Positions 1 through 50,908 of a DNA stretch of 50,908 bases are shown here, piece by piece (position 1 is the first letter of the stretch; each line of letters starts with the position of its first letter). A model generated the notes under the pieces. The model worked only from the letters and a program-made list of their open reading frames with translations. It searched no databases and was not told the origin of the DNA. A program made the translations under genes and the position numbers. The DNA is taken from assembly GCF_003946625.1 (NCBI RefSeq), contig NZ_RHOR01000016.1, positions 1 through 50,908 on the forward strand, given 5' to 3'. Source of the DNA: Companilactobacillus kedongensis (GTDB taxonomy: Bacteria > Bacillota > Bacilli > Lactobacillales > Lactobacillaceae).

Positions 1-1
1 C

Positions 2-79
2 AGTTTTGGTAAGGTTAGATTCCCTGAATCCTTCAATGATCTTTAATTTATCAGACAAACTATATTTAGATAGAGACAC
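2..79 (-). CDS. IS3-family OrfA-like transposase, N-terminal fragment
   Basis: This frame runs off the left edge of the window; only about 26 codons are visible. It starts with GTG (77-79) behind a GGAGGG ribosome site (86-92) on the minus strand and reads SLSKYSLSDKLKIIEG followed by FRESNLTKT. That resembles the first helix of the helix-turn-helix OrfA proteins of IS3/IS150-type elements (pattern SKYS..xKLKI). A possible terminal inverted repeat lies just upstream at 125-149. The fragment is short, so the family call is an inference. A transposase of another HTH-containing family is possible. Confidence 0.45.
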   Translation of the reverse strand, partial: MSLSKYSLSDKLKIIEGFRESNLTKT

Positions 80-124
80 AAAAATCCCTCCATGGTTAAC
101 CAAATGAATTTATATTATTTCATT

Positions 125-149
125 TGACAACCATAAAGGGATTAACGCA
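125..149. repeat. Putative terminal inverted repeat of the left IS
   Basis: On the minus strand this reads TGCGTTAATCCCTTTATGG then TTGTCA. It keeps the TG...CCCTT...CA layout of IS150-group ends and matches about half of the 25 positions of the right-hand IS end at 50760-50784. It lies at the expected distance upstream of the OrfA-like start. The two ISs are therefore related but probably not identical. Confidence 0.45.
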
Positions 150-217
150 AAACGGTCGAACTGCAGGCAAACTTTTTTCTCTCCCGTAGGTGGCATACTT
201 TCATAAAATCTTCATAG

Positions 218-258
218 AATGTTGACGTTATGCCAACATTCAATATTTATACTATTTA
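218..258 (+). promoter_or_regulatory. Promoter with overlapping inverted repeat upstream of the arylsulfotransferase-like gene
   Basis: A -35-like TTGACG (222-227) is followed by A/T-rich -10 candidates (TATTTA with a 16-base spacer, or TATACT further on). A perfect 7-bp inverted repeat, AATGTTG (218-224) and CAACATT (234-240) with a 9-base spacer, overlaps the -35 box. That placement suits a repressor operator. No cognate regulator is adjacent. The stretch between the IS end (about 150) and here shows no other feature. Confidence 0.45.
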
Positions 259-298
259 TTGAATTGGGAAACATAAACATTAAGAAATGAGGGTAAGA

Positions 299-1951
299 AT
301 GAAAAGGAAACTGCCAATTATAGCCGCATTATTGACTTGTTTTGCATTAATTTTAGTTGCTTGTTCTAAGAGCAGTTCAACTGATAATGGCGTTTTATCT
401 ACGGAACAGATCAAGAAAAATATTGGTTCTAAATTGATCACTACTAGAGAGGATGCTCAGAAGTCTTTGACTAAAAAGTATCAGGAAAAAGTTAAGGACG
501 CATCTTATACGATGGATAATCCATATATTAAATTAAATCCGTATAAGACATCACCATTGACTGCTTTGGTAATTTTAAAAACTGATCAGGCTGCTAAAAT
601 CACTTATACAGTTGAGGGTAAAAGTGATGATACCAGTGTAACTAATACTGTGAACGGTGGGTACTCTAAGACGCATCAAGTACCAGTTGTTGGATTATAT
701 GCCAACTATAATAATACAGTTACTATGACAGCTACATATAAAGACGGTGCGACTTCTACACAAACAATAAACATTAAAACGGGCTCACTTCCTAAGTATA
801 TTAAGAGTGCTAAAATAACCGTTTCTAAAAATGATAAAACTAAAATGGACATTGGTAACAATAAACTAACTATTATTAATAGAACTACTAAAGAACCGTT
901 TGCAATTGATGCTGACGGTGAAGTTAGATGGTATTCAACTAATTACTCACAGCATACTATTGAGCAAATATCTAATGGACATATGCTGATTTTAACTAAG
1001 AAAAAAGTTGATACATCTGTTTACAATGATCTAATCGAAACTGATGTGTTAGGTCGAATTTATAAAGAATATAGTTTTAGTTCCGGGACTAAGTCTAATG
1101 ATTCTGGTAATTCTAAAGATGAAACCACTGTAATTCATCATGATTTAATAGAACTTCCAAACCATGATTTATTAGCGACGGTAAATGATGGATCGAAGTA
1201 TAAAGAGGATGTTATGGCACAAATTTCTCATAAAACCGGTAAAGTTGTTAAGGTTATCGATTTGAAGAAGATTTTGCCAAGCTCGATGTACAGAGAATAT
1301 AAGGCTGGATCAGATAATAAAATTGATTGGTTCCATCAAAATGCAGTGGATTATGATAAATCTGATAACAGTATTATGATTTCTGGACGTAATCAAGATA
1401 TGATAATTAAGCTTGATTACAAAACTAATAAAATAATTTGGATCTACAGTGGTAAAGCTAAGGCTACTTGGCCTAAGAAATATCGTGACAAGATCCTTAC
1501 ACCAACACAAGGAACGACGATAACTGGTGGTCAACATGGTCTTTATCTACTTAAGCATGATGGTGATAGTGAGGATATTATTCTTTATGACAATAATATC
1601 AACGTTACTAATGGCGATAAGAAGACTTCTGGTAAGTATTCTCAGGCCGTTGAGTACCATATAAATACTAAGAAAATGACGATCGACCAAACTTGGTCCT
1701 ATGGTAAGAGTTTGGGCAAGGCAAACTTCACAAGTATTATCGGTTATGCAGAACGTGAAACTAATGGTAATACACTAGTTGACTTTGGATTCAAGAATGG
1801 TGGTCAAGAAAGTAATATCATTGAAGTCGATGCTGATGGCAATCAAGTTTTCAATGTGACGGTCAAGAATGCATCATCCAAAGCGTATGCTTATCGTGCC
1901 TATCGAATTCCGTTCTATTCAAGTAAATATGTATTTGATGTTAATAAGTAA
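299..1951 (+). CDS. Aryl-sulfate sulfotransferase (AssT)-like lipoprotein
   Basis: A 550-residue predicted lipoprotein. The signal peptide ends in a lipobox (LVAC, about residue 22), so it should be anchored outside the membrane. An N-terminal beta-rich region (about 60-160) precedes a propeller-like catalytic part. Known AssT enzymes move sulfate between phenolic compounds through a covalent histidine. Candidate equivalents of the catalytic set are visible: HHD (about 280), WFHQN (about 346), SGRNQD (about 363) and GGQHG (about 412). I chose ATG at 299 because GAGGG lies 5 bases upstream; an in-frame ATG at 287 has no such site. The gene is monocistronic, with its own promoter and terminator, and sits next to an IS. 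The family call is fairly secure; the physiological substrate is unknown. Confidence 0.8.
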   Translation: MKRKLPIIAALLTCFALILVACSKSSSTDNGVLSTEQIKKNIGSKLITTREDAQKSLTKKYQEKVKDASYTMDNPYIKLNPYKTSPLTALVILKTDQAAKITYTVEGKSDDTSVTNTVNGGYSKTHQVPVVGLYANYNNTVTMTATYKDGATSTQTINIKTGSLPKYIKSAKITVSKNDKTKMDIGNNKLTIINRTTKEPFAIDADGEVRWYSTNYSQHTIEQISNGHMLILTKKKVDTSVYNDLIETDVLGRIYKEYSFSSGTKSNDSGNSKDETTVIHHDLIELPNHDLLATVNDGSKYKEDVMAQISHKTGKVVKVIDLKKILPSSMYREYKAGSDNKIDWFHQNAVDYDKSDNSIMISGRNQDMIIKLDYKTNKIIWIYSGKAKATWPKKYRDKILTPTQGTTITGGQHGLYLLKHDGDSEDIILYDNNINVTNGDKKTSGKYSQAVEYHINTKKMTIDQTWSYGKSLGKANFTSIIGYAERETNGNTLVDFGFKNGGQESNIIEVDADGNQVFNVTVKNASSKAYAYRAYRIPFYSSKYVFDVNK

Positions 1952-1952
1952 A

Positions 1953-1993
1953 AAAACTGAACCGGAGAGTTTATCTCCAGTTCAGTTTTTTAT
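1953..1993 (+). terminator. Rho-independent terminator of the AssT-like gene
   Basis: The arms AACTGAAC and GGAGA pair with TCTCC and GTTCAGTT, followed by a T-run. The rest of the gap up to 2259 is A/T-rich and shows no gene. Confidence 0.9.
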
Positions 1994-2259
1994 TAACAGA
2001 AAATTATATCATAAAATAGTTCACAAAATGGTTCATATTTTCATGCAAAATTTTAGTTAAATTGAAAAGATTATTAATAGTGTTAGGTTCATAATAAGGT
2101 AAATAAACGAAATATACATATAATTTTCATAAATACTAAATATCAGTTCAAAAAACAATTTAAATGTTTTCTATGAATAGTATAAAATTATTGTGCTAGT
2201 TTATTGAGTAAAACCATTTATGTAAATGTGGCTATTTGTTACTAAAGGGGACATGAATT

Positions 2260-2535
2260 ATGAAAAGGGAAAATTTTGAAAGATTGTTGGTTGAACAGGC
2301 TAACAATCCTCAAGCCAAGATTGCGTTTGAAATAGAAAAGGCCAAGCTGGATATTTCTACTTTAGTGATAGAAACTAGACGAGCAGCGGGGATAACTCAA
2401 TCTGAGTTAGCTTCTCGAGTCAAAGTGCCACAATCGACTGTTGCCAGGATCGAAAACTGTGAGAATACGAGTATCGACACTTTGAGCAAGGTCGCTTCAG
2501 CGTTAGATAAAAAATTGATCATTAATTTTGCATAG
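2260..2535 (+). CDS. Orphan HigA-like XRE-family antitoxin/regulator
   Basis: A 91-residue protein. The C-terminal half is a helix-turn-helix of the Cro/C1 type (TQSELASRVKVPQSTVARIE, about 46-65) followed by NTSIDTLSKVASAL. The N-terminal part (KIAFEIEKAKLDIS) resembles the antitoxin of the HigBA module at 29784-30408 in this same window. Toxin genes of this family normally lie immediately upstream or downstream; here none is present in about 300 bases on either side. It may be a solitary antitoxin, a remnant of a module, or a free-standing regulator. The ribosome site is AAGGGG (2244-2249). A strong terminator follows directly. Confidence 0.8.
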   Translation: MKRENFERLLVEQANNPQAKIAFEIEKAKLDISTLVIETRRAAGITQSELASRVKVPQSTVARIENCENTSIDTLSKVASALDKKLIINFA

Positions 2536-2565
2536 AAAAAGCTATCCTTCACAGGATAGCTTTTT
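2536..2565. terminator. Bidirectional terminator between convergent genes
   Basis: AAAAAGCTATCC pairs perfectly with GGATAGCTTTTT around a 6-base loop. It serves the XRE gene on the plus strand and the membrane-protein gene on the minus strand, whose stop codon it touches. Confidence 0.92.
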
Positions 2566-3964
2566 ATTTGTTATTCTTTTCATTGATCAATTTAACTTTA
2601 TGTTTAATTTGCTTGTCGAATGATTTCATCAAGTCATCACGATTATGGGTTTTAGCTTTAGCTTTACGCATTGCATCCGTCCAATCCCAATAGTTGATAG
2701 CAACGAATTTACGTTCAGGGTGACGAACATATAAAGCATTGTAAACAGCATCGTTTTCTACTGGGGCTGGTAACCAGATGTAATTAGTATCACGATATTG
2801 CAGCATGTAGTATGTGTCTCGATCAACAGTATTTTGATAATTTGTGTAATCGATCGATGTGTTAAAACTGCGACCATAGTCATGGGCCAAGGAGTCCATT
2901 CTGATACCAAGAATTAAAAAGATAATTGTCATTATTGGTAATAGTAACTTCTCAAAACGGCCGCTTATTAAATCCAAATTGATAGCGATGATGGCTGCAC
3001 CAAAGACAAAGCTGGTAAACATACATCTAGAACCAAATGGTGAGACAACTAAGAATGGAGCCAGTGCAACAGCTGCAAAGATAAGCAGAGTATAGTTGAC
3101 TACTTTACGCTTAAAGTCCTTTAGACGGTAAGTATATAGGACAACAGCGGTAACAAATATCAAACCGGCAACAATAATCAAAGCTAGAAACTTAGGTGTA
3201 TAGGTATTTCTCATGTAACTGATGATCGTATCACCAGCATTTGAACCGGTAACATGACGATAGCTGTCTGTCCCAGTTAGAACCTTGATATAGGCACCGT
3301 TGATAAACATCAGAATAGCACCAATAAAATTACCTAACAGTATGTAATTGAATAATCTCTTTGCGCCATCGTAAAAATGTTTTCTGAAAAATAGCCAGAT
3401 AACAACACTGATAAAGCAATTTAGCAGTGTCATATGTTCAGCAAACATTTGTGTTGCGATTGAGGCAAGAAATGTTAAGAAGGTAATGGTTCTATAATAA
3501 TGAACGTCTTTTCTATCATAGTTTTTGAGGAACAAATACAATAGGAACAACGGGAAAATTACTGATGGTACATAGTTTGCAAATCCCGCATGCCAACCTA
3601 GGGTTTGTCTAAAGATAGACTTAGGTGCGATGATCAAAAATACAGCCATGATCGAAGCTGTAAATAAACCTATGAATTTAGGCTTGGATAGCTGATCGTG
3701 AATCTTTTGGATCATATACACAATTAAAGTAGAGAATAGCCCGTAAGCCAAGAATGCGACAGGTTTTACCTTCGTCATAACGATGACTAATAAATCACCC
3801 AGATAACGGCCATCATATGTAAGAAAGTGTCCTTCTGGGAAATAATTATGTCCCCAATAGCTGCCCCAATTTAGGTCATCACCAGTAAGTGGCATCCAAA
3901 ATCCAATCAGGCCAAAAACAATGAATAAAATAATATAGAAGCTTAACTTTGTTGTTCGTTTCAT
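2564..3964 (-). CDS. Polytopic membrane protein, DUF6056-like (possible GT-C-type glycosyltransferase fold)
   Basis: A 466-residue protein with about 10-11 hydrophobic segments. The first extracytoplasmic loop after the first membrane segment holds MPLTGDDLNWGSYWG (about 24-38). An acidic pair in that loop is typical of GT-C glycosyltransferases that use lipid-linked sugars, and of DUF6056-type proteins in lactobacilli and streptococci. The C-terminal region (about 375-466) is soluble, contains WLPAPVENDAVYNALYVRHP, and ends in a lysine-rich tail. It stands alone between a bidirectional terminator and the divergent rbs operon. Function is not known; surface glycan decoration is a guess from the fold. 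Confidence 0.6.
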   Translation of the reverse strand: MKRTTKLSFYIILFIVFGLIGFWMPLTGDDLNWGSYWGHNYFPEGHFLTYDGRYLGDLLVIVMTKVKPVAFLAYGLFSTLIVYMIQKIHDQLSKPKFIGLFTASIMAVFLIIAPKSIFRQTLGWHAGFANYVPSVIFPLFLLYLFLKNYDRKDVHYYRTITFLTFLASIATQMFAEHMTLLNCFISVVIWLFFRKHFYDGAKRLFNYILLGNFIGAILMFINGAYIKVLTGTDSYRHVTGSNAGDTIISYMRNTYTPKFLALIIVAGLIFVTAVVLYTYRLKDFKRKVVNYTLLIFAAVALAPFLVVSPFGSRCMFTSFVFGAAIIAINLDLISGRFEKLLLPIMTIIFLILGIRMDSLAHDYGRSFNTSIDYTNYQNTVDRDTYYMLQYRDTNYIWLPAPVENDAVYNALYVRHPERKFVAINYWDWTDAMRKAKAKTHNRDDLMKSFDKQIKHKVKLINEKNNK

Positions 3965-4039
3965 TTAAATGTATCCTTAATCTTTAATGTCTCTAATAAG
4001 AATAGCTTTTATCCTTAATTCAAGCAATAAATATTTAGA

Positions 4040-4061
4040 CAAATTGGAGCGTACCAATTTG
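4040..4061. repeat. 8-bp inverted repeat in the divergent intergenic region
   Basis: CAAATTGG and CCAATTTG are separated by 6 bases (AGCGTA). The site lies between the divergent starts of the membrane-protein gene and rbsD, upstream of the rbs promoter. It has no T-run, so it is more likely a protein-binding site than a terminator. Confidence 0.5.
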
Positions 4062-4071
4062 GTTATATCTA

Positions 4072-4119
4072 TTTACTATCAAAATTTATGATGTTAAAAT
4101 GTCTATGCAAACGATTACA
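4072..4119 (+). promoter_or_regulatory. rbsDK promoter with cre/LacI-type operator
   Basis: TTTACT (4072-4077), a 17-base spacer and TAAAAT (4095-4100) form a good sigma-A promoter. TGCAAACGATTACA (4106-4119) matches the CcpA cre consensus TGWAANCGNTNWCA at all but one position and lies just after the -10 box. This is a repression position for CcpA or for a LacI-family ribose repressor (RbsR). Confidence 0.75.
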
Positions 4120-4136
4120 GAAAAGGTGAGTGTTTC

Positions 4137-4532
4137 ATGAAAAAAACAAGAGTTATTAATTCTGACATTTCACGTGTTATTGCCCAAATGGGTCACTTCG
4201 ACACTTTGAGTATAGGTGACGCTGGAATGCCCGTTCCTGAAGAAACTGAGAAAATCGACTTGGCGGTTGAAGCAGGGTTACCAAGTTTCATTCAGGTTCT
4301 TGAAAATGTTTTGAGCGAATTACAAGTTCAAAAGGTATACTTAGCTGAAGAAATGAAACTACAAAATCCTGACCAGCTTAATGCGGTAAAAAATCTTATT
4401 GGCGATACGCCGATCGAATTTATTGCTCACGATCAGATGAAACAAGATTTGAAGAACAATAAAGCATTTATCCGTACTGGTGAGGAAACACCATATTCCA
4501 ACATTATTTTGGAAAGTGGCGTTGTATTTTAA
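4137..4532 (+). CDS. rbsD: D-ribose pyranase
   Basis: A 131-residue protein of the RbsD/FucU family, full length. It interconverts the pyranose and furanose forms of D-ribose so that ribokinase receives its substrate. The N-terminus [19 protein letters not shown] contains the conserved active-site histidine, followed by [10 protein letters not shown], a hallmark of the family. The C-terminal [16 protein letters not shown] is also typical. It is the first gene of a two-gene operon with rbsK, which starts 18 bases after its stop. No ribose transporter gene is next to it. Confidence 0.96.
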
Positions 4533-4550
4533 CTACTGAGAGGAAATTAA

Positions 4551-5462
4551 ATGAAAAAAATAGTTGTCTTAGGTTCAATTAATATTGATACGATTTTAAA
4601 TATCGAAAGACTACCATTACCCGGCGAAACTATGGCTATGCATGACCGTTCGATCGCTGGTGGCGGTAAGGGCGCTAACCAGGCTATTGCGTCGGTACGT
4701 GCAGGATCAGAAACATCTTTTATAGCTAAGATAGGTAACGACCACGCAGCAGATTTTATGATGAATACGTTTAAAAGTGACGGATTGAACATAGATAATG
4801 TTACAATAGATAAGAATGCTGGTACTGGTAAGGCTTACATTCTGCTTGATGAGCATGGTCAAAATAGTATTTTGATCTATGGTGGTGCCAATCAAACCAT
4901 TACGGCGCAAGATGTGGATAATGCGTCAAATGCTATCAGTGAAGCGGATTGTTTGATTGCTCAGTTTGAAGTACCAGTTCCCGCTATTATTGAATCTTTT
5001 AAAATTGCAAAGGCTAATAATGTATTAACTATCCTTAACCCTGCACCAGCCAAAAAAGATATTCCAGCTGAATTATTGGAGCTGACAGATATTATTACTC
5101 CCAACGAAACGGAAGCTGAGGCTATTACAGGAATAAAGGTAGTTGATGAAGCTTCTATGAAGGAAGCTGCAGATAAAATGCATGAAATGGGTGTAGGAAT
5201 CGTCTTGATAACTGTCGGTTCTAAAGGCTCGTTCTATTCATTAGAAGATCATAGTTACGGTTTTGTTGATGCTTTTAAAGTTAAAGCTGTCGATACAACT
5301 GCTGCTGGTGATACTTTTATTGGATACTTGGCATCGCAATTACATAAAGAACTTGATAACCTGGAAGGTGCGATGAGGTTTGCTAACAAAGCCTCGTCGA
5401 TCACCGTTCAAGAGAAGGGTGCGCAAAATTCTATACCTTATCATAATCAGGTAGAATTTTAA
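4551..5462 (+). CDS. rbsK: Ribokinase
   Basis: A 303-residue PfkB-family sugar kinase that phosphorylates D-ribose to ribose-5-phosphate, feeding the pentose phosphate or phosphoketolase pathway. It has the N-terminal signature GSINIDTIL, the GGKGANQA substrate motif (about 38-45) and the C-terminal catalytic signature DTTAAGDTFIGY with the catalytic Asp (about 248). Length is normal for the family. It is cotranscribed with rbsD. I see no clear terminator after it; the next promoter (csp) starts within 40 bases. Confidence 0.96.
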   Translation: MKKIVVLGSINIDTILNIERLPLPGETMAMHDRSIAGGGKGANQAIASVRAGSETSFIAKIGNDHAADFMMNTFKSDGLNIDNVTIDKNAGTGKAYILLDEHGQNSILIYGGANQTITAQDVDNASNAISEADCLIAQFEVPVPAIIESFKIAKANNVLTILNPAPAKKDIPAELLELTDIITPNETEAEAITGIKVVDEASMKEAADKMHEMGVGIVLITVGSKGSFYSLEDHSYGFVDAFKVKAVDTTAAGDTFIGYLASQLHKELDNLEGAMRFANKASSITVQEKGAQNSIPYHNQVEF

Positions 5463-5497
5463 AAATCCGAATTATTTTAGGAGTTTGCTCTGTAATG

Positions 5498-5644
5498 ATT
5501 GTAAAGAGCTAAAATCCATGTTAGAATAAATGTTGTATTTTTGAATGGTTAATGGTTCGAATGGTTTTGGTTTCTGAAGACTTTCTTCCATGATGTACCA
5601 CGAAATAATGCACAAATATATGAATTATCAGGAGGAACAGTCTG
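5498..5644 (+). promoter_or_regulatory. csp promoter and long 5' leader
   Basis: TTGTAA (5498-5503), a 17-base spacer and TAGAAT (5521-5526) give a start near 5533 and a leader of roughly 110 bases. Long, structured leaders are typical of cold-shock genes, where they control translation with temperature. The leader contains repeated AATGGTT units (about 5543-5563). Confidence 0.65.
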
Positions 5645-5845
5645 ATGGAACACGGAACAGTTAAATGGTTTAACGCCGAAAAAGGTTATGGTTTTATTAC
5701 TCGCGAGGATGGTAGTGATGTATTCGTACATTTCTCAGCAATCCAAGGCGACGGTTACAAGACTTTGGAAGAAGGTCAAGCCGTTACATTCGATATCGAA
5801 GATAGCGATCGCGGACCACAAGCATCAAACGTTAATAAGGCATAA
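5645..5845 (+). CDS. CspA-family cold-shock protein
   Basis: A 66-residue single cold-shock domain (OB fold), complete. RNP1 (KGYGFITR, about 13-20) and RNP2 (VFVHFSAI, about 26-33) are intact. Such proteins bind single-stranded RNA and DNA and act as RNA chaperones at low temperature or in growth transitions. The ribosome site is a perfect AGGAGG (5630-5635). It is monocistronic with a long leader and a strong terminator. Lactobacilli usually carry several csp paralogs, so I do not assign a letter. Confidence 0.97.
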
Positions 5846-5864
5846 TAACTTATAATAATGTTTA

Positions 5865-5894
5865 AAAACCAACTCACATGAGTTGGTTTTTTTT
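5865..5894 (+). terminator. csp terminator
   Basis: AAAACCAACTCA pairs with TGAGTTGGTTTT around CA, followed by a long T-run. Confidence 0.93.
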
Positions 5895-5975
5895 GTGCCC
5901 TAAACTATAAATTTACAAAACTTAAACGGTTAATATATAAAATTATTTTAGAATATTTTTCATATGAGGTTTTAT

Positions 5976-7172
5976 ATGGAAAATTGGAAAAGAAATTTTA
6001 GAGTTCTATGGTTTGGCAGTTTGCTGACTGATATGGGAAATGCCATGACTTTGCCGTTTATGGTTTTGTATATTGATACTTTAGGCGATTTTACTCGTTC
6101 TCAGAGCAATATGTTCGGAGCTTTGGCGTTTTCATTAACGTATTTATTTAAAGCTTTGGCTGCACCTTTATGGGGTAAATTAGCAGATCAAAAAGGCCGT
6201 AAGCTGATGTGCTTACGTGCCTCAGGTGTTATGACGTTGACTATACTTTTAGTAGGTGTATCGCCAAATGTCTGGTGTGTTATATTATTTAGAAGTCTTC
6301 AAGGTGTTTTTTCTGGATATATCAATAACGCTAATGCGCTAATATCCACCAGTGTTCCTGAATGCATTCGTGGTAAATCAATGAGTAAGTTAGTGACCGG
6401 TAGCGTTAGTGGAACCTTGATTGGTCCTGTCATTGGAGGCTTTTTGGCTGCCTTTATGGGCTATCGGGAAATCTTCTTTGTTACAAGTATTTGTATGGCA
6501 ATAGTTTTTTTAACTACCTTGATTTGGGTCAAAGAAGATTTTATACCGATAAAGAAATCCGATCTGTTGCCATTGATACCAGAAATTAACCGGATCGGTT
6601 GGGGCTTTTTGACCGTATTATTAATTAGCTTTTTATCTATTCAGGCGACGATTGCTTCAGTAACGCCCATGATCAGTCTGCTGGTTAAGGAATTATTGCC
6701 TACTGGATATAATTTAAGTATTACAACAGGAGTAGTTGCAGCCATGCCGGGATTGGCTACTATTTTGATTGCAGGATCTGTTGGAACCATTTTAGATAAA
6801 ATAGGTGCCCAAAAAAGTTTGCTTATTTTTATGAGTTTTGCAGTAATCTGTTTATTTATGACTAGTATGATTCAAAATATTTGGCAATTAGCTATTTTTA
6901 GACTGCTTGTGGGTATCACTGATGCTGCATTATTGCCGGCTTTACAGGTTATGACCGTTCAAATGGTGCCTAGTTTTATTTTTGGTCGGATTTTTAGCTT
7001 TAATCAGTCCGCACAGTCGATGGGCAGCGTGATAGGACCAATTTGTGCGGCACTTATCTCGAGTGGATTTGGTTATAAAGCAATCTTTGTATTTGGATCT
7101 TTAGTGGAACTAGTTGCGTTATTAGGCTGGATTCTTTATTACCGACTACACTCCCAAAGACAAACGAGCTAA
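5976..7172 (+). CDS. MFS drug-efflux-type transporter (DHA1/TetA-like)
   Basis: A 398-residue protein with 12 predicted membrane segments. The loop between segments 2 and 3 carries the MFS signature GKLADQKGRKLM (about 68-79). The antiporter motif C region is seen as GTLIGPVIGGFLAA (about 148-161). It resembles the MdtG/TetA-type exporters of Firmicutes, usually proton-coupled drug or solute efflux; the substrate cannot be told from sequence. I chose ATG at 5976 with GAGG 5 bases upstream; the longer frame from 5964 lacks a site. Its 3' end overlaps the convergent MIP18-family gene by 27 bases. Confidence 0.85.
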   Translation: MENWKRNFRVLWFGSLLTDMGNAMTLPFMVLYIDTLGDFTRSQSNMFGALAFSLTYLFKALAAPLWGKLADQKGRKLMCLRASGVMTLTILLVGVSPNVWCVILFRSLQGVFSGYINNANALISTSVPECIRGKSMSKLVTGSVSGTLIGPVIGGFLAAFMGYREIFFVTSICMAIVFLTTLIWVKEDFIPIKKSDLLPLIPEINRIGWGFLTVLLISFLSIQATIASVTPMISLLVKELLPTGYNLSITTGVVAAMPGLATILIAGSVGTILDKIGAQKSLLIFMSFAVICLFMTSMIQNIWQLAIFRLLVGITDAALLPALQVMTVQMVPSFIFGRIFSFNQSAQSMGSVIGPICAALISSGFGYKAIFVFGSLVELVALLGWILYYRLHSQRQTS

Positions 7173-7439
7173 TTTACTCATCCTTTCTTTTGTCCAGACC
7201 GGGTCCCAAACTAAATCAATAATACAATTAGTTATGCCGTCGAGGTTTTCGACGGCTTTTTTTGTTTTGGAGACGATACTTTCGCCATATTGGCAACTGC
7301 GTGTTGGCATAGTCATTGTGATCGTGCAGGTATTGTCGTTTAGATTAATATTGTAGATCAATCCTAAATTAACAATATCAATTTTCATATCAGGATCGAC
7401 AATTTTGGATAGAACTTGTTCGACAGTTTGATTATTCAT
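7146..7439 (-). CDS. MIP18-family (DUF59) metal-sulfur cluster assembly protein
   Basis: A 97-residue protein of the MIP18/PaaD-like family, whose members help assemble or deliver Fe-S clusters. It has the hallmark VDPDMKIDIVNLGLIYNI (about 14-31), the TRSCQYGE segment with the single cysteine (about 46-53) and the C-terminal DLVWDPVWTKERMSKLARLSLG. The start at 7439 follows an AGGAG site; a longer frame to 7466 is unlikely. It converges on, and overlaps, the MFS gene. It stands apart from any suf genes in this window. Confidence 0.9.
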   Translation of the reverse strand: MNNQTVEQVLSKIVDPDMKIDIVNLGLIYNINLNDNTCTITMTMPTRSCQYGESIVSKTKKAVENLDGITNCIIDLVWDPVWTKERMSKLARLSLGV

Positions 7440-7531
7440 ATAAAGGACTCCTTTGATATATTTCATTTTGTCATAATTTTTTCAAATCTATCAGCTATAA
7501 TGATAACAATAACAAAAAAGGACTTAAGAGA

Positions 7532-8167
7532 TTGCCACAAAGAAGAAATCACACTCGACGTAGGCGGGGTAAAACTAAATATAATCAAACGCTGATCATT
7601 TTTTTGACAGCTCTTATTTTGATCAGTGCAGGAATTTTTGGCTATCATCGTTATCGAGAGTATAGGCAAGAGGCTCAAACTGAGCAGGTTGCAACTGAAC
7701 ATAATGCTTTTGTCAAAAAAGTGGCGCCATACGCAATATATCTGGGTAAAGAATATGGAGTTCTGCCAAGCATTACGATTGCTCAGGCTATTCTCGAAAG
7801 CGATTGGGGCAGAAGTACCTTAGCTAAAGATTATAATAACTATTTTGGTGTCAAAGGGACTGACCCCAATAACACCAAAGTTTTACAAACTAAAGAATAT
7901 ACCAATGGACAATGGGTGACGATCAATGGTCGTTTTAGGGTTTATTCGGATTATCGCGAATCAATGAAGGATCATGCTGAATTGTTAGTTAATGGAACGA
8001 CGTGGAACTCTCAGCAATATCAACAAGTGCTTCATTCTAAAGATTACATTGAGGCGGCCGTGGCTTTACAAACGGACGGATATGCGACCGATCCTGGCTA
8101 TACTACTAAAATCATTCGTGTTATTCAGAAATATAATCTAAAAAAATATGACGAAGGCATCAAGTGA
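7532..8167 (+). CDS. Membrane-anchored N-acetylglucosaminidase (peptidoglycan hydrolase)
   Basis: A 211-residue protein with a very basic N-terminus (PQRRNHTRRRRGKTK), one membrane segment (about 21-40) and a Glucosaminidase domain (about 70-200). The catalytic glutamate is in AILESDWG (about 86-93), followed by NNYFGVKG, the usual substrate-binding segment. No LysM or SH3b wall-binding domain is present, so the protein is probably tethered to the membrane and acts on nearby peptidoglycan. It starts with TTG behind AAGGA (7518-7522). It lies just upstream of xpt with a short gap. Confidence 0.88.
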   Translation: MPQRRNHTRRRRGKTKYNQTLIIFLTALILISAGIFGYHRYREYRQEAQTEQVATEHNAFVKKVAPYAIYLGKEYGVLPSITIAQAILESDWGRSTLAKDYNNYFGVKGTDPNNTKVLQTKEYTNGQWVTINGRFRVYSDYRESMKDHAELLVNGTTWNSQQYQQVLHSKDYIEAAVALQTDGYATDPGYTTKIIRVIQKYNLKKYDEGIK

Positions 8168-8219
8168 AAAAGAAAAATATGATAGACTCTAATTAATAAT
8201 TATTGTGGGAGATAGTGTT

Positions 8220-8801
8220 GTGAAAGAACTTGAAGAGAGAATTAAAAAAGATGGTCGAGTATTAGGTAAGGATGTTTTGAAGGTTGATAGTTTCTTGAAC
8301 CATCAAGTTGATCCAATGTTGATGCAAAGCATGGGCAAGGAATTTTACGAACATTTTAAGGACCAAGGAATCAATAAAATATTAACAGTTGAATCATCAG
8401 GGATCGCTCCAGCTGTTATGGCTGGATTGAGTTTTGGCGTACCAGTTGTTTTTGCTAGAAAACATAAGTCAGTCACTTTGAATGACGATTTATATACATC
8501 TGAGGTTTATTCATATACTAAGAAAACTTCAAATCATATAAGTATTTCTAAGAAATACTTATCAAGCGATGATAATGTATTGATCATTGATGACTTTTTG
8601 GCTAATGGACAAGCTGTCAATGGCTTGAATACAATTATTGATGCAGCTGGTGCTAACTTGGCTGGGATTGGTATTGTTATTGAAAAGTCATTCCAAAAGG
8701 GAAGACAAATGATCGATAAAGCAGGAATTCCTATCTATTCATTAGCTAGAATCAAGGCTTTTGATAATGGACAAGTAGTTTTTGAAGAAGAAAAAGAGTA
8801 A
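8220..8801 (+). CDS. xpt: Xanthine phosphoribosyltransferase
   Basis: A 193-residue type I phosphoribosyltransferase that makes XMP from xanthine and PRPP in purine salvage. The family start ([19 protein letters not shown]), [11 protein letters not shown] and the PRPP loop [13 protein letters not shown] (about 122-134) are clear. I chose GTG at 8220, with GGGAG (8207-8211) as ribosome site, because it matches the usual N-terminus of Xpt. The gap to the previous gene is too short for a purine riboswitch, which often precedes xpt in Bacilli. It is followed at 20 bases by a purK-like gene and then purB. Confidence 0.95.
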
Positions 8802-8821
8802 ATATTTAGGAAGGTGGACTT

Positions 8822-9952
8822 ATGACTTTTATTGCGCCCGGTAAAACTCTGGGAATAATCGGCGGCGGCAGTGAGACATATCTGTTTGAGCTTGAGGCAA
8901 AACGCATGGGATTTAGAACTGTTCTTTTGACAACTGAAGAGGATGATATTGCAACTCAAGCATCTGATGCATATTTGGTCGGCGATTTAGAGGGCAGTGA
9001 GAATTTAGCTGAATTGGGCCATAGAAGTGACCTTCTATTGTACATGGATGAGAACTTTGATAGTGACATTTTGGAAAGTCTCGAAAAAGAATATGACGTT
9101 GTACAAGGTTCCAATATGTTGGCAATCGTTCAAGATCGTTATATTGAAAGGACTTTTCTCAATTCTTTGAAGATAAATGTTCCACCATTTTTCTCGATAG
9201 TAACAGTTGATGATATAAAAAAGGCTGTTGAAGAAATTGGTTTTCCATGTATGATTAAACCGATCCAAAAAAATCAAAATGTTTTAAGGCGTCACGTACT
9301 TTATAATGAGTCTGATGTTGAGCATGTTCAGAGTTTATTGGCTAATGGGACTTATATTCTTGAAGCTTGGATCGATACTAAAGAAGAATATTCGATCATG
9401 GTCAGCAAGAGTAAGAACGGCAAGATCCATACTTTCCCAATGATCCGTGAAATTTATGATGGTTCACATTTGATGAGTTCTTATTTGTACAAAAAAAATG
9501 ATCCTGAAGTAGAAGCTGAAATTCAAAGAGTTGCGTTGATCATAGCTAATAACATTGAATATGTTGGTATTTTTGGAATAGGATTTATTATTTCAAATAG
9601 CGGCGTGTTATATGTTAAACGGATCTTTCCAGGAATTAATTATTCGGCTAATGTTTATCAAGAGGCAACGGGAGTGTCGCAATTTGAACTCCACATCCGG
9701 GCAATTTGTGACTGGCCAATTCCGGAAATCTATCCACTGATCAATGCGGCAACATTGAAGATAATTGAAGGAAATCTCCCTCAAAGTTTGGACTTGTTGC
9801 AAGAAAAGGCTCAATGGAAATTCAATTATTACACAGGTTTCAAGGCTAAAAATGACGCGGCTAGGGATGTTGGATATATCTCAGTCGTGTCGGACGATGA
9901 AGAAGATCTAAGAGAAGATATTTTATCAACTAAAATTTGGAGAGTAGAGTAA
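8822..9952 (+). CDS. Divergent PurK-like ATP-grasp protein
   Basis: A 376-residue protein with the PurK layout: N-terminal Rossmann-like domain (LGIIGGGSETYLFELEAKRM, about 9-28), ATP-grasp domain (about 100-285) and C-terminal domain. PurK makes N5-carboxyaminoimidazole ribonucleotide in purine synthesis. Two family motifs are altered: the usual GGGQLGRM is GGGSETYL, and the usual APRPHNSGHWT is KRIFPGINYSAN. A PurE partner gene is not in the window. It lies between xpt and purB with tight spacing (3 bases to purB). It may be a diverged second PurK or an ATP-grasp ligase with a changed substrate, so I withhold the symbol. Confidence 0.75.
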   Translation: MTFIAPGKTLGIIGGGSETYLFELEAKRMGFRTVLLTTEEDDIATQASDAYLVGDLEGSENLAELGHRSDLLLYMDENFDSDILESLEKEYDVVQGSNMLAIVQDRYIERTFLNSLKINVPPFFSIVTVDDIKKAVEEIGFPCMIKPIQKNQNVLRRHVLYNESDVEHVQSLLANGTYILEAWIDTKEEYSIMVSKSKNGKIHTFPMIREIYDGSHLMSSYLYKKNDPEVEAEIQRVALIIANNIEYVGIFGIGFIISNSGVLYVKRIFPGINYSANVYQEATGVSQFELHIRAICDWPIPEIYPLINAATLKIIEGNLPQSLDLLQEKAQWKFNYYTGFKAKNDAARDVGYISVVSDDEEDLREDILSTKIWRVE

Positions 9953-9955
9953 ATT

Positions 9956-11251
9956 ATGATTGATAGATATGTAACTAAGACCATGCGACCTATTTGGACT
10001 GATCAGAATAAGTATCAAGCTTGGTTGGAAGTAGAAATTGCCGCCGTTGAAGCTTGGAGTAAGCAAGGAGAAATTCCTGCTGAAGATGCAAAAAAAGTTG
10101 CTGAAAATGCTAAATTTGATGTAACTGAGATCCAAGAATTAGAAAAAATCACTAAGCATGATGTGGTTGCTTTTACAAGAGATGTTTCTAAATATTTGGG
10201 CGACGAAAAGAAGTGGGTCCACTTTGGATTAACTTCAACTGATGTTGTTGATACTGCTTACGGATACTTGATGAAGCAAGCTAACGACATTATTCGTCAA
10301 GATTTGAATCATTTCTTAGATGTTGTTGGCAAAAAGGCTCTTGAGTACAAAGATACAGTTATGATCGGACGTACTCATGGTGTACATGCTGAACCAACAA
10401 CTTTTGGGTTAGTTTTGGCTAACTGGTATTCTGAGATCAAGCGTGATATCGAACGTTTCGAACATGCTGCAAAGGGTGTCGAAGCTGGTAAAATCAGTGG
10501 AGCTGTTGGTAGTTTTGCTAATGTTCCACCTGAAGTTGAAGAATTTGTCTGCAACAAATTGGGTATCCGTCCACAAGAAATTTCTACTCAAGTATTACCA
10601 CGTGACTTGCATGCTGAATATATTCAGACAATGGCATTGATTGCAACTTCGATCGAACGTTTTGCATTGGAAGTTCGTCATCTACAGAGAACTGAAGTTA
10701 GAGAAGCTGAAGAGTTCTTTGCAGCCGGTCAAAAGGGTTCTTCTGCTATGCCACATAAACGTAACCCTATTGGTTCAGAAAACGTCACAGGACTTGCTAG
10801 GGTCATTAAAGGGCATGCTTTCACTGCCTTGGAAGATGTTCCTCTATGGCATGAACGGGATATCTCGCATAGTTCAGCTGAAAGAATCATTATTCCTGAT
10901 TCAACTGAATTATTAGATTACATCTTAGTTAGATTTACTAAGATCGTTGATGATTTAACAGTCTTTCCAGATAAGATGATCGAAAATATGAATCTTACGC
11001 ATGGATTGATTTATTCACAAAGAGTTCTTTTGAAGTTAGTTGAAAAGGGACTTAGCCGTGAAGCGGCCTACGATATTGTTCAACCAATGACTGCAAAAGT
11101 TTGGGATGAACAAAAAGATTTTCGAACACTATTAGAAAATGACAGTCGTGTGACTGATAAATTAACAGAGCAAGATTTGGATGATGCCTTTGATTATCAT
11201 TGGCATTTAAGAAATATTGATAATATTTTTAAACGTGTTGGATTAGAATAG
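9956..11251 (+). CDS. purB: Adenylosuccinate lyase
   Basis: A 431-residue enzyme of the fumarase/aspartase superfamily. It cleaves SAICAR in purine synthesis and adenylosuccinate in AMP formation. The superfamily signature [17 protein letters not shown] (about 261-277) and the TRDVSKYL and TSTDVVDTA segments are intact. Length equals the Bacillus enzyme. It starts 3 bases after the purK-like stop, so the two are translationally close. A terminator follows. Confidence 0.98.
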
Positions 11252-11263
11252 CGTTTAAAGTTG

Positions 11264-11309
11264 ATAAAAGCGGGTATTGTTTGCTGTGGCAAATGATATC
11301 CGCTTTTAT
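11264..11309 (+). terminator. purB terminator
   Basis: The outer arms AAAAGCGG and CCGCTTTT enclose an inner TTTGC/GCAAA hairpin, followed by T-rich sequence. Confidence 0.85.
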
Positions 11310-11422
11310 TACTGATTCTAAAAAATCCGTGTTAGTATTATTGTTATGAAAAATTTGCTACAATGTAAAATGAATGTTTTCTGTAAAACGTTGATATATT
11401 AAGGATTTGAGGGTTTATAAAA

Positions 11423-13666
11423 TTGGATGAAACTATGTTAAAAGGTTTGAATACTGAGCAAAAAGAGGCTGTGAAAACAACTGAAGGCCCACTATTGATC
11501 ATGGCAGGTGCTGGTAGTGGTAAAACACGTGTTTTGACACATCGTGTGGCATATCTTATCGAAGAAAAAAATGTCATGCCGTGGCATGTTTTAGCAATTA
11601 CTTTTACCAATAAAGCTGCTAAAGAAATGAAAGAACGTATTGGTAAATTGTTAGATGAGGCTGCAAATGATGTTTGGGTCTCAACTTTCCATTCATTGTG
11701 TGTCCGTATTTTAAGACGTGACATCGATAAAATGGGTAAGTCCCGTTCATTTACGATTTCAGATCCATCGGAACAACGTACTTTGATGAAGCAAATCCTC
11801 AACCGTATGAATTTAGATCCTAAGCGTTATGATCCACGTGCCATTTTAGCAACGATCAGTAATGCAAAAAACGATTTGGTAACACCGGAAGTTTATGCTC
11901 AAAATGCTAAGTCTCCATTTGAACAAATTGTCGCTAACTGTTACGACGCCTATACCAAAGAGATGGAGCGTAACCAAGCTTTAGATTTTGATGATTTGAT
12001 CATGCAAACCAATATTTTATTTGAACAATGTCCAGATGTTTTAGAATATTACCAAGAGAAATTTCAATATGTCCATGTTGATGAGTATCAGGATACTAAT
12101 GAAGCACAATACAAATTGGTTAAACAATTGGGTGCTAAATATCGTAATGTCTGTGTCGTTGGTGATGCTGACCAGAGTATTTATGGCTGGCGTGGAGCTA
12201 ACATGAAAAATATTATGAATTTTGAAGAAGATTATCCTGAAGCTACAACTATTAAATTGGAACAAAATTACCGTTCAACTAAAACAATTTTGAGTGCCGC
12301 TAATCAGGTCATTAGTCACAATACAAATCGTAAACCTAAGGAATTGTGGACTGATAATAAACAAGGCGATAAGATCAAATTTTATCGTGGTCAAAATGAA
12401 ACGGATGAAGCTCTTTATGTTATCGATCAGATCAAGAATCTTCTATTAAAGAATTTCAATTATGGAGATATGGCGATCCTCTATCGGACAAATGCTCAAT
12501 CACGTACGTTTGAAGAGAAACTTTTGTCAGCTAATATACCATATAAGATTATTGGTGGACACAAATTCTACGATCGTAAAGAAATCAAAGATATTATGGC
12601 TTATTTGAGATTAGTTGCTAATCATGACGATTCCATGAGTTTTCAACGTGTTATTAATAGTCCTAAACGTGGAATCGGACCAGGTACGATCGACAAACTT
12701 CAAAATTATGCCGACGAACATGGTTGGTCATTATTAGAAGCCTGTGAAAATATTGAATTATCACCGTTAGCTGCTAAACCGAGAAAAACCTTTGAAGAAT
12801 TTTATAAGATGATCACTGATTTATCCAAAATGGCTCAATCTAATTCAATGACTGATTTGATGGAACAATTGTTAGAACAATCAGATTATGTTGATGAATT
12901 AAAGAAACAAAATAATTTAGAATCACAGTCGAGAATTGAAAATATTCAAGAACTTTTGACAGTTACAACGCAATTTGATCAGACTTATGAACCAGATCCA
13001 GAGATTGATGAAACTAGACTTGAGTCGTTCTTAACTGAACTATCGTTGGTTAGTGATCAAGATGACTTGGAAGAAGATCAACAAGAAGTTACTTTGATGA
13101 CATTACATGCTGCTAAAGGATTGGAATTTCCGGTTGTCTTCCTAGTTGGTATGGAAGAGGGAATCTTCCCACTATCACGTGCCATGATGAAACAAGAAGA
13201 GCTAGAAGAGGAACGTCGTTTAGCTTATGTGGGAATAACTAGGGCAGAAAAAGTCTTATATCTGACAAATGCCTATAGTCGTATGCTTTATGGACGTTTG
13301 CAAAGTAATCAAGTGTCACGATTTGTTGAAGAAATAGACGATGATAACTTAGAATTGGTCAATAAAAATGCTGGTAGTATCCCAATGCGCAGTAAAGAAA
13401 AAGAATTTCCATTCAGTAAACGTCGTTACGAGTCAGCTCTACATGGAAGCTACAAGGTTGAGGCTAAGACTAAGGCCAGTGGTGCTCAAGGTGCTGAAAA
13501 AGTTCGTTGGAATATTGGCGATAAAGTGATGCACAAAAAATGGGGCGAAGGAACTGTCGTTAAGGTTAATGGAGCAGGTGAAGCCGCTGAATTGGATATT
13601 GCATTTGATAATGAAGGAATTAAACGTTTGTTAGCAGAATATGCACCTATCAAAAAGGAAAGCTAA
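11423..13666 (+). CDS. pcrA: ATP-dependent DNA helicase PcrA
   Basis: A 747-residue UvrD/Rep-family 3'-5' helicase acting in repair and replication restart. Walker A is AGAGSGKTRVLTHR (about 30-43). The DEYQDTN Walker B, the GDADQSIYGWRGA motif, LEQNYRS, and the C-terminal TLHAAKGLEFPVVF and YVGITRAE motifs are all present. The C-terminal Tudor-like tail that contacts RNA polymerase in PcrA is visible (GDKVMHKKWGEGTVV). It starts with TTG at 11423 behind GAGGG. It begins the conserved pcrA-ligA-camS-gatCAB run; ligA follows 17 bases later. Confidence 0.97.
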   Translation: MDETMLKGLNTEQKEAVKTTEGPLLIMAGAGSGKTRVLTHRVAYLIEEKNVMPWHVLAITFTNKAAKEMKERIGKLLDEAANDVWVSTFHSLCVRILRRDIDKMGKSRSFTISDPSEQRTLMKQILNRMNLDPKRYDPRAILATISNAKNDLVTPEVYAQNAKSPFEQIVANCYDAYTKEMERNQALDFDDLIMQTNILFEQCPDVLEYYQEKFQYVHVDEYQDTNEAQYKLVKQLGAKYRNVCVVGDADQSIYGWRGANMKNIMNFEEDYPEATTIKLEQNYRSTKTILSAANQVISHNTNRKPKELWTDNKQGDKIKFYRGQNETDEALYVIDQIKNLLLKNFNYGDMAILYRTNAQSRTFEEKLLSANIPYKIIGGHKFYDRKEIKDIMAYLRLVANHDDSMSFQRVINSPKRGIGPGTIDKLQNYADEHGWSLLEACENIELSPLAAKPRKTFEEFYKMITDLSKMAQSNSMTDLMEQLLEQSDYVDELKKQNNLESQSRIENIQELLTVTTQFDQTYEPDPEIDETRLESFLTELSLVSDQDDLEEDQQEVTLMTLHAAKGLEFPVVFLVGMEEGIFPLSRAMMKQEELEEERRLAYVGITRAEKVLYLTNAYSRMLYGRLQSNQVSRFVEEIDDDNLELVNKNAGSIPMRSKEKEFPFSKRRYESALHGSYKVEAKTKASGAQGAEKVRWNIGDKVMHKKWGEGTVVKVNGAGEAAELDIAFDNEGIKRLLAEYAPIKKES

Positions 13667-13674
13667 TTTTGTAG

Positions 13675-15702
<2,028 letters not shown>

Positions 15703-15712
15703 GAGAAAAGTT

Positions 15713-16846
15713 TTGAAAAAAGTCATAAAATCTACAGCACTGATATTTTTGTGTTCACTTCTTTTAGCAGGTTGTGGGAATCTTCAAGATTCTAGTCTTT
15801 CATCTGGAAGTGGTAACAGCAGTAAGAGCAGTGTTCAAACATCAAATGCATCTGATTCAGGGTCATACGATGTTCTAATGAGTAATGGTAAGTATAAGAC
15901 AAGTCCAATTTCAGGATTGACTGCTGCTGATAATAGCAATGCCTTCAACAGTCGCAGTTTTGAGAGTGGTCTATTGAGTTTGTCTAAAAAAGAATATTCA
16001 ACAAATTCTTACACTTTCCAAGAGGGACAAATTCTTAAGTCTTCAGTTGTTAACAAATGGTTGGAAAGAAAATCAAAGAGTAATACAACTGGTTTAAATC
16101 CAGCATCAAATGGTTCAAAGAATGAAAATAAACGTAATCCAATGTATTTACAACAAATGCTTGAAGAAGATTATCTTCAAAAACAAGATGGAAAATACAA
16201 ATTAGCAGGTATGTCGATCGGAATTGCAATCAATAAAGTCGATTACTACCAAAAGAAGCAATATGGTGCTACATTTAAAACCACTATCAGCCGTGCTGAA
16301 CAAAAAGAACAAGGTGAGAAAATTGCCAAAGAAGTCGTTAAACGTTTACGTAAGATGAATAAAGTTGGTAATATTCCAATCGTCGTTGGTCTTTATTCAG
16401 TTGCACCTGAGGATACATTAGTCGGTGGAACTTACTTCCAATACTCAGTAAGTAAGAGCGGTGATTTAGATAGTTGGAAAGAATTGAATTACAAGAATCA
16501 AATGTTACCAACTGTTAATAATGAAACGGCTGTTAATAGTAGTGATTCAGATGCCTTTTCAAACTTTAAAGATAATATCCAAGATTATTTCCCTAATTTG
16601 TCAGGTGTAACGGCTCAAGCCCATTATGATGGAAACAATCTTAAATCGATGGATATTACCATTAACACTCAATTTGACGGCTTGGCTCAAGTAACTAGTT
16701 TTGCCCAGTTCGTTCAAAACAGTGCTACTAAATATTTACCATCAAGTGCAAACCTAGATATTAATATTCAGACCGTCGATGAACAACAAGCTGTTGTTAC
16801 TAGAACTGATGGTAAGTTCTATACTCACGTTTATAACGCAGATTAG
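15713..16846 (+). CDS. camS: CamS-family sex-pheromone-precursor lipoprotein
   Basis: A 377-residue lipoprotein with signal KKVIKSTALIFLCSLLLAGC; the lipobox cysteine is near residue 21. In enterococci the cleaved signal peptide of CamS-family lipoproteins is a conjugation pheromone; the mature protein's role is unknown. The chosen start is TTG at 15713 with AGGAG 7 bases upstream; the longer frame from 15686 would spoil the signal peptide. A serine/asparagine-rich linker follows the cysteine. The position between ligA and gatC is conserved in Firmicutes. Confidence 0.93.
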   Translation: MKKVIKSTALIFLCSLLLAGCGNLQDSSLSSGSGNSSKSSVQTSNASDSGSYDVLMSNGKYKTSPISGLTAADNSNAFNSRSFESGLLSLSKKEYSTNSYTFQEGQILKSSVVNKWLERKSKSNTTGLNPASNGSKNENKRNPMYLQQMLEEDYLQKQDGKYKLAGMSIGIAINKVDYYQKKQYGATFKTTISRAEQKEQGEKIAKEVVKRLRKMNKVGNIPIVVGLYSVAPEDTLVGGTYFQYSVSKSGDLDSWKELNYKNQMLPTVNNETAVNSSDSDAFSNFKDNIQDYFPNLSGVTAQAHYDGNNLKSMDITINTQFDGLAQVTSFAQFVQNSATKYLPSSANLDINIQTVDEQQAVVTRTDGKFYTHVYNAD

Positions 16847-16916
16847 AGAGTATATATAATCTTGATCTTTCAGATTCTGTTTAAATAAAACCCATTCATT
16901 AATAAGGAGATATTTC

Positions 16917-17216
16917 ATGATTTCTAAAGAAGAAATTTTACATGTGGCTGAATTGGCTAACTTGAAGTTAAAAGATGATGAAGTAGATGGCTTCGTTAGT
17001 CAACTAGGAAAAATCGTCAACATGGAAGGCAATCTTGCCAGTGTAGATACAACTAATATTGAACCCACATACAACATGGGAGATACAAGTACAACATTCC
17101 GTGAAGATAAGGGAATTCATACTCAAACTAGAGAGCAAATGTTTGAAAATGTTCCTGAATCTGAGGATAACTTGATCAAAGTTCCTACGATTGTTGCAAA
17201 GGGGGAAGATGAATAG
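16917..17216 (+). CDS. gatC: Asp-tRNA(Asn)/Glu-tRNA(Gln) amidotransferase subunit C
   Basis: A 99-residue GatC, the small subunit that wraps GatA and GatB. The signature [10 protein letters not shown] near the N-terminus and FREDKG in the second half are typical. It has an AAGGAG ribosome site. Its stop overlaps the GTG start of gatA (TAGTG), so translation is coupled. Confidence 0.97.
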
Positions 17217-18673
17217 TGAACTATTTAAACGAGACAATTGATTCTTTACATAAGAAGTTGGCAGATAAAGAATTAACTTCAAAAGAATTAACAGAACAAA
17301 CACTAGCTGGTATCAAAGAAACTGATAAGGATATTTCTGCGTTTATCACTGTTAATGACAAAGCAACTGAAGTAGCTCAAAAAGTTGATGAAGACGGTAT
17401 CAAGGGACCATTATCTGGTATTCCTATTGCTATCAAGGATAATATTGTCAGCAATGGTATCAAGACTACTGCTGCAAGCAAGATCTTGTACAATTTCATG
17501 CCAGTTTACAGTGCCACAGTTCTAGAAAAACTAGAGAGTGCCGGTGCTATCAATATTGGTAAAACAAATATGGATGAGTTTGCCATGGGTTCATCTACTG
17601 AAACTTCATTCTTTGGGAATACACATAACCCTTGGAATCTAGATTCAGTTCCTGGTGGTTCTTCAGGTGGTTCAGCGGCTGCTGTTGCTTCTGGTGAAGT
17701 AGTTGCTGCTCTTGGTACAGATACTGGTGGTTCAATTCGTCAACCTGCTGCCTTTAATGGTATTTTTGGTATTAAACCAACTTATGGACGTGTATCACGT
17801 TGGGGTATTATTGCCTTTGCATCAAGTCTTGATCAAGTAGGTGTTATGACAAAACGTGTTGAAGATTCAGCAACTGTTCTTTCAACTATGGCTGGTCATG
17901 ATTACCATGATAGTACTAGTTCAGAAAAGGAAGTTCCTGATTATCGTGCCAATCTTAATAAAGATATGAATGGCGTTAAAATCGCTATTCCTAAAGAATT
18001 CTGGCATGAAGGTGCTGATCCTGAAGTTATCCAACAAGTAAATAACGCAATTGATGCTTATAAGAAAATGGGTGCAACTGTTGAAGAGGTTAGTCTTCCA
18101 ACTTTGAAACATGCGGTTGAAGTTTATTATGTTTTAGCTTCTAGTGAAGCCTCATCAAACTTGCAAAGATATGATGGTGTTCGTTATGGATTCCGTGCTA
18201 AAGACGTTAAGAATATCAAAGATCTCTTTGTTAACTCACGTTCTGAAGGATTTGGTGATGAAGTTAAACGTCGTATCATGCTAGGAACATTCGCTCTTTC
18301 AGCAGGTGCATATGATGCTTACTTTAAGAAAGCCGCTCAAGTTAGAACTATTTTTATTCAAGAAATGAATGAAGTCCTTGATAAATATGACTTGATCATG
18401 GGACCATCAACAACAAGTGCCGCCTTTAAGATCGGTGCTAAAATTGATGATCCATTGGCAATGTACATGAATGATATTTTGACAATTCCTGCTAACTTAG
18501 CCGGTTTGCCAGCTGCTTCTGTTCCTGCAGGACTAGCTAACGGTATGCCAGTTGGACTTCAAATCATGGCAAAACCATTTAATGAGCAGGCTATTTTCAA
18601 TGCTGCTTACGCATTACAAGAAGAAAATAAATTTTATGAAAAAATACCAACTGCTTTAAAGGGGGAAGACTAA
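17216..18673 (+). CDS. gatA: Glu-tRNA(Gln) amidotransferase subunit A
   Basis: A 485-residue amidase-signature enzyme that releases ammonia from glutamine for transamidation of Glu-tRNA(Gln). The Ser-cisSer-Lys triad lies in IAIKDNI (Lys, about 79) and [16 protein letters not shown] (about 150-165). It starts with GTG overlapping the gatC stop and ends overlapping the gatB start (TAATG). These overlaps suit fixed stoichiometry of the GatCAB complex. Confidence 0.98.
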
Positions 18674-20103
18674 TGAATTTTGAAACTACTATCGGTCTAG
18701 AAGTTCACGTTGAGCTAAAGACAAAATCAAAAATGTTTAGTCCTTCACCAGTTGCCTATGGTGCAGAATCTAATATCAATACCAACGTAATTGATTTTGG
18801 TTTCCCTGGAACATTACCAACTGTTAATAAAGAAGGATACAGACTAGGTGTTATGGTTGCATTAGCCTTGAATGCCAATGTTGAAAATCACACACACTTT
18901 GATCGTAAGAACTACTTCTATCCAGATAATCCCAAAGCTTATCAATTAACACAACATGACAAACCTTTGGCTCATGATGGTTGGATCGAAATCGAAGTTG
19001 ACGGTAAAAAGAAAAAGATCGGTATTGAAGAACTTCATGTTGAAGAAGATGCTGGTAAGAATACCCACGGAAATGACGGCTATTCTTATGTCGATTTGAA
19101 CCGTCAAGGTACACCGCTGATTGAAATTGTTTCAAAGGCTGATATGCATTCTCCTGAAGAAGCTTATCAATATCTTGAGAAACTTCGTCAAATTGTTCAA
19201 TTTACTGGTGCTTCTGATGTTAAGATGGAAGAGGGTTCAATGCGTGTTGATACAAATATTTCAATTCGCCCTGTTGGATCTGACAAATTCGGAACAAAGG
19301 TCGAACTAAAGAACTTGAACTCATTTAACTTTGTTAAATTAGGTTTAGCTTATGAAGAAAAACGCCAGTCAGCTATCATTAAAAATGGTGGTAGTATCGG
19401 ACAAGAAACAAGACGTTTTGATGAAAAAACTGGTGAGACAATGCTTATGCGTGTAAAATCTGGTGCTGATGACTATCGTTATTTCCCAGAACCAGATTTA
19501 CCAGGATTTGAAGTTTCTCCTGATTGGGTCAAAGAAATTCAAGATAATTTGCCTGAACCAGCTGACAAGCGTCGTAAACGTTATGTTGACGAGTTAGGTA
19601 TTCCTGAATATGATGCTGGCGTTTTAACAGATACTAAGGAAATGTCAGATTTCTTTGATGAAGCTGTTAAATTTGGAGCAAATCCTAAACTAGTTTCTAA
19701 CTGGTTGATGGGTGAAGTTAATGCCTACTTGAATGATAAGAAGATGGGTCTATTAGATACTAAATTGACTCCAAAGAACTTATCTACAATGATCAAATTG
19801 ATTTCAGATGGAACAATTTCATCTAAAATCGCTAAAAAGGTCTTTAAAGAAACAATTAGTAATGGAACAGAACCAGAAGGCTGGGTTAAAGAAAAGGGAC
19901 TTGTTCAAGAGTCTGATCCCGCTGTCTTAACACCAATGATCACTGAAATCTTAGATAATAACCAACAATCTATAGATGACTTTAAGAATGGTAAAGACCG
20001 TGCTGTCGGCTACTTAGTTGGTCAAATCATGAAACAAACTCATGGTCAGGCTAATCCTAAAGTGGTAAATAAGATCTTGATGTCCGAGCTGAATAATCGT
20101 TAG
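18673..20103 (+). CDS. gatB: Asp/Glu-tRNA amidotransferase subunit B
   Basis: A 476-residue GatB, which binds the misacylated tRNA and carries the kinase-like site. The N-terminal [20 protein letters not shown] and the family signature [17 protein letters not shown] (about 141-157) are present. The C-terminal YqeY-like domain ends [14 protein letters not shown]. It is translationally coupled to gatA, and dagK follows 12 bases after the stop. Confidence 0.98.
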
Positions 20104-20115
20104 TGAGGGTTAATT

Positions 20116-21099
20116 ATGCGTGCTAGATTGATATACAATCCTACATCCGGGCATGAAACGTTGAGGAATAATGTAGGTGAAATTTTAAATGTATTGGAAA
20201 AGGCCGGCTATGAAGCTAGTGCTTTTCGTACTACGCCGAAAAAGAATTCTGCCTTGGATGAGGCTAGACGTGTGGCACAAGAAAACTTTGATTTGATTGT
20301 CGCTGCTGGTGGAGATGGAACTATTAATGAGGTCGTTAATGGAGTTGCTCCATTAGATAAACGTCCAGAATTAGCCATTATTCCTGCTGGTACGACTAAT
20401 GATTACGCCAGAGCTTTGAAGATACCACGTGATGATGTGGTCGAAGCTGCTAAGATAATTTTAAAAAATCAAAAAATACCTGTTGATATCGGGAAGGCCG
20501 GTAGCAATTATTTCATTAATATTGCTGGTGGCGGCTCAATGACTGAGTTAACTTATGAAGTTCCTTCAGCCTATAAGTCAATTCTTGGTTACTTAGCATA
20601 TTTGGTCAAAGGTGCTGAAATGCTACCTAGGATCAATCCGATTGATATGCATATAACATATGATGACGGTGTTTTTGATGGCAAAGCTACTATGTTTCTG
20701 ATTGGTTTGACTAATTCAATCGGAGGTATGGAACAAATTGCTCCCGATTCCGTTATCGGTGATGGAACATTCTCTTTGATTATTGTTAAAGAAACAAATC
20801 TTAGAGATTTAGTACATTTGATCGCACTTGTTTTAAATGGCGGCCGTCATGTCAATAATCCTAAAATCATTTATACGAAGACTAAGAAATTAACTGTTAA
20901 GGCTAATGATGAAAATCGTATTATGATCAACTTGGATGGTGAATATGGTGGGGATGCTCCGATGGAATTTGTTAATCTTCATCAACATTTAAATATCTAC
21001 GCTAACGTTGACTCAATGCCAGCTAAAGCAATTGATACTACTATCAGTGAACAAGATGCTGGTAAAAAGATCATTGAAGAAGAAAAGAACTTAGGTTAG
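20116..21099 (+). CDS. dagK: Diacylglycerol kinase (DagK/DgkB)
   Basis: A 327-residue soluble lipid kinase of the DAGK catalytic family. It recycles diacylglycerol, released in lipoteichoic acid synthesis, to phosphatidic acid. The nucleotide motif GGDGTINEVVNG (about 71-82) and PAGTTNDYARAL (about 94-105) are intact. It is the last gene of the gat run, with a terminator after it. Confidence 0.95.
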   Translation: MRARLIYNPTSGHETLRNNVGEILNVLEKAGYEASAFRTTPKKNSALDEARRVAQENFDLIVAAGGDGTINEVVNGVAPLDKRPELAIIPAGTTNDYARALKIPRDDVVEAAKIILKNQKIPVDIGKAGSNYFINIAGGGSMTELTYEVPSAYKSILGYLAYLVKGAEMLPRINPIDMHITYDDGVFDGKATMFLIGLTNSIGGMEQIAPDSVIGDGTFSLIIVKETNLRDLVHLIALVLNGGRHVNNPKIIYTKTKKLTVKANDENRIMINLDGEYGGDAPMEFVNLHQHLNIYANVDSMPAKAIDTTISEQDAGKKIIEEEKNLG

Positions 21100-21115
21100 A
21101 ATTAACAACGCAAAG

Positions 21116-21152
21116 AAAGTGCGATATTTGCTGAGCAAATGTCGCACTTTTT
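21116..21152 (+). terminator. dagK terminator
   Basis: AAGTGCGA and TCGCACTT pair, extended inward by ATTTGCT/AGCAAAT, with a T-run at the 3' side. Confidence 0.92.
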
Positions 21153-21197
21153 GGAGTTATGGAATATAACTAAAATATAGAATTAATAGGATAAAAT

Positions 21198-22553
21198 ATG
21201 GAAAAACCAAACATAAAAAAGAATGATCAAATAGAATTAAATATTGAAGATTTATCATACGAAGGAAAAGGTGTTGCTAAAGTTAATGACTTTACACTCT
21301 TTGTTGATAATGCCTTACCTGGAGAAGTTGTCAAAGCTACAATTTTAAAAGTTGGTAAAAGCTATGGTTTCGCGAAAGCTACTGAAATTATTAAGAAGTC
21401 ACCACATCGTGTTGAAACAATTGACAATGTTTATACTAGGACCGGAATTGCTCCTCTAAGCCACTTAGAGTATTCAGAGCAATTGAAATTCAAACAGAAA
21501 CAAGTAGAAATTGACTTTAAGAAAGCCAAATTAGATATCAAAGTCAATCCAACTTTGGGTATGGAAAATCCTTTACATTATCGTAACAAAGCTCAAGTTC
21601 CAGTTAGACAAATTGACGGTAAGTTAACAACAGGATTTTATCGTCGTCATTCGCATGATCTTGTACCAATGGAAAATTATTTGATCCAAGATCCTGAAAT
21701 TGATGCAGAAATTATTAGTGTTCGTGATATCTTACGTAAGTATAATGTCCGCGGATTTGACGAAGTTAATTTCAAAGGTCAAATCAGAACAATTATGGTC
21801 AGACGTGCATATTACACTGGCGAAATGATGGTAGTCTTAGTATCACGTGTCCGTGATATTTCTCATTACAAAGAAATATCTGCTGAAATTATGAAGAATA
21901 AAGATGTTAAGTCAGTTTATTTAAACATCAATTCTAAGAAGACCAATGTAATCATGGGTAATGAAATGATTTTACTAGCTGGCAGTCCATATATCGACGA
22001 TCAGTTGTTGGGTCATACTTATAGAATTTCACCGCGTTCTTTCTACCAAGTAAATCCCGTTCAAACACAAAACTTATATCAATTAGCAATCGATAAGGCT
22101 GAATTAAATGGTAGTGAAAAAGTAGTTGATGCCTATTCAGGTATTGGAACGATCAGTTTATCATTAGCGGAAAAGGTTAAGCATGTCACTGGTATTGAAG
22201 TTATTGAAGATGCCGTAAAAGATGCTCAACAAAATGCTGATATCAATAAGATCGAAAATGCTGACTTTATCGTAGGTAAAACGGAAGCTGTTTTAAATGA
22301 TTGGGCTAAGGATAATCGAAAGATGGATGTTTTGATGGTCGATCCACCACGTAAGGGATTGGCAAGTTCATTGATCGATTCAATTAAGAATTTAAAACCA
22401 AGAAAAATGGTTTATATCAGTTGTAATCCTGCTACATTGGCTCGTGATTTAGCTTTACTTGAAGATACTTATAATATTGGTGAAGCAAATCCAGTTGATA
22501 TGTTCCCAATGACAAATCATATTGAATGTGTCATCAGTTTGAACCTCAAATAA
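21198..22553 (+). CDS. rlmCD: 23S rRNA (uracil-5)-methyltransferase, RlmCD type
   Basis: A 451-residue class I SAM methyltransferase with an N-terminal TRAM domain (about 8-65), probably making m5U in 23S rRNA. The catalytic cysteine lies in MVYISCNPATLARDL (about 407-421), with the DPPRKGL motif just before. The cysteine-rich CGGCQLQHL segment that binds Fe-S in many homologs is replaced by GIAPLSHL (about 82-89), a change common in lactic acid bacteria. It may be RlmD-like or RlmCD; the sequence alone does not fix the target uridine. Confidence 0.9.
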   Translation: MEKPNIKKNDQIELNIEDLSYEGKGVAKVNDFTLFVDNALPGEVVKATILKVGKSYGFAKATEIIKKSPHRVETIDNVYTRTGIAPLSHLEYSEQLKFKQKQVEIDFKKAKLDIKVNPTLGMENPLHYRNKAQVPVRQIDGKLTTGFYRRHSHDLVPMENYLIQDPEIDAEIISVRDILRKYNVRGFDEVNFKGQIRTIMVRRAYYTGEMMVVLVSRVRDISHYKEISAEIMKNKDVKSVYLNINSKKTNVIMGNEMILLAGSPYIDDQLLGHTYRISPRSFYQVNPVQTQNLYQLAIDKAELNGSEKVVDAYSGIGTISLSLAEKVKHVTGIEVIEDAVKDAQQNADINKIENADFIVGKTEAVLNDWAKDNRKMDVLMVDPPRKGLASSLIDSIKNLKPRKMVYISCNPATLARDLALLEDTYNIGEANPVDMFPMTNHIECVISLNLK

Positions 22554-22650
22554 CGTTTATAGGCGATAATGGTACGTTTATAGATTTTTGTAATCTGTTT
22601 GTAAAATATATGAAATAATGTTCTCAACAATATTTATAAGGAGCATTATT

Positions 22651-22887
22651 ATGAAACAAATGGTTTTGAACGGTGAGAGTGTTCAATTGGGCGACAATTT
22701 AAGAAACTACCGTGTGAGACAAAATCTTTCAGAACGAGAAGTTTCCAAAATGTTGCACGTTGATATTACAACTATTTCTAAATATGAACATAATGTCAGA
22801 ACTCCTGACATTTATATGATGATTCGTTTTGCTGACGTTTATAATGTCACTTTGGATCGTCTAGTTGGTCGCAAAAGAAAAAGATAG
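22651..22887 (+). CDS. Small XRE-family transcriptional regulator
   Basis: A 78-residue single helix-turn-helix protein (LGDNLRNYRVRQNLSEREVS, then KMLHVDITTISKYEHNVRTP). It has a clear AAGGAG site before ATG at 22651; the longer frame from 22618 has none. It stands alone, convergent with the two-component system, and shares a bidirectional terminator with it. The target is unknown. Confidence 0.85.
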   Translation: MKQMVLNGESVQLGDNLRNYRVRQNLSEREVSKMLHVDITTISKYEHNVRTPDIYMMIRFADVYNVTLDRLVGRKRKR

Positions 22888-22909
22888 TAATTTTAAATTG
22901 TAAAAAAAT

Positions 22910-22942
22910 AAAACCTGTGGGGATTTTCCCTACAGGTTTTTT
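22910..22942. terminator. Bidirectional terminator between XRE gene and response-regulator gene
   Basis: AAAACCTGT/ACAGGTTTT with inner GGG/CCC; A-run on one side and T-run on the other. Confidence 0.9.
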
Positions 22943-23670
22943 AGTTTCTCGGTTAATTCTTTAGTTTTACGGAATGAAACTTTGCAAGTTGAACCATCAA
23001 TGAATGATAATTCTTTTTTACTGGAGTCAAAGCTGGTGATGTTTTCTAGATTTACTAAGTAACTACGATCACATCTAAATAAATTAGTGTATTGTTCTTC
23101 AAGTGCATTCAGAGAACCAATAAATTCAGCACGCTGATTTTTAGCGATAAGAGTAACTTTTCCAGGTGCACTTTTTTCGGTCAGTAGCATAATGACATCA
23201 TCCATGATTATCGAGAAGTATCGTTCACCAATTTTATATCCAAAAAGATTCTGTGAGTAATGAGTATACTTTTCAATATTTAGTTGAACCGATTGAATAT
23301 CGTTATTGATTCTTTCTTTTATATCGTCAAAACCTTTATCTTTTAAGATGTAATCTAATGGTGCAATTCTTCTTTCGAGAGTTACAATGGACAATTCGTC
23401 ATGTGTAGTTATAAAAACGATTTGTGCCAAAGGGACTTGCTGTCTAATCTTGGTTGCTGCTTCTAGTCCAGCCATTTTATTGTTGTCAATTTCCATGTCT
23501 AAGAAGAAAAGACCTTGTTCGGGTAGTGGATCAGTAAATAGGTCTTCAGTGGTTGCTACGGCTTTTTTTAGTTCCATTGGGGCGTCATTTATCATAATGC
23601 CATTATTGATAAACATTTTATAATGCTGACGTTGAATATCGTTATCTTCTAATAAGAATACAGGAAACAT
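22930..23670 (-). CDS. AgrA/ComE-type LytTR response regulator
   Basis: A 246-residue protein: receiver domain (about 1-125; FLLEDN acidic pocket, phospho-Asp in FFLDMEID, about 58) and a LytTR DNA-binding domain (about 140-244) with FRCDRSYLVNLENI. Such regulators bind paired direct repeats and usually respond to a peptide signal. It begins directly after the kinase stop (adjacent, no gap), so the pair is one operon. Confidence 0.93.
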   Translation of the reverse strand: MFPVFLLEDNDIQRQHYKMFINNGIMINDAPMELKKAVATTEDLFTDPLPEQGLFFLDMEIDNNKMAGLEAATKIRQQVPLAQIVFITTHDELSIVTLERRIAPLDYILKDKGFDDIKERINNDIQSVQLNIEKYTHYSQNLFGYKIGERYFSIIMDDVIMLLTEKSAPGKVTLIAKNQRAEFIGSLNALEEQYTNLFRCDRSYLVNLENITSFDSSKKELSFIDGSTCKVSFRKTKELTEKLKNL

Positions 23671-25014
23671 TTATTCACTTCCTAACACAATTAGGGTCAT
23701 CATCAGATGATTATGGATAATTTTTGAATCCAAAAATAGATTTTCGGAATGGTCAACGAGTTCTTTAACATTAGTTAGGCCAAATCCAGTGTGATTTTTT
23801 TTAGTAGAAAATCCGCAGTCGAATATTTGATTGAGATTTACATGCTCGTTTATTTTGTTATCGACGGTTATTTCTAAGGTATTGCCGGTTTTGAAGAATG
23901 CACAAGTAACGGTTTTGTCTTCTGATTTTTGAACGTGTTCGATTGCATTATCTAGCAGTATTCCTAAAGCTCTCACAATAGCAATATTTGGTTGGATCTT
24001 GTAATGTTTTTGATCTAACTCAAAATGAATGTTGATATCTCGGGCTTTAGCACTGAAAAACTTCTGGATCAATAATCCGCGAATGGCATCATTGTCGATA
24101 GATTGGATCTGTGTGATACTGCCACTTTGAACGTTGTTCAAATCTTTTTCCTCGTCTAGTAGAGCACCATAGTAGTACTTCAATTGTTTAGAGTCGTTAT
24201 CTTCCAAGACTTGATTTAGCGATAGCATAATATTTTGAAAATCATGTTTGAATTTTCTTAACTCGGTATATTGCTTTTCAACTAAAGTTAAGTAATTATT
24301 CAATTGTTCATTACGTTCGATTTTTTCTTTAGCTTCAGTTTGTAAGGCAAAGGTTTTAATAAAGAAAGTTACTTGCCAGTAAGTGAAGCAGATAAGAATG
24401 GTAAAAATAATGATCAATGCTGCTTGGATGGTTGCAGTAACTTCCTGAAAATCACTGATAGTCATGATGGCTATCAATGAAATGAATACACTCAAGGAAA
24501 TCATAAAGACACGGTTACCCAAGTGATAATGTTCAATCTGTAGCCTGGTTTGAGTTATACGACTTCTGAATTGACTTACCACAATTATAAATACCAAAAC
24601 GAGCATCACTGTCACAATAACAGTCAGTCCAATGAAGACATTTTGATATTTTTCAAGTGTTCTCAGACGCCATTGGCCTGAAGAAATAAATAGCAATATT
24701 CTGGCGATATAAGTAGCTAAACTAGAGATGATCAATTGCAAGTTAGCTGCCATTACTAAAGAAATACCAGCTTTTAAATCCAGCTTATGATTTTTTGCTA
24801 AAGCTAATTGCATCGCTAAAAGAAAACCAACAAATAATAGAATAAAAATATCATCAAGAAATAGACCGATATAGGCGAAAATTAAAGAACCCAAAATATC
24901 AGTCAAAATATACAGTGGTTTAAATTCTTTTAAGAAATAATGTGTCAGCTGCAACATTAAAAACACAATTGCAAAGTTATTGACTAAGCTGAGATTCCAA
25001 TCTATATATACCAT
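23671..25014 (-). CDS. AgrC-like sensor histidine kinase (HPK10/GHKL)
   Basis: A 447-residue protein with about six membrane segments (1-230), a linker, a phospho-acceptor segment FKHDFQNIMLSL (about 260-271) and a GHKL ATPase (N-box DNAIEHV, G-box GFGLTNVKELV). This is the peptide-sensing kinase class of AgrC, BlpH and PlnB. No AgrB-like processing gene, double-glycine peptide or AgrD-like peptide is visible within 2 kb, so its ligand is unknown. The start ATG at 25014 has only a weak ribosome site. It follows the hydrolase gene by 38 bases. Confidence 0.92.
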   Translation of the reverse strand: MVYIDWNLSLVNNFAIVFLMLQLTHYFLKEFKPLYILTDILGSLIFAYIGLFLDDIFILLFVGFLLAMQLALAKNHKLDLKAGISLVMAANLQLIISSLATYIARILLFISSGQWRLRTLEKYQNVFIGLTVIVTVMLVLVFIIVVSQFRSRITQTRLQIEHYHLGNRVFMISLSVFISLIAIMTISDFQEVTATIQAALIIIFTILICFTYWQVTFFIKTFALQTEAKEKIERNEQLNNYLTLVEKQYTELRKFKHDFQNIMLSLNQVLEDNDSKQLKYYYGALLDEEKDLNNVQSGSITQIQSIDNDAIRGLLIQKFFSAKARDINIHFELDQKHYKIQPNIAIVRALGILLDNAIEHVQKSEDKTVTCAFFKTGNTLEITVDNKINEHVNLNQIFDCGFSTKKNHTGFGLTNVKELVDHSENLFLDSKIIHNHLMMTLIVLGSE

Positions 25015-25052
25015 ATCAACATTGTATTTAAGTTTTCATGGTAATACAAGAT

Positions 25053-25913
25053 TTAACGGGGATTCTTACTTGGTGTCTGTGCTGGATTATTCTTATTATT
25101 TCCGATCATATATTGATGGAAGAGAATTATGAATTGAGAATTAGCAATCATATCGGAATGTTGAGCCTTATCTCCGGTCAAAGTGATCAGGGTGTAGTGT
25201 TTAATAATACCTTCAAAAATATATTTGCCAGAGTCGACACTCCCTAATGGAACAATTCCATCATCGGTATAAAGTTTAGTACCAGCGATAGAATAGTAAG
25301 CTAAATCAGCCGGTAATTTATCGCGATGTTTGATAAAATCATTTAGCATTTGTGTTCGGTTATTACTATTTTTTTCTTCAAAGTTATATGGGGAACCAAC
25401 TGTCAGCATTTGATTTACATCGAATGTATTACTGTCAAAATAGTGTTCTAAATAATAAGTCCAGATCAGACCGCCATTTGAGTGTCCAAATGCGTTGAAA
25501 TTATTGAAGCGATAACGTTGCTTTAATTGATCGAAAGCAATACTAAACCAGCGAGCCTGTTTTTTGATATTGTCATATCCATCGTTATTATTTTGAAAAC
25601 CGACGACGATAAATGGTCTAGTATCACCGGCCTTGATCGTACCGGAATAGGTTATTTTATCGTTAGTATGGACGGTTAACTTCAGAAGGCTGTGATGTTC
25701 TCCATATTTTGAATTGATGGTTTTAACTAAGTCGTCAAATCTATTTGCTGAGGCGCTGCTACCAGGGATCATGATGATAGGGGACATTGGAGAATTATAA
25801 CGACCGGCCATGGTTTTGACGCTATTCTTATTCCACAAATAGGATGGTATCCCTAGAAGCACTAGGAATAAGGCTAGAAAAACTAAATATTTAAAATTTC
25901 TTTTATTGGCCAT
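25053..25913 (-). CDS. Membrane-anchored alpha/beta hydrolase (DUF915-type)
   Basis: A 286-residue protein. One N-terminal membrane anchor (about 8-26) is followed by an alpha/beta hydrolase of the DUF915 cell-surface type. The nucleophile elbow is GHSNGG (about 156-161), with MIPGSSASANRFD as the likely oxyanion region and a C-terminal QHSDMIANSQ carrying the candidate histidine. It starts at ATG 25913, inside the 3' end of the EIIC gene (overlap ATGGCCAATAA), so translation is coupled. The substrate is unknown; a lipid or glycan ester is plausible. Confidence 0.82.
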   Translation of the reverse strand: MANKRNFKYLVFLALFLVLLGIPSYLWNKNSVKTMAGRYNSPMSPIIMIPGSSASANRFDDLVKTINSKYGEHHSLLKLTVHTNDKITYSGTIKAGDTRPFIVVGFQNNNDGYDNIKKQARWFSIAFDQLKQRYRFNNFNAFGHSNGGLIWTYYLEHYFDSNTFDVNQMLTVGSPYNFEEKNSNNRTQMLNDFIKHRDKLPADLAYYSIAGTKLYTDDGIVPLGSVDSGKYIFEGIIKHYTLITLTGDKAQHSDMIANSQFIILFHQYMIGNNKNNPAQTPSKNPR

Positions 25914-27240
25914 CAATATCACCTTCTTCGATAGCGAGATTATCAATTTTCTTTAACTTTTCGGCTATTTTTACAAAGGGAATATATATATATACTGAAA
26001 CGACAATGTCAATCAAAGTAAATATTAAAGCTTGCCAGCTACCATTAGTACCAATAAAAGCGATCAAAGGTCCCGGTGTACCAGAAGGAATCGGGTATAC
26101 ACACGGTGGCATTAAATGTAGAGAAAGAGCTGTAGCTGCAATTAGCATACTGATCAAGGGTGCCATAATAAAGGGAATCAAAAAGACGATATTAAACATA
26201 ACGGGAATTCCGGTCATAATACCACTATTGATATTGAAAACACTGGGGATCATGGTCCACTTAGCAACAGTTTGAAAGTCAGGATCACGTGATACTAAAA
26301 AGATAGCTATGATCAGGGCAAGAGTTGAACCGGCACCACCAAAAGTAGCGAAGGCATGATATAAAGAATTGCTGGTTAAATCATGCGGAGCACCCCAAGC
26401 TGTGTGGTGATTTAAGGCGTAATAGAGATTATCTAAAATGTTAGGATCACTTTTTTCAATATCTAGTGGTGAATACGGACCCGACCATCCCAAAAATGAC
26501 ATGATGATCGTATAAAGAGCGATCCCACTTATTTTGAGGAATTCGATCCCTGAATTGTTACTTTGATAATTGGTAGCCAATGAGTCCATGAATTCATCAG
26601 GCAAATGAGAATAATAAGCTACATTTACTAAGGCACTGAATAGGGCCGCAATCAGAATAACTATTAGAATAGAACGTAGTGAAATAAATGTTCTCTGTAA
26701 GATATTACTAGTAAAATTTGGCAGATGTTTATGAGGTATCTCAGGACTAGTTTGTTTGAATATCCATCCGACAAACATACCTAATAGAATCGCAAATAAA
26801 GTACCACGAATACTTAACAAATTGTTATGGAATGATAGTGGTTGTGCTTTTGAATAAATATAAGAAATGATCAGTAAAGCTACCATACTAGTTAGGCCAG
26901 CCAATTGATCATCTCTTTTAAAGTGTTTAGCAGTGTATTTTGCAGCTCCAAAAGCAGCTAAGACGGATACAAAGCCTAAAGTTAAGTTTGATAAATTATT
27001 AGTGACTCCGATAATTGAATTTACCAACCAATTATCTTCAAAATCTGGCAGTAATGTGCCGATAAAACCTTCCTTACTTAGAATTACGGCTTGAATTATT
27101 TTGAGAAAACTTCCTATTAACACGAATGGGAAAATCATAAAAAGTGTTTTTTGTGCAATTTTATAGAATAGAAGTTGTTGGAGTTTTAGGGTGATTTTTG
27201 CCAAGGATCTCTCAAACTTGTTAGTAAATAATTTATTCAT
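25903..27240 (-). CDS. PTS lactose/cellobiose-family EIIC
   Basis: A 445-residue membrane protein with about 10 hydrophobic segments, of the CelB/LacE EIIC family (MSFLGWSGPYSP, GAPHDLTSN and PCVYPIPSGTPGPL segments). EIIC proteins move beta-glucosides or related sugars while EIIB phosphorylates them. No EIIA or EIIB gene lies nearby, so it would need partners encoded elsewhere or have another role. ATG at 27240 has AGGTG upstream; GTG at 27249 is an in-frame alternative. It is the first gene of the cluster with the hydrolase and the AgrCA-type pair. Confidence 0.85.
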   Translation of the reverse strand: MNKLFTNKFERSLAKITLKLQQLLFYKIAQKTLFMIFPFVLIGSFLKIIQAVILSKEGFIGTLLPDFEDNWLVNSIIGVTNNLSNLTLGFVSVLAAFGAAKYTAKHFKRDDQLAGLTSMVALLIISYIYSKAQPLSFHNNLLSIRGTLFAILLGMFVGWIFKQTSPEIPHKHLPNFTSNILQRTFISLRSILIVILIAALFSALVNVAYYSHLPDEFMDSLATNYQSNNSGIEFLKISGIALYTIIMSFLGWSGPYSPLDIEKSDPNILDNLYYALNHHTAWGAPHDLTSNSLYHAFATFGGAGSTLALIIAIFLVSRDPDFQTVAKWTMIPSVFNINSGIMTGIPVMFNIVFLIPFIMAPLISMLIAATALSLHLMPPCVYPIPSGTPGPLIAFIGTNGSWQALIFTLIDIVVSVYIYIPFVKIAEKLKKIDNLAIEEGDIDGQ

Positions 27241-27397
27241 TTCCAACACCTGCGATGTATGTAACTCTAAATTTACCCAAATTATAACTTTATAGATTTA
27301 TTTTGGCTATTATAGAGAAACCTTTTCTCAGCTGCTAAAAGTTTTTTTATGGCAATTATTGAACGAAATCAGTAGAATTATATGCAGAGGTGATTTG

Positions 27398-28396
27398 ATG
27401 ATAAATTTAGGGATTATTGGAACAAACTGGATTACCAAGCAGTTCGTTGATGCTAGTGATGAAACTAAAAGTTTTGAATTGACACATGTCTATTCCAGGA
27501 CTGAGGCTAAGGCACAATCATTTGTTGACGATTTGTCAAAGTCTAATATTAGTATCAGTACCGATCTAGAACAATTTTTTGGAAGTACCGATTTTGATGC
27601 TGTTTATATTGCATCGCCAAACAGTTTGCATTTTTCACAGGCTAAAATGGCTATTGAGCATGGTAAGAATGTTATTGTAGAAAAACCAAGTGCTTCTAAT
27701 ATTAGAGAATTCACTATTTTGGACCAATTAGCACATCAAAAAGGAGTCTTCTTAATTGAAGCTGCAAGACATATTCAAGAGCCAATTTTTAAGACAGTTC
27801 AAGAATATGTGGAAAAAAATCGTGATCAATTAACTGGAGCAACTATTTCTTATATGAAGTATTCCAGCAAGTTTGATGATTTCTTGGCTGGCAATGTACC
27901 TAATGTCTTCTCTACAGACTTTTCTGGAGGGGCATTGTACGACTTAGGTGTTTACACAGTTTATGATGCTGTAGTCTTATTTGGACAACCAGAAGATGTC
28001 CATTATCAAGCAGAATTTTTGAGTAGTGGAATTGATGGTAGCGGGACATTGACGTTGAACTACAAGAATTTTGATGTGAATATTATTGTTGGTAAGACAA
28101 AGAACTCATACCTATCAACAGAAATCTATTTTGGCAAGAAGACTTTGCTACTAGATAATGGTGGAGACATAACCAAGGTATCAGAAGCCGATGCTCAAAA
28201 GAAGATCAATGAGATCCCCACAACTAAGAGTGACAATCCGATGGATTCGGAATCGATCGAGTTTGCTAGAATAATTAATGAGAATGATCAAGCAGCTTAT
28301 GATAAACTATTCGGATATGCTCGAAAAGTTAACCGTATTTTGGAACAAGCCAGAATGAGTGCTGGACTTGTATTCAAAGCAGATAAGGAATACTAA
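27398..28396 (+). CDS. Gfo/Idh/MocA-family oxidoreductase
   Basis: A 332-residue NAD(P)-dependent dehydrogenase of the Gfo/Idh/MocA family. The N-terminal Rossmann segment LGIIGTNWIT (about 3-12), YIASPNSLHF and the EKPSASN motif with the catalytic lysine (about 93) are visible. The substrate, a sugar or polyol derivative, is undetermined. ATG at 27398 follows GAGGTG. The next gene starts one base after its stop, so the pair is likely cotranscribed. The gap 27241-27397 holds no clear gene; a GAGAAA/TTCTC hairpin lies near 27316-27330. Confidence 0.88.
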   Translation: MINLGIIGTNWITKQFVDASDETKSFELTHVYSRTEAKAQSFVDDLSKSNISISTDLEQFFGSTDFDAVYIASPNSLHFSQAKMAIEHGKNVIVEKPSASNIREFTILDQLAHQKGVFLIEAARHIQEPIFKTVQEYVEKNRDQLTGATISYMKYSSKFDDFLAGNVPNVFSTDFSGGALYDLGVYTVYDAVVLFGQPEDVHYQAEFLSSGIDGSGTLTLNYKNFDVNIIVGKTKNSYLSTEIYFGKKTLLLDNGGDITKVSEADAQKKINEIPTTKSDNPMDSESIEFARIINENDQAAYDKLFGYARKVNRILEQARMSAGLVFKADKEY

Positions 28397-28397
28397 A

Positions 28398-29618
28398 TTG
28401 AAAATACCAATTTTATACGAAGATTATTTTAAAGATAATCAATTTGAGTCTTTAACAAAGATTCAAGAAACAGTCTATCAACCATTTAAGGAGGGTCATG
28501 ATCTAGTAGCCATGGCCCCAACTGGTTCAGGTAAGACTTTGGCTTTTACTATGCCAATGATCGAAACTTTAGTACCAAAAGATGGACTTCAAGTTCTTAT
28601 TTTAGAACCATCACAGGAACTAGCAATGCAGGTACGTGATGTGATCCAACCTTTGGCTAAATTAGTTGATTGTAAGGTTCAGGCAGTAACTGGTGGAGCC
28701 AACCCACAACGCCAATTGAAGAAGTTAAAAGAAAAACCAGAAATTTTGATTGCTACTTTGGGACGTTTAAAGGAATTGACCGAAGCACGTAAAGTTAAAT
28801 TGGGTAATATTCAAACTGTCATCGTTGATGAAGCTGATGAAATGTTGAATGAATCAAAACTTGAGCCAGTTCGTGAAACTATCGACCAGATGCCTGGGGA
28901 TGTTCAAATGACATTCTTCTCTGCAACTGGAAATGACATTTTTGCCGATATGCACAAATGGTTTGGTAAAGATTTTGAGGTCATCGATCAACGTGATGAT
29001 AAAACATATACTGCTGGGATCAAGCATTACTTTATTAATGCAGCTTCCGACAACACTAAAGATGCGTTGATCCGTGAGATGGCCCATAACAAGAAATTCA
29101 AAGGGATCGTTTTCTTTAATAACTCACGATCATTGCATAAAGTTATCAGTGACCTGCATCATAATAAAACTAACTTTGTTGGCTTGGATAGTAAGATGTC
29201 CTCACAACAACGTAAGGCTGCTGTACAACTCTTTTCTTCAAATAAGGTCAACTTATTGCTGACAACTGATGTCGCTGCTAGAGGTATGGATATTGATGAT
29301 ATTACAGTGATCATTAATTACATGGTTGTACGTGATAATAGTGAATATGTCCATCGTGCTGGTAGAACAGGAAGAATGGGTAAAGAAGGTAACGTGATCA
29401 CCTTTGGTAATACCCACGACTTTCGTAATTTAAATGAAATGGTCGACAGTGATGTTAAGAAGGTTTTCTTGAATCGTGATGGAACATTCTCTGATAAAGA
29501 CACTTATCGAAAGAATAAGCGCCACGATACTGTTCAAAAACCAAAACCTAAGCAAAAGAAACGTTTGCGTGACCAAAAGAACAAAGGTAAGAGACGTCAT
29601 AAAGATACTTTACATTAA
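28398..29618 (+). CDS. DEAD-box RNA helicase (YfmL-like)
   Basis: A 406-residue ATP-dependent RNA helicase. Q motif region (FESLTKIQ), motif I APTGSGKT, motif II DEAD (VDEADEML), motif III SAT, and motif VI HRAGRTGRMG are all intact. A lysine/arginine-rich tail (about 375-406) follows. The size and tail resemble B. subtilis YfmL, linked to ribosome assembly and growth in the cold, rather than the longer CshA. It starts with TTG at 28398 behind AAGGA. Confidence 0.9.
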   Translation: MKIPILYEDYFKDNQFESLTKIQETVYQPFKEGHDLVAMAPTGSGKTLAFTMPMIETLVPKDGLQVLILEPSQELAMQVRDVIQPLAKLVDCKVQAVTGGANPQRQLKKLKEKPEILIATLGRLKELTEARKVKLGNIQTVIVDEADEMLNESKLEPVRETIDQMPGDVQMTFFSATGNDIFADMHKWFGKDFEVIDQRDDKTYTAGIKHYFINAASDNTKDALIREMAHNKKFKGIVFFNNSRSLHKVISDLHHNKTNFVGLDSKMSSQQRKAAVQLFSSNKVNLLLTTDVAARGMDIDDITVIINYMVVRDNSEYVHRAGRTGRMGKEGNVITFGNTHDFRNLNEMVDSDVKKVFLNRDGTFSDKDTYRKNKRHDTVQKPKPKQKKRLRDQKNKGKRRHKDTLH

Positions 29619-29626
29619 TTCGTAAT

Positions 29627-29653
29627 GGTGGCACTATATTTACTAGTGCTACA
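29627..29653. repeat. Hairpin between DEAD-box gene and tRNA-Arg
   Basis: GTGGCACT and AGTGCTAC pair over 8 positions (one G-T) around ATATTTACT. No T-run follows. It may help tRNA processing or separate the two transcripts. Confidence 0.45.
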
Positions 29654-29654
29654 T

Positions 29655-29728
29655 GGTCCCTTGGCCCAGTTGGATAGAGCAACTGCCTCCTAAGCAGTAG
29701 GTCCCCGGTTCGATTCCGGGAGGGATCA
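29655..29728 (+). tRNA. tRNA-Arg (anticodon CCT)
   Basis: A complete 74-base cloverleaf. Acceptor GGTCCCT pairs with AGGGATC plus discriminator A; the anticodon stem ACTGC/GCAGT encloses CTCCTAA with anticodon CCT, reading the rare AGG codon; the T arm is CCCGG-TTCGATT-CCGGG. The CCA end is not encoded. This tRNA gene is a common integration site in Firmicutes. A terminator and a toxin-antitoxin module lie directly downstream. Confidence 0.97.
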
Positions 29729-29745
29729 TTCTTAGAAAAATAAAT

Positions 29746-29779
29746 AAAAAATGACTGGCCGGGTAGGCTAGTCATTTTT
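29746..29779. terminator. Bidirectional terminator after tRNA-Arg and higA
   Basis: AAAAATGACTGGCC pairs with GGCTAGTCATTTTT around GGGTA. Confidence 0.92.
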
Positions 29780-29783
29780 GCTT

Positions 29784-30065
29784 TTAAACGATATTTATTT
29801 GAAGTGACATCCCTAAAGAATTAACCAGTTTGTTTAGTGTGGCTATGCTGGTATTATGACCATTTTCAATTCTGGCAATGGTTGACTTAGGGACACCTGA
29901 TAATGATGCTAATTCTCTTTGAGAAATGTTCTTTTGTCTTCTGGCGGATGACAAAGAGAAGGCAATATCCAGTTTACTTAGTTCCTCTTTATATACTTTC
30001 TTAGATTTTTCATCAGGAAAAGCTAATTTTTCCATATCTTTTAGTGAAATATTATTTTCTATCAT
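29784..30065 (-). CDS. higA: HigA-family antitoxin (XRE)
   Basis: A 93-residue protein with a Cro/C1 helix-turn-helix (SQRELASLSGVPKSTIARIE, about 47-66). It follows the toxin gene, overlapping its end by 14 bases, which is the order of HigBA modules. It should bind and silence the toxin and repress the shared promoter. A paralog without a toxin is at 2260-2535. The ribosome site AAGGAA lies inside the toxin gene. Confidence 0.88.
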   Translation of the reverse strand: MIENNISLKDMEKLAFPDEKSKKVYKEELSKLDIAFSLSSARRQKNISQRELASLSGVPKSTIARIENGHNTSIATLNKLVNSLGMSLQINIV

Positions 30066-30408
30066 TATAAAGTTCCTTTCTAAGTTTTTTCATTTTCGAT
30101 ATTTCATATTGGGGAGTTTTTTGTGACTTTTTGGTAAATCCATTGGTAATTATGTATTTTTGGGCATAGACATGAAAATATAAACATCTTTGAATATTGT
30201 TTCCAAGTTGCGATCTTATTTCAAATTCATTGGATCCTATTTTCTTAATGTATCCTAAAGATATTGCCTTACTAATTCCGAACACTTCTGTTTTTTTTAT
30301 AATACCAAGTAATTTGGCCTTGTCTCTCAATGGCAATCTTAAGATAAAATCTTTTATTTCACTTTGTCCATTTTTTCGAGTGTAAAATTCAAATATAGGA
30401 TTTTGCAT
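30052..30408 (-). CDS. higB: HigB/RelE-superfamily toxin (Gp49-like)
   Basis: A 118-residue protein of the phage-derived Gp49-like/HigB family: FEFYTRKNGQSEIKDFILRL at the N-terminus, a central LGYIKKIGSNEFEIRSQLGNN with the basic and ER-like residues of the RelE fold, and LYFHVYAQKYIITNGFTKKSQKTP. Members usually cleave mRNA at the ribosome. It is full length, so the module is probably intact. It lies next to tRNA-Arg. Confidence 0.87.
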   Translation of the reverse strand: MQNPIFEFYTRKNGQSEIKDFILRLPLRDKAKLLGIIKKTEVFGISKAISLGYIKKIGSNEFEIRSQLGNNIQRCLYFHVYAQKYIITNGFTKKSQKTPQYEISKMKKLRKELYNDRK

Positions 30409-30434
30409 TGCTTAGTATACTCCGATTATCTATT

Positions 30435-30471
30435 TGGTCCAATAAATAAGACCACTTTTGATTTTGTCTAA
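30435..30471 (-). promoter_or_regulatory. higBA promoter with inverted-repeat operator
   Basis: On the minus strand, TTAGAC (30466-30471), a 17-base spacer and TATTTA (30443-30448) form a promoter. TGGTC (30435-30439) and GACCA (30450-30454), an inverted repeat with a 10-base spacer, flank the -10 box. This is a likely site for autorepression by HigA. Confidence 0.6.
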
Positions 30472-30489
30472 CTATATAAAAATTACGCA

Positions 30490-30531
30490 AAAAAGCTGAT
30501 GAACTTAAACCAAGTTCATCAGCTTTTTTAT
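30490..30531. terminator. Strong terminator downstream of the Ltp-type remnant
   Basis: AAAAAAGCTGATGAACTT pairs perfectly with AAGTTCATCAGCTTTTTT around AAACC. On the minus strand it follows the stop of the gene remnant at 30531-30656, so it probably once ended that gene. Confidence 0.88.
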
Positions 30532-30656
30532 CAGTCATTTAAATGTTGCAGAGCATAACTTGCTTCAGACAGTTCAAACTGCCCACCATGTTCTAAAATC
30601 AATTGATGATTTATGGCATCGTTAGACAAGTTTAGAATCTTTTGATAATTCTTGAC
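30531..30656 (-). pseudogene. Remnant of an Ltp-family surface lipoprotein gene (C-terminal repeat)
   Basis: Forty-one sense codons in one frame, ending at TGA (30531-30533), with an in-frame TAG just upstream (30657-30659) and no start codon. The translation LSNDAINHQLILEHGGQF, then ELSEASYALQHL, fits the repeat of the Ltp family (host cell surface-exposed lipoprotein), with pattern LS..xI..QL....G..F....A.YA..HL. The rest of the gene is missing. Loss by deletion or recombination beside the toxin-antitoxin module is likely. It is too short for a firm call. Confidence 0.5.
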
Positions 30657-30788
30657 CTAAAACAGTCCTCCTCTGCTAAATGTATAAACAGTATGAGTGC
30701 GAAAAAGTATATTTTGTTTCTCCTTTATTATTTTGTATAGACTAAATTACGTAATAATTTTGAAGGATTGTCCAGAAAATTAAATATG

Positions 30789-30823
30789 TTGCTTGCTTTG
30801 GAGTTAACTTCAAGGTTTATGAT
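30789..30823 (+). promoter_or_regulatory. MerR-family-type promoter upstream of the SDR gene
   Basis: TTGCTT (30793-30798) and TATGAT (30818-30823) are separated by 19 bases, longer than normal. The spacer holds an imperfect dyad CTTTGGAGTTAACTTCAAGG (16 of 20 positions symmetric). An over-long spacer filled by such a dyad is the hallmark of MerR-activated promoters. No MerR gene is in the window. The rest of 30660-30860 shows no gene. Confidence 0.75.
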
Positions 30824-30860
30824 GAATCTATTGAATTTGATAAATGTGGAGGAACTAAAA

Positions 30861-31604
30861 ATGATCAAGGATAAAGTTGTTGTTATTACGGGTGCATCAA
30901 GTGGTATTGGAGAAGCGACTGCCAAATTGTTAGCAAAGAAGGGTGCCAAACTTGTGCTTGGCGCTCGTCGTGAAAGTAAACTTCAACAAATCGTGTCTGA
31001 TATTAAACAAGATGGGGGAGAAGCTACTTATCAAGTAACAGATGTTACTGATTCTAAGGATAATGAAAAAATTGTTCAGTTGGCAAAAGATACTTTTGGT
31101 AAGATCGATGTTATTTTCTTGAACGCCGGACTTATGCCTAACTCACCATTATCCGATTTGAAGACTAATGAGTGGGATCAAATGATTGATGTAAATATTA
31201 AGGGTGTCTTGAATGGTATAGCTGCCGTATTGCCAACCTTTAAAGCTCAAAGATCTGGTCATGTCATCACGACATCTTCAGTAGCAGGATTAAAAGCATA
31301 TCCTGGTGGAGCAGTTTACGGAGCAACAAAGTGGGCTGTTCGTGACTTGATGGAAGTATTACGTATGGAATCCGCTCAAGAGAACAGTCATATTAGGACG
31401 GCCACAATTTATCCGGCTGCCATTAAGACAGAACTTTTGAATACAATTACAGATAAAACTACAGCTAAAGGCGCTGAAGATCTATATGATCAATATCAAA
31501 TTGGACCAGATAGAATTGCTAACGTAGTAGCTTTTGCAATTGACCAGCCAGAAGATACTAATGTTAATGAATTTACAGTTGGTCCTACAGATCAACCATG
31601 GTAG
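30861..31604 (+). CDS. Short-chain dehydrogenase/reductase
   Basis: A 247-residue classical SDR. It has the TGASSGIGE cofactor loop (about 12-20), NAG (LNAGLMPN), the catalytic Ser (TTSSVAG) and YxxxK (YGATK, about 154-158). It is an NAD(P)-dependent oxidoreductase of unknown substrate. ATG at 30861 follows a GGAGG site; the longer frame from 30768 would cross the promoter. The MerR-type promoter suggests induction by an electrophile, aldehyde, metal or drug (inference). Confidence 0.9.
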   Translation: MIKDKVVVITGASSGIGEATAKLLAKKGAKLVLGARRESKLQQIVSDIKQDGGEATYQVTDVTDSKDNEKIVQLAKDTFGKIDVIFLNAGLMPNSPLSDLKTNEWDQMIDVNIKGVLNGIAAVLPTFKAQRSGHVITTSSVAGLKAYPGGAVYGATKWAVRDLMEVLRMESAQENSHIRTATIYPAAIKTELLNTITDKTTAKGAEDLYDQYQIGPDRIANVVAFAIDQPEDTNVNEFTVGPTDQPW

Positions 31605-31633
31605 AAAACTAATAAATTTTAATAGGGTAAGTT

Positions 31634-31670
31634 AAGACAGAATCCTCATTCATAGGATTTTGTCTTTTTT
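31634..31670 (+). terminator. SDR gene terminator
   Basis: AAGACAgAATCCT pairs with aGGATTttGTCTT, with a T-run. Confidence 0.85.
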
Positions 31671-31718
31671 GTATACTATAATAATCATTAAGTTTTATGA
31701 ATTTGAGAGGGGAAATAT

Positions 31719-32168
31719 ATGAGTTTCTATTCTTATCAATATCTGTATGCTCAAAATCAGGAGCCGAATTTTCTGTTCATTTTTGTGATTCTAGCTTTAT
31801 CGATCGCCTTGATAGTGACCGGGTTTTTATATTTTAAAAATAGAACTGACAATAAATATCGTGATCTAGCTATAATTTTTATCTTGTCGATTGCTTTATT
31901 TTTCGGGATCAATTACAACAATTATGAAAAGCAGATTGACGTTAATAATCAGACTAATCAGACTTTGACGCTGATGAAATCTATTTCTAAAGCAAAACAT
32001 GTATCAAAAAATAAGTTATATTCCAGCAGTTCTGGTTTGTCAGAAGGGATGTTGGTAAAAATAGGCAAGGATTATTATCGGGTAAGCTTTGACAATAATT
32101 TGAGTAGTTACACGCTCAATAAAACCAATGTTGTTGATACAAGTAACGTTAAATTGATTAAAAAGTAG
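31719..32168 (+). CDS. DUF3290 family membrane protein
   Basis: A 149-residue protein with two membrane segments (about 20-40 and 50-66) and a small C-terminal extracytoplasmic domain (KIGKDYYRVSFDNNLSSYTL). DUF3290 genes in Lactobacillales nearly always precede a DUF421 gene, as here (8-base gap). Function is unknown. The ribosome site is GAGAGGGG. Confidence 0.87.
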   Translation: MSFYSYQYLYAQNQEPNFLFIFVILALSIALIVTGFLYFKNRTDNKYRDLAIIFILSIALFFGINYNNYEKQIDVNNQTNQTLTLMKSISKAKHVSKNKLYSSSSGLSEGMLVKIGKDYYRVSFDNNLSSYTLNKTNVVDTSNVKLIKK

Positions 32169-32176
32169 GTGTAGTA

Positions 32177-32806
32177 ATGGATCTTTCATATGGTAATCTG
32201 GCATTAAAATTAACGATTGGATTTATTTTCATGGTTATTCAGATAAATCTATTCGGAAAGAGCAATATTGCACCTAATAGTGCAATAGATCAGTTACAGA
32301 ATTATGTTTTGGGTGGAATTGTCGGTGGTATGATATACAATTCCAGTATTACGACATTTCAATTTACGCTGGTTTTATTGATCTGGACTTTGATAGTCTT
32401 TGTTGCTAAATTTTTATCGAATCACAATATTTTCTTCAGAAGAATAATTATCGGTTCACCTAAAATGATAGTTAAAAATGGTAGGATCGACGTTGATTTA
32501 GCGTTAAAAAACGGGCTATCAGCTAGTGATCTGTCATTTAAACTTAGACAATCCGGTGTTACTGACATTAGCAATGTGAAACGGGCTGTTTTTGAACAGA
32601 ATGGTCAGTTAACCATCATTATGAAGGATGAAGCCAATATTAAGTATCCAATTGTTTTGGATGGAAAGATTAATTATGATGAATTAGAGATGATCGACCG
32701 GGATGAGAGTTGGGTCGAGGGAAAATTAAAGGAGCAAGGGTTAGAAGCATCGGAAATTTATTTGGCTAATTATATCAATGGAAAAGTTATCGCTTATAAG
32801 TATTAA
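32177..32806 (+). CDS. DUF421 family membrane protein (YetF-like)
   Basis: A 209-residue protein: three membrane segments (about 8-85), then the conserved DUF421 domain with IIGSPKMIVKNGRIDVDLALKNGLS and DLSFKLRQSGVTDISNVKRAVFEQNG. Homologs include B. subtilis YetF/YdfS; the role is unclear, possibly envelope stress. It is in an operon with DUF3290. A bipartite hairpin with a T-run follows. Confidence 0.92.
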   Translation: MDLSYGNLALKLTIGFIFMVIQINLFGKSNIAPNSAIDQLQNYVLGGIVGGMIYNSSITTFQFTLVLLIWTLIVFVAKFLSNHNIFFRRIIIGSPKMIVKNGRIDVDLALKNGLSASDLSFKLRQSGVTDISNVKRAVFEQNGQLTIIMKDEANIKYPIVLDGKINYDELEMIDRDESWVEGKLKEQGLEASEIYLANYINGKVIAYKY

Positions 32807-32823
32807 TTTTAAATATTATTCTG

Positions 32824-32859
32824 GGAGTTAATATCTTTTATAGATATGGGCTCCTTTTT
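32824..32859 (+). terminator. Terminator after the DUF421 gene
   Basis: The outer GGAG/CTCC and inner ATATCT/AGATAT stems are followed by TTTTT. Confidence 0.7.
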
Positions 32860-32916
32860 CTATTTTTAAAAAAGGACTAAGATATAAATAGAAACAAATT
32901 TGAAGGTGATAATTTG

Positions 32917-33078
32917 ATGGGAAATTCAAAATTGTTTTCAATATTCATGGTCATATTTTATGGCATTCTGCTTTACCTAGTGGTTGCTGATAAAAATATG
33001 GTGGCAATGTATATGATGGCAATCGGCATGCTTTTAGAAGCAGTCGTGAATTGTATCGGAACTTTCAAAAAAAATTGA
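32917..33078 (+). CDS. Small two-helix membrane protein upstream of the multicopper oxidase
   Basis: A 53-residue protein starting at ATG 32917 behind GAAGGTGAT. It has two hydrophobic segments (FSIFMVIFYGILLYLVV, about 7-23; MVAMYMMAIGMLLEAVV, about 28-44) and an FKKN tail. It is methionine-rich, with seven Met in 53 residues. It ends 15 bases before the multicopper oxidase start, so the two are probably cotranscribed. The family is not recognised. A copper-related role is a guess from the context and Met content. Confidence 0.72.
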   Translation: MGNSKLFSIFMVIFYGILLYLVVADKNMVAMYMMAIGMLLEAVVNCIGTFKKN

Positions 33079-33093
33079 TAGGACGGCGATAAG

Positions 33094-34548
33094 ATGGTTT
33101 ATAAGGATTATTTCTTTGATGAACCGGTTTTTGATTTACACGATGGTGGATATGTTCCATTGGAAAAAACAGATGTACCAGAGAAACCTTTAAATATTCC
33201 TGCGTTGTTACAGCCTGATAAGATTGAGGGAAATGATGTTTATTATACTGTAACAGCTCAGGAAGGCGAAACTCAGATTTTACCAGGTAAGAAGACTAAG
33301 ACTTGGGGCTTTAGTGCTCCTCTATTGGGTAAAACGGTTGTCTTCAAACAAGGTGTTCATTATCATTTACATCTGGTCAATAAATTGCCAGAAGTAACTA
33401 CTTTTCACTGGCACGGATTGAATGTAACTGGTCCAATAGTTGATGGTGGCCCACATGCACCAGTCTATCCAGGTGGTAGTCGAGATATTGACTTTACTTT
33501 AGACCAACCAGCTCAAACCGATTGGTTACATCCACATCCATGTCCAAATACTGCACGTCAAGTTTGGAATGGTTTAGCAGCTGAGGTTATCGTAACTGAT
33601 CCTGAAGAAGCCAAATTGCCTTTTCCAAGAAATTACGGTGTCGATGATATTCCGATAATTTTACAAGATAGGAATTATCATGATAATCAGTTGGACTATA
33701 AAGTGGATTACGATATGGACGGAACCCTTGGTAAATATGCTGTTATCAATGGTACGATCAATGGTGTTTTTGATGTAACGACTCAGCGTGTTCGTTTACG
33801 GATACTAAACGGATCTAATCGTCGTGAATGGAGATTACATTTTGACGATGACCATCAATTTACACAGATTGCTTCTGATGGTGGAACATTACCAGAGGCT
33901 GTCGATATGACTAAATTAATGATCACGACTGCTGAACGTGACGAGATTATTGTTGATTTTGGTGATAAAAAACCTGGGGATGTAGTTACTTTAATGAGTG
34001 ACAATGTACCTATTTTAAAGTTTAAGATCGGTGATTATACGAGAAATGACGTCAAATTGCCAGCACATCTCAATACGATTCCTAAACCGGTTGTTACACC
34101 TAATAGCAAGATCGTACATACAGTAATGTCAGGTATGGATGATCAAGTAAGACTAGATGGTAAATTATTTGATATGCAGAGAATCGATCGTAAACAAAAG
34201 ATCGGTGACACGATTCTTTGGGATGTCACCAATACGAACGATATGGATAAAGGTATGATTCATCCATTTCACTTGCATGGTTGCCAATTCTTAGTTCTAA
34301 GCAGAAACGGTAAAGATGTCTATCCTAATGAACATGGTTGGAAAGATGTTGTCGGAGTAAATGCAGGCGAAACGGTTCGAATCGCTGTCAAATTCTCTAA
34401 GTTTGGGATCTATATGTATCATTGCCATATTTTGGAACACGAAGATACAGGTATGATGGCGCAAATTGAAGCATATGATCCAGATCATGAGCATAAATTC
34501 CATCTGATCAGTATGGAAGAAATGATGAATGGCGGCAATAATAATTAG
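33094..34548 (+). CDS. Multicopper oxidase (laccase/CueO/bilirubin-oxidase type)
   Basis: A 484-residue three-cupredoxin oxidase. All copper motifs are present: HWHG (about 105), HPHP (about 146; the usual HxH), HPFHLHG (about 390) and HCHILEHEDTGM (about 442-453) with the type-1 copper Cys, His and axial Met. It should oxidise a phenolic, amine or metal substrate and reduce O2 to water. No Sec or Tat signal is visible at the N-terminus (YKDYFFDEPVF), so it seems cytoplasmic, unlike CueO. Laccases of lactobacilli that degrade biogenic amines are of this type. Confidence 0.95.
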   Translation: MVYKDYFFDEPVFDLHDGGYVPLEKTDVPEKPLNIPALLQPDKIEGNDVYYTVTAQEGETQILPGKKTKTWGFSAPLLGKTVVFKQGVHYHLHLVNKLPEVTTFHWHGLNVTGPIVDGGPHAPVYPGGSRDIDFTLDQPAQTDWLHPHPCPNTARQVWNGLAAEVIVTDPEEAKLPFPRNYGVDDIPIILQDRNYHDNQLDYKVDYDMDGTLGKYAVINGTINGVFDVTTQRVRLRILNGSNRREWRLHFDDDHQFTQIASDGGTLPEAVDMTKLMITTAERDEIIVDFGDKKPGDVVTLMSDNVPILKFKIGDYTRNDVKLPAHLNTIPKPVVTPNSKIVHTVMSGMDDQVRLDGKLFDMQRIDRKQKIGDTILWDVTNTNDMDKGMIHPFHLHGCQFLVLSRNGKDVYPNEHGWKDVVGVNAGETVRIAVKFSKFGIYMYHCHILEHEDTGMMAQIEAYDPDHEHKFHLISMEEMMNGGNNN

Positions 34549-34600
34549 TAACAGAATAATTGATTCTGGTTTCTGATTATATCAAATTTACACGAATGTT

Positions 34601-34652
34601 GTGAAACGCTTAAATAAGCGGTCAGGAAAATGCCTGACTGCTTATTTTTTTG
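34601..34652 (+). promoter_or_regulatory. Leader unit 1: CGCTTA repeat plus terminator hairpin
   Basis: AAATAAGC-G-GTCAGG pairs with CCTGAC-T-GCTTATTT, followed by seven T. Just upstream, CGCTTA (34607-34612) can pair with the TAAGCG that forms the 5' arm of the terminator, so two exclusive folds exist. It lies 50 bases after the oxidase stop, so it may simply end that gene, but the same unit recurs before the next two paralogs. Confidence 0.7.
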
Positions 34653-34702
34653 GAAGATTAGTTCTAAGATTAAGCTAGATGTTTAATTTAGAGGTGAAAC
34701 TT

Positions 34703-35377
34703 TTGAGGAAGAAGAGTGATTTTAAAAATAGGCTAGGTTATTTGGCCTTTGCAATAGTTTTTATTGCAGCATCCAATGCTTTGATGATCGATAGTAATGT
34801 AGGTAGTATGGTGTGGATGGCCTCAGCCGTGAACGTAACTAATATTATTAAGATAGATTATGGGACTACTTTATTTGTATATGCGGTTATTGTAACGGTG
34901 GCTAATCAATTCTTGCTAGGTAAATTTGATGGACACATCCTGCTATCCAATCTTGTGTTTGCTTTTCCCTTCAGTTACTTAGTAGGTTTCTTTACAAAAT
35001 TTTATCTGCTTTTCCATTTTGAGAATTGGGGATTATTCTGGCAAGTAATACTGGATGTATTGGGATTGTTAGGTGCATCAATTGGATGCTCGATTTATGA
35101 AAGGGTCAACTTGATCCAACATCCTAATGACGAATTAGCGTATATTATCAGATTTAAATATTTACACGGTTCAGCCGGTTGGGGACAATTTTTTAGTTAC
35201 TTACCACCAATACTTGTACTAATTGTCTGCTTCTTTATGACTGGTAAAATAGAATCGGTCGGTTTAGGAACTGTTTTAGCGGTTTGCTTTCAAGGTATTT
35301 TGATAGGCAAAGCCGATCATATAATTGTTCCATCGTTGAAACACCATCCTAATGAGAGTATCAAAACTCTAGATTAA
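34703..35377 (+). CDS. YczE/YitT-like membrane protein, tandem paralog 1
   Basis: A 224-residue protein with five or six membrane segments. It shares NALMIDSNVGS.VWMAS near segment 1, FTKFYLLFHFENWG, and the strictly kept HPNDELAYIIRFKYLHGSAGWGQ (about 148-170). I place it tentatively with COG2364 (YczE/YyaS/YitT-like) proteins of unknown function. TTG at 34703 has GAGGTG upstream and matches the paralogs; ATG at 34679 is less likely. It is followed by the second leader unit and the second paralog. Confidence 0.72.
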   Translation: MRKKSDFKNRLGYLAFAIVFIAASNALMIDSNVGSMVWMASAVNVTNIIKIDYGTTLFVYAVIVTVANQFLLGKFDGHILLSNLVFAFPFSYLVGFFTKFYLLFHFENWGLFWQVILDVLGLLGASIGCSIYERVNLIQHPNDELAYIIRFKYLHGSAGWGQFFSYLPPILVLIVCFFMTGKIESVGLGTVLAVCFQGILIGKADHIIVPSLKHHPNESIKTLD

Positions 35378-35401
35378 AAATACCAGTTTTACAGACGTTA
35401 G

Positions 35402-35450
35402 TTAAAACGCTTACATAAGTGGCAGGAATGTTTGCCGATAGCTTTTTTTT
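35402..35450 (+). promoter_or_regulatory. Leader unit 2: cre-like site plus terminator-like hairpin
   Basis: TTAAAACGCTTACA (35402-35415) fits the cre consensus except for one base. CGCTTA can pair with TAAGTG next to it. A weaker hairpin GGCA/TGCC then leads into eight T (35443-35450). The unit occupies the gap between paralogs 1 and 2. Confidence 0.6.
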
Positions 35451-35490
35451 CGGGTAAATTAAACTTATGGCGTATTAAGAGGGTGTTTTT

Positions 35491-36147
35491 TTGGAAGCAA
35501 AACGGGATTATAGAAGAAGGCTGGGATATTTAGCTTTTGCCATTGTATTTATTGCGGCCGCAAATGCTTTGATGGTTGATAGTAATGTTGGTAGTGCTGT
35601 GTGGATGGCTTCAGGTGTTAATATTTCTAAACTTATCAAAGTTGATTATGGAACAACGTTGTTTTTTTATGCGATTATAGTTTCCGTAGTCAATCAATTG
35701 TTACTGAAGAAGTTTGACGGACACGTTTTTATTTCAAACTTATTGTTTTCAGTTCCATTCAGTTATTTGATGGGATTCTTTACGAAATTATATTTGCCGT
35801 TACATATTGAAAGATTAGGTTTGTTTTGGCAAGTTGTGATCGATATTATTGGACTGCTGGGAGTGTCGATTGGTGCTTCGATCTATCAACGTTGTAATAT
35901 TATTCAGCATCCCAATGATGAATTGGCTTATATTTTAAGATTTAAATATTTGCATGGTTCAGCCGGTTGGGGACAGGTATTCAGTTATTTACCTCCGGTA
36001 ATCATCATGATTGTCTGTTATTTCATTACTGGAAAAATTTATTCAGTTGGTATAGGTACTATTCTGGCAATATTCTTCCAAGGATATATGATCGGAAAAG
36101 CTGACTTTTTAGTCATTCCGTCATTAAAACATCATTACAATCTATAG
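35491..36147 (+). CDS. YczE/YitT-like membrane protein, tandem paralog 2
   Basis: A 218-residue polytopic protein starting with TTG behind GAGGGTG. It is very close to paralog 3 (most of the chain identical by eye) and somewhat further from paralog 1. Conserved features: RRRLGYLAFAIVF, MVDSNVGSAVWMASGVNIS, VDYGTTLF, FDGHVFISNLLFS, HPNDELAYILRFKYLHGSAG and IPSLKHHYNL at the C-terminus. All copies are intact, which argues for retained function. Confidence 0.75.
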   Translation: MEAKRDYRRRLGYLAFAIVFIAAANALMVDSNVGSAVWMASGVNISKLIKVDYGTTLFFYAIIVSVVNQLLLKKFDGHVFISNLLFSVPFSYLMGFFTKLYLPLHIERLGLFWQVVIDIIGLLGVSIGASIYQRCNIIQHPNDELAYILRFKYLHGSAGWGQVFSYLPPVIIMIVCYFITGKIYSVGIGTILAIFFQGYMIGKADFLVIPSLKHHYNL

Positions 36148-36151
36148 AAAA

Positions 36152-36216
36152 TGATATAATACAATACAAGCGTTTACATAAGCGGTCGGAACTCATCGGC
36201 TGCTTATTTTTTTATT
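36152..36216 (+). promoter_or_regulatory. Leader unit 3: extended -10 promoter, cre-like site and terminator hairpin
   Basis: TGATATAAT (36152-36160) is a perfect extended -10. TACAAGCGTTTACA (36165-36178), a cre match with two changes, lies at the expected transcription start. ATAAGCGGTCG then pairs with CGGCTGCTTAT, followed by seven T. Only about 15 bases separate this terminator from the TTG start of paralog 3, so its ribosome site is right after the T-run. A transcript from this promoter must pass the terminator, as in an attenuator. Confidence 0.65.
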
Positions 36217-36230
36217 AAGAGGGTGGGAAT

Positions 36231-36887
36231 TTGGAAGCAAAAGGGGATTTTAAAAAACGATTAGGATATTTGGCATTTTCGATCGTCTTTAATGCTGCAT
36301 CAAATGCACTGATGATCGATAGTAACGTTGGTAGTGCCGTATGGATGGCATCTGGTGTCAATATTTCTAATCTGATCCGTGTTGATTATGGAACAACATT
36401 ATTTGTTTATGCGATTCTAGTGGCTATTACCAATCAAATATTGTTGAGAAGATTTGATGGTCACGTCTTTATCTCAAATATTTTGTTTTCGTTGCCATTT
36501 AGTTACTTAGTGGGTTTCTTTACAAAATTATATATCCCTTTGCATTTTGAACAGATGAATATGATTTGGCGTGTCGTGATCGATATTATCGGTTTATTAG
36601 GCGTTTCAATGGCCGTTTCAGTCTATCAGCGCTGTAATATCATTCAACATCCCAATGACGAATTGGCATATCTATTAAGATTCAAGTATCTCCATGGTTC
36701 AGCCGGTTGGGGTCAAATAGTTAGTTATTCACCGCCACTTATCATCATGTTAATTTGTTATTTTATCAGTGGGAAAATTTATGCTGTCGGGATCGGAACT
36801 GTTTTGGCGATATTCTTCCAAGGATATATTATTGGTAGGATGGATCAGATCGTTATTCCGTCCTTAAAGCACCATTACAATCTTTAA
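36231..36887 (+). CDS. YczE/YitT-like membrane protein, tandem paralog 3
   Basis: A 218-residue polytopic protein, TTG start behind GAGGGTGGG. It keeps the paralog signatures NALMIDSNVGSAVWMASG, DGHVFISNILFSLPFSYLVG and HPNDELAYLLRFKYLHGSAG, and ends IPSLKHHYNL like paralog 2. Charged residues differ in the segment KRLGYLAFSIVFNAAS. The function is unknown; the family's membrane topology suggests a transporter or signalling protein. Confidence 0.75.
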   Translation: MEAKGDFKKRLGYLAFSIVFNAASNALMIDSNVGSAVWMASGVNISNLIRVDYGTTLFVYAILVAITNQILLRRFDGHVFISNILFSLPFSYLVGFFTKLYIPLHFEQMNMIWRVVIDIIGLLGVSMAVSVYQRCNIIQHPNDELAYLLRFKYLHGSAGWGQIVSYSPPLIIMLICYFISGKIYAVGIGTVLAIFFQGYIIGRMDQIVIPSLKHHYNL

Positions 36888-36984
36888 AATTGATTTAATC
36901 TTTAGTTAAAAAAATATTAAATAGACAGAAATTTATCAAAAGTAGAGTTATGATAAAATGTTTATAAACTATTGAGAATGAAAT

Positions 36985-37070
36985 TTATATGGGTTACTAT
37001 TACATCTAGGACCATCAGGTAGAAACAACTGATCCTTCCCGGAGATGAGATTATATCTCATCTTTTTTTG
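36985..37070 (+). ncRNA. Candidate standalone structured RNA ending in a terminator
   Basis: No gene lies in 36888-37217. A hairpin AGG-ACC-ATCAG / CTGAT-CCT (about 37007-37035, three-base bulge, ten-base loop) is followed by CCCGGAG and then AGATGAGAT/ATCTCATCT with seven T (37043-37069). Upstream, TTATGATAAAAT (about 36946-36957) can act as a -10. The next plus-strand gene is over 1.5 kb away, so this is not an ordinary leader. It matches no riboswitch I recognise. Confidence 0.4.
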
Positions 37071-37124
37071 TGAGAGGACTAAAAAGGTGGGAGTTGTGAC
37101 ATAACTATTTTTTCCGCTTAAAAC

Positions 37125-37167
37125 AAACAAGACTAGCAATCCAAAATCGGATTACTAGTCTTGTTTT
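37125..37167. terminator. Terminator of the GGDEF gene (bidirectional)
   Basis: AAACAAGACTAGCAATCC pairs with GGATTACTAGTCTTGTTT (one mismatch). It lies just past the stop of the minus-strand GGDEF gene. Confidence 0.9.
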
Positions 37168-37217
37168 CTTTAATGCTCGAAAGTTGACCATGTTTTGTTG
37201 TACTTTTGCTTTTAAAA

Positions 37218-38414
37218 TTAATTAAATGCTAAAGTTTCATCTTCAACGGTTATTCTATTACGACCTTGATTTTTCGACTCATATAAATAATGGTCGACAC
37301 GATTGAAGAGGTCATTGATATTTTTATCCGATGCTTGAAGTTTCGATACCCCAAGTGAGATACGAATATCTAATTTCTTACCTTCATATTCAACAGGGTC
37401 TTTAATCAAATCATTTCTGATTTCCTTGATGATCTTTAAGGCATCCTCAGGTGCTGTTCCTCTAAAAATAATGACGAATTCTTCGCCACCGAAGCGGAAT
37501 ATCTGTCCACGGGTGGTTTTTTTGAAAAGCTCTTTTTCAAAAATTGTCGCCACATGTCTTAGAACCATATCACCAGCCGTATGTCCGTATGTATCATTGA
37601 AGTTCTTGAAGTGATCAATATCGAACATAGCCATTGTTAGTGGAACATCGAGATCTTTACTGTAAACTTTAAAGACCTCTTTTGATACGTCATCGAAATT
37701 AGCTCGGTTTCTGATACCGGTCAATTCATCATAATTAACTTTAGCTGATAAGGCATTGTAATTATTGAATGAATCACGGATCCATTTTGCAATATATCTG
37801 ATGATCGACATATAAACGATGAATCCAACCAACATGTTTATTGTGTAGTAAAGTGTAAATTTATGGAACGACCAGATGATGACCCACCAGATCGCACCAT
37901 AGATTACCTGAAGAATCAGATATTTCCACTCGGAATTCAATAATTTATTGGTATTTTTAGAAATGTATGTGACCGTTATAGCCAGCATAATTGTCAAGAT
38001 TATAAACAATAGTAAAAAGTTATTATTTCCGTTTAAAAGATGATGTCCAAAGACGTAAATCGGCATTGCAATATTCATAAACTCAATTACGTAATTCTGC
38101 ATGGTATACAAACTATACAAAAGTAACGTCAATTGTGTTGTGGCGTAAAACCAGCTTCTTGTATCTCCAGAGTTTAAAGCCTTGAAGATATGTTGAACTA
38201 GAATCATGCTTATGGCTAAGATAACACCTTCAGCTATTTGAAGAGCTATCTTGACGGACCTGCTATCGTTATTATTCATTATGCTTTCAAATGAATACGC
38301 TGAAACTGTGATGATAGTGATCAGTCCTACTGTAATTAAACCAATAATGATTGCATTGATATTACCGTCGACACTTAAAAGTGATTGGAGACCATCGATG
38401 TTATTCAGTGACAT
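37218..38414 (-). CDS. Membrane-bound diguanylate cyclase (GGDEF domain)
   Basis: A 398-residue protein: six or seven membrane segments (about 18-210), then a GGDEF domain (about 235-385). The signature reads RFGGEEF (GGEEF at about 309-313), an active variant. DELTGIRNRANFDD, the FDIDHFKNFNDTYGHTAGD metal/GTP segment and the C-terminal ISLGVS are intact. The RxxD product-inhibition site normally before the signature is not seen (TTRGQ). It should make cyclic di-GMP. An EAL protein is encoded 1.6 kb away, an uncommon pair for lactobacilli. Confidence 0.93.
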   Translation of the reverse strand: MSLNNIDGLQSLLSVDGNINAIIIGLITVGLITIITVSAYSFESIMNNNDSRSVKIALQIAEGVILAISMILVQHIFKALNSGDTRSWFYATTQLTLLLYSLYTMQNYVIEFMNIAMPIYVFGHHLLNGNNNFLLLFIILTIMLAITVTYISKNTNKLLNSEWKYLILQVIYGAIWWVIIWSFHKFTLYYTINMLVGFIVYMSIIRYIAKWIRDSFNNYNALSAKVNYDELTGIRNRANFDDVSKEVFKVYSKDLDVPLTMAMFDIDHFKNFNDTYGHTAGDMVLRHVATIFEKELFKKTTRGQIFRFGGEEFVIIFRGTAPEDALKIIKEIRNDLIKDPVEYEGKKLDIRISLGVSKLQASDKNINDLFNRVDHYLYESKNQGRNRITVEDETLAFN

Positions 38415-38573
38415 CCTTCACCCCTAAACTAAAATATCATATATAATATCTATCTAACACATTAACACTAAATTACGATTTTTTTGTGAAATTATTAAAA
38501 TTATTATTCCGCAATTTAAGTATATACTATTTATATTATAGAATATACTATATCTATATTGGAGGAAATTAAT

Positions 38574-39923
38574 GTGAAAGTTATAGTAGTTGGTTGTACA
38601 CATGCAGGGACAGCTGCCGTTGATCAGATTTTAAAAGATCATCCCGGAACAGAAGTCACAGTTTATGAACGTGACGATAATATTTCCTTTTTATCCTGTG
38701 GGATCGCTCTATATTTAGGACGCAGGGTAAAAAAATTGGAAGATATGTTTTATGCTGATCCTGAGACTTTGGAGAAATTAGGATCTAAGGTCTGCATGAA
38801 ACACGATGTTTTAAAAATTGATGCTAAGAATAAAAAAATCATGTGTGAAAATTTGGAAACACATGACGTTTTTGAAGATAGTTATGACAAATTGATCATG
38901 ACGACTGGTTCGTATGTTCAAGTGCCACCGATCATGGGAATCGACAATTCAAAAATTTTGATGTGTAAGAGTTATGCTCAAGCTAAAGCTATTTATGAAA
39001 CAGCTAAGGACAATAAGCATATCGCAATCGTTGGTGCTGGATATATTGGAGTAGAGTTAGCTGAAAGTTATGCGAATACTGAACATGAAGTTACTTTGAT
39101 TCAATCAAATGATCAAGTTTTGAATCATTATTTAGATCCGTCGATGTCAGATAACGTCGTTAACTTACTTAAGGAGCATGGCGTAAATGTATTTCTAAAC
39201 GAACATGTAACTGGCTTTAGTGGCGATGATCAAGTTGTGATCGAAACTAGTCAAGAAGATCACAAAGCTGACTTAGTAATCGTCTGTACTGGATTTATCG
39301 CTAATACCGATTTATTACGCGGACAAGTTGAGATGGATCGTCATGGTGCCATCATTATTAATGAATATGTTCAAACGTCTGACCCTGATATTTATGCAGC
39401 CGGGGATGCTTGTACGGTTAATTTTAATCCGACAGGAAAGTCATCTTATATGCCTTTAGCAACTAATGCTATCAGACAAGGTGCTTTAGCAGGAATGAAT
39501 GTTTTTGGAAATATTCAAAAGTATATGGGTACACAGGCTACGTCAGGAATGGAATTATTTGGTTATACTGTTGCTTCAACTGGCTTGACCTTAACAAATG
39601 CTTTGGAACATGGTTTTAACGCTGACGCAGTGGTATATCACGATTACTATCGTCCTGACTACATGCCAACGACGGAAATGTTAACGATTAGATTGGTTTA
39701 CGATAAGGATAGTCGCAAAATTTTGGGTGCTCAATTCTTTAGTAAACATGAAGTGGCCCAATCCGCTAACACGATATCAGTATGTATCCAAAATAATAAT
39801 ACGATCGATGATTTGGCCTTTATTGATATGTTGTTCCAACCTAATTATGATAATCCGTTTAATTATTTGAATTTGGTTGGTCAAATGGCCGTTGATAAAG
39901 AACGCGGTTGTGACCAAGAATAG
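38574..39923 (+). CDS. nox: NADH oxidase (H2O-forming), paralog 1
   Basis: A 449-residue FAD-dependent pyridine-nucleotide-disulfide reductase-type NADH oxidase. The redox cysteine is C42 (FLSCGIALYLG), as in streptococcal and enterococcal Nox. FAD/NAD motifs are VVGCTHAG (5-12), IVGAGYIGVELAESYAN and the AAGDAC motif. It regenerates NAD with O2. GTG at 38574 follows GGAGG, matching the N-terminus of the paralog at 42475. It could instead be a CoA-disulfide reductase-like protein, but the close match to Nox argues against it. Confidence 0.92.
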   Translation: MKVIVVGCTHAGTAAVDQILKDHPGTEVTVYERDDNISFLSCGIALYLGRRVKKLEDMFYADPETLEKLGSKVCMKHDVLKIDAKNKKIMCENLETHDVFEDSYDKLIMTTGSYVQVPPIMGIDNSKILMCKSYAQAKAIYETAKDNKHIAIVGAGYIGVELAESYANTEHEVTLIQSNDQVLNHYLDPSMSDNVVNLLKEHGVNVFLNEHVTGFSGDDQVVIETSQEDHKADLVIVCTGFIANTDLLRGQVEMDRHGAIIINEYVQTSDPDIYAAGDACTVNFNPTGKSSYMPLATNAIRQGALAGMNVFGNIQKYMGTQATSGMELFGYTVASTGLTLTNALEHGFNADAVVYHDYYRPDYMPTTEMLTIRLVYDKDSRKILGAQFFSKHEVAQSANTISVCIQNNNTIDDLAFIDMLFQPNYDNPFNYLNLVGQMAVDKERGCDQE

Positions 39924-39993
39924 TCTTTAGTTGTTGTTTCCAGGTTTGAGAATATTCTCAGACCTTACGACTGGATTATAATTAGCTATATGT

Positions 39994-40046
39994 AAAGAGG
40001 AACCGTATTACTTCATATTTGAAGTAATGCAGTTCCTCTTTTTTAT
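39994..40046. terminator. Bidirectional terminator between nox and the EAL gene
   Basis: AAAGAGGAAC/GTTCCTCTTT outer arms with inner ATTACTTC/GAAGTAAT. A second palindrome, GGTTTGAGAATATTCTCAGACC region (39943-39964), lies upstream without a T-run. Confidence 0.92.
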
Positions 40047-40717
40047 TTGTCACCGTTTAGTTTAAGTAAATGTGGTCGACCATAGAAATAACCTTGTCGT
40101 AGGTCTATTTCTAATGAATCAGCTAGTCGGTCGTCATTTTTATCTTCGATACCTTCTAAAATAAAGCGTAAATTGTGTTCATTAGTAAAGTCACGCCAAA
40201 ATATAACTTTATTTTCGATATCAGGATCACGAAATTTTTCGGCAAAGTTTTGAATCGCAAATTTCATTTCGTCAGCAAGTGGAACTAGTGAATTGATACG
40301 TTCTAACTTATTTTCTCCAGTGCCGACATCGTCCAAACTAAAGTCCATCCCGTAATCTTTGAATTGCTTGATCAAGGGAATCATTTGTTCGTTGGTCCAC
40401 TGTTCGTTACCTGGTTCTTCAGTTAATTCGACAACTAATTTGAGTGGACGAAGTTGGCTTTGAGAAAGAATAATAGCCTTTCTTACTTCAGGGTCCATTA
40501 ATTGTGTACGATTGAGGTTAACTGAGACTGAACCGATCTTTAATGACAGTAGTTTAGTAGTTTCTATCAGTACTTCGGCCAGAGTATGTGAAGGAATATC
40601 TGAAAAATGAACTGGAGGACGCCAACCTTCTGGGGTATCCCGTTTCATTAATAACTCGTAACCGATCAAGGTATTATTGTACTTATTTAGCTGTGGTTGA
40701 ATAAAATATCTATACAT
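40043..40717 (-). CDS. EAL-domain cyclic-di-GMP phosphodiesterase
   Basis: A 224-residue stand-alone EAL domain. The signature is GYELL (20-24; E21), with N67/N69 (VNLN), E97 (VVELTE), D129/D130 (LDDVGTG), K152, E188 (FILEGIE) and Q208 (QGYFYG). So the metal and base residues appear mostly kept. It lacks membrane or sensory domains, so it is soluble. It should break down cyclic di-GMP made by the nearby GGDEF protein. Confidence 0.88.
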   Translation of the reverse strand: MYRYFIQPQLNKYNNTLIGYELLMKRDTPEGWRPPVHFSDIPSHTLAEVLIETTKLLSLKIGSVSVNLNRTQLMDPEVRKAIILSQSQLRPLKLVVELTEEPGNEQWTNEQMIPLIKQFKDYGMDFSLDDVGTGENKLERINSLVPLADEMKFAIQNFAEKFRDPDIENKVIFWRDFTNEHNLRFILEGIEDKNDDRLADSLEIDLRQGYFYGRPHLLKLNGDK

Positions 40718-40747
40718 AGTTATCCCCTAATCATAGTTATACCTATA

Positions 40748-41179
40748 TTATAGATCCAGACGCATATCATGATGCAAGATTCCAGCATCGAGATATTGAT
40801 CACTGACAACATGAAATCCTAATTTCTTGTAGAATTCTTGTGCTTGATCTTGTGCACCTAAAATAATATATTGGTAATCTTTTTTGGCCTTTCTGAAAAT
40901 ATCTTTTAACAGAAATGAGGCTAGTCCTTGGTTACGGAATTCCTTTAAGACGGCAACACGTTGAACATGGACACCATTATCTTCAGTTGGAAAATATCGT
41001 GCTGTTCCCGCTGGTTTGCTATCAATATACAAAGTGGCGTATGTACAGGAGTTTTCCATTTCGTCTACTTCTAAAGAAGAAGGGACATTTTGTTCTTCTA
41101 CAAAGACTTTTTTTCTGATCATTAAATCATCTTGATATATTTGTGAGTTCAAATTATCTGAATATTTTATTTCTCTCAT
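40748..41179 (-). CDS. GNAT N-acetyltransferase (ElaA/YjcF-like)
   Basis: A 143-residue GNAT. IRKKVFVEEQNVP near the N-terminus is typical of this subfamily; motif A is VQRVAVLKEFRNQGLASFLL (Q/RxxGxA type, about 71-90), and AQEFYKKLGFHVV is motif B. The substrate is unknown. It lies 30 bases upstream of the EAL gene in the same direction, so the two may be cotranscribed. Confidence 0.88.
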   Translation of the reverse strand: MREIKYSDNLNSQIYQDDLMIRKKVFVEEQNVPSSLEVDEMENSCTYATLYIDSKPAGTARYFPTEDNGVHVQRVAVLKEFRNQGLASFLLKDIFRKAKKDYQYIILGAQDQAQEFYKKLGFHVVSDQYLDAGILHHDMRLDL

Positions 41180-41321
41180 AATATTTCTCCTAGCTTTTAA
41201 GTAATTTTACTTTAAATTTAACGATAATAGAAGAGTATTAGGACTTCTTATGCAAATGACTACATTAGTTGATATAATGAAACCGATTACTTCGTTTATC
41301 AAAATCATTGGAGGGGTAAAC

Positions 41322-42311
41322 ATGCGTTATTTATCTGCTGAAGATATAAAAAAAGTTTTAACAATGAAAGAGGCAATTGAGGAAGATAAGAAGGCCTTGA
41401 AACTGTACTCTGAGGGCAAAGCTGATATACCTTTGAGAACAAATTTATCAGTTGAAGGATATGGTCAAAGCCTTTATATGCCGGGATCGACAAGCGGGGA
41501 TGATCCAACGTTAGGTTTGAAAATAGTTGCTGTTTATCCTGATAATCCTAAGTCAGGTTTACCAAGTGTTCCTGCAACAATGATCACACAGGATGCTAAG
41601 ACTGGGGTTGTTAATGCGATTCTTGATGGAACTTATTTAACTCAGTTAAGAACTGGCGCAGTTCAGGGAGCGGCGACGGATCTGTTAGCTAAAGAAGATG
41701 CCAAAACAGCTCTTTTGATCGGTACCGGTGGTCAGGCATTAACACAATTGGAAGCCATGTTAACCGTTAGAAATTTAAAGTTAGTTTATATTTTTGATCG
41801 TAATAGAGAAAAAGCAGATGATTTTTGCAAGCAAGTACAAAGTGAATTTGCGGATAAATTTGATAGTGAATTTGTTGCCGTTGATGATCCAAATGAAGTC
41901 GTAGCTGAAGTTGATATTATTACTAGTGTTACAACTGCAAAATCAGCTACATTTGATGGCGAGCTCGTTCAACCGGGAACACATATCAATGGTGTTGGAG
42001 CATATACACCAGATATGTGTGAAATACCAGTCTCCGCTTTAAAAAAGGCTGATAAGATAATTTTCGATACTTTAGATGGAGTGTTAGCTGAAGCAGGTGA
42101 TATAATTCAACCATTAGAAAAAGCTCTAATAAAAAAGACTGATTTTGATGGTGAACTCGGACAATTAGTCAATAAAAGTATTAAAGGACGTAAGAGTGAT
42201 TCAGATATAACGATTTTTAAGACCGTTGGGACCGCTGTTTTGGACATAATTGTGGCAGATAAGATAGTTAAACAGGCGAGTTTACAAAATATTGGCACAA
42301 TTCTTAAATAG
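41322..42311 (+). CDS. Ornithine cyclodeaminase/mu-crystallin family dehydrogenase
   Basis: A 329-residue NAD-binding protein of the OCD/mu-crystallin family. It has LRTGAVQGAATDLLAKEDA and the dinucleotide loop LLIGTGGQALTQLEAM (about 128-143). Known members include ornithine cyclodeaminase, ketimine reductase and alanine dehydrogenase-like enzymes, so the substrate is not settled. The start follows GGAGGGG; a longer frame from 41250 is unlikely. It lies just upstream of the second nox. Confidence 0.85.
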   Translation: MRYLSAEDIKKVLTMKEAIEEDKKALKLYSEGKADIPLRTNLSVEGYGQSLYMPGSTSGDDPTLGLKIVAVYPDNPKSGLPSVPATMITQDAKTGVVNAILDGTYLTQLRTGAVQGAATDLLAKEDAKTALLIGTGGQALTQLEAMLTVRNLKLVYIFDRNREKADDFCKQVQSEFADKFDSEFVAVDDPNEVVAEVDIITSVTTAKSATFDGELVQPGTHINGVGAYTPDMCEIPVSALKKADKIIFDTLDGVLAEAGDIIQPLEKALIKKTDFDGELGQLVNKSIKGRKSDSDITIFKTVGTAVLDIIVADKIVKQASLQNIGTILK

Positions 42312-42474
42312 AGCATCTAATGATTAAATTTATTTTTAGAATATGATAAGGTTATACTTAAAGGTATATCAAATATTACTTCATTATATGAAAGATTTAT
42401 TCGCAAATGATGACGAGTATTTGGATATTAAAAGATGTAAGCTATATATTGAATAGGCATGGGAGGTTTTATCA

Positions 42475-43830
42475 TTGAAAGTTGTAGTAGTTGGTTGTAC
42501 GCACGCCGGAACAGCCGCTGTGGAACAAATTCTCAAAGATCATCCAGAAACTGACGTTACTGTATATGAACGTGAGGATAATATTGCATTTTTATCTTGC
42601 GGAATTGCTTTATACCTAGGTAGGATCGTTAATCGTTTGGAAGATATGTTCTACGCTGACCCTGATACATTGAGACAAGATGGTGCCGACGTTAAGATGA
42701 AACATGAAGTTTTAAAAATTGACTCTAAAAAGAAAACGCTCGTTGTTAAAGATCTTGAAACTGGAAAAGAATATGAAGATAGTTATGACAAATTGATCAT
42801 GACTACTGGATCAAAAACCTATACACCAGTTTTGAAGAATTTTGATAACCCCCGCATTTTGCTATGTAAAAATTACGAACAAGCTCAACAAATTTATGAA
42901 TCAGCTAAAAATTATCAAAGTATTGCCATCATTGGTGGTGGCTACGTTGGTGTTGAATTAGCTGAAAGTTATGCCAACACAATTCACAATGTTACCTTGA
43001 TCCACGCTGGTGAGCAGGTATTAAATCACTATATTGATAAACCGATGTCTGATAAAATTGTTGGTCTTTTGAGAGATCACTATGTTGATGTTTTCTTAAA
43101 TGAACGTGTTTCTGGCTTTGAAGACGGTGATGAAATCACCATCAAAACTAACAAAGGTGAGCATAAAGCTGATTTAATTATTGTATGTACTGGTTTTGTA
43201 GCTAATACCGATCTTTTAAAGGGTCAGGTTAAAACTGGTGAGCATGAAGAAATCGTCGTTAATGAATATGTTCAATCATCAGATCCTGATATTTATGCAG
43301 CAGGAGATTCATGTTCGGTTAACTTTAATCCTACACAAAAACCTGTCTATATTCCTTTAGCCACTAATGCCGTTCGTCAAGGATTCTTGGCTGGAAAGAA
43401 TATTTTTGGAGATATTCAAAAATATATGGGAACACAGGCCTCTACAGGTTTAGAATTATTCGGTCATACTTTGGCATCAACAGGTGCAACATTGAAGAAT
43501 GCACTAGATGATGGTATTAATGCAGATTCAGTTATTTATAACGATTATTATCGTCCAACATTTATGCCAAGCAATGAAATGTTAATGATTGATTTAGTTT
43601 ACGATAAAGATACAAGAAAAATTTTGGGTGCTCAATTATTCAGTAAGCACGAAGTTGCACAGTCAGCTAATGCCTTGTCTATCAGTATTCAAAATGGTAA
43701 TACTATTGACGATCTAGCTTTTGTTGATATGTTATTCCAACCTAATTATGATAATCCATTCAACTATTTGAACTTAGTAGCTCAAATGGCGATTGCTAAA
43801 GAAGAACAAGAAGCTAAAGCTAAGAAGTAG
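42475..43830 (+). CDS. nox: NADH oxidase (H2O-forming), paralog 2
   Basis: A 451-residue close paralog of the oxidase at 38574; by eye about 70 percent of residues agree. C42 is kept (FLSCGIALYLG), as are VVGCTHAG, IIGGGYVGVELAESYAN and AAGDSC. It starts with TTG behind GGGAGG. The two copies lie about 2.5 kb apart with EAL, GNAT and OCD genes between. The C-terminus is lysine-rich (KEEQEAKAKK). Confidence 0.93.
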   Translation: MKVVVVGCTHAGTAAVEQILKDHPETDVTVYEREDNIAFLSCGIALYLGRIVNRLEDMFYADPDTLRQDGADVKMKHEVLKIDSKKKTLVVKDLETGKEYEDSYDKLIMTTGSKTYTPVLKNFDNPRILLCKNYEQAQQIYESAKNYQSIAIIGGGYVGVELAESYANTIHNVTLIHAGEQVLNHYIDKPMSDKIVGLLRDHYVDVFLNERVSGFEDGDEITIKTNKGEHKADLIIVCTGFVANTDLLKGQVKTGEHEEIVVNEYVQSSDPDIYAAGDSCSVNFNPTQKPVYIPLATNAVRQGFLAGKNIFGDIQKYMGTQASTGLELFGHTLASTGATLKNALDDGINADSVIYNDYYRPTFMPSNEMLMIDLVYDKDTRKILGAQLFSKHEVAQSANALSISIQNGNTIDDLAFVDMLFQPNYDNPFNYLNLVAQMAIAKEEQEAKAKK

Positions 43831-43852
43831 TCCGTTAGGGCTATTTTTTTTT
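43828..43852 (+). terminator. nox paralog 2 terminator
   Basis: TAGTCC pairs with GGGCTA around GTTA, beginning in the stop codon, and is followed by nine T. Confidence 0.75.
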
Positions 43853-43870
43853 GTGCTTTTTTGCCGCCAA

Positions 43871-44013
43871 CGGTGTCGAGTAATTCCATCTGTTGTGTTG
43901 ACCGGTCCCAGCCAAGGTCTGGGGCCTCGATTTCAAGCTTTACTATCGCAAATCTTGGAATCGTCAGTGGAGTAAAACTCCACATTCACAACTGATTCCA
44001 TTACTCGACACCG
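43871..44013 (+). repeat. Multi-stem structured repeat, copy 1
   Basis: A 143-base element closed by a perfect 14-bp inverted repeat (CGGTGTCGAGTAAT at 43871-43884, ATTACTCGACACCG at 44000-44013). It is extended by GTTGTG/CACAAC. Inside are three hairpins: GGTCCCAG/CTGGGGCC (43904-43926), CGATTTCAAG/CTTGGAATCG (43928-43963), GTGGAGT/ACTCCAC (43967-43983). It shares a core with copy 2 in reverse. There is no T-run, so it is not a terminator. The family is not recognised. Confidence 0.85.
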
Positions 44014-44145
44014 CTAGCTATATTAACCACTCTTTGTATTATGGACGTTAATCCGATTTTTCATTTAAAATTGCATTTTTAACTTTGAATTAATAATAAT
44101 TGGATATGATCTGGCTATTCTGAATTTACTAAGTATCTAGCCGGA

Positions 44146-44298
44146 GTTGGTGAGAAATCTACCAGTGGTAAAAGTGGTGTTAGGGCTTTAGCCCTTACAC
44201 CACAGACGTATTTTGAGATTTGCGATAGCAAAGCTCAAAATCGAGGTCCAAGACTGCGGCTTGGACCGGTCTTACCACAGGTGGAATTTCTCACCAAC
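44146..44298 (-). repeat. Multi-stem structured repeat, copy 2 (opposite orientation)
   Basis: A 153-base element closed by a perfect 13-bp inverted repeat (GTTGGTGAGAAAT at 44146-44158, ATTTCTCACCAAC at 44286-44298), extended by GTGGTAA/TTACCAC. Inside are GTGGTGTTAGGGC/GCCCTTACACCAC (44174-44203), ATTTTGAG/CTCAAAAT (44210-44241) and GGTCCAAG/CTTGGACC (44245-44267). Read on the minus strand it aligns with copy 1; arm differences are mostly paired. The 132 bases between the copies (44014-44145) show nothing else. Confidence 0.85.
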
Positions 44299-44320
44299 GC
44301 AGGCGGCATAATAAAACAAC

Positions 44321-44356
44321 AAAAAAAACGAAGACTCAGATGAGTTCTTCGTTTTT
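44321..44356. terminator. fba terminator (bidirectional)
   Basis: AAAAACGAAGaCTCA pairs with TGAGtTCTTCGTTTTT (close to perfect), with T-runs on both strands. It serves the minus-strand fba. Confidence 0.85.
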
Positions 44357-44377
44357 AGTATATTTAAATAATTAGGA

Positions 44378-45247
44378 TTATTTAATTGATGGTGTACCGA
44401 ACCATGCGATACGTTCCTTAGTTGTTTCTGTAATAGCCTTTGCACCAGGTGCTAGTAACTTACGTGGGTCATAACCTTTTTCATCGATGTCAAGATCTTT
44501 CTTAGCTTCGATGTATTCACGTGTTGCTTTGGCAAATGACAATTGTAATTCAGTATTAACGTTAACTTTTGAGATACCCATTGAAACAGCCTTGATGATT
44601 TGTTCCTTAGGAATACCTGAACCACCGTGAAGTACAAGTGGTGTATCAATAACGTCAGCTAATTCCTTAAGACGGTCAAAGCTTAAGCCTTTCCAGTTAG
44701 CAGGGTAAACACCATGAATGTTACCAATACCAACAGCAAGGTAGTCAACACCAGTTGCGTTAAGTGTCTTAGCTTCTTCAACATCAGCTAATTCACCTAA
44801 ACCAACGATACCATCTTCAGTACCACCGATTGAACCAACTTCAGCTTCAACAGAGATACCTTTAGCATGAGCTAATTTAACGATTTCCTTTGTTTTTGCA
44901 AGGTTTTCGTCGAAAGGTAAGTCATGGCCATCAAACATAACTGAGTTGTAACCAACTTCGATACATTCTTTAGCAGCTTCGTAGTTACCGTGATCCAAGT
45001 GCATAACAACAGGAACTGTGATACCCATTGATTTGATTGTGTCTTGTACTAGGTGTAGACATAATTCATAGCCACCCATGTACTTAGCAGCACCCATTGA
45101 TGTTTGAACCAAAACAGGTGTGTTTGTTTCTTGGGCTGCAGCTAAAATTGAGCGAGTCCATTCCAAGTCGTTGATGTTAAAAGCACCAACAGCATATTTT
45201 CCTGCACGAGCTTGTTTGAAAATTTCGTTTCCGTTTGTTAAAACCAT
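44378..45247 (-). CDS. fba: Class II fructose-bisphosphate aldolase
   Basis: A 289-residue zinc-dependent aldolase of glycolysis, cleaving fructose-1,6-bisphosphate. HLDHGNYEAAKECI holds a metal histidine and the catalytic Asp (about 81-84); SVMFDGHDLPFDEN, EAEVGSIGGTEDG and GGSGIP are typical. ATG at 45247 follows GGAGG; a longer frame to 45283 is unlikely. It is monocistronic. Its presence does not rule out heterofermentation, but it supports use of the Embden-Meyerhof route. Confidence 0.97.
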   Translation of the reverse strand: MVLTNGNEIFKQARAGKYAVGAFNINDLEWTRSILAAAQETNTPVLVQTSMGAAKYMGGYELCLHLVQDTIKSMGITVPVVMHLDHGNYEAAKECIEVGYNSVMFDGHDLPFDENLAKTKEIVKLAHAKGISVEAEVGSIGGTEDGIVGLGELADVEEAKTLNATGVDYLAVGIGNIHGVYPANWKGLSFDRLKELADVIDTPLVLHGGSGIPKEQIIKAVSMGISKVNVNTELQLSFAKATREYIEAKKDLDIDEKGYDPRKLLAPGAKAITETTKERIAWFGTPSIK

Positions 45248-45335
45248 CGATAATCCTCCAATAAATTCATCTTTAGAATACAATCATCATTTTAACGCAA
45301 AACACGAATAATTAGTATCTTTTTTACAAAACTAT

Positions 45336-45533
45336 TTACAGTAAAGTATCGGTTTTGAAATGAAAATAGGCTATAAAAGCTATTATATAAAGGATTACTA
45401 AAATTATTAAAATAATCCACCAGTATTTTTTACTGTCGGATTTGATAAGGGTATTATAAATTGCCATGACAAGAAAAAATGCCACTAAAGTAGTAAAGAC
45501 GCTTAAAGTAATCAGTAAGGGTAAATTTATCAT
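45336..45533 (-). CDS. Small two-helix membrane protein, possibly leaderless
   Basis: A 65-residue hydrophobic protein with two membrane segments (about 5-28 and 38-58) and an SDSKKYWW loop. No ribosome site precedes the ATG. Instead an extended -10 (TGATATAAT, minus strand, 45547-45555) lies just 12-13 bases upstream, so the transcript would have almost no leader. The family is not recognised. It may be a chance reading frame. Confidence 0.45.
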   Translation of the reverse strand: MINLPLLITLSVFTTLVAFFLVMAIYNTLIKSDSKKYWWIILIILVILYIIAFIAYFHFKTDTLL

Positions 45534-45651
45534 AATAATATTATTATATCAGAATATTTTCTGAAAACTCCTCTTGATTGATTAGTCTTGGCTACGTTAG
45601 GCTTATCAAGTTATTTCTGATATAATTTGAACAGTTATTGAGGTGAATACT

Positions 45652-46794
45652 TTGGATAAAATTAAAGTTATGACAGTCTTTGGAACAAGACCAGAGGCAA
45701 TTAAAATGGCACCACTAGTTTTAAAATTAAAACAAAATAGTGATCGTTTTGAGACAGTGACCGTAGTTACTGCGCAACACCGTGAAATGTTGGACTCTGT
45801 ACTGGAAATATTCAAGATCAAGCCTGATTATGATTTGAATATTATGAAGGAACGTCAAACATTGAGTGGGATCACAGGCCTAGTTCTTAAAGAACTCGGC
45901 AGCATCATCGAAAAGGAAAATCCTGATATTGTCCTTGTTCATGGTGATACTACGACAACTTTTAGTGCTGCACTATCAGCCTTTTACCATCAAACAAGTA
46001 TTGGTCACGTTGAAGCTGGACTTAGAACTTGGAATAAGTACTCTCCATGGCCAGAAGAAATGAATCGTCAAATGACAGATGATCTAGCTGACTTGTACTT
46101 TGCTCCTACTAATGAAAGCAAAGCCAATCTGTTAAAAGAAAATCACAAAGGTGACAATATCTTTGTTACAGGTAACACGGCTATTGACGCTTTGAGTAGT
46201 ACAGTTCACCAAGATTATCATCACGATATTTTAGATATTATCGATCCTAATAAGAAAATGATCTTGGTAACGATGCATCGTCGTGAGAATCAAGGCGAAC
46301 CTATGAAGCAAGTTTTCAATGCTATGAAAAAAGTTATCGAAAAACATGACGATATCGAATTGATCTATCCAGTTCATCTAAATCCAGTTGTTCAAAAGAC
46401 TGCTAAAGATATTCTGGGAGATGTTGATCGAGTTCACTTGATCGATCCATTAGACGTTGTTGACTTTCACAATCTAGCATCTAAGAGTTACTTTATCATG
46501 ACTGATTCGGGTGGAGTTCAAGAAGAAGCACCATCTTTGGGTAAACCAGTTCTTGTTTTGCGTGACACGACAGAACGTCCAGAGGGTGTTGAAGCTGGAA
46601 CTCTTAAATTAGTTGGGACAGACGCTAGTGTCGTTGAAACAGAAATGAACAATCTTTTGGATAATGACGCTGAATATCAACGTATGGCTAATGCTAAGAA
46701 TCCTTATGGTGACGGAAAAGCTTCTGAAAGAATTTTGGATTCTATTAGTTATTACTTTAAACAAACAGATCAAAAACCAAATGAATTTGAATAA
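45652..46794 (+). CDS. mnaA: UDP-N-acetylglucosamine 2-epimerase (non-hydrolysing)
   Basis: A 380-residue WecB/MnaA-family enzyme that interconverts UDP-GlcNAc and UDP-ManNAc, for wall teichoic acid linkage units and capsule sugars. The N-terminal VFGTRPEAIKMAPL, VHGDTTTTF, GHVEAGLRTW, the MHRRENQG motif and TDSGGVQEEAPSLGKPVLVLR are all intact. TTG at 45652 has GAGGTG upstream; GTG at 45643 is an alternative. No teichoic acid gene is adjacent, so it stands alone here. Confidence 0.96.
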   Translation: MDKIKVMTVFGTRPEAIKMAPLVLKLKQNSDRFETVTVVTAQHREMLDSVLEIFKIKPDYDLNIMKERQTLSGITGLVLKELGSIIEKENPDIVLVHGDTTTTFSAALSAFYHQTSIGHVEAGLRTWNKYSPWPEEMNRQMTDDLADLYFAPTNESKANLLKENHKGDNIFVTGNTAIDALSSTVHQDYHHDILDIIDPNKKMILVTMHRRENQGEPMKQVFNAMKKVIEKHDDIELIYPVHLNPVVQKTAKDILGDVDRVHLIDPLDVVDFHNLASKSYFIMTDSGGVQEEAPSLGKPVLVLRDTTERPEGVEAGTLKLVGTDASVVETEMNNLLDNDAEYQRMANAKNPYGDGKASERILDSISYYFKQTDQKPNEFE

Positions 46795-46843
46795 TAGGGT
46801 TCAAAAAGATAAATAAAAATATTATCTGGTGTGCACAAAATTG

Positions 46844-46905
46844 GACCACTTGTATACCGTTCTGATACACTGTATCAGAATTAGTCAACAAGTGGTCTTT
46901 TTTTG
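46844..46905 (+). terminator. Bipartite hairpin terminator after mnaA
   Basis: The outer stem GACCACTTGT/ACAAGTGGTC (10 bp) encloses a perfect inner hairpin TTCTGATAC-ACT-GTATCAGAA (9 bp), followed by seven T. It is larger than other terminators here. The remaining 46906-47130 is very A/T-rich and shows no gene with a ribosome site. Confidence 0.8.
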
Positions 46906-47134
46906 TTCTAAAAAAATATCTTTTTTCTTAGTATTAGAAAACTTTTTTATTAAATTTTGTCTAATAAATATTTTGGATTTGGAAATTTATTATCTAACTA
47001 TCTTAATAACCATTTTATTATTAAATAGGCCTTTTTTACCTAAACTACATTTGCATACATTTAACTTGTGAAATCTTTTATATTGAATAATCGTTATATT
47101 AAGAAATTACTAATCATAAGCCGAGCCATTTAGA

Positions 47135-47163
47135 TTGTAAGCGATTTCCTAACATGGTATATT
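47135..47163 (+). promoter_or_regulatory. kbl-tdh promoter with cre site
   Basis: TTGTAA (47135-47140), a 17-base spacer and TATATT (47158-47163) form a strong promoter. TGTAAGCGATTTCC (47136-47149) matches the cre consensus except the last base and overlaps the -35 box. CcpA repression of threonine catabolism by good carbon sources is implied. Confidence 0.75.
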
Positions 47164-47200
47164 CTCGGTGAACCAAATCTAATTGAAGGAGCAAATAGTT

Positions 47201-48388
47201 ATGTCAGAGGTTTTACAAAAGTACTTGAGAGAGAATTTAGATGATCTTAAGCAAAAAGGACTTCTCAACACAATCGATGTTTTGGAAGACCATAATGGAC
47301 CAATTATCAAGATCAATGGTCGTGAAATGATCAACCTGGCATCAAATAACTACCTAGGATTTGCCGATCGTGATGAATTGAAGGATGCCGACATGGCAGC
47401 TACTGAAAAATGGGGAGTTGGTGCTGGTGCCGTTCGACCTATTAATGGTACTTTGATGATTCATAAAGAATTGGAAGAAAAAATTGCCGAATTCAAAGGT
47501 ACTGAAGCAGCAATCGCTTTCCAATCAGGATTCAACTGTAACATGGGTGCTATCTCAGCCGTTATGACAAAGAAAGATGCAATTTTGTCAGATGAGCTAA
47601 ATCATGCTTCTATTATTGATGGTTGCCGTTTATCAGGTGCCAAAATTATTCGTGTTAAGCATCAAGATATGGACGATCTTCGTCAAAAGGCTAAAGAGGC
47701 AACTGAAAGTGGTCTTTACGAAAAAATCATGTATATCACTGATGGTGTTTTCTCAATGGATGGTGACGTTGCTAATCTTCCAGAAGCTATTAAAGTAGCA
47801 GAAGAATATAACCTTATAACTTATGTTGATGATGCTCATGGATCAGGAGTTATGGGACATGGTAAAGGAACTGTTAAACATTTCGGGCTTCAAGACAAGA
47901 TCGATTTCCAAATGGGTACTTTATCAAAAGCCATCGGTGTTGTCGGAGGATATGTTGCCGGAACTAAAGAATTGATCGAATGGCTTAAGGCACGTGGACG
48001 TCCATTCTTATTCTCAACATCACTTACACCAGGAGCTTCAGCAGCATGTATTGCTTCATTAGATTTGATTATGGATCATCCAGAATATGTGGATCAATTG
48101 TGGGATAACGCAAACTACTTCAAGGAAAACCTTGAGAGAATCGGATTCACACTTTCAAAATCAGAGTCACCTATCACACCAGTTATCCTTGGTGATGAAA
48201 ACAAGACACAACAATTTTCAAATAAATTGATCGAAAATGGCGTTTACGTTAAACCGATCGTTTATCCAACTGTTCCTCTAGGAACTGGACGTATTAGAAA
48301 TATGCCAATGCGTACACATACTAAAGAAATGCTGGATCAAGCTATCACCGTGTACGAAAAAGTTGGTAAAGAGCTAGGCTTAATTTAA
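47201..48388 (+). CDS. kbl: Glycine C-acetyltransferase (2-amino-3-ketobutyrate CoA ligase)
   Basis: A 395-residue PLP enzyme of the alpha-oxoamine synthase family. It splits 2-amino-3-ketobutyrate with CoA to glycine and acetyl-CoA. The PLP lysine is in GTLSKAIG (about 244); [10 protein letters not shown] and [11 protein letters not shown] are typical. ATG at 47201 follows AAGGAG. It is the first gene of an operon with threonine dehydrogenase (31-base gap), completing a threonine-to-glycine route. Close relatives (BioF, HemA) are less likely given the tdh neighbour. Confidence 0.95.
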
Positions 48389-48419
48389 AAAAACACTTAC
48401 CTTATTGGAGGATTTCACG

Positions 48420-49376
48420 ATGAAAAAAGTTATGGTAACAGGTTGTTTAGGTCAAATTGGTTCAGAATTGGTAGCAAAATTGAGAGAAATGAACGGTCCT
48501 GATAGTGTTATTGCCACAGATATCAGAAGACCGCTCGACAATCCAACCGTTCAAGGTGGACCATTTGAAGAATTAGATGTTAATGATTATGACAAGATGC
48601 TACAAATTGCCAAAGATAATAATGTTGATACCTTGATTCACTTAGCAGCACTACTATCAGCTGTCGCTGAAAAGAAACCTCAATTAGCTTGGAATTTAAA
48701 CATGGGTGGATTAGTAAATGCCCTTGAAGTTGCACGTGAACTTAACTTGAAGTTCTTTACCCCAAGTTCAATCGGATCATTCGGTCCTAACACTCCAAAA
48801 GATAATACTCCGCAAGATACTCTTCAAAGACCAACTACAATGTATGGTGTAACTAAAGTTTCTGGTGAATTATTGTGTGACTACTACCATACAAAATTCG
48901 GTGTAGATACACGTGGTGTTCGTTTCCCTGGACTTATTTCATATAAGACATTGCCAGGTGGAGGAACAACTGATTACGCTGTAGATATTTACTATGAAGC
49001 ACTTAAAAAGGGTTCGTATGAATCATTCATTAAAGAAGGTACATACATGGATATGATGTATATGCCAGATGCTATCGACGCAGTTATTAAATTGATGAAT
49101 GCAGATCCAGAAAAATTGGTACATAGAAATGCCTTCAATATTACAGCTATGTCATTTGAACCAGAAGACATTAAAGCATCTATCCAAAAAGTTATGCCAG
49201 AATTCGATATGACTTATGATGTTGACCCAATGCGTCAAACAATCGCTGACTCATGGCCAAACAGTATCGACCCAACATGTGCTAAAGAAGAATGGGGCTT
49301 TTCTCCAAACTACGATTTAGACGCAATGACACGCGATATGCTTGATAAATTAAAGGATAGAGTAACTCAAGGATAA
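48420..49376 (+). CDS. tdh: L-threonine 3-dehydrogenase (SDR/epimerase type)
   Basis: A 318-residue extended SDR that oxidises L-threonine to 2-amino-3-ketobutyrate with NAD. The nucleotide loop is [13 protein letters not shown] (about 6-18), the catalytic YxxxK is YGVTK (about 142-146), and the threonine-dehydrogenase-like stretch [23 protein letters not shown] is present. ATG at 48420 has GGAGG upstream. It is cotranscribed with kbl and an amino acid permease. Confidence 0.93.
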
Positions 49377-49405
49377 TAATTCTTGTTTAACTCAGAGGTG
49401 AACAA

Positions 49406-50737
49406 ATGGGAGAAGGAACAACTGATCTAAAGAAAAATATTGGATTTGTTGCTGCTTTGTCCACCGTAATGGGTACAGTTATTGGTGCAGGTGTATTTTT
49501 CAAGGCCGCTGTAGTTTCTGAAGCCACGGGAACTGTAAGTTTATCACTATTAGCTTGGTTTTTAGGTGGTGTGATCACCATCTGCGCTGGTTTAACTGCC
49601 GCTGAACTGGCCGCTGCAATCCCTGAAACTGGTGGAATGATGCGCTATATCGAATATACTTACGGAAAGAAGCCAGCCTTTTTGCTAGGTTGGGCTGAAA
49701 CAGTAATATATTTCCCTGCCAATATAGCCGCATTAGCAATTATATTCAGTACACAATGCATTAATTTGTTTGGCTTAAGTCCAAGTTTACTGGTTCCGAT
49801 AGGAGTAGCGATTGCCTTATTCCTAACTTTGACCAACTTATTAGGCTCCAAAGTTGGTGGACATGTTCAATCGTTTACAACACTATTTAAACTTATTCCT
49901 ATCATTGTAATTGTTGTCTTTGGTTTATTTGCTAAATCAGACGTTCAAATCAGTTTATTGCCGGTCACAGCTGGAAAAGACTTAGGCTTCGCCACTGCCT
50001 TAGGACATGGATTACTTGCCACAATGTTTGCTTATGATGGGTGGATCCATGTTGGAAATATTGCCGGAGAGATGAAGAACCCTAGAAAACATCTACCACA
50101 GGCTATCCTGTTTGGATTAGCCGGAATCATGATCGTTTACATGTTGATCAATTATGTATTTCTCAAAACAATGCCGATCGGTCAAATCATTGGTAATAAC
50201 AATGCTGCCTCAGATGTTTCAACCGTATTATTCGGAGAATTAGGTGGTAAATTAGTAACGATCGGTATCCTGGTATCGGTATTCGGAGCAATTAACGGAT
50301 ATACGATGACAGGTATGCGTATCCCTTATGCTATGGCATTGAATAATACTTTGCCATTCAGTAAACAACTGAAAAAGTTATCTAAAAATGGTATTCCAAT
50401 TAATTGCGGTATCTTACAGATAGCAATTGCTTGTATCATGATTTTCTTAGGTGCATTTAATACCTTGACTGACATGCTGATCTTTGTAATCTGGATTTTC
50501 TATACGATGACATTTCTTGCTACTATGATTCTTAGAAAACGTGAACCAGACATGCATAGACCCTACAAAACCCTCTTTTACCCTGTAGTCCCGATTATTG
50601 CCATTCTCGGAGGCTCCTTCATTGTAATTAATACATTGTTTACCCAAACAATACTTGCTTTAGTAGGATTAGCATTGACGTTTATCGGATTACCTATCTA
50701 CCTATACAAATCAAGGCAAAAAGTAGATACAGAATAG
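49406..50737 (+). CDS. APC-family amino acid permease (SteT-like)
   Basis: A 443-residue transporter with 12 predicted membrane segments. The first segment has TVMGTVIGAGVFFKAA (about 18-33), the substrate-binding GxG bend, and AYDGWIHVGNIAGEMKNPRKHLP (about 210-232) is the conserved APC loop. It resembles the serine/threonine exchanger SteT/LAT-type proteins. Being 29 bases after tdh, it may import threonine or export glycine; the exact substrate is inferred from context. Confidence 0.88.
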   Translation: MGEGTTDLKKNIGFVAALSTVMGTVIGAGVFFKAAVVSEATGTVSLSLLAWFLGGVITICAGLTAAELAAAIPETGGMMRYIEYTYGKKPAFLLGWAETVIYFPANIAALAIIFSTQCINLFGLSPSLLVPIGVAIALFLTLTNLLGSKVGGHVQSFTTLFKLIPIIVIVVFGLFAKSDVQISLLPVTAGKDLGFATALGHGLLATMFAYDGWIHVGNIAGEMKNPRKHLPQAILFGLAGIMIVYMLINYVFLKTMPIGQIIGNNNAASDVSTVLFGELGGKLVTIGILVSVFGAINGYTMTGMRIPYAMALNNTLPFSKQLKKLSKNGIPINCGILQIAIACIMIFLGAFNTLTDMLIFVIWIFYTMTFLATMILRKREPDMHRPYKTLFYPVVPIIAILGGSFIVINTLFTQTILALVGLALTFIGLPIYLYKSRQKVDTE

Positions 50738-50743
50738 TAAATA

Positions 50744-50759
50744 TAAAAAAAGCACCCGT
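50744..50759 (+). terminator. Left arm of a terminator interrupted by the IS end
   Basis: AAAAAAAGCACCCGT is the usual 5' arm of a terminator stem, but no matching GGGTGC arm follows; the IS inverted repeat begins right after it. The permease terminator was probably split by the insertion. Confidence 0.5.
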
Positions 50760-50784
50760 TGATCTGAACCCTTAAGTTTGGACA
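50760..50784. repeat. Terminal inverted repeat of the right IS
   Basis: TGATCTGAACCCTTAAG then TTTGGACA is an IS150-group/IS3-family end (TG...GAACCC...GGACA). The transposase 3' end follows 5 bases inside, as expected. Confidence 0.8.
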
Positions 50785-50789
50785 AATAG

Positions 50790-50906
50790 TTATGCTGCTT
50801 TTTGAACGGAAAGTTCTCGGTATTTTACCGGAGACTTTCCGTTTAATTTTGTTTTAATACGTCTATTGTTATAGAAGTCGATCCATTCAGTCATTGACTG
50901 AATGAG
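50790..50906 (-). CDS. IS3-family transposase OrfB, C-terminal fragment
   Basis: Thirty-eight residues before the stop run off the right edge. The sequence MTEWIDFYNNRRIKTKLNG and then KSPVKYREL is the standard C-terminus of IS3/IS150-group OrfB (DDE integrase). The upstream part, with the DDE residues, is outside the window. The element is read on the minus strand. Confidence 0.92.
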   Translation of the reverse strand, partial: LIQSMTEWIDFYNNRRIKTKLNGKSPVKYRELSVQKAA

Positions 50907-50908
50907 AT

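Follow-up and report, generated by a model that had tools for sequence, protein, structure and literature searches.

An abundant, apparently mobile family of paired branched palindromes in Companilactobacillus kedongensis and related genomes

In the genome of Companilactobacillus kedongensis (assembly GCF_003946625.1), two multi-stem repeats face each other between two convergent genes, which raises the question of whether they belong to a structured RNA or to a DNA element. The locus is part of a window of 50,908 nucleotides (contig NZ_RHOR01000016.1, positions 1 to 50,908), which is the whole stretch of DNA that was analysed. It contains the following features:

42475..43830, plus strand: flanking gene, pyridine nucleotide-disulphide oxidoreductase (PF07992, E 2e-55)
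43822..43849, plus strand: terminator-like hairpin and T-run, left of the unit, that belong to the upstream gene (from the consensus scan)
43866..44018, plus strand: copy 1, branched palindrome of ~153 nt with GCC/GGC-type ends, a closing stem of ~14 bp, an inner stem and three hairpins
44019..44139, no strand: AT-rich spacer separating copies 1 and 2 (z +0.8 when folded as DNA)
44140..44304, minus strand: copy 2, branched palindrome of ~165 nt with the architecture of copy 1, convergent with copy 1
44318..44355, minus strand: terminator-like hairpin, recognised by eye, that belongs to the convergent gene downstream and is located to the right of the unit
44378..45283, minus strand: convergent flanking gene, class II fructose-bisphosphate aldolase (PF01116, E 1e-95)

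The initial annotation, made from the sequence alone, had placed the copies at 43871-44013 and 44146-44298; copies are found there, but their true extents are somewhat wider (43866-44018 and 44140-44304). As it had claimed, both copies have a common architecture: they can be aligned over their full length and share one branched fold with GCC/GGC ends, a closing stem of around 13 to 14 bp, an inner stem and three hairpins, the first two of which are surrounded by a short helix; copy 1 carries a short version of the third. The short GGAC/GTCC-type helix around the first two hairpins and the pairing of the GCC/GGC ends go beyond the stems described before. The elements have no genes of their own, which bears out the earlier statement that no transposase lies inside. 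Both flanking genes retain their own terminator-like hairpins, the right one of which (44318..44355) was not flagged in the consensus terminator scan; by eye, similar hairpins are located at the end of the aldolase gene in the relatives G003, G032 and G016, and the empty site of G032 contains a gene end resembling that of the window's upstream gene. No significant hairpin could be detected in the window's own spacer when it was folded as DNA, in agreement with the view that the pair is not a terminator, whereas 37 of 49 other spacers in the genome, folded as RNA, reach a z below -2, and the 14 strongest-folding spacers resemble terminator hairpins when read by eye.

Copies 1 and 2 fold far more stably than their dinucleotide shuffles (z -9.3 and -13.1, respectively; none of 200 shuffles equalled either), and the opposite strands of both are about equally stable. 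A two-sequence covariance model built from the window copies, the scan that had been proposed, yielded 150 matches in the genome (150 of 251 candidates were scored). In the alignment of these 150 copies (148 distinct), whose rows were placed by a model started from copies 1 and 2 and are biased towards that structure, 94.5% of the cells are paired compared with 74.0% after shuffling, and double changes occur in 56 of 63 pairs. The covariation score is 0.545, as opposed to 0.179 after shuffling and at most 0.088 when the partners were slid by 1 to 3 columns, and none of 500 shuffles matched the pairing values. Similar values were obtained for 107 matches in other genomes, 17 of which are overlapping opposite-strand matches, leaving 90: 92.8% of the cells are paired, 55 of 61 pairs contain double changes, and covariation reaches 0.516 versus 0.151 after shuffling. 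The compensatory arm changes pointed out between the two copies are paired far above chance in both sets, and further copies, whose absence was to count against the idea, are numerous.

The annotation took these changes as the mark of selection on structure. Compensatory change is real; however, selection is not its sole reading, and template switching is an alternative. According to the available text of two papers, template switching at inverted repeats yields multi-base compensatory changes (PMC8794818) and is able to invert spacers without a dedicated enzyme (PMC8604942). Double changes in the closing stem already prevail between copies with near-identical cores: in 8 pairs with cores at least 93% identical, a different Watson-Crick pair has arisen through change on both sides in 19% of the closing-stem cells, and around 5% have changed on one side. 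Data on recent copies of the related G026-type subfamily described below are few (n=30), with 3 compensated cells in 2 copies and 4 single changes in 4 copies, three of the latter at one position. The idea that the closing-stem arms are copied from the target site was rejected, since the longest matches of the arms to their own flanks (mean 7.57) are no better than those to other flanks (7.86). It is likely, if not proven, that the concerted change of the arms reflects DNA template switching between them, with or without selection for the fold.

A rescan of 94 fetched stretches added 13 copies, and one overlapping opposite-strand match was removed, giving at least 162 copies of the shared fold at 104 places in this genome, with further copies possible beyond the fetched stretches. 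The copies found make up 26.5 kb or 1.2% of the genome, and the share is higher in some relatives. The load of individual contigs is uneven, with 24 copies on C23 (177 kb), 22 on C35 (113 kb) and 3 on C32 (164 kb). When copies under 400 nt apart are regarded as neighbours, the 104 places comprise 56 convergent pairs, one '++-' arrangement, 47 single copies and no divergent pair, and the neighbouring copies of other genomes form 27 convergent pairs, one tandem pair and, again, no divergent pair. The recurring unit is a convergent pair, which was beyond the view of the annotation's author. Spacers are 37 to 230 nt long (median 121.5) with 24% G+C. The partners often differ in subtype, as assigned by rules made for this analysis: A-B combinations account for 28 of the 56 pairs, compared with around 15 expected from the subtype frequencies, and A is the left half in 11 and the right half in 17 of them. 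Heteromeric pairs in which one member is strong and the other divergent, and whose spacers vary, are also found in G228 and G321, which belong to other genera.

The position of the copies relative to genes bears on the question of RNA or DNA. Simple ORF calling assigned both neighbours at 96 places: the flanking genes are convergent at 44 of them, tandem at 50 and divergent at 2. Of 148 copies, 112 have the sense orientation and begin at a median of 16 nt past the stop codon; the remaining 36, which are antisense to their neighbour, have a median distance of 116 nt to the next gene. The sense placement, the very stable fold, the strong covariation and the enclosure of a hairpin by many of the pairs would suit an RNA element of the 3'-UTR, which would form part of the transcript of the upstream gene and, once folded, act as a terminator or shield the end of the mRNA. 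Selection on RNA of the mRNA strand should lead to a clear excess of G-U over A-C. Across all copies of the genome and 54 pairs, 230 G-T and 203 A-C combinations were counted, 38 and 49 of which are in the closing stem. The sense copies, with 178 G-T and 162 A-C in total, do have more G-T than A-C in the second (69 and 43) and third hairpins (43 and 13), together 112 versus 56, but not in the closing stem (22 versus 33) or in the inner helices and first hairpin (44 versus 73); the closing stem of antisense copies has 15 and 13. In the 90 copies of other genomes, A-C prevails overall (106 G-T, 224 A-C) and in the closing stem (6 and 29), and the third hairpin has 38 and 22. The RNA-type wobble signal is missing overall and in the closing stem, though present in two hairpins, and because G-T does not exceed A-C in the closing stem, DNA is favoured over RNA. 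Moreover, no match at the gathering score was obtained for the repeat in Rfam, and a permissive scan gave only sub-threshold matches. The one Rfam match in the window that reaches the gathering score is a tRNA (29655-29728, plus strand). Thus, the structured-RNA option of the annotation is not supported, and as 36 of the 148 copies are antisense and related species also differ in the presence of copies, a 3'-UTR RNA element appears distinctly improbable.

Evidence for mobility comes from a related subfamily in G026 and neighbouring genomes; in G026, 40 copies with 88-100% identity were found, query included. The G026-type units match model R2 over their full length (57.5 bits, E 5.5e-12), one half scoring 51-60 bits and the other 32-37; judged by these scores, they are divergent relatives rather than members of the window's subfamily. 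When 14 G026 loci were compared with G005 and G006, no half was detectable at 19 of 28 orthologous sites, and one or more halves were present at 9. Seven loci whose relative lacks a half were read, and in five (L306, L307, L314, L315 and L308, the last two clear at the left boundary only) the unit starts in the loop region of a terminator-like hairpin of the relative; at L309 the unit adjoins a hairpin, and L316 has no loop target. Terminal inverted repeats of up to 22 bp, with the end sequence GGTTCTTTCTTAAGTTAG, are present at both ends in 15 of 36 candidate units at a cut-off set in this analysis, and the terminal-repeat pattern has 37 matches in 5 genomes, compared with none for the reversed control. 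In 13 of these 15 units, the direct repeats on either side exceed the 95th percentile obtained with mispaired flanks; they are 6 to 9 bp long, most commonly 7. In 8 of the 15 units, the flanks are mutually best complements, where one would be expected. A duplicated loop between the hairpin arms was recognised by eye at L367, L361, L359 and L368, and a ~314-nt unit is nested in the hairpin loop of another copy at L364:1299-1622 of G026, flanked by the 7-bp target-site duplication GATTTAT. At L306 and L367, the terminal repeats surround the entire pair. The terminal repeat may resemble the ends of ISL3-family elements, which are said to produce 8-bp duplications. For the G026-type subfamily, sequence comparison demonstrates that units dispersed recently, bear terminal repeats, duplicate their target and insert into loops.

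For the window's own subfamily, orthologous sites were compared. The region orthologous to the window's locus measures 548 nt here, 101 in G003, 85 in G032 and 169 in G016. The site is empty in G003 and G032, where the surrounding sequence has diverged, and in G016 (L134:1356-1429) a collapsed palindrome remains, in which the outer arms are joined and everything between them is lost; by eye, its arms seem to have changed places compared with the window. A set of 30 relative loci was retrieved for 13 other pairs and allowed 26 comparisons (11 pairs). Model R2 detected a pair at two of the 30 loci, both in G016 and one with a partial member at C5, and a single copy at three; some other loci contain, by eye, remnants or another palindromic element. 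Different palindromic elements were also seen by eye at L172, L181, L189, L193, L196 and L199 of G003 and G032, which are orthologous to pairs of the window's genome; these have variable complementary outer arms, in most cases a core near CAGCTTTCGAGC / AAGCGGAAAAAGCT, and a central terminator-like hairpin. The comparison of orthologous sites supports the gain and loss of units between species. In the window's genome, none of the 56 units had recognisable terminal inverted repeats. Only 1 of the 56, and 1 of 27 units of other genomes, is flanked by exact near-symmetric direct repeats of at least 7 bp (mispaired rate 0.025); the search for target-site duplications, which the annotation had suggested, therefore gave chance level in the window's subfamily and duplications of ~7 bp in the related G026-type units. 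A split-terminator signature was rejected for the window's subfamily, as the outer flanks of the 56 units are not complementary (mean z -0.19).

Comparisons of copies within genomes bear on whether the pair or the single copy is the moving entity. The closest copies within the window's genome are 95% identical and have unrelated flanks. Where two units share one half at 90% identity or more, their other halves average only 71% identity in this genome (6 comparisons; overall 63%) and 73% in G011 (2 comparisons; overall 67%), and the spacers are mostly unrelated. Because the partners are much less alike and the spacers differ, the halves may spread or convert separately. This would fit the proposal that each ~165-nt copy is an independent mobile or gene-conversion unit and that pairs arise since both sides of a terminator are favoured targets, as would the 47 places with a single detected copy. 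However, pairs also occur at 26 tandem-gene places where one side only follows a gene end, the terminal repeats of the related L306 and L367 enclose the whole pair, and the heteromeric pair is retained in other genera; independence of the copies is considered unlikely.

Orientation was compared at four G026 loci. At three of them, a half is on the other side in at least one close relative, which corresponds to 4 of 10 comparisons; these may be independent opposite insertions. The opposite orientations, together with variable yet complementary arms and conserved hairpin cores, are also reminiscent of folded single-strand recombination sites of the attC type, in which case the orientation changes would be site-specific inversions. 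The partners are inverted and not direct repeats, however, their interiors are short, and inversion of a spacer by template switching needs no dedicated enzyme, as far as the available text of PMC8604942 goes. We give little credence to attC-like sites.

Inverted doublets that are extragenic, structured and present in high copy number are described for REPINs in the available text of PMC3116915, which suggests a REPIN moved by a REP-associated tyrosine (HUH, Y1) transposase as a further explanation. Y1_Tnp is indeed present in 18 of 36 genomes, including some copy-rich ones (G009, G011 and G021), but no match was found in the copy-rich G034, G023, G013, G024, G016 and G032 and only a fragment in the window's genome, whereas the gene is intact in G002 and G025, both of which have no copy at the cut-off. 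A Y1 (RAYT) transposase was rejected as the mobiliser, as its presence does not follow copy number across the 36 genomes. Moreover, the relatives carry terminal repeats and target duplications, which are not expected from HUH single-strand transposition, and this explanation is very improbable indeed. An autonomous version was searched for in two long-spaced convergent pairs, and none was found. The interior of C22 (L086:477-1670), with ~850 nt between the copies, contains three short ORFs (80, 83 and 101 aa) with no Pfam match and only insignificant NCBIfam matches, and C35 contains two ORFs of ~267 aa, which are presumed to be ordinary genes.

Beyond this genome, matches were found in 30 of 36 genomes of the genus (E 1e-3), in 76 of 301 genomes of the family, representing 12 of its 40 genera, and in 37 of 395 genomes of the order (E 1e-5), where they are weak outside the family; all three counts include the window's genome, and several genomes are counted by weak matches alone. 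The order-level matches outside the family reach ~39-68 bits; the few that were read have common hairpin motifs, and they are not claimed as members. Among these distant matches, five near-identical copies in G560, which belongs to another family (L224 and L251-L254), have near-identical flanks of ~90 nt, perhaps inside a larger repeat, and a T-run after the closing stem; L220 of G610 contains two tandem copies, whose hairpins have GAGC..TCTC-like motifs in a different order. The exact hairpin pattern was found in nine stretches of named records of Companilactobacillus tucceti, keshanensis and hulinensis. G011 carries 71 copies in ten 20-kb stretches, mostly chosen around matches; three stretches not chosen around matches contain 15 copies in 60 kb, which would correspond to ~700 per genome if that density held. 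No match was obtained in plasmids, phages and viral contigs.

Taken together, copies 1 and 2 are probably the structured halves of one non-autonomous mobile DNA unit of the MITE/REPIN kind; the annotation's option of a MITE or a DNA cruciform/REP-like element fits the many dispersed copies without genes, the inverted doublets and the empty sites. Such a unit would consist of a half A, a spacer and a half B directed at A, each half being a branched palindrome of ~165 nt that could form a hairpin or cruciform at the DNA level. An enzyme acting in trans would bring the units into the 3'-end regions of genes, with the window's subfamily presumably moving as its G026-type relatives do, and the fold may have a role in mobility. 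Insertion into terminator loops, which is seen in the relatives, would by extension also account for the window pair, and the terminator-like hairpin that often lies between the halves could replace the hairpin split by the insertion. The arms would change their sequence rapidly and stay complementary via DNA template switching, which could also account for the opposite unit orientations at orthologous sites. A more far-reaching proposal is put forward only tentatively: the family may home to the loops of terminator hairpins and split them, carrying a bidirectional terminator as a substitute between its two ends, which would be branched palindromes recognised as folded DNA, with the arms rewritten and the unit flipped by template switching, and hundreds of insertions (~700 extrapolated in one species) may be tolerated for this reason.

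The family offers many natural cases to tell selection on structure from template switching, because the closing-stem arms co-change while the cores stay near-fixed, and it serves as a warning that strong covariation by itself is no proof of a functional RNA. Targeting of terminator loops, if true, would explain how such a repeat load is tolerated and would bear on gene boundaries, genome assembly and strain typing in food bacteria.

No description of this repeat family was found in the literature covered, which lies mostly outside subscription journals. Among known systems, REPINs likewise consist of two inverted structured repeats and a spacer, are extragenic, occur in many copies and include singlets besides doublets, as far as the available text of PMC3116915 describes them; here, however, the halves are ~165 nt long with several hairpins, copy number does not follow the Y1 transposase, and the relatives bear terminal inverted repeats and ~7-bp duplications. 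Bacterial MITEs are similarly short and lack a transposase gene, and the G026-type units share terminal inverted repeats and target duplications with them, but the units described here are built of two large halves, each a branched palindrome, often with a terminator-like hairpin in the centre, and have hairpin loops as targets. IS1397, IS621 and ISKpn1 insert into REP sequences, which are also palindromic, hairpin-forming targets (PMC1525189, available text), whereas here the inserted DNA lacks a transposase gene, and terminator-like hairpins at the ends of genes were the targets in the cases read. Structured intergenic repeats of ~150-170 nt are known from Firmicutes: bcr1 of Bacillus and, in Enterococcus faecalis, Efa-1, which is 163 bp long, has 65 matches and forms two adjacent stem-loops. 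Both were compared by description only, and the available text of PMC2267715 makes no mention of convergent pairing for them; Lac-1 of L. johnsonii, from the same source, sits in coding sequence. The maintenance of hairpins by template switching shares multi-base compensatory change, arm homogenisation and spacer inversion with this family, but is known, from the available text of PMC8794818 and PMC8604942, as a mutation process and not as part of a mobile element. Integron attC arrays are made of direct repeats, whereas here one tandem neighbour stands against 56 convergent pairs in the window's genome and one against 27 in other genomes. Thus, the family appears to be an abundant, mobile and non-autonomous group of palindromes with DNA-level structure, and apparently represents a new variant within the MITE/REPIN kind.
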